Assembly (NCBI RefSeq): GCF_014696675.1
Contig: NZ_JACJQN010000001.1
Location: 186,001 to 250,000, forward strand
Direction of reading: 5' to 3'
Length of the DNA stretch: 64,000 nucleotides
From: Phormidium tenue FACHB-1052
GTDB taxonomy: Bacteria > Cyanobacteriota > Cyanobacteriia > Phormidesmidales > Phormidesmidaceae
The notes under the pieces are model-generated. The model had not been told where the DNA came from. It saw nothing but the letters and a program-made list of their open reading frames with translations, and did no database searches. Positions 1-64,000 of this stretch are shown here, in pieces. Within the stretch, counting starts at the first letter, position 1. The number at the start of each line of letters is the position of its first letter. The translations under genes were made by a program, and so were the position numbers.

Positions 1-856
1 TGAGGTTTTGATCAGCATTGAGGTAGCCAATCACCTGGCCGTTTTCAAACAGCACCGAGCTTTTGCCGTAGTACAGCGTGGTAAACCCGTTTGAGGTGTA
101 TTGCTCTTGGCGGGTGGGGGTGCCCTGGAGCTGGAGCACGTCGGTTTCAGTTGCCCCTAGGGTCCAGCGGTTTTGGGGGGCGCTGACCGACACCACCACG
201 TCGCCATCGGCCAGTACCTGGAGGTTGCCGTCGGGGTTGTCGTACTGTTTCACGTAGCCGTTACGCAGCTCAACGATGCTGTTGCCGTAGCGCAGGGTTT
301 GCTGGCAGGCACCCTGGTACTGCATGGTTTGAGAGGGCGCTCCCTGAACGGCTGTGACTAGATCGCGATCGGAGCCTAGGGTCCAGTAGGTTTTGCGATC
401 GGGGGCGCGGCTGGCCCGGCTACCCACATTGCTTTGGGCGTACTGCAAATTACGCCCGTATTCGACCACCTTTTGTTTGGCCAGGGCCGCGTTGGCGCTG
501 CCGTTGGGCACCGATCGCATGTGGGCGATCGCCTGCTGCCAGAGAATCACTATCTCAGCCCACTCTTCGCGGAACTCTGCACTTTGAGTCAGCTCGGCTG
601 CTTTCATCGCCCGCTCGGATCCCTGGCGAAACGTGTCGCTGTTGGCGGAAACAGCCGCACGGGCGGGCAGCCATGACCAGGGGCGATCTTGAGGATTAAG
701 AAATATAAAGCCAGCGGCGACTCCGAGGCCTACCGACAGCCCGACCGCGCTCCAGGTCAGCCGTTCTCGCAGGGTTTGACCGGGTCGCCTGAGTACAAAA
801 CTGTAAAGAGTTTGAGGATTTTGCCCGTCTAGCTCAGGATGGCTACGTTTGGTCAT
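1..856 (-). CDS. membrane-anchored protein with two WTLG-type repeats (3' end outside window)
   Basis: An open frame runs from an ATG at 856 to the window edge, giving 285 residues with no stop, so the C-terminus is missing. Residues about 36-53 form one hydrophobic membrane segment. Residues 65-150 are polar and helical. Two similar modules follow, beginning WTLGSDRDLVTAVQGAP (about 158) and WTLGATETDVLQLQGTP (about 231). Each continues into a YGxSxVxFxNGxVxxY-like stretch. The domain arrangement looks like a single-pass anchor carrying small beta-rich repeats, distantly reminiscent of SmpA/BamE-like folds; that comparison is inference. No Shine-Dalgarno sequence is obvious before the ATG. 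Function is unknown. The gene diverges from recJ. Confidence 0.75.
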   Translation of the reverse strand, partial: MTKRSHPELDGQNPQTLYSFVLRRPGQTLRERLTWSAVGLSVGLGVAAGFIFLNPQDRPWSWLPARAAVSANSDTFRQGSERAMKAAELTQSAEFREEWAEIVILWQQAIAHMRSVPNGSANAALAKQKVVEYGRNLQYAQSNVGSRASRAPDRKTYWTLGSDRDLVTAVQGAPSQTMQYQGACQQTLRYGNSIVELRNGYVKQYDNPDGNLQVLADGDVVVSVSAPQNRWTLGATETDVLQLQGTPTRQEQYTSNGFTTLYYGKSSVLFENGQVIGYLNADQNL

Positions 857-1175
857 AGGGATTAAGGAGGAGTGAACAACCCCAGCACTAGTCTGTGGGC
901 CAAGGGCCACAACAGAGCTTGCCTGGAGCTTCCGTTAAGCATCAAAACCTAAAGAGATATGCAGACAATAGGGGAATAAAGTCCCAGGATAACGCTAGAG
1001 AGAACAGAATTAGTTATGGGTGTATTCGGCCAAACGAAGGAACCTTTAGCCTTCGCCCAAGCTATCTCACAAACCTAGACTATGTTTTTAGGCTTTCTGT
1101 AGTTTACGGAAGCTTCTTTAACTTGCCCGTCTGGGTCAAACTCTCACCACCACCTCCACTATTTTTTGATGCCCC
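857..1175. other. intergenic region between divergent genes
   Basis: This stretch of about 320 bases separates the minus-strand WTLG-repeat gene from recJ and must hold both promoters. It is more AT-rich than its flanks between about 940 and 1110. A frame of 145 codons (895-1332) crosses it but overlaps recJ in another frame and has no recognisable protein features. I see no RNA gene or clear hairpin. Confidence 0.5.
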
Positions 1176-3452
1176 ATGGATGCCCTACCGCTGCGCTGGA
1201 ACCTGCCTAAGGCGGATGCCGCCCCTGACAGCTGGGTGGAAACAGTTGCTCAGGCAACTCCAGGCACGACGACCTCCCGCTGGCTGGCCCAGGTGCTGTG
1301 GCAGCGACAGATTGGATTTACAGAGCCGCTAGAGGGCTGGCTAAATCCAGCGCTCTACCAGCCCACGCCCGCCAGCGCCCTGGGGCCAGCGATGGCGATC
1401 GCCGTCAGCCGCCTCCAGCAGGCGATCGCCACCGAGGAGAAAGTCGCGATCTGGGGAGACTTTGACGCCGACGGGGTGACTGCCACCGCCGTGCTGTGGG
1501 ATGGGCTGGGGCAGCTGATCCCCAAGGGCGATCGACTCACCTATTTCATCCCCAACCGCCTCAGCGAATCCCACGGGCTGTCGCGGCGAGGCCTCGACCA
1601 TTTGGCTGACTGGGGCGCAACATTGGTGGTGACCTGCGACACCGGCAGCACCAGCGGCGCTGAAATTGCCTACGCCAAAGCCCTGGGCCTGGAGGTAATT
1701 GTCACCGACCACCACACCCTACCAGAGGTCGATATTGGCGCGATCGCCTTGATCAACCCCCGCAGCCTACCGCCTGAGCATCCCCTAGCCACGCTGTCGG
1801 GGGTGGCAGTGGCCTACAAGCTGCTAGAGGGGCTGTACGCAGCGCTAGATTCTCCACCACCGCTACCGCTCGATCACGTGCTCGATCTAGTGGCCATTGG
1901 CCTGATTGCCGACCTGGTGGAGTTGCGGGGCGACTGTCGCTACCTGGCCCAGATCGGGCTGGCGCGCCTGCAAACCCAAACCCAGCCCAACCCACCTTAC
2001 CCACGACCGGGGCTGGCCGAGCTGCTGGCGTTGTGCAAGCGCACGGGCGATCGCCCCACCGATATTTCCTTTGGGCTGGGGCCGCGCATCAATGCGGTTA
2101 GCCGCATTCACGGCGACGCCAGCTTTTGTGTGGAGCTGTTGACCAGCCGCGATCGCGATAGTCAAGGACTGGCCCTCAAGGGCCAACACACCAAAACTCT
2201 AGCCTACGAGGCTGAACTGGCCAACACCCGCCGCAAAGCCCTCCAGCGCGACCTCTACGGCCAGGTGATGGCGCGGGTGGCCCAGGTCGATCTGGCCACC
2301 ACCCGCTGCCTGGTGCTGGCCGACGAGACCTGGCCTACCGGCATTTTGGGATTGGTCGCAGGGCAGGTGGCCCAGGCCCTTGGTCGTCCGACCATTCTGC
2401 TGCGAATTGACTCAGCCACTGAGGACGGCAGCCCAGGGCTGGCGCGGGGGTCGGCGCGATCGGTGGCAGGGCTCGATCTCTACCAACTATTTCAGGCGCA
2501 GTCGGCGCTGCTGACCGGCTTTGGCGGCCACCCCCTAGCGGCGGGGCTAACGCTGCCGGTGGAGCACATTGAGGTGCTGGCGGCGGCGCTCAACCGGATG
2601 GTGCGCGAGCAGTTGGGGGGCAACGGTGAGCCCCAGCCACAGATTCAGATCGATCTCACCGTGACGGTGGCGGATCTGGGGCAACCCCTGTTTCGCGAAC
2701 TCAAGTGGCTGGAGCCCTGCGGCATGGGCAACCCGGTGCCCAAACTGCTGCTTAGCAATGTCTGGTTTCAGAATGCCTTTCACAAGAAATTGCGCGATCG
2801 CCAAAACAAAGCGGTGAGCTTCATCAAGACCGAGTTTGAGCTGTGGGATGACGCCGCCGAGGCAGGCTTTCCGGGCGAGTGGTGGGGGCACTACCGCGAC
2901 GAACTGCCCCCAGGCCGCAGCGATGTCGTGGTCGAACTCGATTTCAACAGCCATACCGGCTACCACGTCAAGCTCATTGACGTACGACCCACTGCCGTAG
3001 GCCAGCCGGGTGCAGACCCAGGGCCGTCTAACTCCGTTCTCGACGGGTGGCAGCACGCCGCCCAAGCAAAGCTGCCCCTAGCCCTGGCCTTCTCTCAAGC
3101 GATCGATGACCTATCGCCGGGGGAGGTCTGGCAAGAGCTGGTGGGCTTAGCCAAGTACCTGGCTCGCACCCAAACCCCCGTGACGCGATCGCAGCTTAGC
3201 GATCGCCTGCGTCTTTCGCCCACCAGCCTGGCCCTGGGCTTAGCCGCCTTAGAAACCGCTGGCTTTGAGATCACTCCAGATTCGCACTCCCTAGCTGTCG
3301 CGGCCCCAGAGCAAGACATCCTGACAATTCAGTTTGATCCCGATCCCACAACGCCCACTCCCAGAGCGGTGCAACCGTTTCTCGACGTGCTGCAAGAGGA
3401 GCAATTTCGGCGTCGCTATTTTGCCCAGGTACCGGTGACCGCCCTTTCCTGA
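1176..3452 (+). CDS. recJ: single-stranded-DNA-specific exonuclease RecJ
   Basis: This 758-residue protein is the 5'-3' single-strand exonuclease used in recombination and mismatch or base-excision repair. The DHH phosphoesterase signatures are visible: DFDADG at 95-100, the DTGS element near 155-158, and TDHH at 177-180. GLGPRINAVSRI is the typical RecJ stretch before the DHHA1 part, which carries GGHPLAAG. An OB-fold-like region follows, and the last ~120 residues look like a winged-helix module (PVTRSQLSDRLRLSPTSL). The protein is longer than E. coli RecJ (577 aa), consistent with the extended cyanobacterial form. The ATG at 1176 gives an N-terminus (MDALPLRWNLP) like that of cyanobacterial RecJ. 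sfsA follows after 33 bases. Confidence 0.95.
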   Translation: MDALPLRWNLPKADAAPDSWVETVAQATPGTTTSRWLAQVLWQRQIGFTEPLEGWLNPALYQPTPASALGPAMAIAVSRLQQAIATEEKVAIWGDFDADGVTATAVLWDGLGQLIPKGDRLTYFIPNRLSESHGLSRRGLDHLADWGATLVVTCDTGSTSGAEIAYAKALGLEVIVTDHHTLPEVDIGAIALINPRSLPPEHPLATLSGVAVAYKLLEGLYAALDSPPPLPLDHVLDLVAIGLIADLVELRGDCRYLAQIGLARLQTQTQPNPPYPRPGLAELLALCKRTGDRPTDISFGLGPRINAVSRIHGDASFCVELLTSRDRDSQGLALKGQHTKTLAYEAELANTRRKALQRDLYGQVMARVAQVDLATTRCLVLADETWPTGILGLVAGQVAQALGRPTILLRIDSATEDGSPGLARGSARSVAGLDLYQLFQAQSALLTGFGGHPLAAGLTLPVEHIEVLAAALNRMVREQLGGNGEPQPQIQIDLTVTVADLGQPLFRELKWLEPCGMGNPVPKLLLSNVWFQNAFHKKLRDRQNKAVSFIKTEFELWDDAAEAGFPGEWWGHYRDELPPGRSDVVVELDFNSHTGYHVKLIDVRPTAVGQPGADPGPSNSVLDGWQHAAQAKLPLALAFSQAIDDLSPGEVWQELVGLAKYLARTQTPVTRSQLSDRLRLSPTSLALGLAALETAGFEITPDSHSLAVAAPEQDILTIQFDPDPTTPTPRAVQPFLDVLQEEQFRRRYFAQVPVTALS

Positions 3453-3485
3453 TAGGGTGAGCACTGCCCACCATTTCCCGCCGTC

Positions 3486-4217
3486 ATGCCAGCCGACTGG
3501 TTCTATCCGTTTCCACCCCTGATCGAGGGCACCGTACTCAAGCGCTACAAGCGATTCTTTGTCGATATTGAGCTAGAGACCGGCGAGGTGATTGTTGCCC
3601 ACTGCCCCAACACCGGCCCCATGACCGGGGTGTACCACATTGGTGGACGAGCCCTGGTTTCCTACAACCCCAGCCCTAGGCGCAAGCTGGCCTACACCTG
3701 GGAACTGACAGAAGTGCGCGACACGGTGCCCACCTGGGCCGGAGTCAACACGGCGCTGCCCAATCGGGTGGTAAAGTCGCTGCTGGAGGCGCGGCAAATT
3801 CCAGAGCTGGGCGACTACACCACCATTCGGCCCGAGGTGCGCTACGGCGGCGACGGCAAAAGCCGAATCGATTTTGTCCTTTCTGGGGAGAATACGGCTC
3901 CTGTTACCTATGTTGAGGTCAAAAACACCACCTGGGCCAAGGGCAACCTGGCGCTGTTTCCCGATACAGTGACCACTCGCGGCCAAAAGCATTTAAGGGA
4001 GTTGGCGGCACTGGTTCCCGAAACCCAGGCGGCGATGCTGTACTTCATTAACCGGGGCGACTGCACTGACTTTGCCCCCGGAGACGAGGCCGACCCTACC
4101 TATGGCCTGCTGCTGCGCGAAGCTATGGCAAAGGGTGTCCAGATTCTGCCCTGCCGATTTGAGATAACTCCCGCTGGGCTGCGATACCTAGGTTTGGCGA
4201 CTCTGCGGCTGCATTGA
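3486..4217 (+). CDS. sfsA: sugar fermentation stimulation protein SfsA homologue
   Basis: This 243-residue protein matches SfsA in length and pattern. It has an N-terminal OB-fold-like part (GTVLKRYKRFFVDIEL, then HCPNTGPMTG) and a C-terminal nuclease-like part with IDFVL and YVEVKNTTW, followed by FPDTVTTRGQKHLREL. The D and ExK pattern recalls a restriction-nuclease-like core. In E. coli the protein was linked to maltose metabolism and DNA binding; its exact role is not settled. It lies 33 bases downstream of recJ on the same strand, so co-transcription is plausible. The start ATG at 3486 gives the usual N-terminal length. Confidence 0.93.
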   Translation: MPADWFYPFPPLIEGTVLKRYKRFFVDIELETGEVIVAHCPNTGPMTGVYHIGGRALVSYNPSPRRKLAYTWELTEVRDTVPTWAGVNTALPNRVVKSLLEARQIPELGDYTTIRPEVRYGGDGKSRIDFVLSGENTAPVTYVEVKNTTWAKGNLALFPDTVTTRGQKHLRELAALVPETQAAMLYFINRGDCTDFAPGDEADPTYGLLLREAMAKGVQILPCRFEITPAGLRYLGLATLRLH

Positions 4218-4273
4218 GGCCGTTATAGGGCGTAAGTTTCAAGGTTATGCCCTGTACTCTACGCCCTGGATCT

Positions 4274-5011
4274 CTAGCGGGCCGAGTAGGTGAGCGATCG
4301 CCAGGCAAAGTGAGGCAATGCCAGCATTCGCCGCCAGCGCCAGGGCTCTTTGTAGAGGCGGTAGAGCCATTCGAGGTGGTTGTTGCACATCCACTCGGGG
4401 GCGCGAGACTTAACCCCGGCCCAGATATCAAAGCTGCCGCCCACGCCAATCCATACGCTGTTGGGGCAGAGGTAGCGGTGGTCGCGAATCCACAGTTCCT
4501 GGCGAGGAACACCCATGCCGACCAAAATCACGCTGGGCTGGAGCTGCTCTAGATGGCGCAAAAACTCAGGCTGATCGGTTGGCCCCAGGTAGCCGTGCTG
4601 GGTGCCTACCACCTTTAGCCCAGCTACCTGGCGCTGCCAATACATCGCGGCGCGATCGGCCACGCCGGGTACACCGCCATACATAAAGACCGTTTCTTGG
4701 GGGGAGATGCGCTTGAGTACGGTGGCGGCCAGCTCAATACCTGGCGCTCGCTCTATCCGCTGCCCTTTGGTGCGAAAGTAGAGCACGACCCCCGCCCCAT
4801 CGGGAATAACGAGTTCGGCATTGACAATGACCTGGCGCAGATCGGGGTTTTGGTCGGCCTGCATGGCCATTTCGGCATTTAGGGTGACCACGTGAGCCCC
4901 ACAGCCCTGACGATACTGAGCGATGAGCCAGTCTGCATAGTCGGTTCGCCAGTGAACGGGCAATCCCATCACCTGCAAGACTTCTGGTGCATTTGACCGT
5001 GCCAACACCAT
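4274..5011 (-). CDS. WecG/TagA/CpsF-family glycosyltransferase
   Basis: This GT26-family enzyme transfers a sugar, typically N-acetylmannosamine(uronic acid), onto a lipid-linked intermediate of surface polysaccharide synthesis. Family hallmarks are visible: HVVTLNAEMAMQA, VIPDGAGVVLYFR, the FMYGG nucleotide region, VGMGVPRQELWI and IGVGGSFDIWAG, followed by the basic LEWLYRLYKEPWRWRRM tail. The frame can start at a TTG at 5026, but the ATG at 5011 has AAGG five bases upstream and is preferred, giving 245 residues. It is convergent with sfsA. The acceptor and donor cannot be told from the sequence. It is separate from the larger glycan cluster at 32904-40663. Confidence 0.9.
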   Translation of the reverse strand: MVLARSNAPEVLQVMGLPVHWRTDYADWLIAQYRQGCGAHVVTLNAEMAMQADQNPDLRQVIVNAELVIPDGAGVVLYFRTKGQRIERAPGIELAATVLKRISPQETVFMYGGVPGVADRAAMYWQRQVAGLKVVGTQHGYLGPTDQPEFLRHLEQLQPSVILVGMGVPRQELWIRDHRYLCPNSVWIGVGGSFDIWAGVKSRAPEWMCNNHLEWLYRLYKEPWRWRRMLALPHFAWRSLTYSAR

Positions 5012-5160
5012 GACCACCTTCCCCAACTCAATTGTGGGCGCTAAACCGCTGAGTGTCTGTCTTCAGCGCTCGGGCTTGGCCCCTGTGCGCATTAACCATA
5101 GAAGACCATACCTCGAAACTGAATCAATGTGTTGCATTTCTCAACGTCGAGGCAGAGGCT

Positions 5161-5817
5161 TTAATTTGTGGCGTCAGCCAGTTCGCCCAAGGTCTCTAAA
5201 GCTCTACAGGCGCGGGCTTGTACAGCAGGAGTTTCATCGTGGTGAAAGGACTGCTGAAGACAGGCCAGGATCGGTGGCTTTTGAGTTTCAGGCTCCGCTA
5301 AAGCTTTTGCTAAACCTTCTAACGAAGCCATTGCGGCATAGCGCACTACCCATTCCGGGTCTTGGGCCGCTCCAATTAATACGCCAAGCACCGCTTGTTG
5401 AGATAAAGCCGCTTTGTCGGCGGGCAGCTTAGCCCAGTCGATGGTGCCCAATCCCCGGACTGCGGCACGGCGCACGCTCAGGGCAAAATCTCCTTTGGCC
5501 GTTTCTAGCAGCACGGGCAGGGCGCGGGGGTCGCCGATTAGAGCGACGGCCCGAATGGCCCAGGCCCTAGCGCCGTAGTTGTAGCCATCAATTTGTTCTA
5601 ACAGCGCAGGCACAGCGTCTTGCCCCAGGGTCACCAGCCCATCGACTGCGGCCACCGCAGCACCAGGATTGTTGTACCCCAGCACGGTAATTAGTGCAGG
5701 AATGGCGGCGACATCTTTCGCCGCCGCTAGCTGGTGAACCGCAACCACCATTGCGCCCTTAGAATCAGCGGTTTCAACCGCCCGAACTAGCTCTGCTACT
5801 GTCGCACCCACAACCAA
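5161..5817 (-). CDS. cpcF: phycocyanobilin lyase subunit CpcF
   Basis: CpcF is the smaller subunit of the CpcE/CpcF heterodimer that attaches phycocyanobilin to Cys84 of CpcA. The 218 residues are HEAT-like repeats; NNPGAAVAAVDGLV and GDFALSVRRAAVRGLGTIDW are characteristic of CpcF rather than of generic HEAT proteins. No in-frame ATG follows the upstream TGA. TTG at 5817, five bases after GGAG, or GTG at 5811 is the likely start. It is the last gene of the minus-strand cpc operon, 58 bases after cpcE. Position and sequence exclude a stand-alone NblB-type HEAT protein. No clear terminator was seen between it and the next gene. Confidence 0.92.
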   Translation of the reverse strand: MVVGATVAELVRAVETADSKGAMVVAVHQLAAAKDVAAIPALITVLGYNNPGAAVAAVDGLVTLGQDAVPALLEQIDGYNYGARAWAIRAVALIGDPRALPVLLETAKGDFALSVRRAAVRGLGTIDWAKLPADKAALSQQAVLGVLIGAAQDPEWVVRYAAMASLEGLAKALAEPETQKPPILACLQQSFHHDETPAVQARACRALETLGELADATN

Positions 5818-5875
5818 CTGTTCTCCAGCCCTGGTGATACCTAATCAATTCGTCTTTGCTGCCATGCCCTCGGCA

Positions 5876-6709
5876 CTACAGCAGTTCGTCCATTAGCAAC
5901 AATACCTGGCGGGCTTCGTCGGTCAAGCCACGTTGGGGAAACTCGGTCTGCCGCAGGTGAGTTTCTAAAACGCCCTGGAGGGCTATTAGTTTGAGGCTGT
6001 TTTCGGCCTGGGTGGCGGCGATAGGTTGGGCGGCAGGTAGGTATCCGATCGCACCCAAATCCATCATGGCCGATCGCCGCAGCTGGAGGTTGGGCTCTTG
6101 CAGACGCTGCACCAGGCGATCGCAGTAGGTCGCCTGCCCCGTTAGCTGGTAGAGGGCACGGGTGGCGGCATTTTGCACCTGGGCCACCTCGTGCTCTAAA
6201 AACGGGGTGATTTCGTCTACGGCATCGGTAGCGCCCAGGGTGCCGAGAGCCTCTAGCACCGCGTTGTAGGGCTGCACCAGGTGGGGTTTATCGGGCACAG
6301 CCACCGCAGCGGCGACCCCGCCCGCCAGCAGCGATTGCAGCGCTGGAATCGCCTGGGGATCGCCCAGGGACTCTAGCGCCTGGGCGGCGGACTCGCGCAC
6401 GTAGTAGTCGTCGCAACCGAGACATTGAATCAGCGCCGGAACCACGGTGCGATCGCCCAGCTTACCCAGTGCCCGAGCGGCATTGCGACGCAGCGGGTAT
6501 CCCCCGTCGGGGGCGCGATCGCCCTCATCCTCAAGGGCTAACACCAGAGCGGCGATCGCCTCGGGCTGGGTCACGCGAAAGCGACCCAGCCACCAGGCAG
6601 CGTAATAGCGCAGCCCGGTATCGGCAGTTTGACGCAGGTTTTCAATAGCCTGATCCACCGTCAGGGATTCTCCCTCGGCATTGACCAACTGCTGCGGATC
6701 CTGTGCCAT
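5876..6709 (-). CDS. cpcE: phycocyanobilin lyase subunit CpcE
   Basis: CpcE is the larger subunit of the phycocyanin alpha-84 lyase. The protein has 277 residues, as usual for CpcE. HEAT-like repeats fill most of it, with family stretches LRYYAAWWLGRFRV near residue 33, PLRRNAARALGKLGDRTVVPALIQCLG and DYYVRESAAQALESLGDP. It sits between cpcD and cpcF in the conserved order cpcD-cpcE-cpcF. PecE is the main alternative. PecE would be expected beside pecBA, whereas this operon encodes ordinary phycocyanin subunits, so CpcE is the better call. Confidence 0.94.
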   Translation of the reverse strand: MAQDPQQLVNAEGESLTVDQAIENLRQTADTGLRYYAAWWLGRFRVTQPEAIAALVLALEDEGDRAPDGGYPLRRNAARALGKLGDRTVVPALIQCLGCDDYYVRESAAQALESLGDPQAIPALQSLLAGGVAAAVAVPDKPHLVQPYNAVLEALGTLGATDAVDEITPFLEHEVAQVQNAATRALYQLTGQATYCDRLVQRLQEPNLQLRRSAMMDLGAIGYLPAAQPIAATQAENSLKLIALQGVLETHLRQTEFPQRGLTDEARQVLLLMDELL

Positions 6710-6748
6710 ACCTCAGTACGTCTCCAGCATTTCAGACCTGCTCTCGGC

Positions 6749-6973
6749 TCAATCGGCTGACAAAGGCTGAATGCTGACTATTTTGCCACCCATACGGGTA
6801 ATGCGCTGCATTTCTTCGTTCATCCGGCTGTAGGGCACCTTAATAAAGGTGCTGCCGCTCTGACGAATGGGGTAGTTGTTTTGGTCGGTGGTCTCGTTTT
6901 GGCGCAGCCCCTCAACCTCATAGAGAAAAATGCGGTTAGTAGTCTGGCTGCCAAAGGCGTTTTGAGCGAGCAT
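6749..6973 (-). CDS. cpcD: phycobilisome rod-capping linker CpcD
   Basis: This small linker of 74 residues caps the outer end of phycocyanin rods and limits rod length. It is one CpcD domain: RIFLYEVEGLRQ, then a polar loop and GSTFIKVPYSRMNEEMQRITRMGGKIVSI, which is close to the family consensus. The ATG at 6973 follows an AGGAGA element by eight bases. It lies between cpcC2 and cpcE, as in many cyanobacteria. The C-terminal ends of both CpcC proteins encoded upstream carry related CpcD domains. Confidence 0.95.
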   Translation of the reverse strand: MLAQNAFGSQTTNRIFLYEVEGLRQNETTDQNNYPIRQSGSTFIKVPYSRMNEEMQRITRMGGKIVSIQPLSAD

Positions 6974-7069
6974 AGGAAACTCTCCTGGTCGTTGCGAGAT
7001 CTCGTCGAATGCGGCATTTCACACATCACTGGCGCATTCTCTAATGAATGCGCCAGTGATGCCATGTAA

Positions 7070-7945
7070 TTAGAGGCTGGCAGCGGTAACGCTGGTTACC
7101 CGACCACCCTGCTTATGAATCTGCTGAAGCTTGGCAGACAGCTGCTCGTAGGGCACCAGGTAGGCGGTGTTGATGCGCCGTACCTTGGGATAGCGGGGCA
7201 GGTTGGCCCCAACCACCTCAATCCGGTAGACCTTACCAGCACCGGCACCGTAGGGGGTAGACCCACCTAGAGCCTGGCTGGGGGTGGTCAGCTTGTTGGC
7301 CTGAGCCGACCAGCCCGCCGCCGCACTGGTGGGGCTGATGATCGAAGAGGAGGTGTTGCGACCCAGCTCTCCCGCTAGGCGCGACTTTTTGCCGCCCGCC
7401 TGGGAAGTGTCACTGGTGGCGTAGCCCCGATACATTTGGAACATCCGGGTAAAGCCCACCGAACGCTGCCCCGCTTGATAGACAAAGCTGCGGTAGTAGG
7501 GCACTACGCTGTCGCCAAAGTTAGCCTGGTACTCTTCGCTGTCGATGAACGAGTCAACATCAGCATCGTAGCCCTGGGTCTCGTAGCGATCGAGGTGGTC
7601 AACCACCTCAGACTCATCGTAGACGGCGCGACCGAGCAGGTGCTTGGTGTGCAGCTCAATCACGCGGGTTTGGAAATTGCCGTAGAAGAATTTTTCTTTG
7701 TAGAGCTCGGACTTGGCCACAGCCCGCACAAAATCGCGCACGCTGATATAGCCATTCTTGAGCAGCGACTCGGCACCGACTAGGCGCTCAGATTTCATCA
7801 AGTAATCGTTACCCAACAGCTGGCGATACACGGCCCGGATGACCACATCGGCATCGTCGGGAGTCCAGTTGGCACGCAGCTCTACGGGCAGGGTTTCATC
7901 GAACGCAGCGGTCCCCAAACGGGATGCTGCCGTTGTAATAGGCAC
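7070..7945 (-). CDS. cpcC2: phycocyanin-associated rod linker CpcC (second copy, distal)
   Basis: This 291-residue rod linker joins phycocyanin hexamers. The N-terminal PBS-linker domain (about residues 15-165) contains [49 protein letters not shown] and [13 protein letters not shown] Ser/Thr/Ala/Gly-rich hinge (about 185-235) leads to a C-terminal CpcD domain ([19 protein letters not shown], then [20 protein letters not shown]). Translation starts at GTG 7945, eight bases after a strong AAGGAGG. It lies downstream of another CpcC gene, so rods probably have at least three discs. The numbering C1/C2 follows gene order, not tested position in the rod. Confidence 0.93.
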
Positions 7946-8148
7946 AGGATTATCCTCCTTATCAACACAGTGAGCGTGAGCTCAATCTACACAGGCAGAA
8001 TAAAAGAATGGCGCAGTACTCAAGTTAGGTCTCCTTGGAGAGAGCAAGCTAAGGCCTAAACCCAGCCAACTCCACCCCGAGGAGATACCAACGCGGCCTG
8101 CAAAAGCAAGACCAAGCACTCCGCCATATGAGGTATTAAAGCCGCAGC

Positions 8149-8964
8149 CTAGGCCAGGTCGACTTTAGTTACCCGACCGCCGGAGCGGTTAACTTGTTGA
8201 AGTTTGCGAGACAGCTGCTCGTAGGGCACCAAAAACTCGGTGCAGGTGCGACGCACCTGGGGGCGACCCGGCACGGTGGCCTGGGTAACTCGCACCCGAT
8301 AGAGCTTCTCGCGATCGCCCCCAGATCCGCCTACAATAGCGGCTCCAGTAGCTCCTCTGCCCACGGGCGACGAAGAGTTTTTGGCGATTTCAGACACGAG
8401 CTGAGAGCGAATGCCTCCCTGGACGCGATCGCTAGTGCCGTAGCCCCGATAGAGCTGAAAGAAGCGGGTAAATCCGACCGTCTTTTGGCTCCGCTGGGTG
8501 AGGTGGCCACGATAGTAGGGAACTACATTGTCCCCAAAGTTATCGCGGTACTCTTGGGAATCAATATAGGAATTGATTTCCGCTGCGTAGCCATCGGTGT
8601 TATAAAGGTCGGTATGAAAGGCGATTTCGTCCTGGCCGTAGGGCGCCCGACCTAGCAGGTGCTTATAGTTCAGCTCGATAAAGCGATTCTGTGGCCCGCT
8701 CAGGAAAAACTTATCCCGATAGAGGTCAGACAGGGCCAAAGCCCGCACAAAATCTCGAACTGAAATAGCTCCCTGCCGTAGCAAAGACTCGGCGCTGGTA
8801 TTGCGCTCGCTAGCCATAATGTACTGGTTGCCAAAGACCTGACGGTAAGCAGCACGAATTACTGCCTCCACATCGCCTTCGACCCAGTTAGGCCGCAGCT
8901 CTACCCGCATCGACTCATCGTAGGGCGAAACGCCAAGGCGTCCCGCCGCAGTGGTTACTGCCAT
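8149..8964 (-). CDS. cpcC1: phycocyanin-associated rod linker CpcC (first copy)
   Basis: This 271-residue rod linker has an N-terminal PBS-linker domain with [49 protein letters not shown] and [13 protein letters not shown] short hinge and a C-terminal CpcD domain ([19 protein letters not shown]) follow. The frame is open back to 9012, but the ATG at 8964 follows AAGGAGG closely and gives the standard N-terminus [11 protein letters not shown]. It lies about 100 bases after cpcA, behind a small stem-loop. It is clearly paralogous to the second linker at 7070-7945 and has a shorter hinge. Confidence 0.94.
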
Positions 8965-9042
8965 GGTTGCCTCCTTGGGCGTGTATAGATACAACAATGC
9001 CCGGAGCAGCAAACAATCGCTAACAATGCGCTAACAACTGTC

Positions 9043-9056
9043 TGCCCCTCCGGGCA
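9043..9056 (-). terminator. small stem-loop after cpcA
   Basis: TGCCC and GGGCA pair around a four-base loop in the gap between cpcA and the first linker gene. It has no T-run. A hairpin here fits the known segmented cpcBA transcripts of cyanobacteria, in which cpcBA mRNA is far more abundant than the linker mRNA. Whether it acts as a leaky terminator or an RNA-stabilising end is inference. Confidence 0.4.
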
Positions 9057-9066
9057 AATGGCCAAC

Positions 9067-9555
9067 CTAGCTTAGAGCGTTGATGGCGTAGTCGATGTAG
9101 GAGTTGGCTTCGGTAGCTGCATCGCCAGACAGACCGTGGTTAGCTTTGACGTACTTCAGAGCTTCCACATACCAGCTGGGGGACAGTTCGAAGGTGCTGT
9201 TGATCTCGTCGAGACCAGCAACCAGGTACTCATCCATAGGGCCAGTACCGCCAGCTACGCAGCAGTAGGTGACCATGCGAACGTAGTAGCCGATGTCGCG
9301 GGCGCACTTGTTTTTGCCACGCTCGTCAGAAGCGTAGTTAGCCCCCTGCATTTGGGTGGTGTAGGGGAACTTGTTGTACACAGCTTGAGCAGCGCCGCTG
9401 ACTAGAGAATCAGCTTTGTTGGTCAGAGCTTTAGCAGCTTCTAGACCAGCGGTGGCTTGGCGTAGACGACCAAAAGCAACTTGTAGCTCAGAAGCGCTCA
9501 GAAAGCGACCCTGAGAATCGGCTGCTGCAACAGCTTCGGTTAATGGGGTTTTCAT
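9067..9555 (-). CDS. cpcA: C-phycocyanin alpha subunit
   Basis: This is the alpha subunit of phycocyanin, the main rod light-harvesting pigment protein. It has the standard 162 residues. Cys84, the site of phycocyanobilin attachment by CpcE/CpcF, lies in [11 protein letters not shown]. Other family stretches are [20 protein letters not shown] and [16 protein letters not shown]. The start ATG at 9555 follows AAGGAG. It lies 98 bases after cpcB. One bilin cysteine and the FLSASELQ start separate it from phycoerythrocyanin alpha and allophycocyanin. Confidence 0.97.
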
Positions 9556-9653
9556 AGTCTAAGATTCTCCTTAAATTGTCTTCACAGCAAACGAACAGGC
9601 AGTGAGAATTAAGCCAAATTGGCTCAACTCAAATGAGGCTTAATAGCTTAAAC

Positions 9654-10172
9654 CTAGGCAACAGCTGCAGCAGCCAGGTCGAAGTAGCTACCGATCTCAG
9701 AGTAGAGAGAGCTGCAATCGCCTTGGGTGATGCCGTTGGTGTCAGAAACGATACCAATAGCAGCAGCCTTCATTTTCTCAACGCCAGCAGCTACGGAAGC
9801 ACCGGGGGTACCCAGGGCAACGTAGGTCTCGCGTAGGCCGTTCAGACAGCGATCGTTGAGGACGCTAGCATCGCCAGTGAAGGTAGCGTAGGTCACGTAG
9901 CGCAGGATGATTTCCATGTCGCGCAGGCAGGCAGCCATGCGACGGTTGGTGTAGGCATTGCCGCCGGGAGCGATGAGCTGAGGCTGTTCGGCAAACAGAG
10001 CGCGAGCGGCATCAGACACGATCTTGGAAGCGCTACCGGTCATGCGGTTAACAGCATCGATCCGCTTGAGACCGTCGCCGGTAACACGGGATAGAGCATC
10101 TAGCTGGTCGCTAGACAGAAAATCGCCTCGTGCATCAGCCTGAGAAACAACCTTAGTGTATGCGTCAAACAT
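9654..10172 (-). CDS. cpcB: C-phycocyanin beta subunit
   Basis: This is the beta subunit of phycocyanin, with the standard 172 residues. Both bilin cysteines are present: Cys82 in MAACLRDME and Cys153 in TQGDCSSLY. Asn72 in GGNAYTNRR is the residue normally methylated by CpcM. It is the first gene of the minus-strand operon cpcBA-C1-C2-D-E-F. ATG 10172 follows AGGAGA by nine bases. Attachment at Cys82 and Cys153 is usually done by CpcS/CpcU and CpcT lyases; a CpcS-like gene lies divergently upstream. Confidence 0.97.
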
Positions 10173-10877
10173 CGACTCAAATCTCCTAATTTTTGTCGCT
10201 GAGTTGCTTGAAAATGGTCAAAAGACCGAGTTAATCATTAGTTCAGCCGGAGCTGTCTAACCAATCTATAGGAAGGATCTTAAAGATCAGCGTGCTCGGT
10301 TTTCTCATCTAGTTTACATTTCTTCAAGGTTGTTCAAGCTTCTACACATTCGGCTCGACAGTCTCAAAGGGAAGGCAGATGAGATGAGGAAAGGCGTCTC
10401 TGTAAGAGATCCGAAACATTCCTCGAAACCGTTGCCTGAATTGGCTTTCGCTAATTCAATTAACCCTCCAAAGATGTTTATACACCGCTGGTGTGTCTTT
10501 GTCTTTTACAAGTTATTAAGGAAAAGTGACCCCTATGGCAGGGGCAAAGCGAAAGAATTCTGATATTTCAAGCACTCTGGGGACTTTGAATTGAGTTAAA
10601 GCCTTCTCAGGTAACGTAACATTTCGCAATATTACGGGCATAAAAAGGCTCCGATCGCAGGGGTCAGAGGCTTTCTTCGGAGGCCCGATCGCTATGTCTC
10701 TACCTAGATTGTGATGATCAGCAGCCCCCCGACCTACGACAGCCAGCCCAAGCCACCGCTGCAATAGCCCGCAGTCAGCGGTAAGATCCAGCTATGCCAA
10801 CCTGGGGTCGGCCAGATCGGATTTGTAATTCTGAGAACGCCAGTAAGCAACAGTTAAGACATTTTAGAGACCTGCCC
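10173..10877. promoter_or_regulatory. divergent control region between the cpc operon and the lyase gene
   Basis: About 700 bases lie between cpcB (minus) and the bilin lyase gene (plus). The half near cpcB (10200-10330) is AT-rich and contains a 13-base palindrome GATCTTAAAGATC at 10276-10288. A small hairpin, CCCCT-ATGGC-AGGGG, lies at 10530-10544. Short open frames here (10330-10563, 10516-10764) show no coding character. The exact promoters cannot be read with confidence. Strong cpc transcription is expected to start within the first few hundred bases upstream of cpcB. Confidence 0.55.
10313..10330 (+). promoter_or_regulatory. possible HLR1-like (RpaB) direct repeat
   Basis: TTTACATT is followed after two bases by TTCAAGGT. 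The first half matches the HLR1 half-site (G/T)TTACA(T/A)(T/A); the second half is a weak match. HLR1 binds the response regulator RpaB, which controls light-responsive genes in cyanobacteria. With one good half-site in AT-rich DNA this could be chance. Confidence 0.25.
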
Positions 10878-11465
10878 ATGGACGTAATGGACTTTTTCCG
10901 CATGAGTGCGGGCCAGTGGAACTCTCAACGCACTACCCATCACCTGCCCTTTCGCCGGGCTGAGCTGGGTGGGTCTACCATTGCGGTGGAGGCATTAGAT
11001 GCCGGACACCCCAGCGTGGTGGAAATTTGTAACTTGCATGAGGTTGACCCCGCCCTTGCCGTCGGCGGCGCACTGGTCACCTGGCAAGGGGCCATGGCTT
11101 GGGATAAAGAGGATGAAAACCACGAAGGCAGCACCGTGTTTGCCCTGGTGCCCGATGCTGACGACCCCAGCCGTGGCCAGCTGCTGCGCGAGCGGGGCTA
11201 TGCCGAAATTGTGCCCGTGATTGGCCGCTACGAAATCGACGGCGACGAAGGGCTGCTGCTGATTACTGAGTACGAAACCATGAGCTCGGTGGAGCGCTTT
11301 TGGTTTGCCAACCCCAATCTGCGCCTGCGCACCAGCGTGGTAAAACGATTTGGCGGCTTTAGCACCGCCTCGTTCTGTGCCGAATCGCGGCTAGCTGCAC
11401 CGGCTGCTGAGGCCGAGGGCGAAAGAAAACAAGCGCCAGCACCCGTCTCAGCCTTTGGGTGGTAA
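10878..11465 (+). CDS. cpcS: CpcS/CpeS-family phycobiliprotein lyase
   Basis: This protein of 195 residues resembles the lipocalin-fold bilin lyases that attach phycocyanobilin at Cys82-type sites of beta-phycocyanin and allophycocyanin. The N-terminus MDVMDFFRMSAGQWNSQRTTHHLPFRRAE is typical of the family (shown here only as its first motif, WNSQRTTHHL). ERFWFANPNLRLRTSVVKRFGG is the conserved C-terminal strand pair. The last ~25 residues are Ala/Glu-rich and variable. The frame is open from 10794, but ATG 10878 gives the family N-terminus. CpcS versus CpcU cannot be decided from sequence reading. The divergent position beside cpcB supports a role in phycocyanin maturation. Confidence 0.85.
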   Translation: MDVMDFFRMSAGQWNSQRTTHHLPFRRAELGGSTIAVEALDAGHPSVVEICNLHEVDPALAVGGALVTWQGAMAWDKEDENHEGSTVFALVPDADDPSRGQLLRERGYAEIVPVIGRYEIDGDEGLLLITEYETMSSVERFWFANPNLRLRTSVVKRFGGFSTASFCAESRLAAPAAEAEGERKQAPAPVSAFGW

Positions 11466-11514
11466 GCGGCTCAGTCTGTTACCCGCCTTGGCAACGCCTA
11501 CGGCTCGAATGACA

Positions 11515-11548
11515 ACCCCCTCTTGATCAGTACTGATGAAGAGGGGGT
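11515..11548 (+). terminator. long hairpin after the lyase gene
   Basis: ACCCCCTCTT (11515-11524) pairs perfectly with AAGAGGGGGT (11539-11548). Inside it ATCAGT and ACTGAT pair again, with a single G-G mismatch between the two helices. There is no T-run, so it may act as a transcript end or RNA stability element rather than a classical terminator. It sits 50 bases after the cpcS stop. Confidence 0.6.
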
Positions 11549-11926
11549 CTGTGTGAGCATCGGTTAGCCGGGCCAAAACCCTGCTCCTACTGCTGCCCAA
11601 TCTGACGCTGCGTCAACGACCCACCTCGCTCCAATGGATTTAGGCCGGGAATTGATTTCACCTCGACACCACATTCAATTCTTTATTGATAAGAAAATAG
11701 TCAAATCCTTGCCTGCTTGAAGAAACATAACCGTTTGTTACTCTCTCTGTCGAAATAAGAATACTTAATTCCTTGTCTTGTAGGCTAAATCTTAACTTTT
11801 TGGCTCCTATTTAATTAAAACTCAGAGCTTTATTGAGCAACGAAAATAATGACGAGGTTGTCTATTTGCAGCGACCTCAAGCCGAGAAAGGGATCTTTTT
11901 ATTTTGCAAGTGGAGGAAAAATAGTT
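11549..11926 (+). promoter_or_regulatory. AT-rich leader of cpcL
   Basis: The 380 bases before cpcL become markedly AT-rich from about 11650 to 11850, unlike the flanking coding DNA. The region presumably holds the cpcL promoter and a long 5' leader. A separate promoter is expected because a strong hairpin isolates it from cpcS. The open frame reaches back to 11849 but lacks a ribosome site there. GGAGG at 11912-11916 precedes the preferred GTG start. Confidence 0.5.
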
Positions 11927-12685
11927 GTGACTTTGCCACTATTAGCCTACGCCCCCAGCAGCCAAAATCAGCGCGTCGAGGGCTATGAGGTACCAGGAGA
12001 CGAGCATTCTGGAATTTTCACCTTAAATAAAACTCTCTCTACCATGGATGTGGATGTGCTCGATGTGGACGCCCTGATTTTGGCGGCCTACCGGCAGATA
12101 TTCCATGAGCAGCAGATGCTGAAAAGTAATCGCCAGACTCTATTGGAGTCACAACTGCGAGGCGGTTTGATTTCGGTAAAAGGTTTTGTGCGAGGATTGG
12201 CCACATCGGACGCATTTCGCACCTGGAATTATGAAGTCAACAACAACTACCGCTTTGTAGAACTGTGCGTGCAGCGGCTGCTGGGTCGCAATGTCTACGA
12301 CGACAAAGAAACCCTGGCCTGGTCAATCGTGCTGGCCACTAAGGGCGTTGAGGGGCTGGTGGATGCCCTGATGGGCAGCGAAGAGTATGCCACCAGTTTT
12401 GGGGATGATACGGTGCCCTATCAACGGCGACGGGTCTTGCCCCAGCATGCCCTGGGCGACTTGCCCTTTGAGCGGGTGCCCCGCTACACTCACGACCACC
12501 TGACCGAGCTGGAGGCGTTGGGCTACAATTTCTCAGCCGATCGCCGCCTTACCCAGGGCGACTGGATGGAGACTCCTGACGCGGTTCGCAAGGCCGCTGG
12601 GGCCATTACCGCCGGATTGGCCATCTTCCTGAGTTTGGTGGCGATCGCGACCATCTTCTCGTGGTTCAGCTGGATTTCTCTCTAA
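11927..12685 (+). CDS. cpcL: CpcL (CpcG2-type) membrane-anchored phycobilisome rod linker
   Basis: This 252-residue linker starts at GTG 11927, ten bases after GGAGG, with the CpcG-type N-terminus LPLLAYAPSSQNQRVEGYEV. The PBS-linker domain (about residues 30-165) shows AAYRQIFHEQQMLKSNRQ, ISVKGFVRGLATSD, ELCVQRLLGRNVYDDKE and FGDDTVPYQRR. The decisive feature is the C-terminus: about residues 223-252 form one hydrophobic helix (AITAGLAIFLSLVAIATIF, then SWFSWISL). That helix is the hallmark of CpcL, which anchors core-less phycocyanin rods at the thylakoid membrane near photosystem I. Rod-core CpcG1 proteins end differently. A T-tailed terminator follows. Confidence 0.93.
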   Translation: MTLPLLAYAPSSQNQRVEGYEVPGDEHSGIFTLNKTLSTMDVDVLDVDALILAAYRQIFHEQQMLKSNRQTLLESQLRGGLISVKGFVRGLATSDAFRTWNYEVNNNYRFVELCVQRLLGRNVYDDKETLAWSIVLATKGVEGLVDALMGSEEYATSFGDDTVPYQRRRVLPQHALGDLPFERVPRYTHDHLTELEALGYNFSADRRLTQGDWMETPDAVRKAAGAITAGLAIFLSLVAIATIFSWFSWISL

Positions 12686-12731
12686 CCCATTGGCCCTGAT
12701 GGGTCAAAACGTTTGTCCGCGCCTGTGACTG

Positions 12732-12762
12732 AGCCCTCCGTAGCCATCGGGGGGCTTTTTTT
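12732..12762 (+). terminator. rho-independent terminator of cpcL
   Basis: AGCCCTCCG and CGGGGGGCT form a nine-pair stem (one T-G pair) with a seven-base loop, followed by seven T residues. It lies about 45 bases after the cpcL stop and before the convergent ZIP transporter gene. Confidence 0.85.
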
Positions 12763-12798
12763 GACTGGGTAGGAACCCTAGACAGAACAAACCGCCGA

Positions 12799-13569
12799 TC
12801 ACAGGGCAATATCCAAGAACATCATGATCACAAAGCCACCCATGAGGCCGAGGGTGCCGCGCTGGCCAAAGGCTTTTTGGTCGATATCGGGAATAATTTC
12901 ATCGACAATCACAAACAGCATGGCCCCGGCGGCAAAGCCCATGGCCCAGGGCAGGGCAGCCTGGGCAAAGGTAACGACAGCCGCCCCAAACAGGCCGCCA
13001 ACCGGCTCAATTAGGCCCGTCAACGACGAAACCGCAAAGGCTTGGCGGGGGGCATAGCCAATATTGCGCAGGGCGATCGCCACCACCAGCCCCTCGGGAA
13101 TATTCTGTAGCGCAATGCCCAGAGCCAGGGCCACAGCCCCGGCCTGTTCACCACCACCAAAGCCCACGCCCACCGCTAAGCCTTCAGGGAAGTTGTGCAG
13201 GGCGATCGCGATCACAAACAGCCAGATGCGCTTGATATTTTGGGCCTCTGGCCCCTCGGTTCCCTTGAAAAAATGCTCGTGGGGAAAAACATTGTGGGCT
13301 CCCCACAGAAACGCGCCGCCGAGCAGCACCCCAGTGACCATGACCAGCGCGGCGATCGGGCCGGGATAGCCCAGGGCGATCGCCGCATCGGTGCCGGGCA
13401 AAATCAGCGAAAAGGACGTGGCCGCCAGCATCATGCCGCCGCCGATGCCCAGCAAAATTCCCTGAGTACGCTCGGAGGGGTCGAAGGGTAGCAGCACCGG
13501 CAGAGCACCAAGGCTTGTACTCATGCCAGCGAAGAGGCTCGCAAAAAATCCAGCGGCTAGGGGGTTCAT
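12799..13569 (-). CDS. ZIP-family (GufA-like) metal transporter
   Basis: This integral membrane protein probably imports zinc or another divalent metal. The frame opens at 13665, but the first 32 codons come from an intergenic octamer repeat and read as a low-complexity THPPLTHPP string. ATG 13569 (MNPLAAGFFASLFAGMST) is the sensible start, giving 256 residues. About eight hydrophobic segments are present. The metal-site motifs HNFPEG and QNIPEG lie in consecutive helices, the second with Q instead of H as in GufA-type ZIPs. A short cytoplasmic loop with HEHFF sits between helices three and four. Confidence 0.9.
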   Translation of the reverse strand: MNPLAAGFFASLFAGMSTSLGALPVLLPFDPSERTQGILLGIGGGMMLAATSFSLILPGTDAAIALGYPGPIAALVMVTGVLLGGAFLWGAHNVFPHEHFFKGTEGPEAQNIKRIWLFVIAIALHNFPEGLAVGVGFGGGEQAGAVALALGIALQNIPEGLVVAIALRNIGYAPRQAFAVSSLTGLIEPVGGLFGAAVVTFAQAALPWAMGFAAGAMLFVIVDEIIPDIDQKAFGQRGTLGLMGGFVIMMFLDIAL

Positions 13570-13572
13570 GGG

Positions 13573-13632
13573 GTGGATGGGTGGATGGGTGAGGGGTGGA
13601 TGGGTAAGGGGTGGATGGGTAGAGGGTGGGTG
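13573..13632. repeat. octamer tandem repeat (GTGGATGG family)
   Basis: GTGGATGG occurs twice head to tail at 13573-13588, then recurs spaced by GTGAGGG and GTAAGGG-type units up to about 13632. It lies just upstream of the ZIP transporter start. The same octamer appears in inverted orientation before avtA and in a nine-copy array at 63050-63121. Confidence 0.8.
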
Positions 13633-13754
13633 GGTTAAAGGGAGTAGGAGTAGAGAGTGGGTCACTGAGGGTTGAGGCGGCGGTGGGCTGCCAGGCCCAG
13701 CGAGGTTACTATACTAGTCTCACTATCTTTAGTAGAGCGAACTACGCGTAGAGC

Positions 13755-13796
13755 ACCCATCCACCCCTTACCCATCCACCCCTCACCCTCACTTCC
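13755..13796. repeat. inverted copy of the octamer repeat
   Basis: CCATCCAC, the reverse complement of GTGGATGG, occurs at 13757-13764 and 13772-13779 with CCCTTAC and CCCTCAC spacers. With the tract at 13573-13632 it forms a degenerate inverted repeat about 120 bases apart. The pair brackets the divergent promoter region of the ZIP transporter and avtA. Confidence 0.75.
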
Positions 13797-13797
13797 T

Positions 13798-15093
13798 ATG
13801 ACCCCTGAACTCACCCGCTTTGGCGAGGAAATGTCTCACCTCACCGGCGTGCGCGCCATCATGAAAGATATCGTCGAGACGCTGCGCGCGGGGCAGGGGC
13901 AGCATTTCATCAACCTCAGCGCGGGCAATCCGGTGATTTTGCCTGAGATTGAGCAGCTCTGGCGCGACTGCACCCAGGCGCTATTGGCCAGCCCCGAGTA
14001 CGGCAATGTGGTGTGTCGCTATGGCACCAGCCAGGGCTACGAGCCGCTGATTGAAGCCATTAAGCACGACTTTAACCAGCGCTATGGGTTGGAGCTGAGC
14101 GATCGCCACATTCTGATCACCCCTGGCAGCCAGGCACTCTATTTCTTAGCGGCGAATGCCTTGGGCGGCTACCAGTCCACCGGGCGCATGAAAGACATTG
14201 TTCTGCCCCTGAGCCCTGACTACACCGGCTACGGCGGCATTTCGCTGGTGCCCGAGGCGGTGCGGGCCTACCGACCAGCGATCGATGTGGATGAAGCGGC
14301 CCACCGCTTTCGCTACCGGCCTGACTTTAGCCAGCTCAGCATTACCGCCGATACAGGGTTTGTGCTGTTTTCGCGCCCCTGCAACCCCACGGGCAACGTC
14401 TTGAGTGGTGAGGATGTGCAGCAGATCGCTAGCCTGGCCGCGACCCACAACGTGCCGGTGCTGGTCGATTCGGCCTATGCACCGCCTTACCCGGCGCTCA
14501 ATTTTACGGCTATGGAGCCGGTGTTTGGCGACAACATTCTCCACTGCATGAGTCTGTCAAAGGCGGGACTGCCAGGCGAACGGCTGGGGGTGGCGATCGG
14601 CGATCCGGCAATTATTAATGTGCTGGAATGTTTTCAGACCAATTTTTGCATTCACTCGTCGCGCTACGGGCAGGCGATCGCCGCTCGCGCCATTGCCTCC
14701 GGCGAGCTGGCCCGCCTAGCCGAGCAGGTGATTCGCCCCTACTACCAAGACAAATTTGCGGTGCTCGCAGCGGCCCTCGACCAGGCCATGCCCAGCGACC
14801 TGCCCTGGTATCTGCACAACGGTGAAGGGGCCATTTTTGCCTGGCTGTGGTTTGATCAACTGCCCATCACCGACCAGAACCTGTATGAGCAGCTCAAGCA
14901 GCGGGGGGTGATTGTGGTGCCGGGCAATCCCTTCTTCCCAGGTTTGCGCGAAGACTGGCCCCACACCCGCCAGTGTGTGCGCATTAGCCTAACCGCCAGC
15001 CGCGAAGATTTAGCGGAGGCCGCCACCCGTCTCGGTGCCCTAGTGAGCGAGGTCTATCAAGCCCAGCCCAGCCCGATGGCGGTGCCTGCCTAA
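13798..15093 (+). CDS. avtA: valine--pyruvate aminotransferase-like PLP enzyme
   Basis: This fold-type I PLP aminotransferase most resembles AvtA, which interconverts valine and pyruvate with 2-oxoisovalerate and alanine. The PLP lysine is in SLSKAGLPGERLG. SRPCNPTGNV is the aminotransferase NPTG motif, and VDSAYAPPYP holds the aspartate and tyrosine that hold the cofactor. ATG 13798 gives 431 residues; the upstream extension to 13672 crosses the octamer repeat and is not credible. The stop overlaps the rimM start by one base (TAATG). Substrate assignment is by family resemblance only. Confidence 0.85.
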   Translation: MTPELTRFGEEMSHLTGVRAIMKDIVETLRAGQGQHFINLSAGNPVILPEIEQLWRDCTQALLASPEYGNVVCRYGTSQGYEPLIEAIKHDFNQRYGLELSDRHILITPGSQALYFLAANALGGYQSTGRMKDIVLPLSPDYTGYGGISLVPEAVRAYRPAIDVDEAAHRFRYRPDFSQLSITADTGFVLFSRPCNPTGNVLSGEDVQQIASLAATHNVPVLVDSAYAPPYPALNFTAMEPVFGDNILHCMSLSKAGLPGERLGVAIGDPAIINVLECFQTNFCIHSSRYGQAIAARAIASGELARLAEQVIRPYYQDKFAVLAAALDQAMPSDLPWYLHNGEGAIFAWLWFDQLPITDQNLYEQLKQRGVIVVPGNPFFPGLREDWPHTRQCVRISLTASREDLAEAATRLGALVSEVYQAQPSPMAVPA

Positions 15094-15677
15094 TGGTTTC
15101 TCCTATGTCCAATGCAGCGACTTCCGAAGACTGGGTTGAAATTGGCCGCATTGTTGCCCCCCAAGGCGTGAAGGGCGAAGTGCGCGTTTACCCCAGCAGC
15201 GATTTCCCAGAGCGATTTTTAGAACCGGGAGAGCGCTGGCTCAAGCGCCCCCGCAGCCTCACGCCGGAGACCATAGAGCTGGTGCGCGGGCGACATATCG
15301 ACGGCAAAGGGCTGTATGTGGTGCAGATTGCCGGGGTCAACAGCCGTGATGAGGCCGAGGCCCTGCGGGATGCGGTGCTGCTGGTGCCAGCGGGCGATCG
15401 CCCCCAGCTTGACCCCGACGAGTTTTATGTGGCCGACTTGGTGGGGCTGCGGGTGATCGTGCAGGCCACGGGGGACGAAATCGGCACCGTAACCGACATC
15501 TTTGCCGCTGGCAACGACCTCTTAGAAGTTACTTACTATCCTGCTGTGGATCAGAACTCGCAGCCCGCCAAGCCCCGTAAGGTGCTGGTACCCTTCGTCG
15601 CCGCCATTGTGCCAGTGGTAAATTTAGGTGAAAGATACCTTGAAATTAATCCTCCGGCTGGGCTTTTAGACCCTTAG
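15093..15677 (+). CDS. rimM: ribosome maturation factor RimM
   Basis: RimM binds ribosomal protein S19 and aids late assembly of the 30S head. The 194 residues show the N-terminal beta-barrel (EIGRIVAPQGVKGEVRV, then YVVQIAGVNSRDEAEALRDAVLLV) and the C-terminal PRC-barrel (DEFYVADLVGLRV, then VPFVAAIVPVVNL). It overlaps avtA by one base, implying translational coupling. A second ATG at 15105 would also fit and would remove only four residues. A strong terminator follows. Confidence 0.95.
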   Translation: MVSPMSNAATSEDWVEIGRIVAPQGVKGEVRVYPSSDFPERFLEPGERWLKRPRSLTPETIELVRGRHIDGKGLYVVQIAGVNSRDEAEALRDAVLLVPAGDRPQLDPDEFYVADLVGLRVIVQATGDEIGTVTDIFAAGNDLLEVTYYPAVDQNSQPAKPRKVLVPFVAAIVPVVNLGERYLEINPPAGLLDP

Positions 15678-15745
15678 TCTTATGACTTTCTTATCTTTAA
15701 GTCTTACTGTTGCTATCAACGACCATAAATGGAACGACCAATTCG

Positions 15746-15777
15746 CCCCAGCCCTCCCTAGAGGGCTGGGGTTTGCT
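15746..15777 (+). terminator. rho-independent terminator after rimM
   Basis: CCCCAGCCCTC and GAGGGCTGGGG pair perfectly over eleven positions around the loop CCTA, followed by TTTGCTT. It ends the avtA-rimM transcript. Confidence 0.85.
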
Positions 15778-15957
15778 TATGGCACTGAGTCATCGACAGG
15801 GTTTAGCCACGATGGGCTAGAACGCTAGCTTATTCGCAGCGCCAGCGATCGCGCCTCCGTCCAAAGATGTATTAGCAAGGAAACGGTAGCGAAACGGACG
15901 TTGTAATTCGGTACTCTAAGGCATAGCTACCAGTGCCGAGCAAAACGAGGTGAATTG

Positions 15958-16794
15958 ATGAAGTGGCAATCGAGTCGGCGCAGCATCAATATTGACGATC
16001 GCCGGGGCATGCCCGGGGGCGGTGCTGCCATCGGGGGTTTGGGGTCAATCTTGCTGGCGCTGGTGGTGGCGTTGTTGGGGGGCGATCCATCGGTGGTGCT
16101 AGAGGGTAACCCCTATGAGGATGCGCCTCAAGCCTCATCAGAGGAGAGCGATCGCGCCGCCGATTTTGTGGCTGCCGTGCTAGGCGAAACCGAAGACACC
16201 TGGCACAGCATCTTTCAGTCTGAGTTTGGTGCCACCTACGAGGAACCCGGCCTAGTGCTGTACTCTGGGGCCACTCAGTCAGCCTGCGGCACGGGGCGAG
16301 CGGCCATGGGGCCGTTTTACTGCCCAGCCGACCAAAAGGTGTATCTCGACACCAGCTTTTTCCGCGACTTGCAGGTGAACCTGGGAGCACCGGGCGATTT
16401 TGCCCAAGCCTACGTCATTGCCCATGAGGTGGGACACCACGTTCAAAACCTGCTGGGAGTATCTAGCCAAGTGCAGCGCGCCCAGCAGCGGGCCAACGAG
16501 ACTCAGGCCAACGAGCTGTCGGTGCGGCTAGAGTTGCAGGCCGACTGTTTCGCTGGGGTGTGGGCCAACCGGGCACAAAGGTCGGGGGAAATCTTAGAGG
16601 AAGGTGACATCGAAGAAGCCCTCAACGCCGCCAGCCAAATCGGCGACGATCGCCTGCAAATGGAGTCCCAGGGCTACGTTACCCCCGACTCATTTACCCA
16701 TGGGTCGTCACAACAGCGGGCCGAATGGTTTTATCGCGGCATTGAAACGGGTGACATTAACCAGTGCAACACCTTTGATGTAGATCGTATCTAG
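15958..16794 (+). CDS. neutral zinc metallopeptidase, YpfJ family
   Basis: This membrane-anchored protein of 278 residues belongs to the putative neutral zinc metallopeptidase family (Pfam Zn_peptidase, PF04228). Residues about 20-42 are a Gly-rich start and one membrane helix. The catalytic motif HEVGHHVQ is in the second half, and LELQADCFAGVW supplies the third-ligand glutamate region. FYCPADQKVYLDTSFF is a family signature. ATG 15958 follows GAGG by seven bases; the TTG just before it is less likely. Substrates are unknown. It stands alone between two terminator or spacer regions. Confidence 0.9.
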   Translation: MKWQSSRRSINIDDRRGMPGGGAAIGGLGSILLALVVALLGGDPSVVLEGNPYEDAPQASSEESDRAADFVAAVLGETEDTWHSIFQSEFGATYEEPGLVLYSGATQSACGTGRAAMGPFYCPADQKVYLDTSFFRDLQVNLGAPGDFAQAYVIAHEVGHHVQNLLGVSSQVQRAQQRANETQANELSVRLELQADCFAGVWANRAQRSGEILEEGDIEEALNAASQIGDDRLQMESQGYVTPDSFTHGSSQQRAEWFYRGIETGDINQCNTFDVDRI

Positions 16795-17186
16795 CCAGCC
16801 TTCTATCTAGAGAGATCTATGTGTAACAGCCATTAACCCTAGTCTAGTTGCCTGGCACAGGGGTATTTATGACTTTCTTATGGTTATGGTCTAAGCTCCT
16901 GATGCCAAGAATGGGTAAGTTTAGCGGGCAAAGCTATGGGCTATTTTAGATCACCTGCCTTTTAATTTAATCCCTAGGGTGATGATAGGCAAAGGGGCTA
17001 GTTGCTCCAACGTTTTGCACCGTAGAGGATTCAATTTCCTCGATTTTAGAAGCTCTTTAGATCGGCTTGACTTGGGCTTCAATGCAGCTCGAATAGCTAG
17101 GCTGCAATGCCTTTAGCAACCTAAATTCACAGTCTAGACTTTAACAATTCTCTCTGTTTACACTCGAAATATTCTGGTGCCTGCTT
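16795..17186. other. intergenic region
   Basis: About 390 bases with no coding character. The 15-mer TTATGACTTTCTTAT at 16867-16881 also occurs at 15680-15694, right after rimM, so it flanks the metallopeptidase gene in direct orientation. The promoter of the large binding-protein/DUF4912 gene must lie here. No RNA gene was recognised. Confidence 0.5.
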
Positions 17187-19637
17187 ATGTTCAAACGCCA
17201 CGCTCATGTCCAACGCGCTACTACATTTCAGGGGCGATCGCTGCTTTGGATGACCGCAGCCCCCCTACTCATTGCCGCTACTACAGTGCTAGAGCGAGAC
17301 GGGCTCTGGGCTCAGTCCCCTGACCCGCTGGAGGGCGTTGAAATTCCTACCTCGTTAGCGCCAGGTAGTGAGCTAACCATTGAGAGTTCAGAGGCCATGC
17401 GCTTGGTAAACGAGGCGCTGCGATCGCGCTTCTCCAGTGAGTACGGCGATGCCGATGTCGTTGTTGAATACGACAGCGCCAGCAACGCCCTACAATCGCT
17501 AGCTGATGGCGACGCAGACCTCGCCGCCATTGGCCGTAGCCTCACCGAGGAAGAAGCCAGCACCGGACTGCAAGAAGTGCCGGTTTCGCGTCAAAAAATT
17601 GCCATTCTAGTCAGCCCCAGCAATCCCTTTGCTGGCAGCCTCACCATTGAGCAGTTTGCCCAAATCTTTCGCGGCGAAATTACCAATTGGTCTGAGGTGG
17701 GCGGCCAAGATGCCCCTATCGTGCTCATTGACCAGCCCGGCAACAGCGATACTCGCCAGGCCTTTCTCAACTATCCGGTGTTTGCGTCGGGGGTGTTTGA
17801 GTCGGCCCCTGGGGCAACCGTGTTGCTAGAGGCCGACGCCGACTCAATCGTCGCCAATCTCGACGAAAACAGTATTAGCTATGTGGTCGCCGAACAGGCG
17901 CTCAACAACCCAGCGGTGAAAATTGTGCCCATGCACGATACTCTGCCCGACGACGAGCGCTATCCCTTCTCCCAGCCTCTCGCCTACGTTTACAACCCCC
18001 AAACGGCCAGCCCAGCGGCTCTTGCCTTTCTGGGTTTTGCGGTCAGCCCCAGCAGCGAGGCGCTGATTGAAGGGGCTCAAAATGCGGCGATCGCAGGTGC
18101 GGATACCCCTGAGACAGAGACCGACTCCACCGCCGAAGCCCCCCCAGCAACAACCCTCGAAGAAACCGACCCCGTTCCCCCTGCTGCTGCCCCAGCGCGG
18201 GGTCTGCCCTGGTGGCCCTGGCTGCTGGCGCTGCCCGTCCTGGGTGGCCTACTCTGGTGGCTGCTCAAGGATAGTGCGCCGGTAGCAGCGCCGCTGGCCG
18301 CCCCCCTAGCCGCAGTCACCGATCGCCGCATTATTCTCACCCCGCGCACCTGCCGCGACGCCTACGCCTACTGGGAACTGCCCGAGGATGAGGTTGAGGC
18401 GCTTCGCCAGCAAAACTGCTCCCTGGCCCTCAAGCTCCACGATGTCACCGACATTGCCGATGTCGATCGCCAGTCGCCCCACCACACCTACCCCTTTGAC
18501 TGCGACACCGTCGCTGTAGGCGATCGCCACCTGCCCGTAGCCGTCGATGACCGTGACTATCTCGTCGAACTGGGTTACTTAGACCCCGACAACACCTGGC
18601 ATGCCCTGGCACGATCGGCCCCCGTGCGCGTGCCCGCCTGTCTCAGCAGCAGCACCCCCAGTGCTGCGGGGGTAGGCACGGCGGCAGCCGTTGGTTTGGG
18701 TGCCCTAGGGGTAAGCGCAGCTGCGATCGCCCGCCCACCAGAAACCGCTGCGATCGCGCGGGCCGTTCTCACCCCGCGCGATTGCAGAACAGCCGACGCC
18801 TCCTGGGAACTACCGACCTCAACTGTGGACGACCTCAAGGCTGGCTCTCGTAGCCTCAAGGCTCGGCTATACGATGTCACCGAACTGCCCGGCCACGGCA
18901 ACCGCCTCAACAGCCTGCAAGAGTTTAATGCCGAGCTGGTGGCTCAGGGCGATCTGCAATTGCCCATTGCCATTGACGATCGCGACTATTTAGTAGAGGT
19001 GGGCTACGTCGACAGCAACTACCAGTGGCAAGCTCTAGCTAAGTCTGAGCCGGTGCGCGTCCCCGCCTGCCCACCGCAGGCTGCCACTGCCTTACCTGGC
19101 TCCCCCCTAGACGCTCCCTTGGGCGGGGTCAGCGATCTCAGTGGCGACCTACAGACCGAGCCAACCGCCGTGGACGCGATCGCAGAGACAGCCCTCCCCA
19201 ACTTGGCCAGCGGAGTCACCGCCGCCGGGCTTGGGGCCAGCTTGGCAAGCCACACTACTGACACCACCCCAGGGCGAGAAACCGCCGCTGGCATCGGTCG
19301 GCGCACCGACATGGGGGGCGAGAGCAACATTATTCTGGTGCCCCGCAGTTCTACTGCCGCCTATGCCTACTGGGAAGCCGCCCCGGCCCACAAGGAGGCT
19401 CTTCGGCAGGAAGGGGGTCGAGTTATGGCCCTGCGCATTCACGATGCCACCAACTTAGATCTAGACAGCCAACCGCCCCACGCCACCCAGGAATACATTT
19501 TGGCGGACAGCGACCCAGACCACCACGTGTCGATTTGGAGCGCCGATCGCGACTATGTAGCCGAACTGGGCTACCTGACCGACGGCGGGCAATGGCTTCA
19601 GCTAGTGCGATCGCGTCCCGTGCGCGTGCCCGCTTGA
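17187..19637 (+). CDS. phosphate-binding-like periplasmic domain fused through one helix to three DUF4912 domains
   Basis: This 816-residue protein has an unusual build. Residues 1-43 look like a signal peptide. Residues about 55-300 resemble PstS-type substrate-binding proteins (AAIGRSLTEEE, FRGEITNWSEVGG, FLNYPVFASG). An acidic Pro/Thr linker leads to one membrane helix at about 339-360 (PWWPWLLALPVLGGLLWWLL). Three DUF4912-like domains follow at about 379-484, 528-629 and 713-816. Each begins with an LTPR/LVPR strand, continues with an A-Y/S-WE stretch and a DRDYLVELGY strand, and ends in VRVPA. This topology puts the sensor outside and the repeats in the cytoplasm. Sensing or tethering is inference; no catalytic domain is visible. 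Confidence 0.82.
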   Translation: MFKRHAHVQRATTFQGRSLLWMTAAPLLIAATTVLERDGLWAQSPDPLEGVEIPTSLAPGSELTIESSEAMRLVNEALRSRFSSEYGDADVVVEYDSASNALQSLADGDADLAAIGRSLTEEEASTGLQEVPVSRQKIAILVSPSNPFAGSLTIEQFAQIFRGEITNWSEVGGQDAPIVLIDQPGNSDTRQAFLNYPVFASGVFESAPGATVLLEADADSIVANLDENSISYVVAEQALNNPAVKIVPMHDTLPDDERYPFSQPLAYVYNPQTASPAALAFLGFAVSPSSEALIEGAQNAAIAGADTPETETDSTAEAPPATTLEETDPVPPAAAPARGLPWWPWLLALPVLGGLLWWLLKDSAPVAAPLAAPLAAVTDRRIILTPRTCRDAYAYWELPEDEVEALRQQNCSLALKLHDVTDIADVDRQSPHHTYPFDCDTVAVGDRHLPVAVDDRDYLVELGYLDPDNTWHALARSAPVRVPACLSSSTPSAAGVGTAAAVGLGALGVSAAAIARPPETAAIARAVLTPRDCRTADASWELPTSTVDDLKAGSRSLKARLYDVTELPGHGNRLNSLQEFNAELVAQGDLQLPIAIDDRDYLVEVGYVDSNYQWQALAKSEPVRVPACPPQAATALPGSPLDAPLGGVSDLSGDLQTEPTAVDAIAETALPNLASGVTAAGLGASLASHTTDTTPGRETAAGIGRRTDMGGESNIILVPRSSTAAYAYWEAAPAHKEALRQEGGRVMALRIHDATNLDLDSQPPHATQEYILADSDPDHHVSIWSADRDYVAELGYLTDGGQWLQLVRSRPVRVPA

Positions 19638-19713
19638 GCCGTGCTCCCGACATTACCTTCCGTTTCGTAACGGCATTTACCCTGTGACCGCCCTTAGCTA
19701 ACAAGGAACACCC

Positions 19714-20241
19714 ATGTCTCTATTTTTTGATGTTCTCAGTTCTATCAACAACCCTAACCAGCAGGGCAACATCGACCAGCTCAGCTCAGTGATGACCGCC
19801 GTACAACAGCTCGCCAGCAGCCAGGGCATGAGCCATGATCAAATCGTATCTATTCTCAACGCCCTGGGAGGCACGCTTCAGCCCACCCTCAAGCAGCAGG
19901 CCGCCACTCTGGGTACCGGTCAGCTCGAAGGGATGCTCGGCAAACTGTCTGGATCTGGGGGCGCGGCAGCACTCGCCGCTGCCATTCCGCCTCAAATGCA
20001 GCAACAGATGATCGAGGCTGTGGCCCAAAAGAGTGGTCTAAATGCGGGCACGATTCAAACTATGCTGCCCAAGCTGTTGCCTGTGGTGATTGGGCTGCTA
20101 GGCATGGGGGCCGCTAAGCCCGGCGCAGTCAGCGGCGGCAACCCATTGCTCAGAACGTTCCTCGATTCTGGCGCGTCCAACTCCACCGACCTGGGCACCG
20201 TAGTAAAATTTGCCGAACGCTTTCTAAACTCGCCTCAGTAG
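19714..20241 (+). CDS. YidB/DUF937-like small protein
   Basis: This 175-residue protein is rich in Gln, Ser, Ala and Gly. Helical segments (NIDQLSSVMTAVQQLASSQGM, KQQAATLGTGQLEGMLGKL, INxxGTIQTMLPKLLPVVIGLLG) recall DUF937/YidB-type proteins. No signal peptide is obvious, and one weakly hydrophobic stretch (LLPVVIGLLGMGAA) is too short for a sure membrane helix. It starts 77 bases after the DUF4912 protein and may be co-transcribed with it. A hairpin terminator follows. Function is unknown. Confidence 0.75.
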   Translation: MSLFFDVLSSINNPNQQGNIDQLSSVMTAVQQLASSQGMSHDQIVSILNALGGTLQPTLKQQAATLGTGQLEGMLGKLSGSGGAAALAAAIPPQMQQQMIEAVAQKSGLNAGTIQTMLPKLLPVVIGLLGMGAAKPGAVSGGNPLLRTFLDSGASNSTDLGTVVKFAERFLNSPQ

Positions 20242-20284
20242 GGGTTTTGGGTGAACCCTTCGCCGTTAGTTGTGATTTCTCCTG

Positions 20285-20310
20285 AGCGCTGCCCTTGAGT
20301 AGCGCTTTTT
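20285..20310 (+). terminator. terminator after the YidB-like gene
   Basis: AGCGCT pairs with a second AGCGCT ten bases later, and the stem runs directly into TTTT. It lies about 45 bases after the stop codon. Confidence 0.65.
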
Positions 20311-20317
20311 GGTGAGG

Positions 20318-20420
20318 CGGATGAGGGAGGTGGGGAGGGTAAGGAAGGTGGTAGTCGGCACTGCTTTTCTGATCTCCCAATCTTCTCCATCTTACCTATC
20401 TCCCCTAATCTCCCTCACTC
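20318..20420. repeat. degenerate purine/pyrimidine inverted repeat
   Basis: A purine-rich arm (GATGAGGGAGGTGGGGAGGG, then TAAGGAAGG) is followed about 40 bases later by its imperfect reverse complement (CTTACCTATCTCCCCTAATC, then TCCCTCACTC). Similar arms occur at 47893-48038, and single pyrimidine tracts at 25735-25760 and 57250-57280. They look like one dispersed, decaying repeat family placed between genes. Confidence 0.6.
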
Positions 20421-20462
20421 GCTCCACCGCTGTAGCGTCCCAAAAGATAAGCCACCCGCCCG

Positions 20463-21329
20463 TTATAGGTGCAAGAACTTTTCCAAGGCGGCGACCATGG
20501 CAGGGGGCCAGCGGCGCACGGTGCTGACCCAGTCTAAATCTCTGTAGCGGCGATCGAGGCCCATGACGGCGACCCAGTTGCTTTCGGCTTCGCCACTTTG
20601 ACCTTGGCTCCAGAGGGCGGCAGTGAGGGCAGCACGGGCATCGGCAAAGTTGGGGTAGCGGCGGGTGAGGCTGCGGAACTGGCGAATGGCTTCTTCGGCA
20701 TGGCCTAGCTGGTATTCGGCTAGGGCAGCGTTGACCCGAGCAAAGGCAAATTTGGGGTCGAGATCGACGGCTTTTTGGTAGTCGGCCAAGGCCGTTTCCC
20801 ATTTGCCTAGGCCCGCCTGGGCGTTGCCCCGGTTGTTGTAGGCGGCGGCATCGTCAGGGTTAAGGGCAAGCACTTGGCTGTAGTCGACGATCGCATCCTC
20901 CCACTGCCCCAAGCCCTCTAACGCCGCACCCCGGTTGAGGTAGGGATCGGGCTGCTCTGGGGCTAGAGCCACCGCCTGGTTGTAGTCCTCCAACGCTTCA
21001 GCCAGCTTGTTTTGGCTCACCCGCACGTTGCCCCGGTTGCTCCACAGGGCGGCTTCGTTGGGCAGGTAGTCGATCAGCTGGCTCCAGTAGGTTTCGGCCT
21101 CCGTGAACTGACCCTTTTGGGAGGCGGTAAAGGCTTTTTGGCGCAGGTCAGAGATCTCCTGCACCACCTGGGGAGAAAGGTCTGCCGAGGTGGATTGGGC
21201 CAAGGCGGGAAGGCCCCAGCCCGTCCAGAGGAGCAGGCAGACGATAGCAGCCATCAACCGCCCTTTCCATGGAATAGGCGTGCGAGGCTGAGTGGTGAGG
21301 TCCTGGGTTAGTTGGGGCCAAAACGTCAT
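20463..21329 (-). CDS. secreted or membrane-anchored TPR protein
   Basis: This 288-residue protein begins with a basic segment and a hydrophobic helix ending in PALAQS (about residues 25-46), consistent with a signal peptide or anchor. About five tetratricopeptide repeats follow, for example EAALWSNRGNVRVSQNKLAEA, PDPYLNRGAALEGLGQWEDA and AAAYNNRGNAQAGLGKWETA. The C-terminus (RRYRDLDWVSTVRRWPPAMV) is shared by many cyanobacterial TPR proteins. It probably acts as a protein-protein scaffold in the periplasm or thylakoid lumen. The partner is unknown. Confidence 0.85.
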   Translation of the reverse strand: MTFWPQLTQDLTTQPRTPIPWKGRLMAAIVCLLLWTGWGLPALAQSTSADLSPQVVQEISDLRQKAFTASQKGQFTEAETYWSQLIDYLPNEAALWSNRGNVRVSQNKLAEALEDYNQAVALAPEQPDPYLNRGAALEGLGQWEDAIVDYSQVLALNPDDAAAYNNRGNAQAGLGKWETALADYQKAVDLDPKFAFARVNAALAEYQLGHAEEAIRQFRSLTRRYPNFADARAALTAALWSQGQSGEAESNWVAVMGLDRRYRDLDWVSTVRRWPPAMVAALEKFLHL

Positions 21330-21389
21330 AGCTGTCCTAACGGTCGGGGGATAGAAATTACTGCCTTCACTACACCATAGCGATACCGT

Positions 21390-21914
21390 TTAAATAAACC
21401 CCAGATCATTGCTACGTCCGGCGTGGGCCAAGGCGAGTTGGTGATACTTCTGGGCGTGCTCCAGCAGTTCTAGGACTTGCTGGTCGGAGATTTGGCGCAC
21501 CACTTTACCGGGAACGCCGATAACGAGCGATCGCTTCGGCACATCCTTAGTCACTACCGCACCGGCCCCAATAATGCTGCCGGTGCCCACCCGCACCCCG
21601 TCCAGCACGATCGCCCCAATGCCGATCAGGCAGCCTCGCTCAATGTGGGCGCTGTGGATGACGGCGCGGTGGCCAACGGTGACATAGTCTTCGAGCACCG
21701 TCGGCTGGCCGGGGTCACCGTGGAGAATTGCGCCGTCCTGCACGTTGCTGTAAGCACCGATTTCGATGCGTTCAATATCGCCGCGCAGCACGGCCCCATA
21801 CCAGATGTTGCAGCCTGCATGGAGCGTAATTTGGCCCATCACCGTGGCGTTGGGGGCCACAAACGCCGCCTGAGACAGGTCGGGTCGAGGCCAGAGCGAG
21901 CTAGGGGAAGCCAT
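21390..21914 (-). CDS. gamma-carbonic anhydrase-like left-handed beta-helix protein
   Basis: This 174-residue protein has the hexapeptide repeats of the gamma-carbonic anhydrase family (YrdA/CaiE-like). The three metal-binding histidines are in place: His65 in AILHGD, His82 and His87 in VGHRAVIH. NIWYGAVLRGDIERI and SNVQDGAILH are family signatures. It lacks the RuBisCO small-subunit-like repeats of CcmM and is thus a stand-alone member. Whether it has carbonic anhydrase activity cannot be told from the sequence. Confidence 0.92.
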   Translation of the reverse strand: MASPSSLWPRPDLSQAAFVAPNATVMGQITLHAGCNIWYGAVLRGDIERIEIGAYSNVQDGAILHGDPGQPTVLEDYVTVGHRAVIHSAHIERGCLIGIGAIVLDGVRVGTGSIIGAGAVVTKDVPKRSLVIGVPGKVVRQISDQQVLELLEHAQKYHQLALAHAGRSNDLGFI

Positions 21915-22077
21915 AGGCCACAGGAGTCTCCAGGGAAATTCTCAAAAAAATCGGCGGTTTCAGACAATGGGATGTCCCGGCTACGGAGACAGCCGAGTTC
22001 CCACAGGTATAATACGGCTATAGCCCATGCCCCTATCTGTTTCTCGCCCTCAAGAGGACACGTCTGGTTTCAGCCCA

Positions 22078-22590
22078 ATGGTCAACTCCGCCTTGCAGTA
22101 TCCCATCTATGGGCCAGAAATCCAGTGCCCTCACTGCCGTCAGACGATTCCGGCCTTGACGCTGACTGACACGTATCTGTGCACCCGCCACGGAGCCTTT
22201 GAGGCCAACCCCGACTCCAAGGAGCTAGTGCACCTCCAGTCGGGTCGGCACTGGCGTCAGTGGGAGGGCGAATGGTATCGCCAGCACACCCACCCCGACG
22301 GCATTCGCTTTGAGATTCACGAGGCGCTCGATCGCCTCTATACCCAGGGCTATCGGGCCACGCGGGTAATTATTGCCGAGCGCTATCAAGAGCTGGTCAA
22401 TTCCTATCTAGAGCGCAACAACCCCTGGCGCGGGCAGATGGAAACCTCGACTGCGCCCAAGCTCTACGGCCTGCCGGTAGAGTTTAGCCCCCCCGCCGAG
22501 GTCGATTCCCGCTGGGCGGTGATCAACTTTAGCCTTGAGAAAGAGCCCGGCGTGCCGGTGCGCTATCCCTATTTTCGTCTCTTTGAGTAG
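22078..22590 (+). CDS. cyanobacteria-specific DUF2396 (TIGR02652) protein
   Basis: The CxxC-x14-CxxH motif near the N-terminus (CPHC, then CTRH) and the length of about 170 residues match this family, known only from cyanobacteria. The motif suggests a single zinc ribbon. FEIHEALDRLYTQGYRATRVI and AERYQELVNSYLERN follow as conserved helices. The frame is open from an ATG at 22027, but ATG 22078 gives the usual family length (170 aa). It is followed after 21 bases by a VOC protein and then an AAA protein, a likely operon. Function is unknown. Confidence 0.9.
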   Translation: MVNSALQYPIYGPEIQCPHCRQTIPALTLTDTYLCTRHGAFEANPDSKELVHLQSGRHWRQWEGEWYRQHTHPDGIRFEIHEALDRLYTQGYRATRVIIAERYQELVNSYLERNNPWRGQMETSTAPKLYGLPVEFSPPAEVDSRWAVINFSLEKEPGVPVRYPYFRLFE

Positions 22591-22611
22591 CTCTTTTGAG
22601 CCGCCCGCCCG

Positions 22612-23043
22612 ATGCTCCACCACGCGTCCATTCGCACCCAGGATATTCACCGCGCGATCGCCTTCTACGAAGCCCTGGGGTTTACTGTCCACGAGCGCTT
22701 TACCGCTGGCATTACCCTGGCCTGCTGGATGGAGGGACTGGGGGGCCGCATTGAGCTGATCCAGGTGCCGGAGCCGCGCCCCGCCGCCGATGCCTTTGGC
22801 GATGAGCACTACAGTGGCTATTATCATCTATCCTTTGATCTCACCGAGGCGACCTCTAGCCTGCCCCTGTGGCTAGAGGAGCTGCGCCAGCGGTTTGAGC
22901 AGTCGGCGGCGGCGATGCCCAAGGTGCTGCTGGAACCCCAGCAGCAAATCATCGGCGATCGCGTCTATGAGGTGGCCTTTCTCGCCGATGCCGACGGGCT
23001 GCCTTTGGAATTTATTCGAGTGCTGGGCTATGTCCAACCCTGA
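22612..23043 (+). CDS. VOC-superfamily (glyoxalase-like) protein
   Basis: This 143-residue protein has the two beta-alpha-beta-beta-beta modules of vicinal oxygen chelate proteins: HHASIRTQDIHRAIAFYEALGF, RIELIQVPEP, then YYHLSFDLTEA and AFLADADGLPLEFIRVLGY. Candidate metal ligands are His3 or His4, Glu44-like in RIELIQ, His in YYHLSF and Glu in LEFIRV. The reaction cannot be assigned. It lies between DUF2396 and the AAA protein on the same strand, with close spacing. Confidence 0.87.
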   Translation: MLHHASIRTQDIHRAIAFYEALGFTVHERFTAGITLACWMEGLGGRIELIQVPEPRPAADAFGDEHYSGYYHLSFDLTEATSSLPLWLEELRQRFEQSAAAMPKVLLEPQQQIIGDRVYEVAFLADADGLPLEFIRVLGYVQP

Positions 23044-23062
23044 GGGGTCTAGTTTTGAGAGA

Positions 23063-24517
23063 ATGACACCGTTTACCGACAACTGGGCCTATTTAAAAAC
23101 CGAACTGGCCTGGCTTGATCGCCTGCTGATGGTGGCCGTCTCGCGGCAAAAGCGCGAGCTGCAAGAGCTAGACGACTTTGCCCTCTCCGGCGAAGACCGG
23201 GTCACCCGCCACTGGTGGAAGGGCATTATTAGCCTCAACGGCCAGCCTAACTACGACAACGCCCGCCCACCCAAGACCCAGCGTCCTAGCGGCAGCTACG
23301 CCCAGCAGCTAGAGGCCCGCATTTTGGCCAGCCAGCGGCAGGGGGTGGTGCTGGCCCTGCCCCAGCTGCGCGATCGCCTCCAACTCACCATGTTTGAAAA
23401 AAACGTGCTGCTGCTAGCTCTGGCCCCCGAGGTCAACCAGCGGTTTGGGCGGCTCTACAGCTACCTGCACTACCAGCACGACGAGTCTGACTGGGATTTG
23501 CCCACGGTCGACCTTTGCCTGCGGCTGCTGTGCAGAAATGACCAGGAATGGCGGCGATCGCGCCCCCTAATTGCCCCCAACAGTCGTCTGTCAAATCTGG
23601 GCCTGGTGGAGTGGCTCAACGCCGACGACACTACCTTGCTCAGCCGCCATCTGCGCCTGACCGAAGATCTCACCACCTATCTGCTCTCTGAAGAACCCGA
23701 CCCCGCTACCCTCGATGCCTGGGCCACGGCTCCGGCACTAGAAGCAGAGGAAGCTTCAGAAGTTCCCGCCGAAAGCTGGAATAGCCTGGTGCTGCCCGAC
23801 CCTCAGCTAGCGCAGCTCAGAACTGTAGCCGCCACCGCTCGCGCCACCGACGGCACCATGGTGCTGCTAGCTGGCCCCAATGGCACCGGCAAGACCCTCG
23901 CCGCCAAGGTGCTCGCCGCCGAGCTAGAGCTGCTGCTAGTGATGGTTGACCTAGCGGCGATCGCCCCCGACGAAGAGGGCAACATTCCCGAACTCGAAGA
24001 CCTGGCCCACCTGCCGCCCTGCGTGCTGCTGCTCAAAAATGCGCCCCACTGGTTTGGCCGCACCCCCACCATCGCAGCAGCTCTGGTGCAGTCCTGGGGA
24101 ATCCAGCGCCGCCGCCAGCCGGGCTTGACGCTTCTGGCTAGCCCCTACCTGCAAAGCATCAAGCCCTCCTGGCGACAGGCCATGACCGGGGTAATCGAGT
24201 TTCCCCGACCCGATGCCGCCGCCCGCGAGCTGCTGTGGAAGCGGGCAATTCCTAGGGGGGTAAAAAAAGAACGCACCCTGCGGTGGCCTCAGATTGCTCA
24301 GCAGCTACCGCTAACCGGCGGTGAAATTGTTACGCTGGCCCAAACTGCGGTCGCTTTGGCCCAGCAGGCTGACCCCCCAGTGCTCACAGTAGAGGGGCTA
24401 CACCAGAGCTTAGCCCTGCACCATCCGGGGATGAACCTACAGAAGGCAAAGGCGGCGCGATCGCCCAAGACTACCCCAAAAGGGTCATCGCAGCGAACCA
24501 AGTCTAAAAAAGCCTAG
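23063..24517 (+). CDS. AAA-type ATPase-like protein with degraded Walker B
   Basis: This 484-residue protein has an N-terminal region (about 1-215) resembling the winged-helix part of AAA ATPases linked to extracellular contractile injection systems: FEKNVLLLALAPEVNQRFGR, LYSYLH, PTVDLCLRLLC. An AAA module follows, with Walker A GPNGTGKT near residue 271. At the Walker B position the sequence reads CVLLLKNAPHWFGR, where relatives have a hydrophobic run then DEA, so the metal-binding and catalytic acids are replaced by K and N. The C-terminus is a basic tail (KTTPKGSSQRTKSKKA). ATG 23063 is preferred; ATG 23030 is possible. It may bind but not hydrolyse ATP. Confidence 0.8.
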   Translation: MTPFTDNWAYLKTELAWLDRLLMVAVSRQKRELQELDDFALSGEDRVTRHWWKGIISLNGQPNYDNARPPKTQRPSGSYAQQLEARILASQRQGVVLALPQLRDRLQLTMFEKNVLLLALAPEVNQRFGRLYSYLHYQHDESDWDLPTVDLCLRLLCRNDQEWRRSRPLIAPNSRLSNLGLVEWLNADDTTLLSRHLRLTEDLTTYLLSEEPDPATLDAWATAPALEAEEASEVPAESWNSLVLPDPQLAQLRTVAATARATDGTMVLLAGPNGTGKTLAAKVLAAELELLLVMVDLAAIAPDEEGNIPELEDLAHLPPCVLLLKNAPHWFGRTPTIAAALVQSWGIQRRRQPGLTLLASPYLQSIKPSWRQAMTGVIEFPRPDAAARELLWKRAIPRGVKKERTLRWPQIAQQLPLTGGEIVTLAQTAVALAQQADPPVLTVEGLHQSLALHHPGMNLQKAKAARSPKTTPKGSSQRTKSKKA

Positions 24518-24546
24518 CGTTGACTTAAAGCCGCACCGTGAAACCG

Positions 24547-24804
24547 CTACAGTTCGCTGGGGCTATCAGGCGCAACAACTTCACCGAGTTCTGGCGTTAG
24601 CACCGTAGGTTTGTCATCCACTAGGTCTGAGAGGCCATCGATCGCGATATTCATGTCGCCACAGGCTGACTTGAGCGCCTCTTGAAATTGGGCGGTGTCA
24701 TCGCCATAGCCGCAGCGTTCGGTGGCGATCGCCAGCCCTTCTTTGGCATTCGCCTTGGCGCAATCGACTAAAATTACTCCGATCAGCGGGGATGAACTAG
24801 CCAT
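24547..24804 (-). CDS. small conserved-looking hypothetical protein
   Basis: This protein has 85 residues from ATG 24804; ATG 24828 or 24870 would add 8 or 22 poorly composed residues. Features are a hydrophobic start (SPLIGVILVDCAKANAKEGL), two or three cysteines, GYGDDTAQFQEALKSACGDM and an acidic C-terminus (PTVLTPELGEVVAPDSPSEL). It is convergent with the AAA gene, separated by 29 bases. Codon use resembles its neighbours, so I accept it as coding. I do not recognise a named family. Confidence 0.6.
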   Translation of the reverse strand: MASSSPLIGVILVDCAKANAKEGLAIATERCGYGDDTAQFQEALKSACGDMNIAIDGLSDLVDDKPTVLTPELGEVVAPDSPSEL

Positions 24805-25008
24805 ATCAAACTTATTTTTAGACAGCATTCGTTCAGTCTTCAAACTAGGGGCGGCAGTAGCCTCCCACATCTAACTTGCGAGGGAGTTATTGCTCTAAAA
24901 CATCCTCAGGTTAGGGACTCTCAAAGCACAATGTCCCACATTAGGCAGATGGGACTATTGGGCTGCTGCGGTTAGATGAAGGGGAACGGACTCCGAAGAG
25001 ACATAACT

Positions 25009-25542
25009 ATGAGCATCAACATTGGCCTTTCCGAACAAGAGCGCCAGGGCGTAACCGATATTCTCAACAAGGTTCTGGCCGACGCCTATCTGCTGTTAAT
25101 CAAAACCAAAAAGTACCACTGGGACGTAGTTGGCCCTCAATTCCGCACCCTTCACGAACTGTGGAAAGAGCATTACGAAGCCCTCACCATTAGCATTGAC
25201 TCCGTAGCTGAGCGGGTGCGCCAGCTCAACGGCTACCCCCTGGGCACTGCTGAAGGGTTCCTCAAGAATGCTTCTCTGAAAGAGCATCCTGGCGATCTGC
25301 CCTCTGCCCAAGAAATGGTCAAGCGACTGGTTGTTGACCATGAGCAAATCATTCGCAACCTGCGCGGGTTTGTTGACCAAACCTCCGAAGAGTTCCATGA
25401 CGAGGGCACCTCAGACTTTCTGACCGGCCTGATGGAAGCGCACGAAGAAATGGCTTGGATGCTGCGCTCCTTCCTGGACGGCGAATCCTTCGAATCGAGC
25501 GGCACCCGCGACCAAGAGCTAGCTACCAGCAACCTGGCATAG
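25009..25542 (+). CDS. dps: Dps-family DNA-binding ferritin-like protein
   Basis: Dps proteins form dodecamers that oxidise and store iron and protect DNA under stress. The 177 residues from ATG 25009 carry the inter-subunit ferroxidase ligands with exact spacing: His37, His49, Asp64 and Glu68 (KKYHWDV, TLHELW, ISIDSVAERV). The C-terminal helix is acidic (HEEMAWMLRSFLDGES). The open frame reaches back to 24976, but the ATG at 25009 gives the family N-terminus. There is no Lys-rich N-terminal tail, so DNA binding is uncertain. A T-tailed hairpin ends the transcript. Confidence 0.94.
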   Translation: MSINIGLSEQERQGVTDILNKVLADAYLLLIKTKKYHWDVVGPQFRTLHELWKEHYEALTISIDSVAERVRQLNGYPLGTAEGFLKNASLKEHPGDLPSAQEMVKRLVVDHEQIIRNLRGFVDQTSEEFHDEGTSDFLTGLMEAHEEMAWMLRSFLDGESFESSGTRDQELATSNLA

Positions 25543-25643
25543 TTTGCTTCAGGACAGCACTAGCTGCTTTAAGTAGTTCAGTTGTGAATTCTTAAAGTTT
25601 GGTCTTCCAAGACCAGCAACGAGTCTAACTTAGCCTCGTCAAC

Positions 25644-25693
25644 CACCCCGCCTGTAGCCTTCCTTAAGAAGCCTATGGGCGGGGTGCTTTTTG
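25644..25693 (+). terminator. rho-independent terminator after dps
   Basis: CACCCCGCC (25644-25652) pairs with GGCGGGGTG (25678-25686), followed by CTTTTTG. The loop contains a second imperfect helix (AGCCTTC with GAAGCCT). It lies about 100 bases after the dps stop. Confidence 0.8.
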
Positions 25694-25760
25694 CGCCCAT
25701 CTGTACCTAACTCCCCATGACCTATGGGAGGATCAACTCACTCATCTCCCCATCTTCCCC

Positions 25761-27401
25761 ATGCCCACCGTCACTTTTCCCCTCACCTACCTGCAACGGC
25801 TGACCCCCACCGCCCCTCAGCAGCTAGCCCAGCAGGCCTTTGACTACGGACTAGATGCCACCTTGGGCGACCAAACCCTAGAGGTCGAAGTCACCGCCGA
25901 GCGGCCCGATCTGCTAGCGGCAGAAGGGTTTACCCGCGCCATCAACATCTATAACGGTCTACCCCGCACTGTCCCCGAGCAGCTACTCGCCTCGGGTCGC
26001 CGGGTCACCGTCCAACCTGAGGTGTTGCCCCTGCGACCCCACATTGCCGCCTTGGTCGTGCGGGGGGCTGACTTGCAAGGCGGCGGGTTAGAGGTGCTGG
26101 TGCAGTTTCAGGAGAAGGTGACCCAAACCTTTGGTCGCCAACGCAAGAAAATTGCGATCGGCGTCTACGACCTCGACAAAATTAGCGGCGATTTGACCTA
26201 CACCGCAGAATCCCTCGATGAATTGACCCTTGTGCCCCTACACAGCACCCAACCCATGACGGCCCGGCAGATTCTGCGCGAGCACCCGGCGGGTAGGACC
26301 TATGGCCATACCCTACCGGGAGATGACTATGCCCTAGTGCTGCGCGATGCCAGCGGCACTGTACTTTCCATGCCGCCAATCATCAACGCAGCGGGGGTAG
26401 GAGAAGTGGACGCCAACACCCGCAATTTATTCATTGACGTCACTGGCATTCTGGCCCAAACGGTGTTAGAGACGGCCAACATTCTGACCCACAACTTTTT
26501 AGACACCGGAGCTGAGGTGCAAACTGTGGAGATTGCCACTCCCCAGGGCATGCTCACCACCCCAAGCCTGGCCCGCTATCCCGTGCAGTTTTCGGCCAAG
26601 TATCTCAACGAAATTATGGGCACCGCTATTCCTAAGAGCGGCCTGGGTCAAGTGCTCTCCCGCATGGATCTGGAGGTGAGCGGTACCGATGTGGTGCATG
26701 TGCCTACCTATCGCACCGACATCTTTAGCCAGGTTGATCTAGCGGGGGATTTACTAGTGGCGATCGGCATCGGCACGCTCCAGGCCGAACCCTTAGCCGT
26801 CAAATTTCATTTAGGGGAAGCCGATGCCCTGCGCCAGGCCATGTTTAAGGTGGGTGATCTGGCTCAACGCATGGGATTGATGGAAGTGAAGAGTTTTGTG
26901 CTCACCGATCCCGAAATTCTCGATCTGTTTGGGGCGACCTATGTGCAGACCGGCAATGCCAAAAGCCGCACGTTTAGCGCCACTCGCACCACCCTGCAAG
27001 CGGGGCTGCTAGATATTCTGGCTCGCAACATTAACGCGCCCAAACCTATCAATATCTATGAAACCGGGGAAGTGCTGCGGTTCAATGCGGCAGATGTCCC
27101 TGACGAAAGCCAGCACTGGAGCTTTGCCAGCCTAGATGCTCGCGCCTCGTTTACTACCGCCAAAGCCTACATGCAGACCATGCTTAAAGCCCTAGGGCTG
27201 AGCTATGAACTGACTGTCTGCGAGGCTTCCTATTACATTCCGGGACGAGCAGCTACGGTGGTGATTCAGGGACAGCCGGTAGGAGAATTTGGCGAAATTC
27301 ACCCGCAGGTGCTGGAGCATTTTTCGTTCCCGGAGCCGGTCTGTGCCGGGGAACTAGACTGTACCGCTAGCCTGCTCGTAGCCTCCGAACGGCGGCGTTG
27401 A
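25761..27401 (+). CDS. archaeal/eukaryal-type phenylalanyl-tRNA synthetase beta subunit homologue (orphan)
   Basis: This 546-residue protein follows the short archaeal/eukaryal PheT layout, not the ~800-residue bacterial one; it has no N-terminal EMAP-like OB domain. Motifs are EVTAERPDLLAAEGFTRAI (about 43-61), AIGVYDLDKI (132-141), a B3/4-like region with MPPIIN (204-209) and TRNLFIDVTG (220-229), a B5-like region with VHVPTYRTDI and a catalytic-like C-terminal module (LMEVKSFVLTDPEIL, NIYETGEVL). No pheS lies nearby. Cyanobacteria are expected to carry bacterial-type pheT elsewhere, so this may be a repurposed or transferred homologue. GC and codon use resemble the neighbours. Translation from ATG 25761. 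Confidence 0.85.
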   Translation: MPTVTFPLTYLQRLTPTAPQQLAQQAFDYGLDATLGDQTLEVEVTAERPDLLAAEGFTRAINIYNGLPRTVPEQLLASGRRVTVQPEVLPLRPHIAALVVRGADLQGGGLEVLVQFQEKVTQTFGRQRKKIAIGVYDLDKISGDLTYTAESLDELTLVPLHSTQPMTARQILREHPAGRTYGHTLPGDDYALVLRDASGTVLSMPPIINAAGVGEVDANTRNLFIDVTGILAQTVLETANILTHNFLDTGAEVQTVEIATPQGMLTTPSLARYPVQFSAKYLNEIMGTAIPKSGLGQVLSRMDLEVSGTDVVHVPTYRTDIFSQVDLAGDLLVAIGIGTLQAEPLAVKFHLGEADALRQAMFKVGDLAQRMGLMEVKSFVLTDPEILDLFGATYVQTGNAKSRTFSATRTTLQAGLLDILARNINAPKPINIYETGEVLRFNAADVPDESQHWSFASLDARASFTTAKAYMQTMLKALGLSYELTVCEASYYIPGRAATVVIQGQPVGEFGEIHPQVLEHFSFPEPVCAGELDCTASLLVASERRR

Positions 27402-27633
27402 CCTAGGCTGGTCACGTTAAAGGGCTAATGTCCTGGGTTGATTTAATCCATAGCAGTGCCCCAATGCCAGCGACACCTTGCCCGATGAAATGCCACACAG
27501 AACGGGGACAGTAGGCCAGGTATGGGAGAAAGTGCCATAACCAAATATTACGGTTGCCACCAAAATCGTGATGCAACCATGACGTTCCTCTGCCCTTTGG
27601 CTAGTCTGGTCATCATCCTCCAGCCGGAATGCC

Positions 27634-28554
27634 ATGAGCGACTCTTCTATTGACGGCCCCACCCGGGTCTATGCCAAACCGACCGAAGGCCACGTTTCCC
27701 TGGGGCGAGGGGTGCGTCAAGTACTGTTTTTGGTGCCCATGACGGTGTTGTTTGCCCTGCTCTTCTTTGGGCTACCCGTGCGCCAGCGCACAGTGGGGCT
27801 GACCGCTGGAGCTATTGTCGCGGTGCTGTGGAATGTGGTGGTAAGCGGAGTGCGGGTCGCTGCCCAGTGGGAGCGGGGCGTCATTTTACAGCTAGGCAAA
27901 ATTCAGGACGTGCGGGGGCCAGGGTTGCTATACGTGGTGCCGATCCTGGAGTCGGTGCAGTTTATCGACACCCGCACCCTGGTGATCAACATTCCGCGCC
28001 AGAAGGTAATTACCCGCGACAACGTGCCTGCCGAAATTGACAGCGCCCTGTTTTTTCAGGTGAACGATGCTCAAAAAGCGGTGATTTCGATTCAGGACTT
28101 TCGCTTTGCGGTGTCGCAGTATGCCCAGGCGGCGCTGCGGGATGTGGTGGGTGGCCTTTCGCTCGATGATCTGCTGTCGGAGCGAGATCAGATTCAGACT
28201 CAGATTGGGGCGATCGTGGAGGCCCAGGTACAGGAGTGGGGCATGCACATCGACTCGATTCGGCTGCAAGACATTGAGCTGCCGGAGGATCTAAAGCGGA
28301 TGATGTCGCGCCAGGCTTCGGCGGAGCGAGAAAAGCGGGCGACGATTACGAAAGCGGATGGCGATCGCCTCGCTGCCCAAAGTCTAGCCGCCGCCGCCCA
28401 AATTATGGAGGCCAACCCCATCGCCCTTGAGCTACGCACCCTGCAAAGCATTGATAGCCTAGGGGCTAGTCCGTCGAATACGGTGATTTTGTTTCCGATG
28501 GAGCTATCCCAAGCCCTAGGCAACCTGCGGGCTAAACCTGCACCCGAGGAGTAG
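27634..28554 (+). CDS. slipin / stomatin-like SPFH membrane protein
   Basis: This 306-residue protein has two N-terminal hydrophobic segments (about 28-47 and 53-72) followed by an SPFH domain: [28 protein letters not shown], then [22 protein letters not shown] helical tail runs through [26 protein letters not shown]. Slipins scaffold membrane microdomains and often partner with NfeD proteases; none is adjacent. The start ATG 27634 is the only good option. gloA follows after about 60 bases on the same strand. Confidence 0.92.
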
Positions 28555-28616
28555 CCACCACGCCAATGGGTGACGTGGTCATAATGATAAAGATCAATTA
28601 CGACAGCGAACTCACC

Positions 28617-29048
28617 ATGCGACTACTACACACCATGCTGCGGGTCGGCGACTTGGATCGTTCTCTCAAGTTTTACTGCGATGTGCTGGGTATGCAGCTG
28701 CTGCGCAAAAAAGATTACCCTAGCGGCGAGTTTACCCTAGCCTTTGTGGGCTACGGCGACGAGACTGACAACACCGTGCTAGAGCTGACCTACAACTGGG
28801 GCGTAGAGTCCTACGATTTGGGCACCGCCTATGGCCACATTGCTTTGGGCGTAGACGATATCTACGGGACCTGCGATCGCATCAAAGCCCAGGGCGGCCA
28901 AGTAGTGCGCGAGCCCGGCCCCATGAAGCACGGCTCGACCGTGATCGCCTTTGTGCAAGACCCCGACGGCTACAAAGTCGAGCTGATTCAGCTAGGCAGT
29001 TCCGATGGGCACCGCAAAGCCGCCGAGCCAGAGATGGCGGTCAGTTAA
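28617..29048 (+). CDS. gloA: lactoylglutathione lyase (glyoxalase I)
   Basis: Glyoxalase I converts the methylglyoxal-glutathione hemithioacetal to S-lactoylglutathione. From ATG 28617 the protein has 143 residues. The four metal ligands are in the E. coli GloA positions: His5 (LLHTM), Glu56 (VLELTYNW), His74 (YGHIALGV) and Glu122 (YKVELIQ). The absence of the extra loops of the zinc-type human enzyme suggests a nickel/cobalt-type enzyme; that is family knowledge. The frame extends back to 28566, but the added residues are not conserved in the family. Confidence 0.95.
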
Positions 29049-29054
29049 GCGGGG

Positions 29055-29132
29055 TAGGCAAGGTGTAGGGTTTCAGGTATAGGGTGCAAGGTTCGGCCCT
29101 GCACCTTAAGCCCTATACCTTGCACCCCTACT
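29055..29132. repeat. inverted repeat between convergent genes
   Basis: An arm reading GGTGTAGGG, then AGGTATAGGGTGCAAGG, is followed by its imperfect complement CCTGCACC, CCCTATACCTTGCACCCCTA. It spans most of the gap between gloA and the outer-membrane protein gene. It probably works as a two-way transcript end. Related TAGGG/CCCTA elements occur at about 4225-4262 and 42178-42212. Confidence 0.6.
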
Positions 29133-29140
29133 CGCGATCC

Positions 29141-29596
29141 TTAAAAGGCATAGTTAACCGTGGCCGTGATCTCAGTATCGGTATCGCCAGGCTTAAACAG
29201 GACGCTGCCGTTGATGTCGACAACCACACTGCGGGTGATGCCCCAGTCGAGCCCAGCGGTAATCATTGGGTCAATGGCGGAGCGACCGTCGGCGTTGTAG
29301 GCGACTCCAGCTCCGGCGTAGGGGTAAAGTGCCTGGTCGAGGGCGTAGTCTACGGAGATGGGCAGCCGCAGTTCGGTGCTGCTGTCAAAGACCAGGGAGG
29401 GACGCACCGAGAGGGTGGTGCGACGGCCTAGCTCAGTAATTTTGGCCTTAGAGTCGATGACAAACGAGGTACTGTCGTTGAACCCGGCACGCACACCTGC
29501 GCCCACGTAGTAATCGGGAACTTGCTGAGCCTGGGCTGGGAAGGCCACAGCGCCTACCGCCGCCGCAGACACTAGGACTACATTCAGTTTCATCAT
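29141..29596 (-). CDS. small outer-membrane beta-barrel-like protein
   Basis: From ATG 29596, which follows GGAGGAG, the protein has 151 residues. A clear signal peptide (MMKLNVVLVSAAAVGAVAFPAQAQQ) is followed by alternating hydrophobic strands such as YYVGAGVRAGFND, TTLSVRPSLVF, ELRLPISVDYAL, YPYAGAGVAYN and SVVVDINGSVLF. It ends in the outer-membrane insertion signature NYAF. Eight strands, as in OmpW or opacity-type barrels, is a fair guess. The longer frame to 29680 lacks a ribosome site. Function is unknown. Confidence 0.82.
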   Translation of the reverse strand: MMKLNVVLVSAAAVGAVAFPAQAQQVPDYYVGAGVRAGFNDSTSFVIDSKAKITELGRRTTLSVRPSLVFDSSTELRLPISVDYALDQALYPYAGAGVAYNADGRSAIDPMITAGLDWGITRSVVVDINGSVLFKPGDTDTEITATVNYAF

Positions 29597-30039
29597 CACT
29601 CCTCCTCGGTAACGGGTTGAGTCAAACAGGCTCGTTTGACTAATTTGATTTTCAGCCGTTTTGGGGCAAAAGCCTGCCAATTTTTGGGGTAGGGCAGGGA
29701 GTTTGGGTAAAGGTTCTGTAAGGTTTCGCCGTCGTTAGAGGCTGGGACTAGCAACGGTAAAAGACCGTCCAGAGGGCGATCGCCGTCAGAAAAAATCGGG
29801 GTTACAGATACAGACCCAGGCCCCAAGCGATGAGTCTGAGAACATTAAAAGCATCGTCTGGGCACCCCTCGTTACAGCTTAAACATTGACCAATCTGACT
29901 TTAATGTATTGGGAATAGCTCCAAAAATTGCGCCATTTTTTGCCTAGAAAGCCGCTAAGTTTAAGCCGACATAACAATCCGTTTTGCCAATCTCTTGGCA
30001 CACTAGAATAGTGACGCCCTTACCATAGATGCCAACCGC
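29597..30039. other. intergenic region between divergent genes
   Basis: About 440 bases separate the outer-membrane protein gene (minus) from the helicase gene (plus). The part from 29830 to 30010 is AT-rich and likely holds both promoters. A minus-strand frame at 29596-29826 has no recognisable protein. No RNA gene was seen. Confidence 0.5.
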
Positions 30040-32682
30040 GTGCTAGACCTCGCCCAATTATTTCCCTTTCCCCTCGACGATTTTCAACATCAGGCGGCGG
30101 CAGCGCTCGATGCCGATAAGTCTGTGGTGGTGTGCGCCCCCACTGGCTCAGGCAAAACATTAATTGGTGAATATGCCATCTACCGGGCCATGGCCCACGG
30201 CAAGCGGGTGTTTTATACCACCCCGCTGAAAGCACTCTCTAACCAAAAGCTGCGCGATTTTCGCGACCAGTTTGGCTATGAAAATGTCGGTTTACTGACG
30301 GGCGATCTCTCGATCAATCGCGACGCCCCCATCGTGGTGATGACCACCGAAATCTTTCGCAACATGCTCTACGGCACCCGCATTGGCGAAACGGGTACCA
30401 CCCTGCAACAGGTCGAGGCCGTCGTGCTCGACGAATGCCACTACATGAACGATCGCCAGCGCGGCACCGTCTGGGAAGAGTCAATCATCTACTGCCCGCC
30501 CGAAATTCAGCTCTTGGCCCTCTCTGCCACGGTCGAAAACTCTGGCCAGCTCACCGACTGGCTACAAAAAGTCCACGGCCCCACCGAGCTAATTTACTCT
30601 GACTTTCGCCCAGTACCCCTACAGTTTCACTACTGCACCGGCAAGCGGCTGGTACCGTTGCTAGATGCGTCCCAAAAGGCGATCAACCCCCAGCTCAAAA
30701 AACAGCGGGCTCCCCAGCGCCAGCCCGGTCGGCGCGGCGGCGGGCGGGTGAGCCTGCCCTTTGTCATGGGTCAGCTACAAGAGCGAGATATGCTGCCCGC
30801 CATCTACTTTATTTTTAGTCGCCGGGGCTGCGACAAATCGGTGGATGAGGTCAGCCACCTGTCGCTAGTCACGGATGAGGAAGCGCAGGAACTCAAGCTC
30901 CGCATTGACACCTTTCTAGCCCACAACCCCGATGCCGGGCGGGCGGGCCAGGTGGGGCCGCTATATCGGGGCATTGCCGCCCACCACGCGGGCATTTTGC
31001 CCCTGTGGAAAGGATTGGTCGAAGAACTGTTTCAGGCCGGGCTGATCAAAGTGGTGTTTGCCACCGAAACCCTGGCCGCAGGCATCAACATGCCTGCCCG
31101 CACCACGGTGATCGCCAGCCTCTCGAAGCGCACCGACAGCGGCCACCGCCTGCTCACCTCCTCAGAATTTTTGCAGATGGCGGGGCGAGCTGGACGGCGC
31201 GGTATGGATCTCCAGGGCCATGTAGTCACCGTCGAAAGCCCCTTTGAAGGATCGCGAGAGGCCGTACACCTGGCCACTTCGGGGGCCGACCCGCTGGTCA
31301 GCCAATTTACCCCCGGCTACGGCATGGTGCTCAACCTGCTGCAAACCCACTCGCTGGATGAGGCAAAAGACCTGATCGAGCGCAGCTTTGGCCAATATCT
31401 GGCTACCCTGCATCTGGTGCCCCAGCAGCAGGAAATTGACCGACTGGAGGGAGCGATCGCCCACCAGCGAGCCCAGCTCGCCGCCTTTGACGAAGGCTTG
31501 CTGGCCGAGTACGCCAAACTCAAAGAGCGCCTCAAAGAAGAACGGCGACTGCTCAAGACCCTCCAGCAGCAGGCAGCGCAGGTGCTGGCCGACGATGTGG
31601 GCAAGATGGTGCCCTTTGCGATCGCCGGTACGCTCCTCTCCCTCAAGGGCAAGCACATTCCTGTGGGTGAGCCGGTGGCCGCCGTGCTGGTTACTAAGGT
31701 GCAGGGCTCGGGGCAGTTTCCCTACCTGGTGTGTCTCACCAAAGCCAACCAGTGGTATGTGGTCACCGCCGCCGATGTGGTCGGCCTGCACGCCGATATT
31801 CCTCGCTTGCAGTCGGTCGATACCCTGGCTCCACCCACCGATCTGCCCCCCACGCCGGGCCAGCGCCGCCGAGGTGATGACTACACCGCTGCGATCGCCG
31901 CCACCATGGCCATGCCCCCCACCCTCGAAATGCTGGCCCCCGAGGTGCAAGACCAACTCGATCGCATGCGCGAGGTCGAGCACACCCTGGCCATCCACCC
32001 CGCCAGCCAGTGGGAAAACGCCAAGGGCTTGCTCAAACGGCAGCGGCGGCTGCGCGAGCTAGAGGATGAATGGCGCGATCGCCAGCAAAAACTCTCCCAA
32101 TACACCGGTCGCTACTGGCAAGAATTTCTCCACATCATGGAGGTGCTCAAGCACTTTGGTGGCCTCGCAGACAACCGCCCCACCGAGCTGGGCGAAATGG
32201 CTGCCGCCATTCGCGGCGACAACGAGCTGTGGCTGGCCCTGGCCCTAGAGTCGGGCGAGTTTGACCACCTCAATACCGCTCAGCTCGCCGCCGCCTTTGC
32301 CGCCCTGGTCACCGAAAATTCGCGGCCTGATAGCTGGTGCCGCTACAAACTCTCCGGCACGGTAGAAGAAGCCCTGGGCGGCTTGCACAACTTGCGCCGA
32401 CAGCTCTATCAGCAGCAGCACCGCCGCCACATTACCGCTCCCATTTGGCTGGAGTACGACCTGGTGGGCCTAGTCGAGCAGTGGGCCAACGGGGTTGACT
32501 GGGTAACACTGTGCGAAAATACCAGCCTCGACGAAGGCGACATCGTGCGCATTCTGCGCCGCACCCTGGATGTGCTGTCGCAAATACCCCACGTGCCCTA
32601 CATCAGCGAAACCCTGCGCAGCAACGCCCGCGAGGCCAAAGACCTCATGAACCGCTTCCCGGTCAATGAGGACATTGGTTGA
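30040..32682 (+). CDS. Ski2/Mtr4-type DExH RNA helicase
   Basis: This 880-residue helicase belongs to the Ski2-like superfamily 2 group, related to the plant chloroplast helicase ISE2. Visible motifs are APTGSGKT (about 33-40), TTPLKALSNQK, TGD, DECHYM, SAT, then HHAGILP, FATETLAAGINMPARTTV and QMAGRAGRRGMD. A long alpha-helical arch and C-terminal domain with LRRTLDVLSQIPHVP follow. It likely remodels RNA in processing, decay or ribosome assembly. No in-frame ATG lies between the upstream TAG and GTG 30040, so GTG is the start. It has no partner gene nearby. Confidence 0.93.
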   Translation: MLDLAQLFPFPLDDFQHQAAAALDADKSVVVCAPTGSGKTLIGEYAIYRAMAHGKRVFYTTPLKALSNQKLRDFRDQFGYENVGLLTGDLSINRDAPIVVMTTEIFRNMLYGTRIGETGTTLQQVEAVVLDECHYMNDRQRGTVWEESIIYCPPEIQLLALSATVENSGQLTDWLQKVHGPTELIYSDFRPVPLQFHYCTGKRLVPLLDASQKAINPQLKKQRAPQRQPGRRGGGRVSLPFVMGQLQERDMLPAIYFIFSRRGCDKSVDEVSHLSLVTDEEAQELKLRIDTFLAHNPDAGRAGQVGPLYRGIAAHHAGILPLWKGLVEELFQAGLIKVVFATETLAAGINMPARTTVIASLSKRTDSGHRLLTSSEFLQMAGRAGRRGMDLQGHVVTVESPFEGSREAVHLATSGADPLVSQFTPGYGMVLNLLQTHSLDEAKDLIERSFGQYLATLHLVPQQQEIDRLEGAIAHQRAQLAAFDEGLLAEYAKLKERLKEERRLLKTLQQQAAQVLADDVGKMVPFAIAGTLLSLKGKHIPVGEPVAAVLVTKVQGSGQFPYLVCLTKANQWYVVTAADVVGLHADIPRLQSVDTLAPPTDLPPTPGQRRRGDDYTAAIAATMAMPPTLEMLAPEVQDQLDRMREVEHTLAIHPASQWENAKGLLKRQRRLRELEDEWRDRQQKLSQYTGRYWQEFLHIMEVLKHFGGLADNRPTELGEMAAAIRGDNELWLALALESGEFDHLNTAQLAAAFAALVTENSRPDSWCRYKLSGTVEEALGGLHNLRRQLYQQQHRRHITAPIWLEYDLVGLVEQWANGVDWVTLCENTSLDEGDIVRILRRTLDVLSQIPHVPYISETLRSNAREAKDLMNRFPVNEDIG

Positions 32683-32784
32683 GCCAGACTGTGCCTGGCT
32701 ATGGCGATCGCTCGCCGTCATCTTCGCCTTTTGCAGCGCGATCGGAAAATGTGACAGCGAGAGGTAGCCGCGTAGCCACAAAGC

Positions 32785-32802
32785 GGGGCGGGTTGCAGCC
32801 CC
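32785..32802. repeat. short GC-rich palindrome
   Basis: GGGGC (32785-32789) and GCCCC (32798-32802) flank GGGTTGCA in a non-coding gap after the helicase gene. The wording (GCGGGGCGGGTTGCAGCCCC) is like interspersed palindromes common between cyanobacterial genes. It could also serve as a weak transcript end. Confidence 0.4.
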
Positions 32803-32903
32803 TACCTTAAGGTCAGCGCTGAAGGTGGGCAAGCTATAGGGGTGCGTTTCCGTTCTAGGTAGATCTCCCCTAGCCGCTGGCCCCCGTTTGGCTCCTGAGA
32901 CCC

Positions 32904-34265
32904 ATGCTCGACCACCGCTCCCAGTTCAGCGCTGCTGAGTCCCCTATTCATGGTTTGGGGACACGACCTAGGATTTCGATTTTAGTCAGTGATTTATCGA
33001 GTCGAGGCGCTGGGCGCTGGGGCGGCGCAGTGCGGCCATTTTTGCTGGGGCAGGCGCTGCAAAGCATGGGCTACCCGGTAGAGATTGTAGGATTTTCGGC
33101 GGAGAACGATGCCGGAAGGGCGACCCATGCCGAGGCAGCTCCCGTTTCTGGAATGTCGCTAGTAGGCGGGGCAGATCGGGTACTGCCCGCGATCGCCATT
33201 CCCGTCCACACTATTTTTCTGAAGACGCCGACCCCTGGGCCGGGGGACGTGGGCAGGCTTTTTCGCCACCTCAGCGGTGACATCCTCTATGCCTACAAGC
33301 CCAAGCCCAGCAGCTTTGGCCTGGCTCTGTTGCATCGCCAGTTCTCGCGATCGCGGCACCGTTGCCCAGTTCTCCTCGACATTGACGACTGGGAACTGAG
33401 CTGGCACGGGGGCGACGTCTACCGCTACCGTCCCCAGCCCCGACAGCTAGCGCGAGATCTGCTGAAATCTGACGGGGCGCTTCGCAACCCCGATCACCCG
33501 CTCTATTTACAGTGGATAGAACGACTGGTGGCTAGCGCGGATCTAGTCACCACCCACAATGACTTTTTGCAGCGGCGCTTTGGCGGGGTGATGATCCCTA
33601 ACGGCAAAGATATTGAGCTGTTTAACCCCGATCGCTACGATGCGGCAGCCAGCCGTACCGCCTACGGTCTCAGCGACTATCGGGTGCTGATGTTCCCTGG
33701 CGCACCCCGCCCCTACAAAGGCGTGGAGGATATTTTGGCCGCAATGGATCGGCTCAACCAGCCCGACCTCAAGCTGGTGCTCGTCGGCGGTAGCCCCTAC
33801 GACGACTACGATCGCACCCTAGTCGATCGCTGGCCCCAGCATATTATTCACCTGGGCAAGCAGCCCTACGCCGACATGCCCAAGGTTATTGCCGCCGCCC
33901 ATGTGGTGGTGGTGCCCCAGCGCCAAACCCCCGCCGCCCAGGCCCAGTTTCCGCTGAAGCTGACGGATGGCATGGCGATGGCCAAGCCGATTTTGGCGAC
34001 GCGGGTGGGCGATATCCCCGCCATTCTCAACGACTGCGGCTATTTGGTGGATGCGGATCAACCGGCGCAGCTAGCCGCGCAGATCACGGCGATTTTTGCC
34101 AACTATGACCAGGCCCTTGAGCTGGGGAAGCGGGCGCGCGATCGCACCCTCACCCACTACAGCATGGCCGCTATGGGCGCAGGCCTGCACCAGGCCATTC
34201 AGCAGACCATTGTCGCCAAGGTGCATCGGCAGAGCAATATTCTGGGGCATACCAACCCACCCTGA
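32904..34265 (+). CDS. GT4-type glycosyltransferase
   Basis: This 453-residue GT-B enzyme has the N-terminal Rossmann half (SILVSDLSSRGAGRWGGAVRP, then LLGQALQSMGYPVEIVGF) and the GT4 C-terminal half (VLMFPGAPRPYKGVEDILAA, LKLVLVGGS, HLGKQPYADMPKVIAAAHVVVVPQ). FPLKLTDGMAMAKPILATRVG is the donor-binding stretch. LLDIDDWELSWHGG is a notable acidic motif in the acceptor half. It opens the surface-glycan cluster and is followed after 55 bases of C-rich DNA by an ABC exporter. Donor and acceptor sugars are unknown. Confidence 0.9.
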   Translation: MLDHRSQFSAAESPIHGLGTRPRISILVSDLSSRGAGRWGGAVRPFLLGQALQSMGYPVEIVGFSAENDAGRATHAEAAPVSGMSLVGGADRVLPAIAIPVHTIFLKTPTPGPGDVGRLFRHLSGDILYAYKPKPSSFGLALLHRQFSRSRHRCPVLLDIDDWELSWHGGDVYRYRPQPRQLARDLLKSDGALRNPDHPLYLQWIERLVASADLVTTHNDFLQRRFGGVMIPNGKDIELFNPDRYDAAASRTAYGLSDYRVLMFPGAPRPYKGVEDILAAMDRLNQPDLKLVLVGGSPYDDYDRTLVDRWPQHIIHLGKQPYADMPKVIAAAHVVVVPQRQTPAAQAQFPLKLTDGMAMAKPILATRVGDIPAILNDCGYLVDADQPAQLAAQITAIFANYDQALELGKRARDRTLTHYSMAAMGAGLHQAIQQTIVAKVHRQSNILGHTNPP

Positions 34266-34320
34266 CCGCCAACCCACCCCACACACCCCCTACCCATTAC
34301 TCCCTACACACCCACTCCCC

Positions 34321-36408
34321 ATGTCCGCCCAAAAGCTGCTCTTCAACTACGCAAAACGCTACCCCTGGCGCATTCTGGCCGCCATTGGGCTGGGCTTTTC
34401 GGGGGCGGTGTTTAACGGGGTGGGCACGACACTGATTGTGCCAGCGGTATTTGAGCTGTTAGGCACCGGGGCCAGTAGTGCTGAGGCGATCGCCCTTCCC
34501 CCCCTGCTAGAGCGACTGCTGGAACCCATTTTGGGCATCCCTGGGCCGGGGCGAGCGGTGCTCATGCTGAGCTTTATTGTGCTGACCATTTTGCTCAAAA
34601 ACCTGGCTAACTACCTGAGCAGCGTCACCAGCGAGGGGCTCAGCCGCCGCCTCACCTGCGACTTGCGTCGAGACGGGCTCGACCTGCTGCTCAGGGTCGA
34701 TATCGACTACCACAACACCATGCGCACCGGGGATATCATTCAGCGGCTTAATGACCAAATTGGCCGGGCGGTAACCTCGATCAACGCGGTGATCAACCTG
34801 CTGCGGGCATCTCTGAATATTTTGTTTTTTGGGGTGGTGTTGCTGTCGATCTCAGGGTCGCTGACCCTGGCGGCGGTGGTGCTGATGGCTGGGGTGCTGC
34901 TGCTTAACCGCTACGTGATTGCCCGTGCCCGCGAGTATGGCAAGACCCTGGCGGAGGCCTCTAAAGACTATTCGGTACGCACCTTAGAAATGCTCAACGG
35001 CATGCGCCTGGTGAAAGCCACCGCCAACGAGGCCGCCGAGTTTGCCCAAGTAGAAGCCCTGATCGAGCGGCGCGAACAGGCAGCCCTGCGATCGCAGATG
35101 AACGCCGCCATCATTGGCCCGCTGAACGAAATTCTCAGCATTTTGGCCCTGGTGGCGATTATTTTAATCAGCCAGTTTTGGTTGGGCAGCGGCTCGGCGG
35201 CCTCAGCCACCCTGCTGCTGACCTTTTTGTTTGTGCTGTCGCGGGTGGTTCAGTTTGTGGGGCAGCTCAACTCGGCCCGCAGCCAGTTGGCCAACAGCGC
35301 CGCCAGTGTTGACCTGGTCTATGACTTTTTGCGCTGCGACAATAAACCCTTCATGGCCCAGGGCAGCCGCCCCCTCACCACCCTTAGCCAGGGCATTACC
35401 TTCGAAGGCATTGCCTTTAAATATCCCACCGCGAAAGACTGGTCGCTGCACGAGATCACTCTCTCGCTGCCCAAGGGCACCACCCTGGCCCTGGTGGGGG
35501 CCTCGGGCGCAGGCAAGTCTACCCTGGCCGATCTGCTGCCCCGCTTTTACGACCCGGTAGCGGGCCGCATCGCCATCGATGGGGTCGATCTGCGCGAGTT
35601 TGACCTGGGCAGCCTGCGCCGAGCCATGGGCATTGTTAGCCAAGACACATTTTTGTTTAACGCCACTGTGCGCGACAACATCGCCTACGCCCAGCCCGCA
35701 GCCACCGACGCTGAGGTGGTGCAGGCGGCCCAGCGGGCCAACGCCTACGAATTTATCAGCCAGTTGCCCCAGGGTTTTGACACCGTCGTGGGCGATCGCG
35801 GCGTCATGCTCTCGGGGGGTCAGCGGCAGCGCATCGCCATTGCCCGCGCCCTACTGCAAAACCCGCCCATTCTCATTCTCGACGAAGCTACAAGCGCCCT
35901 TGATACCGTTTCAGAGCAGCTAGTGCAGGCAGCGCTGGAGGATCTGAGCCGCGATCGCACCACCCTGGTGATTGCCCACCGCCTCTCCACCATTCGCAAA
36001 GCCCACCAAATCGCCGTGCTTGACCAGGGCCGCGTGGTCGAACTCGGCACCCACGAAGAACTGCTGCAACACCAGGGCCGCTACACCTACCTCTATACCG
36101 TGCAATTCGCCCAAGAAACCGGCTCCTGCCCCATCCCCCCTACCATCACCGGCACCGCCTCCTACGACCTGCGATCGGGCCTTAACGTCGTTCTCGGCTC
36201 CCTCCAGCTACTCGCCGACGGCCTGGTCGAAGACGGCCCCGAAACCGAAGAACTGATTCAAGAAGCCTACCGCGCCGCCCTCAACCTCCTTCCCACCCTC
36301 GAAGCCGTCGAGAAACAGTCCGCCGTCGCCGACCAACCACCCCGAGCCCCATCGCTGTTAGCTATCCCTAACGCCCTATCAAATTCAAAATTCAAAATTC
36401 AAAATTAA
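34321..36408 (+). CDS. HepA/MsbA-like ABC exporter with an H-box-like C-terminal tail
   Basis: This half-transporter of 695 residues has six membrane helices (about 15-300) and a nucleotide-binding domain with GASGAGKST, the signature LSGGQRQRIAIARAL, Walker B LILDEATSALD and IAHRLST. It fits lipid or glycan exporters of the MsbA/HepA type. A further ~95 residues after the ATPase include YDLRSGLNVVLGSLQLLADG (about 615-634) and an EEAYRAALNLL-like helix. These resemble the dimerisation helices of histidine kinases, but with Tyr where the phospho-accepting His would be. The last residues (NSKFKIQN) and the stop come from an AAAATTC repeat. ATG 34321 is the start; the longer frame overlaps the upstream gene. 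Confidence 0.88.
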   Translation: MSAQKLLFNYAKRYPWRILAAIGLGFSGAVFNGVGTTLIVPAVFELLGTGASSAEAIALPPLLERLLEPILGIPGPGRAVLMLSFIVLTILLKNLANYLSSVTSEGLSRRLTCDLRRDGLDLLLRVDIDYHNTMRTGDIIQRLNDQIGRAVTSINAVINLLRASLNILFFGVVLLSISGSLTLAAVVLMAGVLLLNRYVIARAREYGKTLAEASKDYSVRTLEMLNGMRLVKATANEAAEFAQVEALIERREQAALRSQMNAAIIGPLNEILSILALVAIILISQFWLGSGSAASATLLLTFLFVLSRVVQFVGQLNSARSQLANSAASVDLVYDFLRCDNKPFMAQGSRPLTTLSQGITFEGIAFKYPTAKDWSLHEITLSLPKGTTLALVGASGAGKSTLADLLPRFYDPVAGRIAIDGVDLREFDLGSLRRAMGIVSQDTFLFNATVRDNIAYAQPAATDAEVVQAAQRANAYEFISQLPQGFDTVVGDRGVMLSGGQRQRIAIARALLQNPPILILDEATSALDTVSEQLVQAALEDLSRDRTTLVIAHRLSTIRKAHQIAVLDQGRVVELGTHEELLQHQGRYTYLYTVQFAQETGSCPIPPTITGTASYDLRSGLNVVLGSLQLLADGLVEDGPETEELIQEAYRAALNLLPTLEAVEKQSAVADQPPRAPSLLAIPNALSNSKFKIQN

Positions 36409-36450
36409 GCCCCCACTCCCTTACTCCCCTACTCCCCCACTCCCTTACTC
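36381..36450. repeat. AAAATTC and CTCCCNYA tandem repeats
   Basis: AAATTC-AAAATTC-AAAATTC-AAAATTAA fills 36381-36408 and supplies the last codons and stop of the ABC exporter. Immediately after, 36415-36450 is an eight-base-period array of CTCCCTTA, CTCCCCTA and CTCCCCCA units up to the next start codon. Similar AAAATTC tracts lie at about 38664-38681 and 47935-47979. Confidence 0.75.
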
Positions 36451-36451
36451 C

Positions 36452-37666
36452 ATGCTCCGCCCCTACCTCTTTTTCATCCGCGACACGCTACCCCAGCCAG
36501 CGGCCCACCTGATTCAAACCGTGCAGTGCGCCAACGCCGCCGCCAACCTGGGCTACTCCACCCAGCTCGCCTTTGTCGATCGCAGCGCAACGGCCTGGCA
36601 ACCCTGGCGCTGGGTCAACCCGCAGTCCCAGCCGGTGGATGACGCATTCGCCCGATTTTTCAACCTTCAAACTGGGGCGCTAAATTCGCTAGGACTGCTT
36701 CCCTTAGCCATGCCCTGGCCCATCGACCGGGTCAAGCACAAGCTCACCAACGCCAGCACCGTCGCCTGCAAATACTACTGGCCTCGGCACCTGGCCGCCC
36801 GCACCGCCCTCGTCCACACCCGCGACTGGAACTTTGCTAAGGCCGCCCTGAAGTACGGGGTGCCCGTAGTGTTTGAGTGCCACCATCACCTCGAAAAACT
36901 CTTCGAGCCTGAGATGGCAACCCATCCCCTCTTGCAGGTGGTAGTCACCGTCATCGACACGGTGAAGGAGAGCATTATTCGCAACGGTGTGCCCGAGAAA
37001 AAGGTGGTTACGGTACCTAACGGATTTAACTCGCAGTTTTTGGCGCGGCATCCAGCGGCGGCGCAGGGGTGGCGCGATCGCCTCCTCACCCCGCCCTTCA
37101 CTCAGCTCGTCGTCTACGCCGGAGCGCTGCACGAATTCAAAGGCGTCGATTTACTGCTAGAAATCGCCCCCCAGTTTCCCCAGGTGAAGTTTGCCCTGGC
37201 CGGTGGCCCCGCTGAGCAGCAGCAGCACTACCGCGATCGCATCGCCAACCTAGATCTAATGAATGTGGACGTGCTGGGATTTTTAGGCCAGCAAGACCTG
37301 GCCCACCTGCTGCAAGCCGCCGATGCTCTGGCCCATCCTCACCAGCTCGGCCAGGCTGCCACCTTTACCTCACCCCTCAAACTGTTTGACTATTTGGCCT
37401 CGGGTACTCCGGTCGTGGCCACCCGCATTCCATCGCTGGAAAACTGGCCTCTGACCGACCAGATTGCCGCCTGGTGCGACCCCAACCAGCCCTTAGCGTT
37501 TGCGCATAGCCTGAGGCAGATGCTCGCCGATTATCTCCGCCCGGCTGAGGGTTTCGCTCCGAACATAGCTGCCCTTCAACCCTATTCTTGGGAAGCCCGC
37601 ATTGAGAAAATTTTGTCCCATGTAGAAGCCCGATACCACCCCCAACTGTCGGGAGAAAACCCATGA
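36452..37666 (+). CDS. GT4-type glycosyltransferase
   Basis: This 404-residue enzyme has a Rossmann N-terminal half (YLFFIRDTLPQPAAHLIQTV, VHTRDWNFAKAALKYGVPVVFECHHH) and the GT4 C-terminal half (VTVPNGFNSQFL, LVVYAGALHEFKGVDLLLEIA, VKFALAGGPAEQQ, FTSPLKLFDYLASGTPVVATRIPS). SPLKLFDYLASG is the family E/G-rich donor site in a variant form. It overlaps the next gene by four bases (ATGA), so the two are translationally coupled. It shares the cluster with another GT4 gene but is not closely similar to it in the N-terminal half, suggesting different acceptors. Confidence 0.9.
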   Translation: MLRPYLFFIRDTLPQPAAHLIQTVQCANAAANLGYSTQLAFVDRSATAWQPWRWVNPQSQPVDDAFARFFNLQTGALNSLGLLPLAMPWPIDRVKHKLTNASTVACKYYWPRHLAARTALVHTRDWNFAKAALKYGVPVVFECHHHLEKLFEPEMATHPLLQVVVTVIDTVKESIIRNGVPEKKVVTVPNGFNSQFLARHPAAAQGWRDRLLTPPFTQLVVYAGALHEFKGVDLLLEIAPQFPQVKFALAGGPAEQQQHYRDRIANLDLMNVDVLGFLGQQDLAHLLQAADALAHPHQLGQAATFTSPLKLFDYLASGTPVVATRIPSLENWPLTDQIAAWCDPNQPLAFAHSLRQMLADYLRPAEGFAPNIAALQPYSWEARIEKILSHVEARYHPQLSGENP

Positions 37667-38649
37667 CCCGCCCCATCATCGGTATGCTATCGAGCTACGG
37701 CGGCCTTACTCAGTGCGACTGGCTATGGAAGCAGACGCCCGAACCCTTTGGGGTGTGGGGCAACATGCAGCTACAATCGCAGCACCCAAATCTAGACTAT
37801 CTGCTGCTGTATCAGTTCAACTTTCACGAGCGACTGGCTCCCAAACCCCAGTCCAGATCGCAGCGGTTGCTCAGCGCCTTGCCCTTTGCCAAGTCTGCCG
37901 CTCCTGTAAGTGGCCTTAGTCAGCTACCGCCGCAGTTTAACCAGGTGCCGAAGGAACGCACTGCTTTTTTGCTGCGCGAGCCGCCGTTGCCGGAGGTGCG
38001 ATCGCAAAACCTGCTCAACTACGCCTACGCCTGCGACTACTGCGGCTATGTCTCTGGCCCCGACGACTTGGCCCCAACTCCTGCCTACATGCCCGCTATT
38101 TGGTATGTGAATGTCTCCTTCCGCGAGCTAAATGAAGCACAGCCCCCCGAAAAGCACAGCCCCTGTAGCTGGATTACCTCGGGCATCAACCGCACCGAGA
38201 GCCACCGCCAGCGCCTCGCCTTTTTGCAGCAGCTTCAGGAGAGCGGCGTGCCGGTCGAGGTTTACGGACGCGGCCTGCCCCCCGGCACCCGTACGGCGGG
38301 AGAACTTAGCAACAAGTGGTCGGGCATGGCTCCCTACACCTACAATCTGGCGGTCGAAAACTTTGCTGACAACGACTGGTACGCCAGCGAAAAGCTCTGG
38401 GATGCGCTGCTCTCCTGGTGTCTACCCATCTACTACGGCGGCGGCGCAGCGGATAAACTGCTGCCCCCCGGCAGTTTTTTGCGCCTGCCCAGCCTGGATG
38501 AAAAAGGCATCGAGTACATCCGCGAGGTGACGGCCAGCCCCGATGCTTGGCTAGAGGCGAGGGATGCGATCGCCGAAGCCCGCCAGGTGATTCTCCACAA
38601 GCTGAACTTGATGAACTGGCTGTCGGAGTGGGTAGGGAGTGGGGGATAG
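37663..38649 (+). CDS. GT10 (fucosyltransferase-like) glycosyltransferase
   Basis: This 328-residue protein has the GT10 C-terminal signature YTYNLAVENFADNDWYASEKLWDALL in two adjacent parts, followed by SWCLPIYYGG. It corresponds to the alpha1,3-fucosyltransferase motif (FxxAFENS...TEKLW.AL.....PVVYG). An upstream CSWITSGIN.TESHRQRLAFLQQL element and VYGRG are also typical. This suggests transfer of fucose or a related sugar from a GDP-sugar. The fit is interesting because a GDP-mannose-type nucleotidyltransferase is encoded at 59281. It overlaps the GT4 gene by four bases. Confidence 0.85.
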   Translation: MTRPIIGMLSSYGGLTQCDWLWKQTPEPFGVWGNMQLQSQHPNLDYLLLYQFNFHERLAPKPQSRSQRLLSALPFAKSAAPVSGLSQLPPQFNQVPKERTAFLLREPPLPEVRSQNLLNYAYACDYCGYVSGPDDLAPTPAYMPAIWYVNVSFRELNEAQPPEKHSPCSWITSGINRTESHRQRLAFLQQLQESGVPVEVYGRGLPPGTRTAGELSNKWSGMAPYTYNLAVENFADNDWYASEKLWDALLSWCLPIYYGGGAADKLLPPGSFLRLPSLDEKGIEYIREVTASPDAWLEARDAIAEARQVILHKLNLMNWLSEWVGSGG

Positions 38650-38703
38650 GGGAGTGAGGAAGAGTTTTGAATTTTGAATTGTAGGTTGGGGCAAAGAAAG
38701 TAG

Positions 38704-38720
38704 GGTGGGCAGTGCCCACC
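38704..38720. repeat. interspersed palindrome GGTGGGCA-G-TGCCCACC
   Basis: A perfect eight-pair inverted repeat with one central base lies 16 bases before the next gene. The wording (TAGGGTGGGCAGTGCCCACC) is a common interspersed cyanobacterial motif. A related GCACTGCCCACCATT occurs just before sfsA (about 3462-3476). A TTTTGAATTTTGAATT tract lies just upstream. Confidence 0.7.
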
Positions 38721-38735
38721 ATTGAGGTAACTTGA

Positions 38736-39725
38736 ATGGACGGCATTTGTACCCTCGGCAACGATCGCGTCTATGACCAAATCGTCGCTTTAATCAACAG
38801 CATCGAAATCTTCGCCCCCGGAATGCCCGTCTGCATTTACCCCTACGACGATCGGGTGGATCGGCTGCGGGAACTGGTGCGCGATCGCCCCCACCTCACC
38901 CTCTACGACGACACCGATTCCATCCAGCGATGGGATGCCTGGGTGGAGAAAATCTGGGCCACCCATCCCACCGCTCGGCAACAGTGGGATGCGATCGGTA
39001 GCGCAGGCGTCCACCGCATGGGCACCCACCGCCGATTCTGCGCCTTTGACGGCCCCTTCGATCGCTTCATTTATATGGATGCCGATACGCTGCTGCTCAG
39101 CGATCCAGCCCCAGTATTCAACGCGTTGGATGAATACGACTGGGTCACCTACGACTTTCAGCACAAAGACCTCAGCCACGTGTACGACGTAGATTTGCCG
39201 TGGATGGAAAAGCTGTTCTCGGCGGAGCAGGTGCAGCGGCAGGCGTTTTGCTCCGGGTTCTACGCCAGTCGCCGAGGACTGTTTGATCCTAATCAGGGTC
39301 AAAACATTCTGGATTGGCTGACGGCTGGGGAAGCAGCGGTGTTATACCCTATGGCTCCCGATCAGACCATTCTCAACTACCTGGTGATGCGCTGCGGCGT
39401 CAATTCCTGCAACCTGGCGCTGACCCTGCCAGCAGAGGAACGCACCGGCAATTCTGTCACCTCCAGCCACTTCACCATTGAGAATCACCGCGTCTATGAC
39501 AAGGGCGTGCCGCTGCTGTATCTGCACTACATCGGCCTGTCATCACAGCTATTTGCCCGACTGTGCAACGGTGAGAACGTTAACCTGCCCTATCGCGATG
39601 TGTTCTTGCACTACCGCTATCTGCACGATTCTGAGAATCGCCCAACGCTGGCGGGCAAACTAGTGACAGCCAAGCCCCAAGGCTGGCGACGGTACCTAAA
39701 ACCCCTGGCCCAGTTGCTCCCTTAA
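38736..39725 (+). CDS. Npun_R2821/R2822-type GT-A transferase (first copy)
   Basis: This 329-residue protein belongs to a cyanobacterial nucleotide-diphospho-sugar transferase-like family. The N-terminus GICTLGNDRVYDQIVALINSI and FDRFIYMDADTLLLSDP, with a DxD motif, give a GT-A fold like GT8 enzymes. DWVTYDFQHKD, FCSGFYASRRGLF and DQTILNYLVMRCG continue the pattern. HYIGLSSQLFARL near the end resembles the second metal or donor contact of GT8. It is a tandem paralogue of the following gene, nine bases downstream. Sugar and acceptor are unknown. Confidence 0.85.
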   Translation: MDGICTLGNDRVYDQIVALINSIEIFAPGMPVCIYPYDDRVDRLRELVRDRPHLTLYDDTDSIQRWDAWVEKIWATHPTARQQWDAIGSAGVHRMGTHRRFCAFDGPFDRFIYMDADTLLLSDPAPVFNALDEYDWVTYDFQHKDLSHVYDVDLPWMEKLFSAEQVQRQAFCSGFYASRRGLFDPNQGQNILDWLTAGEAAVLYPMAPDQTILNYLVMRCGVNSCNLALTLPAEERTGNSVTSSHFTIENHRVYDKGVPLLYLHYIGLSSQLFARLCNGENVNLPYRDVFLHYRYLHDSENRPTLAGKLVTAKPQGWRRYLKPLAQLLP

Positions 39726-39733
39726 GGATTGCT

Positions 39734-40663
39734 ATGACCACGCGCGGCATTTACATTACAGCCAACGACAAGGTGCTCGACCACGCGATCGCCTGCCTCA
39801 ACAGCATTCGCGCCCACGACCCCAGCATCCCGGTGATGCTGATTCCCTACAACGACGACTACCACCAGGTGGCCGAGGTGCTAGGCCGCGACTACGGGGT
39901 TGAGGTCTACCCCGATCTGGCGTTCATTCAGCGGTTGTCAGAAAATCTGCACGGCATTTTTGGCGAGGGGTTCTTTGCCCGCCCCAACCAGTTTCGCAAG
40001 CAGGCCTGCTGGTTTGGCCCCTTCGATCGCTTCCTCTACATCGATACCGATGTGGTGGTGTTTAGCGCGATCGCCAAAGTTCTCGACGCCCTCGACGACC
40101 ACGACTTCATCAGCTACGACTACCAGCACCGGGGCGGCATTCGCAACGTGTTTGCCCCCGCTATTGTTGAGCAGGGTGTTTTTACCCCCGCCGAGCTAGA
40201 GGATATGTTTAACTGCGGCTTCTGGGGTTCTAAGAAGGGGCTGGTCAGCGAGCAAGACCTGTACGACACCTTTGCCGAATGTGCCGCCCACCCCGACTAT
40301 TTCGACTTCTCCGAAAAAACCTCTGATCAGCCGATCATCAACTACCTGATTCTCAAGCGGGTGGCGCGGCGGTTTAACCTAGTGCGCCAGCCCGGCGGCG
40401 GCCCCGGCAACTGGGCGGGCAGCCCCCACTTTGTTCAAGAGGGCATGACGCTGCGTGATCCCAACGTGAACAAACCCCTCGACTATCTGCACTGGGCTGG
40501 CTACCGCATTCAACCCGGCTGCCCCTACTGGGATATTTGGGCTCACTACCGCTATCTGCGCGACCCCGACAGCCGCCCAGCAGAAGTGCCCACTGTCGCC
40601 CCATCTCGAATAAAAACCCTTAGGCGTAAAGCAGGAAAGCTGCTGAGCCGTTTGGGGCGGTAG
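39734..40663 (+). CDS. Npun_R2821/R2822-type GT-A transferase (second copy)
   Basis: This 309-residue paralogue of the preceding gene has GIYITANDKVLDHAIACLNSI, then FDRFLYIDTDVVVFSAI with a DxD (DTD), DHDFISYDYQHRGG, FNCGFWGSKKGL and DQPIINYLILKR. The C-terminus HWAGYRIQPGCPYWDIWAHYRYLRD (its core is YWDIWAHYRYLRD) matches VFLHYRYLHDSENRP of its neighbour. The tandem pair suggests successive or dimeric transferases acting on the same glycan. It closes the cluster; an unrelated toxin-antitoxin pair follows after about 70 bases. Confidence 0.85.
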   Translation: MTTRGIYITANDKVLDHAIACLNSIRAHDPSIPVMLIPYNDDYHQVAEVLGRDYGVEVYPDLAFIQRLSENLHGIFGEGFFARPNQFRKQACWFGPFDRFLYIDTDVVVFSAIAKVLDALDDHDFISYDYQHRGGIRNVFAPAIVEQGVFTPAELEDMFNCGFWGSKKGLVSEQDLYDTFAECAAHPDYFDFSEKTSDQPIINYLILKRVARRFNLVRQPGGGPGNWAGSPHFVQEGMTLRDPNVNKPLDYLHWAGYRIQPGCPYWDIWAHYRYLRDPDSRPAEVPTVAPSRIKTLRRKAGKLLSRLGR

Positions 40664-40732
40664 CCATCTGGCCATCTGGATGCTGCACCATTGAGAAGAG
40701 TAAAATAGCGCTATCAATTTATTGGGGCTTTC

Positions 40733-40996
40733 GTGAGCATGAACATCCAAGATCCCCAAGCCAACCAGATGGCGCAAGAGCTGGCAGAACTAACCGGCCA
40801 AAGTCTAACCGATGCAGTCAAAATGGCGCTTCAACAGACTTTGGCTAAACTTAAGGCCAGCAAAACCGCTCCGCAGCCGCGCCCCTTAGCTGATCGCCTC
40901 AATGAAATTGCGCTACGCTGTGCTGCCCTGCCCGATTACGACAACCGCAGCGCAGACGAAATTTTGGGCTACGACGAGCACGGGCTACCCAGCTAA
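40733..40996 (+). CDS. vapB: VapB-type antitoxin
   Basis: This 87-residue protein resembles Rv0623/PSK-type antitoxins: a short N-terminal strand (NIQDPQANQMAQELAELTG), a ribbon-helix-helix-like region (SLTDAVKMALQQTLAKLKA) and a C-terminal toxin-binding tail with LPDYDNRSADEILGYDEHGLPS. GTG 40733 lies five bases after GGGG; ATG 40739 is the alternative. The stop overlaps the toxin start by one base (TAATG), the usual arrangement of type II pairs. It would bind and silence VapC and repress the operon. Confidence 0.9.
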   Translation: MSMNIQDPQANQMAQELAELTGQSLTDAVKMALQQTLAKLKASKTAPQPRPLADRLNEIALRCAALPDYDNRSADEILGYDEHGLPS

Positions 40997-41382
40997 TGGT
41001 GATCGATACTTCAGCGATCGTAGCTATTCTTTTTGCCGAAGCTGAGCGGGAAACCTTTAACCAGAAGATTGCTAACGCTACAACTCGCCTCATCTCAGCC
41101 CCTAATTTGGTGGAATGCAGTTTGGTGATTGAATCTCGCAAGCAGGCTTTGGGCCGCGCTGAGCTAGAACTGTTTGTCTACGAAGCAGAACTAACCGTAG
41201 TGGCATTTGATCGTCTGCAAGCTGATTTGGCTGCAACGGCCTGGCGTACCTACGGCAAAGGACGACATCCCGCTGGCCTCAACTTTGGCGATTGCTTTGC
41301 CTATGCTCTGGCCAAGTCTAGAGATGAACCTCTGCTGTTTAAGGGGAACGACTTTTCTCAAACGGATATTACTCAGGCCTAA
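40996..41382 (+). CDS. vapC: VapC-type PIN-domain toxin
   Basis: This 128-residue PIN-domain ribonuclease carries the acidic residues Asp4 (MVIDTSAI), Glu40 (NLVECSLV), Asp99 (NFGDCFAYALA) and Asp119 (KGNDFSQTD), so the active site is intact. VapC toxins cut specific tRNA or rRNA; the target is not predictable here. It is coupled to vapB by a one-base overlap. The pair sits next to the glycan cluster, a typical place for horizontally mobile toxin-antitoxin genes, though composition matches the surroundings. Confidence 0.93.
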   Translation: MVIDTSAIVAILFAEAERETFNQKIANATTRLISAPNLVECSLVIESRKQALGRAELELFVYEAELTVVAFDRLQADLAATAWRTYGKGRHPAGLNFGDCFAYALAKSRDEPLLFKGNDFSQTDITQA

Positions 41383-41415
41383 CAGCCATTTGTATACCGC
41401 CTTATCCTATTTGAC

Positions 41416-42126
41416 CTAAAACAATCGGCCCTGCTGCGCTTCTCCTAACGCCGATCGCGCCGTGCCGGAAGACGCTAGGCGATCGGCGTAGCGGGTGGTT
41501 TCGGGCAGGCGGTATTTCGTGCTGCATCGCAACACCAGATCGATGGCGGTTTCTAGCGTTGTGTAGTGGCCGGGGGAAATGTACAGCGGTTTGGTATTGG
41601 CGCGGTTACGCAGCACGGCTCCAATGCGATCGCCCCGATCTATCAGCGGTACCCAGGTGCCTTTGTCGGGCGGTACCTCAATGTGGGTGCCGACCAAGCG
41701 CGACTTGGCGACGCCAACGGTAGGGCGATCGCACAACAATCCCAAATGCGACGCAATTCCCAAGCGCCGGGGATGCGCTATCCCCTGGCCATCGCAGAGA
41801 ATCACATCCGGCTCGGTTTTGAGCTGGGCTAGCGCCGCCAGCACCGCAGGCACTTCTCGAAACGACAGCAGTCCCGGCACGTAAGGAAAGACGGTAGGCT
41901 GCCGCACCAGCACCTCGTCCACCGGGGTCAAATCGGGGAACGACAGCACCACCACGGCGGCACGGGTAGTTTCGCCCTCATCCTCAAACCCGGCATCAAC
42001 CCCAGCAACGTAGCGAATGGGTTTGGGGATGCGGTCTTCGAGAACAATCTGGGGTGCGAGGGTTCGCTGAAGGACGATCGCCTCGGCAGGTGTCGTCGGC
42101 CAGCTCTCTGGAAACTGAATCTGCAT
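41416..42126 (-). CDS. nfi: endonuclease V (deoxyinosine 3'-endonuclease)
   Basis: Endonuclease V nicks DNA near deoxyinosine in repair of deaminated adenine. The 236 residues carry Asp44 (AGVDAGF), Glu91 (LLSFREVP) and Asp112 (LCDGQGIAHPRRLGIASHLG), the three catalytic acids. PYVPG at 81-85 is the wedge motif (usually PYIPG) that separates strands at the lesion. VGVAKSRLVG and SPGHYTTLETAIDLVL are family stretches. It is convergent with vapC, 33 bases apart. Confidence 0.95.
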   Translation of the reverse strand: MQIQFPESWPTTPAEAIVLQRTLAPQIVLEDRIPKPIRYVAGVDAGFEDEGETTRAAVVVLSFPDLTPVDEVLVRQPTVFPYVPGLLSFREVPAVLAALAQLKTEPDVILCDGQGIAHPRRLGIASHLGLLCDRPTVGVAKSRLVGTHIEVPPDKGTWVPLIDRGDRIGAVLRNRANTKPLYISPGHYTTLETAIDLVLRCSTKYRLPETTRYADRLASSGTARSALGEAQQGRLF

Positions 42127-42259
42127 TACTGTGCTTTGCCGATCCTAAATAAGTGCCTGTAAACGCTTTGTCCCCTTATCCTCAATCTCAAACCCTAGAC
42201 CGTAAACCCTCTAACTACTGCCATGCTAGGGTGATCATGCCCTTCACTGCCTCACCTTT

Positions 42260-44314
42260 ATGACTAATCGTCTGGCAGATTCGCCCAGTTTGTATCTGCG
42301 CAAGCATGCTGAAAACCCGATCGATTGGTGGCCCTGGTGTGATGAGGCGCTGGAGCGAGCTAGGCAGGATGATAAGCCAATTTTTCTATCGATTGGCTAT
42401 TCGAGCTGCCACTGGTGCACGGTGATGGAGGGTGAGGCGTTTTCGGATGGGGCGATCGCAGCCTACATGAACGCCAACTTCATCCCCATCAAAGTCGATC
42501 GCGAAGAGCGCCCCGACATCGACAGCATCTATATGCAGGCGCTGCAAATGCTCACCGGGCAAGGGGGCTGGCCGCTAAACGTGATGCTGCACCCCGAGAC
42601 GCGGGTGCCATTCTATGGGGGCACTTATTTTCCGCTGGAGCAGAAGTATGGGCGTCCTGGTTTTTTGCAGGTGCTCACGGCCCTGCGCCAGTTCTACGAC
42701 ACCGAAAAATCGCGCCTGGCCGAAATCACCGAGGCGGTGATGGGCAATTTGCACCAGGGAGCGCAGTTGCCAGAATCCCCCACAATTCCATCGGCAGAGG
42801 TGCTCTATGCGGGGTTAACAACGAACGCCAAAATTCTGCTCCCCTCAGGCCAAGGCACCTGCTTCCCAATGATTCCCTACGCGGCAGCGGTGCTGGGTGG
42901 GCTGCGGTTTGATCTGGATCTGGATGTGGCCCACATCTGCGTTCAGCGGGGGCAAGACATGGCTCTGGGCGGCATTTATGATCACGTAGGCGGCGGCTTT
43001 CACCGCTACACCGTCGACCCAAGCTGGACGGTGCCGCACTTTGAGAAGATGCTCTACGACAACGGCATGATTGTGGAGTATCTGGCTGACCTGTGGGCCA
43101 GCGGGCAGCAAGAACCAGCCTTTGAGCGGGCGATCGCCCTTACCCACACCTGGCTCTTGCGTGAAATGACTGCCCCTGACGGTTATTTCTATGCCGCTCA
43201 GGATGCCGACAGCTTTGTCACCCCCAACGATGCCGAGCCAGAGGAAGGCGCATTCTATGCCTGGCCCTACAAGATTCTAGAATCGGCATTGACCGCCGAC
43301 CATTTACAGGCGTTGGCCAATGCCTTTGCGGTGACCCCCCAGGGCAACTTTGAGGAACAAATCGTGCTGCAAAGATTTGACCTTGGCCCCCTCTCCAGCG
43401 AGGTCGAATCGGCCCTCGATCAGCTCTTTACTCTGCGCTATGGCACCCCGGCGGCCGAGCTAGAGATTTTTCCTCCGGCGATCGACAACCAGGCGGCTAA
43501 GACCCAAACCTGGCCAGGCCGCATTCCCCCCGTGACCGATACCAAACTGATCGTGGCGTGGAACAGCCTGATGATTTCTGGCTTGGCACGGGCGGCAACG
43601 ATGTTGCAGAACCCCAGCTATCTGGCCACCGCTGTAACCGCCGCCGAGCACATTCGCCAGCATCAGTGGATTGGCAGTCAGATGCACCGCTTGGGCTATG
43701 ACGGCACACCCCAAGTGCCGGCCCAATCAGAAGACTATGCCCTGCTGATCAAGGCGTTTCTCGACCTGCATCAGGCCAACTTGGCTCTTCCAGACTCCGC
43801 TACTGACACTGACTGGCTGACGCTGGCGATCTCAACCCAGCAAGAGTTCGACCATTTACTGTGGAGCGCTGATCAGGGAGGCTATTTCAGCACCGCCGCT
43901 GGCGAAGATTTGCTGGTGCAGGAGCGTCCCTACCAAGACAGTGCGACCCCGGCGGCGAATGGGGTAGCCGTTTCTAACCTCGTGCGTCTATCTCTGCTCA
44001 CCGACAATTTGGACTATTTAGACCGCGCCGATCGCACCCTGCAAGCCTTTGGCACCGTGATAGAGCAAATTCCTCGCGCCTGCCCCAGCTTGCTGGCGGG
44101 CCTTAACTGGTTTCGCAACGGCACCGTGGTCAAAGCTGTAGCAGAAATCATTCCTGAACTGGCGGCAGACTATTGGCCAACGACTGTTTTTGCGGTTTCC
44201 CATGATCTGTCTGCTGACGCGGTGGGTATGGTGTGCCGAGGCACTACTTGTTTGGCGGTGGCAGATTCTGTGGATAAACTACGGCAGCAGTTGCAAACCC
44301 TCCGGCCCCGCTAA
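42260..44314 (+). CDS. YyaL/SPATA20-type thioredoxin-domain protein
   Basis: This 684-residue protein belongs to the DUF255 family: an N-terminal thioredoxin-like domain with SIGYSSCHWCTVME (active-site-like CHWC) and VDREERPDIDSIYM, followed by an (alpha/alpha)6 barrel related to N-acylglucosamine 2-epimerases. GIYDHVGGGFHRYTVD, VPHFEKMLYDNG and AWNSLMISGLARAA are family hallmarks. The start MTNRLADSPSLYLRKHAENP is standard. The biochemical role is unknown. midA-like follows after three bases, so they are co-transcribed. Confidence 0.94.
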   Translation: MTNRLADSPSLYLRKHAENPIDWWPWCDEALERARQDDKPIFLSIGYSSCHWCTVMEGEAFSDGAIAAYMNANFIPIKVDREERPDIDSIYMQALQMLTGQGGWPLNVMLHPETRVPFYGGTYFPLEQKYGRPGFLQVLTALRQFYDTEKSRLAEITEAVMGNLHQGAQLPESPTIPSAEVLYAGLTTNAKILLPSGQGTCFPMIPYAAAVLGGLRFDLDLDVAHICVQRGQDMALGGIYDHVGGGFHRYTVDPSWTVPHFEKMLYDNGMIVEYLADLWASGQQEPAFERAIALTHTWLLREMTAPDGYFYAAQDADSFVTPNDAEPEEGAFYAWPYKILESALTADHLQALANAFAVTPQGNFEEQIVLQRFDLGPLSSEVESALDQLFTLRYGTPAAELEIFPPAIDNQAAKTQTWPGRIPPVTDTKLIVAWNSLMISGLARAATMLQNPSYLATAVTAAEHIRQHQWIGSQMHRLGYDGTPQVPAQSEDYALLIKAFLDLHQANLALPDSATDTDWLTLAISTQQEFDHLLWSADQGGYFSTAAGEDLLVQERPYQDSATPAANGVAVSNLVRLSLLTDNLDYLDRADRTLQAFGTVIEQIPRACPSLLAGLNWFRNGTVVKAVAEIIPELAADYWPTTVFAVSHDLSADAVGMVCRGTTCLAVADSVDKLRQQLQTLRPR

Positions 44315-44317
44315 TCT

Positions 44318-45502
44318 ATGCCCCACAACTCAGATTTGTATCGGGTGCTGAGCGATCGCATTCGCCAGTCGCCTCACCAGCGCCTCTCCTTCGCCGAGTT
44401 TATGGAGCTAGCCCTCTATCATCCCCAGGGCGGCTACTACACCACCAAAGACGCCATCCTGGGCTTTGGGGGAGACTTCGTTACCTCTGCCCACCTGGGC
44501 CACGACTTTGGCGAACTGTTGGCTACCCAATTCGCTGAAATGTGGGAGCATCTGAGCCGTCCTCAGCCCTTCTCACTGGTGGAAATGGGCGCTGGTCAAG
44601 GGCTGATTGCCGCCGATGCGCTGGGTGCATTACAAAACCATTTCCCCGACTGCTTTGCTGCCTTAAGTTACCAAATTGTTGAAAAGTCTGACCGACTGCG
44701 AGCCGCCCAAGAGCAGCGCCTATCACCCTGGGCCGAACGAGTCACCTGGCTGAATCTAGAAGAGATTCCCGACGACAGCATCACCGGCTGCTTTTTCACT
44801 AACGAACTGGTCGATGCCCTACCTGTGCATCAGGTGGTAATGACAGAATCGGGCTTGCAAGAAGTCTACATCACCCTATCCGACGGCCCAGACGCTTCTG
44901 TAGTAGAAGTCTTGGATTCTCCATCAACCCCGCGTCTAGCCGACTACTTTGCCTTTGTCGGCATCGACTTGGCCGACCCCCAGTATGCCTCCGGCTATCG
45001 CACCGAAGTTCACCTTGCCGCGCTCGACTGGATGAAAACGGTTGCGGCCAAACTGCACCGGGGCTATGTGCTCACCGTCGACTACGGCTACCCCGCCAGC
45101 CGCTACTACAGTCGCGCCCGTTCCCAGGGCACGCTCCAGTGCTACTACCAGCACGCCCACCACGACAATCCCTACAGTCACCTCGGCCACCAAGACATTA
45201 CCGCCCATGTCAACTTCACCGCGCTGGAGCGCCAGGGAGAACACTGCGGCCTCGAAACCCTGGGAGCAACGCAGCAGGGCATATTTTTGATGGCGCTGGG
45301 CTTGGGCGATCGCCTCGCTGCTCTGGGCCAAATTCAGGCCAGCGACCCCACCACCGTCAATCTTGCTATTCAGCGGCGCGACAAACTTCACCAGCTGATC
45401 AACCCCATGGGCTTGGGAAATTTTGTGGTGCTGGTGCAGGGCAAGGGGCTAACACCTGCGGCCAAGACGCTGAAGGGGCTGACGGTGCCGCCGTTGATGT
45501 AG
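44318..45502 (+). CDS. MidA/NDUFAF7-family SAM-dependent methyltransferase
   Basis: This 394-residue protein resembles the family whose mitochondrial member NDUFAF7 methylates an arginine of a complex I subunit. FMELALYHPQGGYYTTK, GDFVTSAHLGHDFGELLA and SLVEMGAGQGLIAADAL (SAM-binding motif I) are present. FTNELVDALPVHQVV and LTVDYGYPASRYYS are also typical. By analogy it might modify an NDH-1 subunit; that is inference. It follows the YyaL-like gene directly and is convergent with rqcH. Confidence 0.9.
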   Translation: MPHNSDLYRVLSDRIRQSPHQRLSFAEFMELALYHPQGGYYTTKDAILGFGGDFVTSAHLGHDFGELLATQFAEMWEHLSRPQPFSLVEMGAGQGLIAADALGALQNHFPDCFAALSYQIVEKSDRLRAAQEQRLSPWAERVTWLNLEEIPDDSITGCFFTNELVDALPVHQVVMTESGLQEVYITLSDGPDASVVEVLDSPSTPRLADYFAFVGIDLADPQYASGYRTEVHLAALDWMKTVAAKLHRGYVLTVDYGYPASRYYSRARSQGTLQCYYQHAHHDNPYSHLGHQDITAHVNFTALERQGEHCGLETLGATQQGIFLMALGLGDRLAALGQIQASDPTTVNLAIQRRDKLHQLINPMGLGNFVVLVQGKGLTPAAKTLKGLTVPPLM

Positions 45503-45547
45503 AGCGCGATCGCATTCACTTAACCTGCACTTAAAGCCGACGTTTCC

Positions 45548-47302
45548 CTAAGCCTCTACAGGCTCTAGTGGTTTAGCCTGCTGCTGCTCAACCCGACGGG
45601 GCTGGCCCCATATCACCGTTTCCTGTTTGTAGATCACCATGCCAGGGCGTGCTCCCTTGGGTTTGTAGACATGGCGGGGCTGGGTGTAAATCACCGGCAC
45701 CTGGTCGGCCTGACGGGCGCGGCTAAAGTAGGCGGCTAAGTCAGCAACGTAGGCCAGGTCGCGATCGCTGGGCACATCCCCCGCCCCCAGCCGCAGCAGC
45801 ACGTGGCTACCAGGAATTTCCTGGGTGTGGAACCAGAGGTCGTAGTCGGTGGCCACCGTCGAGATCAACAGATCGTTTTGGCGGTTGTTGCGGCCCACCA
45901 GCACCGGCAAACCATCGGGGGTCTGGAGGCGACGGAAGCCCTCATCATTGGCCCTGCGGTCGGTTGGGCGGTAGTCGGGCGAGGTCATATAGCCCTGCTG
46001 AATCAGCTCGTTGCGAATGTCGATCAACGCCTCCAGATCCGCCGGTTCGTCGTAGGTAGGGAGCTGAGTCAGGGCCGCCTCTACCTGCTCTAGGTAGGCC
46101 AGTTCGCCCTGCACCTCGGCCAGCAGCGGGGCCACCGCATCCTTCGCCCGCTTCAGTTTTTGATGCTGTTTGTAGAGGCGCTGGGCCTGCTGAATCGCCG
46201 TTTTGTCGGGGTCAATGGTGAGGGTGACGGGCGCTCCGGTGTCAAAATCTTCCACGGTGAGCTGGGTCATCCCAGGCTGCCACTGGTGGCTATAGGTCAT
46301 CAGCAGATCAGCCTGCTGGCGATATTGGTCGGCCTGAGCCGACTGGTCGAGGCGCTGCCCAAAGGTGTTGGCTTTGAGCCGCAGCTTGTCGAGCACGCCC
46401 TTGAGCCGCTGCTGAATCTGGTTTTTGAGGCGATCGAACTGCTGTAGGGCAATCTCACGACCATAGTATTCATTTAGCAGTGTATGCACATCTGCCACCG
46501 GGGCCACCCCTTCCCAGTCGAGCACGGTGTAGCCGCCCTCCGCCCAGCCAGGGTAAAACTCGCCCTTCTCAAGACAGACCAGCCAGCGCTGCCACACCTC
46601 AAACAGGCGATCCCAGTCGCTTTGAGTGAGGCTTCCGGCAGCTTGGTCGGGGGTTAAGCGGGCGGCTGAGAGGAGCGATCGCACCAGCGACGAACTTAGC
46701 CCCCCATAGCTTTGCATCAGCATTTTTTTGAGCGTCGTGGGCACCAGCGTCACCCGCTCTTGCCAAGTATTCTGGGATTCCTTCAGGTTGGGCAGCGTAT
46801 TCATGATCGCCGGGGGCAGCACGTAGGCATCGCCGGTTTGAATGGGCCGCACCCGCGACTGCTGATCGCTCACCTGGTGGGCAGCGGTAACAATCTGGTT
46901 CTGAGCATTGGCCAAAATCACATTGCTGTACTTGCCCATGATCTCAACGTACAGGTGCCACTGGGGTGGGTCGCCAGGGCGAGGGCCAAACTGCAAATCG
47001 ATCGCGCGCTCCCAGGGGGCAACAGGGGCGATCGCCACCAGTGCCAGCTGGCTAATCTGGTGCTTCAACTGCTGGCTAAACGTAAACGTATCCTGCCCCT
47101 TAGGCGGCGCATCACCCAGATGCAGCCGCGCCGCCTGGGGGTGCCACGAAATCGTCAGCCAACTGCGGCGATCGAGGGTTCTAAGCGCCAGCGCCAGGGT
47201 GGTCGTGTCAATCTGCACCACGGTCTCGCAGCGGGCAGGCACCCAGTCAGCCTCAAGGCTCTGGCACAGGGCCATCAGAGTAGTAAAGTCAACCGGCTGC
47301 AC
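45548..47302 (-). CDS. rqcH: NFACT-family ribosome quality-control protein RqcH
   Basis: RqcH (Rqc2/NEMF/FbpA-type) binds stalled 50S subunits and adds C-terminal alanine tails to nascent chains. The protein shows the NFACT-N domain (VDFTTLMALCQSLEADW, then HLYVEIMGKYSNVILAN), the HhH-like part and coiled coils in the middle. The C-terminal NFACT-R domain contains DLWFHTQEIPGSHVLLRL and TQPRHVYKPKGARPGMVIY. GTG 47302 lies eight bases after GGAGG and gives 584 residues beginning QPVDFTTL; a frame open to 47341 adds 13 unlikely residues. Confidence 0.92.
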   Translation of the reverse strand: MQPVDFTTLMALCQSLEADWVPARCETVVQIDTTTLALALRTLDRRSWLTISWHPQAARLHLGDAPPKGQDTFTFSQQLKHQISQLALVAIAPVAPWERAIDLQFGPRPGDPPQWHLYVEIMGKYSNVILANAQNQIVTAAHQVSDQQSRVRPIQTGDAYVLPPAIMNTLPNLKESQNTWQERVTLVPTTLKKMLMQSYGGLSSSLVRSLLSAARLTPDQAAGSLTQSDWDRLFEVWQRWLVCLEKGEFYPGWAEGGYTVLDWEGVAPVADVHTLLNEYYGREIALQQFDRLKNQIQQRLKGVLDKLRLKANTFGQRLDQSAQADQYRQQADLLMTYSHQWQPGMTQLTVEDFDTGAPVTLTIDPDKTAIQQAQRLYKQHQKLKRAKDAVAPLLAEVQGELAYLEQVEAALTQLPTYDEPADLEALIDIRNELIQQGYMTSPDYRPTDRRANDEGFRRLQTPDGLPVLVGRNNRQNDLLISTVATDYDLWFHTQEIPGSHVLLRLGAGDVPSDRDLAYVADLAAYFSRARQADQVPVIYTQPRHVYKPKGARPGMVIYKQETVIWGQPRRVEQQQAKPLEPVEA

Positions 47303-47624
47303 AACACAATCCTCCAGGCTGAAACAGGGTAAGCAGGGCACCCTCTAAGGCTAGGTTAGCCAGGGAAACCCAAAAAAGGGCTAAGAAGTCCCGATTGGGC
47401 TGCCCTTAGGTCGAGCGATGTAGCCCAGGGAACGAAAACGCCAAAAATCTGAAATTTCGCCCGATATTCACCCTCAGCACCAGACGGATTCGTTAGTATG
47501 GCAATAAGTCTGATCTGGGCTCAAATGTAGAGCATAGTGCCAAAAAGCCTCGGGTTTTCTGGCTAGTCGGGGGTCAACCCTGGCGTTAGCACCAGCACCT
47601 CCCGTTATCGCCCTTCTATATATT
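47303..47624. other. intergenic region between divergent rqcH and remA
   Basis: About 320 bases with no supported gene. A minus-strand frame at 47474-47764 overlaps remA and looks like its shadow. The promoters of rqcH (minus) and remA (plus) must lie here. I see no clear operator or hairpin. Confidence 0.45.
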
Positions 47625-47888
47625 ATGGACATCAAGCTTATCAATATCGGCTTTGGCAACATCGTATCGGCCAATCGGGTGATTGCCATCGTTAGTCCCG
47701 AGTCTGCCCCCATTAAGCGCATCATCTCCGACGCCCGCGAGCGGGGGCAACTCGTCGACGCCACCTACGGTCGCCGCACCCGTGCCGTCATTATTACCGA
47801 CTCAGGCCATACCATTCTGTCCGCCATTCAGCCCGAAACCGTTGCCCACCGATTTGTCAGCGGCAAAGATAGCGACGGCAAGGGGTAG
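47625..47888 (+). CDS. RemA-like (DUF370) regulatory protein
   Basis: This 87-residue protein is a DUF370/RemA family member: [40 protein letters not shown] and [23 protein letters not shown]. In Bacillus RemA is a DNA-binding activator of matrix genes. In cyanobacteria the gene often precedes gmk, which is absent here; a repeat-rich gap and sufE follow instead. The start is ATG 47625, without a clear ribosome site. Confidence 0.93.
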
Positions 47889-47892
47889 AAAG

Positions 47893-48038
47893 ACGAGGGG
47901 ATGAGGAAGGTGAGGCGTTGAAGCAGGGGGAGTGCAAAATTCAAAATTTTGAATTCTCCAATTTTGAATTTTGAATTTATCCATCTCCCCACCCCCCTTA
48001 TCTTCCCTATCCCCCTGATCTCCCTCATCCTCCGACAC
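47893..48038. repeat. composite inverted repeat with AAAATTC core
   Basis: AAAATTCAAAATT (47936-47948) pairs perfectly with AATTTTGAATTTT (47960-47972) over 13 bases, with an 11-base loop. The core is flanked by a purine-rich left arm (GAGGGGATGAGGAAGG) and a pyrimidine-rich right arm (CTTCCCTATCCCCCTGATC, CCTCATCC). GGATGAG and CTCATCC pair across the whole element. It fills the remA-sufE gap and looks like a non-autonomous palindromic repeat. Confidence 0.65.
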
Positions 48039-48079
48039 CGCTTGGTAGACTACTAGGAGGCCGTTACCCCATCCACCCC

Positions 48080-48526
48080 ATGCCCGCCGATCGCCCCGAG
48101 TCTATTGAGAAAATTGTGGCCCGCTTTCAAAAGGCCGCTGACCCTAAGCGTCGCTACGAGCAGCTGCTGTGGTTTGCCAAGAAACTCGATCCCCTGCCCG
48201 AGGAGTACAAAACCCCTGACAACAAAGTGCCGGGCTGTGTCTCCCAGGTGTTTGTGGTAGCTGATTTGATTGACGGCAAAGTAGTCTATCAGGCTGACTC
48301 TGATGCTCAAATCACCAAAGGACTGGTGGCTCTGCTGATCAAAGCCCTCAACGGTCTGACCCCCGACGAAATTGTCACCCTGACTCCCGATTTCATTAAA
48401 GACACCCAGCTCGATGTCAGCCTCACACCGTCGCGGGCCAACGGCTTCTACAACATTTTTAAGACCATGCAGCAAAAAGCTCGGGGCCTGCACGATGGGG
48501 CGGCACCAGGGGCACTGCTAAGCTAA
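48080..48526 (+). CDS. sufE: SufE-like cysteine desulfuration protein
   Basis: SufE accepts sulfur from SufS and passes it to the SufBCD scaffold for iron-sulfur cluster assembly, which phototrophs need heavily for photosystem I. The protein has 148 residues. Cys53 in NKVPGCVSQVFV is the sulfur-accepting residue. RRYEQLLWFAKKLDPLPEEYK and DSDAQITKGLVALLIKAL are standard. No other suf gene lies in the window. Confidence 0.94.
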   Translation: MPADRPESIEKIVARFQKAADPKRRYEQLLWFAKKLDPLPEEYKTPDNKVPGCVSQVFVVADLIDGKVVYQADSDAQITKGLVALLIKALNGLTPDEIVTLTPDFIKDTQLDVSLTPSRANGFYNIFKTMQQKARGLHDGAAPGALLS

Positions 48527-48685
48527 ACTCCAGGCTGAACTTATCCCAAACAGTAGTAGTTACACCAAGGTGCTAGATGGTCTCTTGCTCTGGCACTTCC
48601 TCAAACTTTGGTAAACTTTGGAATGCGATTCAGCCTCGGTTGAATTCTGCCTGCATTCCTTCTGCCACTGGTTGGGCCTAATTCC

Positions 48686-49840
48686 ATGAGCGAGTACAGT
48701 ATTTTCACCTCTGAGTCGGTGTCTGAAGGCCATCCCGACAAAATGGCCGACCAGATTTCCGACGCCGTTTTAGACGCCATTCTTAAAGAAGACCTGCATG
48801 CCCGCGTCGCGGTCGAAACTTTGGTTAAGACCGGCATGGCCGTGATCGCTGGGGAGGTGCGCACCAACACCTACGTCGATCTAGAAGACATTGTCCGCAA
48901 TGTGATTTTGGCCATTGGCTACGACAGCTCCGATGTGGGCTTTGACGGGGCCTCCTGCGCGGTGCTTAATGCCATTGGCAAGCAGTCGTCAGACATTGCC
49001 ATGGGCGTCGATGTGGCCACCGACAAAGATTTGGGCGCAGGCGACCAGGGGCTGATGTTTGGCTACGCCACCAACGAAACCGACACCCTCATGCCCGCCC
49101 CAATTTACTACGCTCACCGGCTGGTGGAGCGCCAGGCCCATCTGCGTAAGCACGGCGTGCTGCCCTGGCTGCGCCCCGACGCCAAGAGCCAGGTGACCTT
49201 GCGCTACGAAAACCTCAAGCCCGTGGCGGTCGAAGCCGTGGTGCTCTCTACCCAGCACGACCCCGATATTTCTCAAGCCGACATCCGCGAAGCGGTGATG
49301 GAAGAGATCATCAAGCCGGTGCTGCCCAACGGCTGGCTCCATGCCGATACCCAGTACCACATCAACCCCACGGGGCAGTTCATTATCGGCGGCCCCGTCG
49401 GCGACTGCGGTCTTACCGGGCGCAAAATTATTGTCGATACCTACGGCGGCATGGCTCGCCACGGCGGCGGTGCCTTCTCGGGCAAAGACCCCACTAAGGT
49501 CGATCGCTCGGCGGCCTATGCTGGGCGCTACGTGGCCAAAAATATTGTGGCGGCGGGGCTGGCCGATCGCTGCGAAATTCAGGTCTCCTACGCCATTGGG
49601 GTGGCCCAGCCCACCTCGATCTCAATCAACACCTTTGGCACGGGCAAGATTGCGGACGGGGCGATCGCAGAGCTGGTGCGCAAACACTTTGACCTGCGTC
49701 CCCAGGGCCTGATCGACATGCTCGATCTGCGCCGCCCGATTTATCAACAGACGGCGGCCTATGGTCACTTTGGCCGCGAGCTGCCCGATTTTACCTGGGA
49801 AAAAACCGACAAAGCCGATCTGCTCAAAACCGCTCTTTAG
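48686..49840 (+). CDS. metK: S-adenosylmethionine synthetase
   Basis: MetK makes S-adenosylmethionine from ATP and methionine. The 384 residues carry the three hallmark stretches: [16 protein letters not shown] (phosphate and metal binding), [12 protein letters not shown], and [20 protein letters not shown]. The start ATG 48686 gives the usual N-terminus ([19 protein letters not shown]). I see no SAM riboswitch in the 160 bases upstream. A very strong symmetric terminator follows. Confidence 0.97.
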
Positions 49841-49862
49841 GGTGTAACTTGGGCAGATACGA

Positions 49863-49902
49863 CAACAAAAGGGGGCGGTTAGCTGACCGCCCCCTTTTGT
49901 TG
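49863..49902. terminator. bidirectional terminator between metK and the FHA gene
   Basis: A 17-pair perfect stem pairs CAACAAAAGGGGGCGGT with ACCGCCCCCTTTTGTTG around the loop TAGCTG. The A4 and T4 tracts on either side allow it to work in both directions for the convergent genes. Confidence 0.9.
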
Positions 49903-49916
49903 CTGAATAAAACCTT

Positions 49917-50351
49917 CTACTGATTGATGACGGTGGTCTGGTGGGGCAAAGCGCGTTCGTCGTGGGGTTCGCTCTGGGTGCCGTCGTCGTGGTCTTTAGC
50001 GTCTTCGGTGCGGCGACGGCTCAGCAGTTCCTTGAGGGGGTCGCGCTTTTCTTCAGACATGTGAATTTGAATGTTGGGCCCCGATCGCGCCAGACGAATG
50101 ACAATGCCGTCTTCTACAGGGACTTCGGTAATGCGACGACCATCGAGGTAGGTACCGTTGGTACCAATACTTTTCACCGCCCAGCCATTGTCGGTACGGT
50201 GGATTTCAACGTGGTGGCGAGAGACCACAGCGCTATAGAGAACCACGTTGTTATCGGTCGATCGACCAATGCGAATCACCGATTCTTGATCAAAAGACCA
50301 GCTCTGCACTGGAGTTTTGTGGAGAGGATGGAGCAGCGAGAGGGTAATCAC
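49917..50351 (-). CDS. FHA-domain protein
   Basis: This protein of about 144 residues has an N-terminal forkhead-associated domain that binds phosphothreonine peptides: VIRIGRSTDNNVVL, SAVVSRHHVEIH and IGTNGTYLDGRRI carry the conserved Arg, Ser-Arg-His and Asn residues. The C-terminal 50 residues are polar and acidic (EEKRDPLKELLSRRR, DHDDGTQSEPHDE). GTG 50351 gives ITLSLLHPLHKTPVQSW, matching related cyanobacterial FHA proteins; TTG 50360 is the alternative. It probably acts in Ser/Thr kinase signalling. No kinase is adjacent. Confidence 0.9.
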   Translation of the reverse strand: MITLSLLHPLHKTPVQSWSFDQESVIRIGRSTDNNVVLYSAVVSRHHVEIHRTDNGWAVKSIGTNGTYLDGRRITEVPVEDGIVIRLARSGPNIQIHMSEEKRDPLKELLSRRRTEDAKDHDDGTQSEPHDERALPHQTTVINQ

Positions 50352-50546
50352 ATTACTCAATCAAAAACGATCCCTGTAGTGTCTAATCATAGAAGAGTCT
50401 GACGAAGCCCAACCCCCATTTTAGGATTCTCAGCCGCTGGCGGTCGGTAGGTACCGTCTATCTCCAAGACTGTCGAGCAGCCTGCTTAGATGATAGTTCA
50501 GCACCGCAGCAATTCAGAGAGGAGTGAAACCCCTGGTCGATTGGCC

Positions 50547-51302
50547 CTAGCTAGTGGCCGTCGCTGCCAGGTCGAGATCACCCACCGCTGAGCGATCGAG
50601 CAGCCAGCGCAGTTCTCCCTGAGGGCGCACCAGCCGGGAGGGATAGGCCTCGTCGTCGCCATCGGCGGCAAACACCTGGCTTAGGGCGGCCTGCTTGTCG
50701 GCCCCGGCCACCAAAAACATGACCCGATGGCTGTGGTTGATCAGCGGGGCGGTGAAGGTGAGGCGAGGGTCGCTGCCCTTTTGGCCCACGGTAACTAGGC
50801 GATCGTCTACCCCCAGCGCCTCGGTGTGGGGAAAGAGGGATGCAGTATGGCCATCGTCGCCCATGCCCAGCAAAATTAGGTCAAAGCGAGGCACCTGGCT
50901 GGGGCCGAGGCCTTGAAGCCCGCCAAAAATCGATTTGACCATCGCCTCGTACTGGCGGGCTGACGCTACTGGATCCCCCTCTAGGGTAGGAGCATAGAGA
51001 ATGTGATCGGGCGGAATGGGCACCCGGTCGAGCCAGGCAGCCTTGGCCATGCCCCCGTTGCTGTCGGGATGGTCGAGGGGCACGTAGCGCTCGTCGCTCC
51101 AAAAAATGTAGAGTTTTTCCCAGGGCAGGTCTTGCTCGGCCAGGCCACTGTAGAGGGGTTTAGGAGTACTGCCACCGGCCAGCGCCAGGGTGCAGTAGTC
51201 ATGGTCGGCTACGGCGCTGTGGATGGCCTCGACCACCAAGGCCAAAGCCCGCTGCACTAGGGCAGGCTTGTCGGGCAAGATCTCAAGCTGCGGCGCGGTC
51301 AT
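50547..51302 (-). CDS. pgl: 6-phosphogluconolactonase
   Basis: This enzyme hydrolyses 6-phosphogluconolactone in the oxidative pentose phosphate pathway, the main night-time NADPH source in cyanobacteria. The 251 residues show TLALAGGSTPKPLY (phosphate site), IFWSDERYVPLDHPDSN and LILLGMGDDGHTASLFPHT, all diagnostic of the DevB/Pgl family. The C-terminus ends in LRWLLDRSAVGDLD. zwf and opcA are not adjacent. The gene diverges from ureA. Confidence 0.94.
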   Translation of the reverse strand: MTAPQLEILPDKPALVQRALALVVEAIHSAVADHDYCTLALAGGSTPKPLYSGLAEQDLPWEKLYIFWSDERYVPLDHPDSNGGMAKAAWLDRVPIPPDHILYAPTLEGDPVASARQYEAMVKSIFGGLQGLGPSQVPRFDLILLGMGDDGHTASLFPHTEALGVDDRLVTVGQKGSDPRLTFTAPLINHSHRVMFLVAGADKQAALSQVFAADGDDEAYPSRLVRPQGELRWLLDRSAVGDLDLAATATS

Positions 51303-51648
51303 AGGCAGGGGTTACCAATAAGGGTTATGGCATGCCTCAGGGGCTAGTAGTCTTTAAGTCAACGGTGACAAATTAGCGGGGGTGAGGGTTCACGATGCAC
51401 GGTAGACCTTGAATCTGAAACCCCAGGCCCTTAGAGCCTGTCACCATTCGCTTGGTCAAGTACTAGGGGCTGAGGACGTTTTTGCCTGGTTCTGATCAGC
51501 AGACTAACGTAGTTATCATCCCAACGGCGATGGCTTAAGCTTTAATTTTGAAGCCAGAACTCGGTCGGATAAAGGCGTTGGTTGACAAGCCGCCCAAAAC
51601 CTTGAAAGCTTACGGTTAGCTCTGTACCCTGCGATCGCATCTTGCCCC
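51303..51648. other. intergenic region between divergent pgl and ureA
   Basis: About 345 bases. It should contain the pgl and ureA promoters. NtcA control of urease genes is common in cyanobacteria (GTA-N8-TAC); I did not find a convincing site. The frame 51516-51719 on the minus strand is not credible. Confidence 0.45.
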
Positions 51649-51951
51649 ATGCAACTGACCCCCCAGGAAAAAGACAAGCTGCTGATTTTTACCGCTGCCC
51701 TGGTGGCCGAACGCCGCAAAGACCGGGGGCTGAAGCTTAACCATCCCGAGGCCGTCGCCTATATTTCTGCGGCTATTTTAGAGGGGGCACGCGATGGGCG
51801 CACTGTGGCTGACCTGATGAGCTATGGCACCACCCTGCTCAGCCGGGCCGATGTGATGGACGGGGTGGCGGAGATGATTCACGACGTGCAGGTGGAGGCG
51901 ACCTTCCCCGATGGCACCAAGCTAGTTACTGTTCACGAACCGATTCGGTAG
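51649..51951 (+). CDS. ureA: urease gamma subunit
   Basis: UreA is the smallest structural subunit of nickel urease, which splits urea to ammonia and carbon dioxide. The 100 residues match the family throughout: [66 protein letters not shown] and VHEPIR at the end. Eight bases separate it from an S41-type protease gene, which in turn overlaps ureB. ureC is not in the window downstream. Confidence 0.97.
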
Positions 51952-51959
51952 GGCAATCC

Positions 51960-53018
51960 ATGGCTGTTTCTGGCTCCAACCCTGGGGAGATTGTGCTGGA
52001 CGCTGATGCGATCGAGGCCGTGCTGGGAGCACTGGTCACGCAGCTCGACGCCTATGTGTTTCCAGAAGTCGCGGAAAAAATTCAGGCCGATCTTGAACAG
52101 CGCCTAGAGTCAGGGGGCTACGGCGACATTAGTGGTGGGCAGCAGTTGGCGGATACACTGACGGCTCAGCTTCAGCAGATGAGCGGCGATCGCAACCTGC
52201 GCCTGCACTTTAGCCCCGCCCCCCTGCCCCATATCGAACCCGATGTCACTCCCAGCACTGAAGAAATCGAGCGCCAATACCAGGCCAGTCGCCGCCGCAA
52301 TTTTGACTTCAACAAAGTTGAGCGTCTGCCGGGCAACGTGGGCTACATTCAGCTATTTAGCTTTGAACCGCCGGAGTTCGCCGGCGATACCCTGGCCGCC
52401 GCCATGACCCTAGTGGCCCATACCGACGCCCTCATCTTTGACCTGCGTCACAACCAGGGGGGCTCTCCGGCTATGGTGGCGCTGCTGTGCAGCTATCTAC
52501 TTCCGGCTCACCCGCCAGTTCACCTCAACGACCTGTACTGGAGCGAGACCGACGAAACCCACCAGTGGTGGACGGTGCCCTACGTGCCGGGCCAGCGCTA
52601 CCTCGACAAGCCAGTGTTTGCGCTCACCAGCCCTGAAACCTTCTCAGCAGCGGAGGAGTTTGCCTACAACCTGCAAGTGCTGAAGCGCGGGGCCGTGGTG
52701 GGCGAAACCACGCGCGGTGGAGCCAATCCGGGGCGCGGCTTTCGTCTGCACGACCACTTTTGGGTATTTATGCCCACGGGCCAGGCGATCAACCCCACCA
52801 CCGGCAAAAACTGGGATGGGACAGGGGTGATTCCCACCGTTAAGGTACCGGCGGAAACGGCCCTCGACACCGCCCACCTGATGGCCCTCAACCACCTGAT
52901 GGAGGCGGAACCCAAGGGTGTGGCCCGCCGCGAACTGGAGGAAACCCTGCCCCGAGTTGAGCGATCGCTCCAGCAAAAGCGCCAAGACTTAATTGCCAAC
53001 CTAGGAGGCCCGACATGA
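51960..53018 (+). CDS. S41-family (IRBP/tail-specific protease-like) peptidase lying between ureA and ureB
   Basis: This 352-residue protein resembles the IRBP-like branch of S41 peptidases, with no signal peptide and no PDZ domain. An N-terminal helical domain (about 15-110) is followed by the core: [34 protein letters not shown], and [21 protein letters not shown], whose Ser before AAEE is the expected nucleophile. [14 protein letters not shown] and [15 protein letters not shown] complete the pattern. It starts eight bases after ureA and overlaps ureB by four bases (ATGA), so the three genes are translationally coupled. A role linked to urease is inference from position. Confidence 0.9.
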
Positions 53019-53320
53019 TTCCTGGAGAACTGCTGCCCGCTGAGGGCGAAATTGAGCTGAATGCGGGCAAAGAAACCGTGACCCTGGCAGTGGCCAATAC
53101 GGGCGATCGCCCCATTCAGGTCGGCTCCCACTTCCATTTTTTTGAGGTGAACGCGGCCCTCAGTTTCGACCGCAACCAGACGCGGGGTATGCGGCTCGAT
53201 ATTCCGGCGGGGACTGCGGTGCGGTTTGAGCCGGGCGACGAGCGCGACGTAACTTTGGTGCCGTTGGCTGGAGAGCGACGGGTATACGGCTTCAACGCCC
53301 AGATCGAAGGGGCGCTGTAG
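53015..53320 (+). CDS. ureB: urease beta subunit
   Basis: UreB is the second structural subunit of urease. The 101 residues include [65 protein letters not shown] (core [19 protein letters not shown]) and [12 protein letters not shown], all typical. The start ATG lies inside the end of the S41 gene, with AGGAGG nearby as ribosome site. No ureC follows: the next gene is a convergent P-type ATPase. Alpha subunit and accessory genes must be elsewhere, as in some other cyanobacteria. Confidence 0.97.
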
Positions 53321-53467
53321 CCACTCCAGTCTCGGTAACGGTGGTGCTGAACAGATCGAAAAGAGGGAGGGAGGCTTACTGCTGTTTTGGTGGGGCTTTG
53401 GTGAAGCCAGTTGGATCAAGAGCCTTGGTGATGCCCATGATACAAAGGGGTGATTGAGTGAATAATG

Positions 53468-56269
53468 CTAGTCCCTCACGACTTTGCCTCGGATGCGGCG
53501 GTAGATTTTTTCGGCTTCGACCCAGACAAACAGCAGAGTGCTAAAGCCAAAGCAGATCAGCAGTTCGAAGGGGCTGAGCAGGTGGGTGCCAAAGAAGTTC
53601 CGTAGCGGCTCCACATAGATCAGCATGAGCTGAAGCACGCAGGTTAAAAGCACCGCCCCCAGCACAAACGGGTTTGACCAGGGCGACATTTCTACCGTCA
53701 GACGACTGCCAGAGCGCACAGCGATCGCATGGCCCATTTGAGCCAGGCAGAGGGTGGTAAACACCATTGTCTTCCAGCGATCGGGGTCGCCGCCCTGCTG
53801 GGCATGCTGGTAGGCCCACACCATCATCGACACCGAGATGATGGCAAACACAATACCGATGCGCAGCATATAGGCCCCCAGCCCACGGGCAAAAATGCCC
53901 TCCTGGGGGTCGTGGGGCGGCTGCTCCATCACGTCGGGTTCAGCCGGTTCCACCGCCAGGGCCAGGGCAGGGAAACCGTCGGTGACCAGGTTCATCCACA
54001 AAATTTGCAGCGGACTGAGGGGCACATCTAAAATCGGCAGCAGCAGCGGCGAGAGGGCAATAGTGAGCAGTTCGCCAATGTTGGAGCCGAGAATGTATTT
54101 CACAAACCGGCGAATGTTGGTGTAGACCACCCGGCCCTCTTCGGTGGCGGCGACGATGGTGGCAAAGTTGTCGTCGAGCAGCACCATGTCGCTGGCCTCT
54201 TTGCTGACGTCAGTGCCGGTGATGCCCATGGCAATGCCGATCTCGGCCTGTTTGAGGGCGGGGGCATCGTTGACGCCATCGCCGGTCATGGCGACGATCT
54301 GGTGGTCTTTTTGTAGGGCTTTGACAATGCGAAGCTTGTGCTCGGGCGACACTCGGGCATAGATGCTGACTTCTTTGACCACAGACTCTAGCTCGGCCTG
54401 GCCCATGGCCTCTAGCTCAGCGCCGCTGAGGGCGCGGGCCTCAGCATCGGCAATGCCGAGGTCTTGGGCGATCGCCATAGCGGTGAGCTGGTGGTCACCA
54501 GTAATCATCATCGGGCGAATGCCAGCGGCCCGACAGCGCTGCACCGCCACCCGCACCTCAGGCCGCAGGGCGTCGATCATGCCAACCAGGCCCAGCCACA
54601 CGAGGTCGCGCTCGGCCAGGTCGGGATCGCCCTCGTCGGGCACGGTGGTGATCGGGCGATAGGCAAAGCCCAGCACCCGCAGCCCCTGGGCGGCCAGCCC
54701 AGCGCTGTTGTCTAGAATGCGCGATCGCACCTCCTGATCCAGCTCAAACTGCTCTACCCCCTGCAAACCACTGGTGCAGCATTCGAGCAGCATCTCCGGT
54801 GACCCCTTGGCCAGCATTAGGTAGGGGGCATTAACCAGGGCTTTGGGCAGCGCTAGATCGGCGGCGAGGGCATCCACACCGCTAAACACCACGCTCATGC
54901 GCTTGCGCTCTGAGGAGAACGGAAACTCTACGACCCGCTGCAACTCGTGGCCCAGGCGATGGCGATCGAGGCCGCTTTTCGCCGCCATCACTACCAGCGC
55001 TCCCTCGGTGGGGTCGCCCATAATCGCCCAGTCGCCCGCCTCCTTTTGCAGCACCGAGTCGTTGCACAGCAGGCCATCTGCCAGCAGCAGACCGGCATCG
55101 GGCACCTGGCGAGGGTCTACGGGCTGTCCTTCGTTGATAAATTCTCCCTCAGGAGCGTAGCCATCCCCAGTAATTTGTAGCGACTGGGACAGGGTGCGCA
55201 CCTGCTGCACCACCATTTTGTTTTGGGTCAGAGTACCAGTTTTGTCGGAGCAAATCGTGGTGACCGAGCCCAGGGTTTCAACCGCAGGCAGGCGACGAAT
55301 TAGGGCCTGGCGACGCACCATGCGCTGGGTGCCAATGGCCAGAGTGACGGTAATCACCGCTGGCAGGCCCTCGGGTACCACCGCCACGGCCATACTCAGG
55401 GCGACTTCTAGCAGTCGTTCAAAGGCTCCCCAACCGCCAAAAAATACGCCAGCGCCCACTACGATCGCCACCAGGGTCAGCGACCCAGTGACCAGCACGT
55501 TGCCCAGCTGGGTCATGCGCTGCTGGAGCGGCGTGGGCTCGGTTTCGACCCCTTGCAGCATGGCGGCAATGCGGCCCAGCTCAGTTTTCATGCCGGTGCC
55601 GGTGATCAAGACGCGACCCCGGCCTTGCACTACCTCCGTGCCCTGAAACACCAGGTTTTTGCGATCGGCCAGGCCCGTATCCGCCGCCAGGGTGCGGGTG
55701 GCCTGTTTGTTGACCCCCTGGGCTTCGCCGGTCAGGGCCGACTCGCGCAGCTGCAAATTGCTCGCCTCTAGTAGACGACCGTCGGCGGCCACCTGATCGC
55801 CCGCCTCCAGCAGCATAATGTCGCCGGGCACCAGATCTTGGGAGGGCACCTCTTGCAGGCGACCGTCGCGCTGCACCCGCACGCTGGGCGACGCCATCTG
55901 CTTGAGGGCAGCGAGGGCTTTTTCAGCCCGGCTCTCTTGCAGGTAGCCCAGCACGCCATTGAGAATGACGATCGCAAAAATCGCGATCGCATCCTTGGGA
56001 AATTCTTGATTTCTATAGGAGAGCACCCCCGACACCACCGCCACCGCAATCAGCATCAGCAGCATGATGTTGGTGAACTGGTCGAGCAAAATGCGCCAGG
56101 CCGGGCGACCGCCGACCTCTTCTAGCTCGTTGGGGCCGTACTGTTGGCGGCGATCGAGCACCGCTTGCGCCGTGAGGCCGGTGTCGTCATTGCTGTCTAG
56201 CTGGCTGAGGGCTTCGTCAATGCCAACCGAATGCCAGGCGGTCGTAGAATCTGGAGAGGGGTCATTCAT
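53468..56269 (-). CDS. P-type calcium-transporting ATPase (PacL-like)
   Basis: This 933-residue P2A-type pump probably exports calcium or a related cation. It has the N-terminal cation-ATPase domain ([19 protein letters not shown]), the actuator TGEAQ, the fourth-helix ion motif VPEGLPA, and the phosphorylation motif [21 protein letters not shown] and [21 protein letters not shown] follow. Ten membrane helices are expected and the hydrophobic segments fit. [22 protein letters not shown] is the helix-six region typical of this subgroup. It is convergent with ureB and divergent from the DUF3153 gene. Confidence 0.95.
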
Positions 56270-56398
56270 GCAACGCTACCGGCTACCGTTGGATCTATGG
56301 CTCTAATGGTATAGCCTTGGCCAGAGCTACGGAACTGCCCACAAAGATTGATTTTTGGAGTGATTTTGACACAGAACGCTGGGGCTGACCGCAGGCCA

Positions 56399-57196
56399 AT
56401 GCAATTTGCGCGCACCATGCTGAGGCGATGCGCGCAGCGACCCCTCCGGCAAGCGCTGCTGCTGCTGCTGCCCCTGCTGCTGAGCGGCTGCCTGCGCTAC
56501 GACCTCACCCTGCGCTTTGACCACCAGAGCCACGGCCAAATTTCCCAGACGATTGACTTGAGCGATCGCAGTGCCGCCCTAGCCCAACCCACCCTCGAAC
56601 CTTGGCTAGAGGAGCTAAAGGGGCGATCGCGCCCCCTCGGCGGTCAGCTCAACCAAAGTTCGCAAACCGTTACCCTCACCGTGCCCTTTGGTACCGCCGC
56701 CGACTTGGGCGATCGCTTTCAGCAGCTTTTTGCTGCTGCCGTTGCCCCAGAGAGTGAATCTGCTCCTGCCAAAGAACTGTCCCCCGCCGACGGCCCCACC
56801 TACCTACAACTGCCCGGCTGGGAACCCGTTCCCTTTGCCCTAAACATCGACCAAACCAACTGGCTGCTGGCCAGCCGCACCCACCTTACCTACACTCTCG
56901 ACCTGCGCCAGCTCCCCCCCAACGACGATGAGGCCGATCTGGCTCCCTGGGCAGACTTGCGCTTTCGGCTACAAGTGCCCTGGGGCCTCCAACTTTTGCC
57001 TACCGCTACTCCCCCCACCCAGCAGGATGCCACCGGCGCTACCTGGCCGCTCGAGCCTGGCGAGATTACAACCATTGATGCCACCTTCTGGCTGCCCAAT
57101 GCGATCGCCCTCGGCACCCTCGGCATTGCGGCCCTAGTGCTGGCTGGCTACGGTCTCCGCTACCGCATCTTTAAACCCAGGTTCCCCAACCCCTAA
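56399..57196 (+). CDS. DUF3153 lipoprotein-like membrane protein
   Basis: This 265-residue protein resembles the cyanobacterial DUF3153 family. A signal region (RQALLLLLPLLLSGCLRYDL) contains the lipobox LSGC, so Cys would be lipidated. A mostly beta extracytoplasmic domain follows, and one C-terminal helix (ALGTLGIAALVLAGYGL) is ended by basic residues. Family length agrees. ATG 56399 is preferred; the frame begins at 56348. Function is unknown. Confidence 0.85.
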   Translation: MQFARTMLRRCAQRPLRQALLLLLPLLLSGCLRYDLTLRFDHQSHGQISQTIDLSDRSAALAQPTLEPWLEELKGRSRPLGGQLNQSSQTVTLTVPFGTAADLGDRFQQLFAAAVAPESESAPAKELSPADGPTYLQLPGWEPVPFALNIDQTNWLLASRTHLTYTLDLRQLPPNDDEADLAPWADLRFRLQVPWGLQLLPTATPPTQQDATGATWPLEPGEITTIDATFWLPNAIALGTLGIAALVLAGYGLRYRIFKPRFPNP

Positions 57197-57386
57197 GCAC
57201 TTCCCCACCCTCTGCTTCGACTGGTAAAGCCTCTATGCCAACAGCACCAAACTCCCTCACCTTCCCCATCTTCCTCACCGCTTGACTTTACTCCCTCTCA
57301 TTTCCTAAAAACCTTTACCCAAAAACAGAGTCTGCCTGGTTAAATAGACCTAGCGATTTTGACCTAGCGGTGGGAGGCCCAAAGCC

Positions 57387-57734
57387 ATGAGGCAGATAAA
57401 TTTCGTCGTTATCTTTGTAATTGCCCTAGCCCTGGTGCTATTTGGCATTGAGAACACCGAGCCCGTGATCATCCACATCGCGCCGGGGATGGATGTGGAA
57501 GCGCCCCTGTGCGTCGAGCTGATTATGGCCATGGGCATCGGCGCGGTGTTTGCCTGGGTATTTAGCGTCTGGGCTCAAGTGCAGGGCTACATGTCCTTTG
57601 GCAAGCAGGTGCAGCAGCGCGAAATTCGCATTCAGGAACTGGAGCAAGACGTGCAGCGTTACCAGGTCAAGCTCGAAGAACAGAGCCTGATGCTGCCCGC
57701 TGCCACAGTCGAGGACGGTGAAGCGGTCGCCTAG
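57387..57734 (+). CDS. LapA-domain (DUF1049) membrane protein
   Basis: This 115-residue protein has two hydrophobic helices (about 5-22 and 42-64) around ENTEPVIIHIAPGMDVEAPL. A C-terminal coiled coil follows (QVQQREIRIQELEQDVQRYQ). The pattern is that of LapA/DUF1049 proteins, which in E. coli work with LapB in lipopolysaccharide assembly. Cyanobacterial members have no proven role. The start is ATG 57387. Confidence 0.85.
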   Translation: MRQINFVVIFVIALALVLFGIENTEPVIIHIAPGMDVEAPLCVELIMAMGIGAVFAWVFSVWAQVQGYMSFGKQVQQREIRIQELEQDVQRYQVKLEEQSLMLPAATVEDGEAVA

Positions 57735-57830
57735 ATGCAGTCAACGGAGCCAGAGGTGTGGGCGAGTCGCCATTGACCTCAGTTGTTATGATTTAGCTCA
57801 TGGACTGGATGTTGCGCTAGAGAAAGCGTC

Positions 57831-58088
57831 ATGGTGTCTGGCGACGGTGATCCGACTAAGACTACTCAACGCCCACTGCTCAAGGGAACCTTACGATTTG
57901 CCGGGGGTACAGCCCTAGGCGTTATGCTAGTTGCGCTGCCGCTCTCCTACGGCTCTCCCTTCAGCCTCGAACCAGTGCAGATCGCCAAGGCCAGTTCCGT
58001 TATCCTCGGGTGCGGGGTGATAGCGGTGATCTGGGGACAATCGCTGCTCAATGCGGTGATGGAGTCGTTAGGTAAAACGGGCCTTTGA
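57831..58088 (+). CDS. small two-helix membrane protein
   Basis: The 85 residues contain two hydrophobic segments (about 22-41, GTLRFAGGTALGVMLVALPL, and 52-72, AKASSVILGCGVIAVIWGQ), a polar N-terminus and a short basic C-terminus. The wording is typical of small cyanobacterial membrane proteins upstream of scpA, but I cannot name a family. ATG 57831 is the only sensible start. scpA begins 85 bases later on the same strand. Confidence 0.7.
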   Translation: MVSGDGDPTKTTQRPLLKGTLRFAGGTALGVMLVALPLSYGSPFSLEPVQIAKASSVILGCGVIAVIWGQSLLNAVMESLGKTGL

Positions 58089-58173
58089 GCTATCATGGGC
58101 CGATAGCCGCGTCATGGCGACTCAGACAGCGGGGGCTGTCTAGCGATCTCTAAGCTTTTGCACCGCCCGATCT

Positions 58174-59040
58174 ATGTCATCGTCCCTGGCTCAAACTGCG
58201 ATCGCATTTCTCATCGACCTGGCCGATCAGGGCGAAATTGACCCGTGGGATGTCAAGGTGATCGACGTGATCGATCGCTTTCTGTCGCTGCTCAAGAGCC
58301 AGGCCGAGGCGCTGGCAAGCCAGGGCCGCACCCCCTACGAAGCCAATCTGTCTGAGTCGGGCCAGGGGTTTCTCTACGCCTCTATGCTGGTGCTGCTCAA
58401 GGCCGACACCATGGTGCGGGCCGAAGCCGAAGCCGAGGCCGAAGCCAACCCTGAAGAGGTCTGGGAAGAGGACATTCCTGACCTGGTGCCCCTGCCCCGC
58501 AACCTGGAGCGGCACCTGCACCGCCGCGCCGTCGCCCCCATTCCCCAGCGGCGGCAGGTCACGCTCCACGAACTGATTCAGCAGCTCGAGACCATGGCCA
58601 CGGTGATGGCCGACCACCAGCCGCGCATTCGTGCCCGGCGGGCACGGCCCCAGCCCCAGCGCCAGGCGGTGCGCGCCATCGCTCAACTGGCCCACCAGGA
58701 AAATCTCTCTGAAATTGCCGCCGCCCTTGAAGCCTTCCTCGACCAGTATTGGGATGAGCTGGGCGAAGATACCCTGTGGATCGACTTTGAGCTGCTGCTG
58801 GAGCATTGGCCCCAGTTTAAGCCCGCCGATCTCGAAGACGCCCACGACTTTGAAACGCCTCACGCCGCTGCCATCCACGAAAAGGTAGGGGTGTTTTGGG
58901 GACTGCTATTTCTCTCGGCCCAGTCCAAGGTAGAACTCGGCCAAGATCAGTTCTATGGCGATTTGCGGGTCAGAAATCTCAATCGCGCCCCTCTCACCGC
59001 AGCAGAGGCCGAACTGCCGGCTTTTATTCTGCCTGACTAA
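58174..59040 (+). CDS. scpA: segregation and condensation protein A
   Basis: ScpA is the kleisin subunit of the bacterial SMC condensin. The 288 residues start with AIAFLIDLADQGEIDPWDVKVIDVID (core QGEIDPWDVKVIDVI), the SMC-neck-binding helix region. A variable acidic middle (AEAEAEANPEEVWEEDIPD) follows. The C-terminal winged helix has AAAIHEKVGVFWGLLFLSAQSKVELGQDQFYGDL (core FLSAQSKVELGQDQFYGDL). It is slightly longer than the Bacillus protein. scpB is not adjacent. Confidence 0.92.
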   Translation: MSSSLAQTAIAFLIDLADQGEIDPWDVKVIDVIDRFLSLLKSQAEALASQGRTPYEANLSESGQGFLYASMLVLLKADTMVRAEAEAEAEANPEEVWEEDIPDLVPLPRNLERHLHRRAVAPIPQRRQVTLHELIQQLETMATVMADHQPRIRARRARPQPQRQAVRAIAQLAHQENLSEIAAALEAFLDQYWDELGEDTLWIDFELLLEHWPQFKPADLEDAHDFETPHAAAIHEKVGVFWGLLFLSAQSKVELGQDQFYGDLRVRNLNRAPLTAAEAELPAFILPD

Positions 59041-59280
59041 GACGGACAGACCCTCAGGAAGATTACCGTTTCTAAGGATGCCGGGCTATTTTAAAGAAAG
59101 TGTAAGGACTCGTTGAAGGTCGATGGGTTACCGGTGCTCTGGTTTTAGGCGCTGTTAGCATGACCGAGTGCGATCGCCCCAGGTTGACGTTATTTCCAGC
59201 TTTTTCTGGGTAGGCGGCTACAGCCTTAACTAGCCAACCTGCTCTAATCATCACCCCATAAATTTAAGGATCCTATTTAT

Positions 59281-60447
59281 ATGAAAGCCATGATCTTGGC
59301 TGCCGGTAAAGGCACCCGTGTCCGGCCCATCACCTACACCATTCCCAAACCCATGATTCCGATCATGCAGAAACCGGTGATGGAGTTCTTGCTCGAACTG
59401 CTGCGCCAGCACGGGTTTGACCAGATTATGGTCAACGTCAGCCACTTGGCCAATGAAATTGAGGGCTACTTCCGCGACGGGCAGCGATTTGGGGTCGAGC
59501 TAGCCTATTCCTTTGAAGGCCGCATCGAAGAAAATGGCGAACTGGTGGGCGACGCCATCGGTTCCGCCGGGGGAATGCGCAAGATCCAGGACTTTTCGCC
59601 TTTTTTTGACGACACCTTTGTGGTGCTCTGCGGCGATGCGCTGATCGACCTCGACCTCACTGAGGCCGTGCGCCGCCACCGCGAGAAGGGCTCGATCGCC
59701 ACGATTATTACCAAGACGGTACCTCTCAAGCAGGTGCCCAGCTATGGGGTCGTGGTCACTGACTCCGAAGGGCGGGTCAAGTCGTTCCAGGAAAAGCCTT
59801 CCGTCGAAGAGGCGCTCAGCACCGAGATCAACACCGGCATCTATATCTTTGAGCCAGAGGTGTTTGACTACATTCCCTCGGGCGTGTCGTTTGATATCGG
59901 TGGCGATCTGCTGCCTAAGCTGGTGGCTAATAACGCTCCCTTCTACGGCATTCCCATGGAGTTTGAGTGGGTCGATATCGGCAAGGTACCCGACTACTGG
60001 CGGGCCATTCAAGACGTGCTCACCGGAGTGGTCAACCTGGTGGATATCCCCGGTCAGGAGATTCGCCCCGGTGTCTACGCGGGTCTCAACGTTAAGGCCA
60101 ACTGGGACAAGGTCAACATCGAAGGGCCAGTCTATATCGGCGGTATGACCCACATCGAAGACGGAGCCACTATTATTGGCCCCAGCGCCATTGGCAACAA
60201 CTGCTCGATTTGCAGCGGGGCGATCGTCGATAAGAGCGTGATCTTTGAATATTCGCGCATTGGCCCCGGCGTGCGCCTGGTGGACAAGCTGGTATTTGGT
60301 CGCTACTGCGTGGATAAAACCGGCGCGTCTATCGACATGAAGGCCGCCGCCCTCGACTGGCTGATTACCGACACCCGGCAGGAGTTTCCGCTGGTGCCGC
60401 CCGTGGAGCACCGGGCGATCGCCGAGTTGCTAGAGCAGCATATTTAG
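59281..60447 (+). CDS. sugar-phosphate nucleotidyltransferase (mannose-1-phosphate guanylyltransferase type)
   Basis: This 388-residue enzyme makes an NDP-sugar, probably GDP-mannose. The nucleotidyltransferase domain has LAAGKGTRVRPITYTIPKPM, the DxD-like LCGDALIDLDL and INTGIYIFEPEV. A left-handed beta-helix follows with hexapeptides (GATIIGPSAIGNNCSICSGAI, core IGPSAIGNNCS). GDP-mannose is the precursor of GDP-fucose, which would feed the GT10 enzyme of the glycan cluster; that link is inference. ATG 59281 is at the canonical position. A terminator follows. Confidence 0.88.
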   Translation: MKAMILAAGKGTRVRPITYTIPKPMIPIMQKPVMEFLLELLRQHGFDQIMVNVSHLANEIEGYFRDGQRFGVELAYSFEGRIEENGELVGDAIGSAGGMRKIQDFSPFFDDTFVVLCGDALIDLDLTEAVRRHREKGSIATIITKTVPLKQVPSYGVVVTDSEGRVKSFQEKPSVEEALSTEINTGIYIFEPEVFDYIPSGVSFDIGGDLLPKLVANNAPFYGIPMEFEWVDIGKVPDYWRAIQDVLTGVVNLVDIPGQEIRPGVYAGLNVKANWDKVNIEGPVYIGGMTHIEDGATIIGPSAIGNNCSICSGAIVDKSVIFEYSRIGPGVRLVDKLVFGRYCVDKTGASIDMKAAALDWLITDTRQEFPLVPPVEHRAIAELLEQHI

Positions 60448-60481
60448 AGTACTCAACTCAAGCCCTAGCCAATCACCCTTT

Positions 60482-60517
60482 GCCCCAGAGTCACTTAACT
60501 TTGGGGCTTTGTTTTTA
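60482..60517 (+). terminator. rho-independent terminator after the nucleotidyltransferase gene
   Basis: GCCCCAGAG pairs with CTTTGGGGC (nine positions, one G-T pair) around an eight-base loop, followed by TTTGTTTTTA. Confidence 0.85.
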
Positions 60518-60732
60518 GTTAATCTCTATCCTTAGGTAGTGGCGGAGAACCCAGAAAACTGTGGTTTTTGATACAACTACTTCAGAGGCTTTTACCAATT
60601 CTTAGAGGATGGTGTAAAAGCTAAGGGCAGCCGTTAACGAATCGAGGTGATCTCACAGACGGTTCGGTTCGTGACCAGAGCTGTGAGTCTGACACTGTTA
60701 TTGTTTGCCCCTGTACAGGAGAGAGTTCCACA

Positions 60733-61926
60733 ATGAGCGATCGCAACCGTTCTTTTCGCCTATCGCGACGGCAGGTGGTACGGGGGCTATTGGCCTCCTC
60801 CGCCTTTGGGCTAACGGCCAAGTTGAGCACCGGCTGTGCCCAGTCGCCCAGCACCGAGGGCAGCGCCGCCACCGATGGGTCTGCCCCAGAAGAACTGGTC
60901 GTGGGCTTTATCTACGTCGGGCCTAAGGATGACTTTGGCTACAACCAGGCCCATGCCCAGGGGGCTGCGGCCATGGCAGCCAGTGTACCCGGCATTCGCC
61001 TGGTGGAAGAGGCCAGCGTGCCCGAAACCACAGCAGTCGCCGAAGCCATGCGCAGCATGATCGAGATCGACGGGGCCAAAGCGCTATTCCCCACCTCCTT
61101 TGGCTACTTTGACCCCCACATTCTCGCCATGGCCGAAGAGTTTCCCGACGTGCAGTTTTTCCACTGCGGCGGGCTTTACCAGGAGGGCGTACACCCTAAA
61201 AATGTCTGTAGCTACTTTGGTTACATCGACGAGGCCCAGTACGTGGCTGGAGTGGTCGCAGGCCATATGAGCCCAGCGGGCAAGCTGGGGTTTGTGGCGG
61301 CTAAGCCCATTCCGCAGCTGCTGCGCAATGTCAACAGCTTTACCCTAGGGGCCAGATCGGTCAACCCAGACGCCACCACCCAGGTGATCTTTACCGGCGA
61401 CTGGTCGGTGCCGGTAAAAGAGGCCGAGGCCACCAACAGCATGGCCGACCAGGGCATTGAAGTGATCACCTGCCACGTCGATAGCCCCAAGGTGGTGATG
61501 GAAACCGCCGAACGGCGCGGGGTCATGACCTCGGGCTACCACGCTGACCAGAGCCCCCTGGCTCCCAAAGGCTACCTCACCGGGGCCGAGTGGGATTGGT
61601 CGAGCATTTATACCACCCTGGGTAAAGACTTAATGGCGGGCAAAACCCTGATGGCGGGAGATATTCCCCACATTTTGCGGGGTGGGCTAGCCGACAACTT
61701 CTGCAAACTGTCGGCCTACGGCCCCGCCGTCAGCGATGAAGCGAAGGCCGCTGGCGATGCTGCCCTGGCTGGCATCAAGTCTGGTGAGGTGGTGATCTAC
61801 GGTGGGCCGATGATCAGCAACACCGGCAGCGAAATTTTGCCCGCCGACCAGCAGCTCAAAATTGACAATATTGAGCTTGAGAAAATGGACTACTTTGTCG
61901 AGGGTGTAATTGGATCCATTAGCTAA
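60733..61926 (+). CDS. BMP-family ABC transporter substrate-binding protein
   Basis: This 397-residue protein belongs to the basic membrane protein/PnrA family, which binds nucleosides. The N-terminus NRSFRLSRRQVVRGLLASSAF has a twin-arginine-like motif (SRRQVV) and is followed by a lipobox-like TGCAQ, suggesting Tat export and lipidation. LVVGFIYVGPKDDFGYNQAHAQG and YFGYIDEAQYVAGVVAGHMSPAGKLGFVA (core EAQYVAGVVAGHMS) are typical. ATG 60733 follows AGGAGAGAG. It starts a transporter operon with two permeases. Confidence 0.92.
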   Translation: MSDRNRSFRLSRRQVVRGLLASSAFGLTAKLSTGCAQSPSTEGSAATDGSAPEELVVGFIYVGPKDDFGYNQAHAQGAAAMAASVPGIRLVEEASVPETTAVAEAMRSMIEIDGAKALFPTSFGYFDPHILAMAEEFPDVQFFHCGGLYQEGVHPKNVCSYFGYIDEAQYVAGVVAGHMSPAGKLGFVAAKPIPQLLRNVNSFTLGARSVNPDATTQVIFTGDWSVPVKEAEATNSMADQGIEVITCHVDSPKVVMETAERRGVMTSGYHADQSPLAPKGYLTGAEWDWSSIYTTLGKDLMAGKTLMAGDIPHILRGGLADNFCKLSAYGPAVSDEAKAAGDAALAGIKSGEVVIYGGPMISNTGSEILPADQQLKIDNIELEKMDYFVEGVIGSIS

Positions 61927-61935
61927 AACATCACC

Positions 61936-63021
61936 ATGGCGTCTACAACAAACTGGCGGCGATCCGCAGAATCGGTGGCGTTGCCCGTGGGGGCGGTGCT
62001 GTCTGCCCTGGCGATCTTTGGGGTGTTTTGTGCCCTGGCCGGGGCCAACCCTCTGGCCGTGTATGCCTCTATTTATCGGGCCGCCTTTGGCAGCTGGAGC
62101 GCCTGGCAAAACACTTTGCTGCGCGCTTCACCGCTGATGCTGACGGCCCTGTGCACGGCCCTACCGGCCCGGCTGGGGCTGGTGATTATCGGCAACGAAG
62201 GGGCGCTGGTGATAGGGGGCTTAGCGGCGGTGCTGGTGGGTCTGGCCCTGGGGACGAGCCTGCCGGGGAGCCTGGTGCTACTGGCCATGGCCCTGGGCAG
62301 CTTAGTGGCCGGTGGCCTGTGGATCATGGCGGCGGGGGCACTGCGCCACTATCGGGGGGTGAATGAAACCATCAGCAGCCTGCTGCTGAACTACGTGGCG
62401 ATCGCCCTGATGAACCACCTTGTGCAAGGCCCCCTGCGCGACCCCGCCTTTGTTAGCAAGCCCTCCAGCTTTGAGATTGCCCCGGCGGCCTGGCTGGGCA
62501 GCCTGCCCGACACGCGGGTGCACTGGGGATTGATCTACGGCCTGGTGGCCTCGGCACTGGCCTACATTTTGATGCAGCGCACCACCTTTGGCTTTGCCGC
62601 CCGCACCGCTGGGGGCAACGTGCGCGCCGCCCGCATCGCCGGTCTGCCCGTGGGCAAGCTCACCCTGGCGGTGTGTTTCTTAGCGGGCTCCTGTGCTGGG
62701 CTGGCGGGCATGGTTGAGGTCGCTGCCGTACAAAAGCGGCTGAATGAGTCGATTGTGTCAAACTACGGCTACGCCGGGATTTTGGTCGCCTTTGTGGCCC
62801 GCCACAACCCTTTGGCTACGGTGCTGGTGTCGGTGCTGCTGGGGGGCATTTTGGCCAGTGGCGGCATTTTGCAGCGATCGCACAACCTGCCCGACGCCAC
62901 CGTCATGGTCTTCCAAGGCATCGTCTTTCTCTGTGTGCTCTACAGCGAATCCCTCTACGGGCGCTTCGCGGTGTTTCAGGAGCGGGAGGCCGAAGCTGAA
63001 GGTGCGGTTGTCGCCGGTTAG
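61936..63021 (+). CDS. BMP-linked ABC transporter permease (first)
   Basis: This 361-residue integral membrane protein has about ten hydrophobic segments and matches branched-chain/ribose-type permeases associated with BMP proteins (BmpC/NupP-like). [38 protein letters not shown] (core [15 protein letters not shown]) and [20 protein letters not shown] are diagnostic. It starts nine bases after the binding protein. An octamer repeat array separates it from the second permease. No ATPase gene was seen in this operon up to the window end. Confidence 0.92.
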
Positions 63022-63049
63022 ATGGGTGGATAGGTGGCCGGGTAAATGG

Positions 63050-63121
63050 GTGGATGGGTGGATGGGTGGATGCGTGGATGGGTGGATGCGTGGATGCGTG
63101 GATGCGTGGATGCGTGGATGA
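63050..63121. repeat. nine-copy octamer tandem repeat GTGGATG(G/C)
   Basis: Nine consecutive 8-base units, GTGGATGG or GTGGATGC with a last GTGGATGA, fill 63050-63121 without gaps. Degenerate units extend back to about 63022. The array lies between two permease genes of one operon and ends just before the AGGAG ribosome site of the second. Units match those at 13573-13632 and 13755-13796. Confidence 0.92.
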
Positions 63122-63140
63122 GTAGGGGAGGAGATCAGTA

Positions 63141-64000
63141 ATGGCGACGGAAGCACTGGGCTGGTGGGGCGTGCCCCTAGGCATTTTGGCCGGTACCCTG
63201 CGGGGCAGCGTGCCCTTTTTGCTGGTCAGTTTGGGCGAATGCCTGACGGAGAAAAGCGGCAAAATCAACCTCGGACTGGAAGGCACTCTGCTGATGGGAG
63301 CGATGAGCGCCTACGCCGTCTCCTACCTGAGTTCGGGCGTTGTTGGCCCCACCTTGGCCCCCTGGCTGGGAGTACTGACGGCGGGGGTGGCGGGCATGGG
63401 GCTGGGGGCAATCCACGGCTGGCTAGCACAGCAGCCTCGGGTCAACGACGTGGCGGTGGGCATCGCCATGATTATCTTTGGTGGCGGACTGGCCAACTTT
63501 TTTGGCAAGCCGTTCATTCAGCCCCAGGCTCCCCAATTGCCCACCCTGGCGGCTGGCGGCTGGAGCAGCCTACCCCAGGTGCAGTCGGCACTGCAAATTA
63601 GCCCGCTGTTTTTGCTGGGGGTGGCGATCGTCCCGTTGATGAGCTGGTTTTTCAAATCAACTCGCTGGGGCCTCTATGTGCGGGCCGTGGGCGATAGTCC
63701 CGATGCCGCTCTGGCGATGGGCATTTCGATTTTTTGGGTGCGCATGGCCAGCATTGTGGCGGGCAGCTTTTTGGCGGGCATTGGCGGAGCCAGTCTGTCG
63801 CTGTTTTACCCCGGCGTCTGGACTGAGCGCATCTCCAGCGGGCAAGGGTTGATGGCGGTGGCCCTGGTGATTTTTGCTCGCTGGCAACCGTGGCAATGTC
63901 TGTGGGCCTCACTGCTGTTTGGCGGGGCGCAGGCGCTAGGGCCAGCGTTTCAGTCGGTGGGTATTGACTCGTACTATTACTTGTTCAACGCTGCCCCGTA
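63141..64000 (+). CDS. BMP-linked ABC transporter permease (second, 3' end outside window)
   Basis: The open frame from ATG 63141, eight bases after GGAG, continues to the window end with 286 complete codons and no stop. It is the partner of the preceding permease (NupQ-like): SLGECLTEKSGKINLGLEGTL, NDVAVGIAMIIFGGGLANFFG, RAVGDSPDAALAMGISIFWVRM and ASIVAGSFLAGIGGASLSLFY are diagnostic. The arrangement predicts a heterodimeric permease. Since most residues are present, only the last one or two helices should be missing. Confidence 0.92.
   Translation, partial: MATEALGWWGVPLGILAGTLRGSVPFLLVSLGECLTEKSGKINLGLEGTLLMGAMSAYAVSYLSSGVVGPTLAPWLGVLTAGVAGMGLGAIHGWLAQQPRVNDVAVGIAMIIFGGGLANFFGKPFIQPQAPQLPTLAAGGWSSLPQVQSALQISPLFLLGVAIVPLMSWFFKSTRWGLYVRAVGDSPDAALAMGISIFWVRMASIVAGSFLAGIGGASLSLFYPGVWTERISSGQGLMAVALVIFARWQPWQCLWASLLFGGAQALGPAFQSVGIDSYYYLFNAAP

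Follow-up and report, generated by a model that had tools for sequence, protein, structure and literature searches.

The window, a 64,000-nucleotide stretch of contig C1 of a cyanobacterial genome (G000; 5.8 Mb, 36 contigs, 99.99% complete), carries a gene, here called pheTa, whose predicted product is a beta subunit of phenylalanyl-tRNA synthetase (PheRS) of the archaeal/eukaryal type. Together with an alpha-subunit gene of the same type elsewhere in the genome (pheSa), it looks, at the level of sequence, like part of a second PheRS of foreign type that is complete and maintained alongside the native one. We read it in this way because both subunit genes are present, they co-occur across genomes, they are adjacent in relatives, their active- and editing-site residues are kept, and both are under purifying selection.

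First, the type of the beta subunit was examined. A first-pass annotation had described a 546-residue archaeal/eukaryal-type PheT at this locus, and the description held: the frame is exact on the + strand, the motifs AIGVYDLDKI, MPPIIN, TRNLFIDVTG and VPTYRTDI were all present in the translation, and the protein scored 335.8 bits against the archaeal pheT model TIGR00471 (cut-off, 282.65), covering model positions 1 to 548 of 551. Against the bacterial pheT model it reached 120.8 bits where 402.65 are required, so that it did not qualify as the bacterial type; this match lay mainly in the common B5/CLM part. In Pfam, the B1 domain was matched below the cut-off. The N-terminal tRNA_bind (B2) and C-terminal FDX-ACB (B8) domains were absent from PheTa at E values up to 1, the former absence having already been noticed in the first pass, whereas the bacterial PheT that G000 also encodes has both. 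All 18 aligned PheTa sequences matched pheT_arch at E <= 1e-5. The nearest solved structures by sequence were PheRS beta chains of human, P. horikoshii, and other eukaryotes; the N-terminal part of PheTa showed 32.8% identity to P. horikoshii and 28.9% to human, compared with 32.4% between human and P. horikoshii. The predicted structure (mean pLDDT 78.8) fitted the N-terminal fragment of P. horikoshii PheT (2cxi) with a TM score of 0.89 by target length and an rmsd of 2.6. By E-value, human 3l4g_B ranked first, with a loose fit over the full length (TM 0.58 of query, rmsd 18.8). A divergent cyanobacterial PheT was ruled out by the family-model scores and the domain set. These results indicate that the window gene encodes an archaeal/eukaryal-type PheRS beta subunit.

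Table 1. Features at the pheTa locus, in window coordinates.
Feature	Position	Strand	Basis
Strong hairpin between dps and pheTa, with CTTTTT after it	25644..25687	+	-30.5 kcal/mol, z -5.6 vs 200 shuffles
pheTa, second archaeal/eukaryal-type PheRS beta subunit, 546 aa	25761..27401	+	Open frame and pheT family model
B3/4 (editing) domain, residues 113-240	26097..26480	+	Pfam B3_4 24.4 bits, below cut-off 29.3; aligns with P. horikoshii 2cxi
Editing-site residues L194, S203, N209, D226, T228	26340..26444	+	Alignment to P. horikoshii L202, S211, N217, D234, T236
B5 domain, residues 275-336	26583..26768	+	Pfam B5, above cut-off
Catalytic-like module (CLM), residues 354-533	26820..27359	+	Pfam tRNA_synthFbeta, above cut-off

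Subsequently, the partner subunit was sought. No pheS was found in the window, as had been observed before, and the two pheS matches of the genome lay on C12 and C34. The label "orphan" given to pheTa is accordingly right locally and wrong genome-wide, since the match on C34 (C34:55963-57429; L041:5964-7433) is pheSa, with a product of 489 aa that scored 406.9 bits against the archaeal PheS equivalog NF003210 (cut-off, 350), and its occurrence was concordant with that of PheTa in 62 of 63 genomes. A stray beta subunit without a partner was thereby excluded. The match on C12 is the bacterial pheS, and a bacterial pheT was found on C32; both genes for which the first pass had proposed a search, the bacterial pheT and the archaeal-type pheS, are thus present. 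PheTa falls outside ordinary cyanobacterial PheT and is not the only PheT of the genome. Judged from these matches, G000 has complete subunit sets for two PheRSs that differ in type. In the N-terminal region of PheSa, where the archaeal/eukaryal type has three DNA-binding-like domains, NF003210 covered residues 10-488, and the A2 profile aligned with human alpha from residue 26; Pfam gave no match there and Foldseek scores were weak, and the predicted structure of this region was mostly confident. The PheSa model as a whole was poor (pLDDT 61.9; Foldseek TM 0.22 to 3l4g_C).

Both archaeal-type genes were then followed across cyanobacteria. Of the 63 genomes of the order, 31 had PheTa and 30 had PheSa, and in drafts some of these genes were partial; the sole discordant genome, G003, is an 86%-complete draft in which the beta subunit was found without the alpha. 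Carriers belonged to 5 of the 14 genera of the order. Within the window's genus, PheTa was present in all 26 genomes and PheSa in 25. When a sample of the class was searched, PheSa was present at E <= 1e-90 in 34 of 388 genomes, of which 24 come from the window's genus, 5 from elsewhere in its family, and 5 from other families, and the five carriers outside the family, G030, G465, G547, G570, and G585, all had PheTa as well as PheSa. An even sample of the phylum gave a pheT_arch match above the cut-off in 1 of 386 genomes, the window's own.

The bacterial PheT scored above its cut-off in all 38 genomes examined, including the window's; 24 of these are carriers. PheTa is thus a second PheT beside the normal bacterial one, as had been supposed. 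In a set of ten carriers, the bacterial PheT exceeded the cut-off in eight, the exceptions being G044 and G570. PheTa was the only PheT match in G044 (95% complete, 910 contigs), where the bacterial gene may have been lost or may merely be unassembled. In the draft of G570 (92% complete, 610 contigs), the bacterial pheT (C480, L283:1381-2657) stays in frame over some 334 residues before passing into unrelated sequence, 257 bases from the contig end. An insertion, a rearrangement, or an assembly error could explain this break. The tail had no match in Rfam, apart from one chance-level hit elsewhere in the stretch, or among plasmids, and in a comparison with the other loci it matched its own locus only.

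Gene order provided information on how the pair arose. In five relatives outside the genus, G045, G465, G547, G585, and G570, pheSa and pheTa were adjacent on the same strand with pheSa first, separated by 57 nt in G045, 70 nt in G465, 10 nt in G547, and 230 nt in G570. In all but two of the 25 genomes of the genus with both genes, the two were on separate contigs; in the other two, G011 and G014, they are on a single contig at distances of about 0.46 and 1.75 Mb, respectively. Because the pair is adjacent in the five relatives and apart in the genus, we infer an ancestral pheSa-pheTa operon that was later split.

In the PheS tree, the 19 cyanobacterial archaeal-type rows formed one group (97/96) beside three eukaryotic PheS, and a long branch, of a kind about which the program warns, split the archaeal-type group from eight bacterial PheS. 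The tree of the archaeal-type enzyme broadly paralleled that of the bacterial PheT, with G030 and G045 outside the genus, and this parallel suggests long vertical descent within cyanobacteria. These trees omit the partial PheTa of G044 and G448, and the bacterial PheT tree holds 13 of the 14 carriers of the archaeal-type tree, G570 being missing as only the first part of its bacterial PheT was found. Mapped on the bacterial PheT trees, carriage required four or six changes depending on the tree, which implies several losses or transfers. The pair of G465 grouped with family f1 (94/96, not starred) and the bacterial PheT of the same genome with f3/f24 (95/98, starred); most simply, the operon was likely transferred between cyanobacterial families in this case. 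No archaeal or spirochaete PheRS was found in plasmid and viral collections. An old transfer, one of the origins considered in the first-pass annotation, is the best account of PheTa.

We also examined whether functional residues were kept. For these counts, matches below 45% identity were excluded and identical proteins were merged, and the distinct sequences include some versions that are cut or end at a contig end. The core is covered by 36 of the 37 distinct PheSa. Each of these 36 kept the residues checked in motifs 2 and 3 as well as the pocket residues N416, Y418, and F444 (N410, Y412, and F438 of human), the 37th ending short of the sites. For the editing site of PheTa, we took the relevant positions of P. 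horikoshii to be L202, S211, D234, and T236. The corresponding L and T were kept in 38 of 38 distinct PheTa sequences, and S and D in 37. N209, which corresponds to P. horikoshii N217, was Asn in all 38. The latter residue has been reported as the editing-site Asn of the P. horikoshii enzyme, and the human pocket triad as that of the archaeal/eukaryal type, the bacterial pocket being Phe/Phe/Val (PMC3275996). The most divergent member, PheTa of G030 (L044), has C for S and E for D at the editing residues as well as insertions; to judge from these changes, its editing may differ.

Taken together, these findings lead us to consider it probable that the two subunits form a complete (alpha beta)2 PheRS of the archaeal/eukaryal type, acquired as an operon and serving as an ordinary auxiliary synthetase. 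An ancestor of some filamentous cyanobacteria would have acquired the enzyme as a pheS-pheT operon, which would later have come apart in Nodosilinea. PheSa and PheTa would assemble as (alpha beta)2; PheSa would activate Phe and presumably charge the tRNA-Phe of the cell, and PheTa would complete the structure and hydrolyse Tyr-tRNA-Phe. In such a scheme the archaeal-type PheRS would play an auxiliary part next to the native bacterial enzyme.

As for why a second enzyme would be kept, the likeliest specific reason is a pocket that resists inhibitors or tolerates analogues: with N, Y, and F in place of the bacterial F, F, and V, the archaeal-type PheRS could go on charging tRNA-Phe while the native enzyme is blocked by a natural inhibitor or an analogue of Phe. 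This proposal is a sub-hypothesis on the role and is compatible with the auxiliary synthetase favored above; we regard it as possible and put it forward tentatively. The archaeal/eukaryal pocket is found in all 36 PheSa sequences that cover it, carriers outside the family are scattered (5 among the 34 found in the 388-genome class sample), the operon was likely transferred between families in G465, and certain characterized duplicated synthetases are reported to vary in antibiotic susceptibility (PMC4787780). However, the presence of PheTa in all 26 genomes of the genus suggests a constant benefit, and no biosynthetic or resistance gene was recognized by eye near pheSa or pheTa, where few of the neighboring frames were scanned for families. 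Likewise, no link between a PheRS inhibitor and these cyanobacteria was found in the portions of the literature consulted, PMC7904546 included, which is not proof of its absence. Protection from m-Tyr by editing seems a weak reason for keeping a second PheRS, because eukaryotic-type PheRS is reported to edit m-Tyr poorly, although the human enzyme is also described as having weaker binding of m-Tyr than its bacterial counterparts (PMC4066437, PMC3275996).

The tRNA raises a question of its own. One tRNA-Phe(GAA) was found among 42 tRNA matches in the genome, for which 150 of 219 first-look candidates were scored; the list holds no tRNA-Leu(UAA), so the single tRNA-Phe is not proof that another is absent. 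When the tRNA-Phe sequence was used as a DNA query, G000 yielded no further copy. A second, archaeal-like tRNA-Phe was rejected on the basis of the one tRNA-Phe among the matches scored. This tRNA-Phe is of the bacterial type, with U20, as we read its D loop, and, also by our reading, with G at position 59. Among the best 30 loci compared, 19 were identical to that of the window's genome, all from PheTa carriers, and the remaining 11 were one base off in the D loop (position 16) or the T loop (position 60) by our numbering, 5 from carriers and 6 from non-carriers. A tRNA-Phe altered at identity positions in carriers was thus not seen across these 30 loci. G20 has been reported as an identity element for the yeast and A. 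pernix PheRSs, and U20 and U59 for that of E. coli (PMC9976931), and archaeal/eukaryal pairs of PheRS and tRNA-Phe are reportedly not cross-reactive with bacterial ones (PMC3275996). Given a bacterial U20 tRNA-Phe and this non-cross-reaction, the enzyme must either have become adapted or have another task.

Stated as two PheRSs from different domains of life facing apparently one tRNA-Phe, the foreign one having re-evolved U20 recognition or left bulk translation for a special acceptor, sensing, or trans-editing, this account seems to us rather improbable. We consider it similarly unlikely that the archaeal-type PheRS, having no cognate tRNA of archaeal type and charging the U20 tRNA-Phe poorly, has left bulk translation for another reaction, such as use of another acceptor, trans-editing, or amino-acid sensing. 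The single bacterial-type tRNA-Phe found, with the reported orthogonality (PMC3275996), speaks for such a role, as does the lower mean identity to the protein of the window's genome in the N-terminal part of PheSa (0.69) than in its core (0.90), although faster divergence of the N-terminal domain is also expected of an ordinary enzyme. On the other hand, the residues checked at the catalytic, pocket, and editing sites are conserved, with G030 differing at two editing residues, and spirochaetes are described as relying on an archaeal-type PheRS, which must have adapted to bacterial tRNA (PMC3191353), so that adaptation here is conceivable. The first pass had also raised a repurposed synthetase-like protein, against which the partner pheS, the adjacency in five relatives, the kept residues, and the low dN/dS argue. 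Adaptation to the bacterial tRNA-Phe with an auxiliary charging role is the course we take as most likely.

Selection on the two genes was estimated from dN/dS, with the window's genome as the reference. Across nine congeners, the ratio was 0.066-0.102 for PheTa, 0.062-0.109 for PheSa, and 0.046-0.091 for the bacterial PheT. In distant genomes, where dS is near saturation, it rose to 0.24 for PheTa and 0.22 for PheSa (both in G030), and that of the bacterial PheT was 0.10 in G030 and at most 0.16 (G045). PheTa evolves faster than the bacterial PheT. The low ratios show purifying selection on pheTa and pheSa that is slightly weaker than on the native enzyme. Internal stops were absent from 30 of 31 PheTa matches in the order, the single stop of G040 being at the C-terminal end, and from all 30 PheSa matches. 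A redundant relic heading for loss, which would fit with absence or loss of PheTa outside 5 of the 14 genera, is highly improbable in view of these intact frames, of dN/dS values of about 0.06-0.11 for both subunits in the nine congeners, and of single-gene absence being confined to the alpha gene of the 86%-complete G003.

The closest known system is the archaeal/eukaryal cytosolic PheRS (TIGR00471, NF003210; 3l4g, 2cxi), with which the cyanobacterial proteins share the subunit sizes, the long N-terminal extension of alpha, and the pocket and editing residues; its beta subunit likewise lacks the EMAP-like and B8 domains. Unlike that enzyme, PheSa and PheTa share a bacterial cell with a PheRS of bacterial type and a tRNA-Phe found once and carrying U20, and their genes are apart in Nodosilinea. 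By their published description, spirochaetes (Spirochaeta, Borrelia, and Treponema) also have archaeal-type alpha and beta subunits in bacteria, both apparently transferred together; there the archaeal-type enzyme replaced the bacterial one (PMC3191353), whereas the bacterial enzyme stays in the cyanobacterium. The duplicated ThrRSs of Anabaena (T1/T2) are another cyanobacterial case of a single amino acid served by two enzymes; according to the account consulted, the copies can exchange subunits and T2 is important when zinc is deficient (PMC4787780), whereas the two PheRSs differ in architecture. No description of an archaeal-type PheRS in cyanobacteria was found in the literature searched in part, subscription journals and preprints lying outside its scope. 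The PheRS family and its transfer into bacteria are thus known, and its coexistence with a native enzyme and a bacterial tRNA-Phe is new. With an archaeal-type PheRS accompanying the native enzyme across the genomes sampled from one genus, these cyanobacteria lend themselves to the study of how a synthetase of archaeal type recognizes bacterial tRNA, why two fidelity systems are kept for one amino acid, and whether the second PheRS acts as a resistance or stress enzyme. For the same organisms, pheS and pheT are unsafe as single-copy markers. If orthogonal or altered in specificity, PheSa and PheTa would be useful for genetic-code work.

The surroundings of the genes were also inspected, by a neighbor search that covered the window's pheTa and the pheSa of its genome. 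The neighbor genes of the window's pheTa recurred only near the pheTa of close relatives, and no third conserved partner gene was seen in the neighborhoods of deeper carriers (four loci read by eye). On visual inspection of 10 aligned congeners, 9 showed the hairpin between dps and pheTa; the one without it was G008, in which dps is about 5.5 kb away; the terminator scan did not report it. It is perhaps the dps terminator, in which case pheTa would be its own transcription unit. A functional link to dps was rejected because dps is not adjacent in deeper carriers and the hairpin separates the two genes. No sigma-70-like promoter was detected in a scan of 24900 to 27700, and no known RNA element reached the gathering threshold in the window. 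In the genomes scanned, the 260 bases upstream of pheTa and pheSa contained no Zur-like pattern, in the form that we take to be typical, and Zur-type control was rejected on this basis. In G045, a gene for a Trm1-type tRNA methyltransferase (L047:4026-5132) lies directly upstream of pheSa on the same strand. Co-acquisition with Trm1 was rejected, as Trm1 occurs in 59 of the 63 genomes of the order, including most of those without PheTa. In G547, an elongation factor G gene (L260:4035-6125) adjoins the pheSa-pheTa pair in divergent orientation.

Finally, partial copies of tRNA-Phe, extending from about position 27 to the 3' end, were observed in G007 (C15:72925-72971) and, in similar form, in G008, G010, G013, G022, G430, G431, G434, and G435. 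They occur in carriers and non-carriers, mostly beside an intact tRNA-Phe gene, and resemble the attachment sites of integrative elements that target tRNA-Phe. ARAGORN named 41 of the 42 tRNA matches of the window's genome; the last, a 3' fragment on the - strand at C12:72262-72318 (L279:763-819) with an anticodon loop read as CCC (glycine), is possibly another attachment-site remnant.
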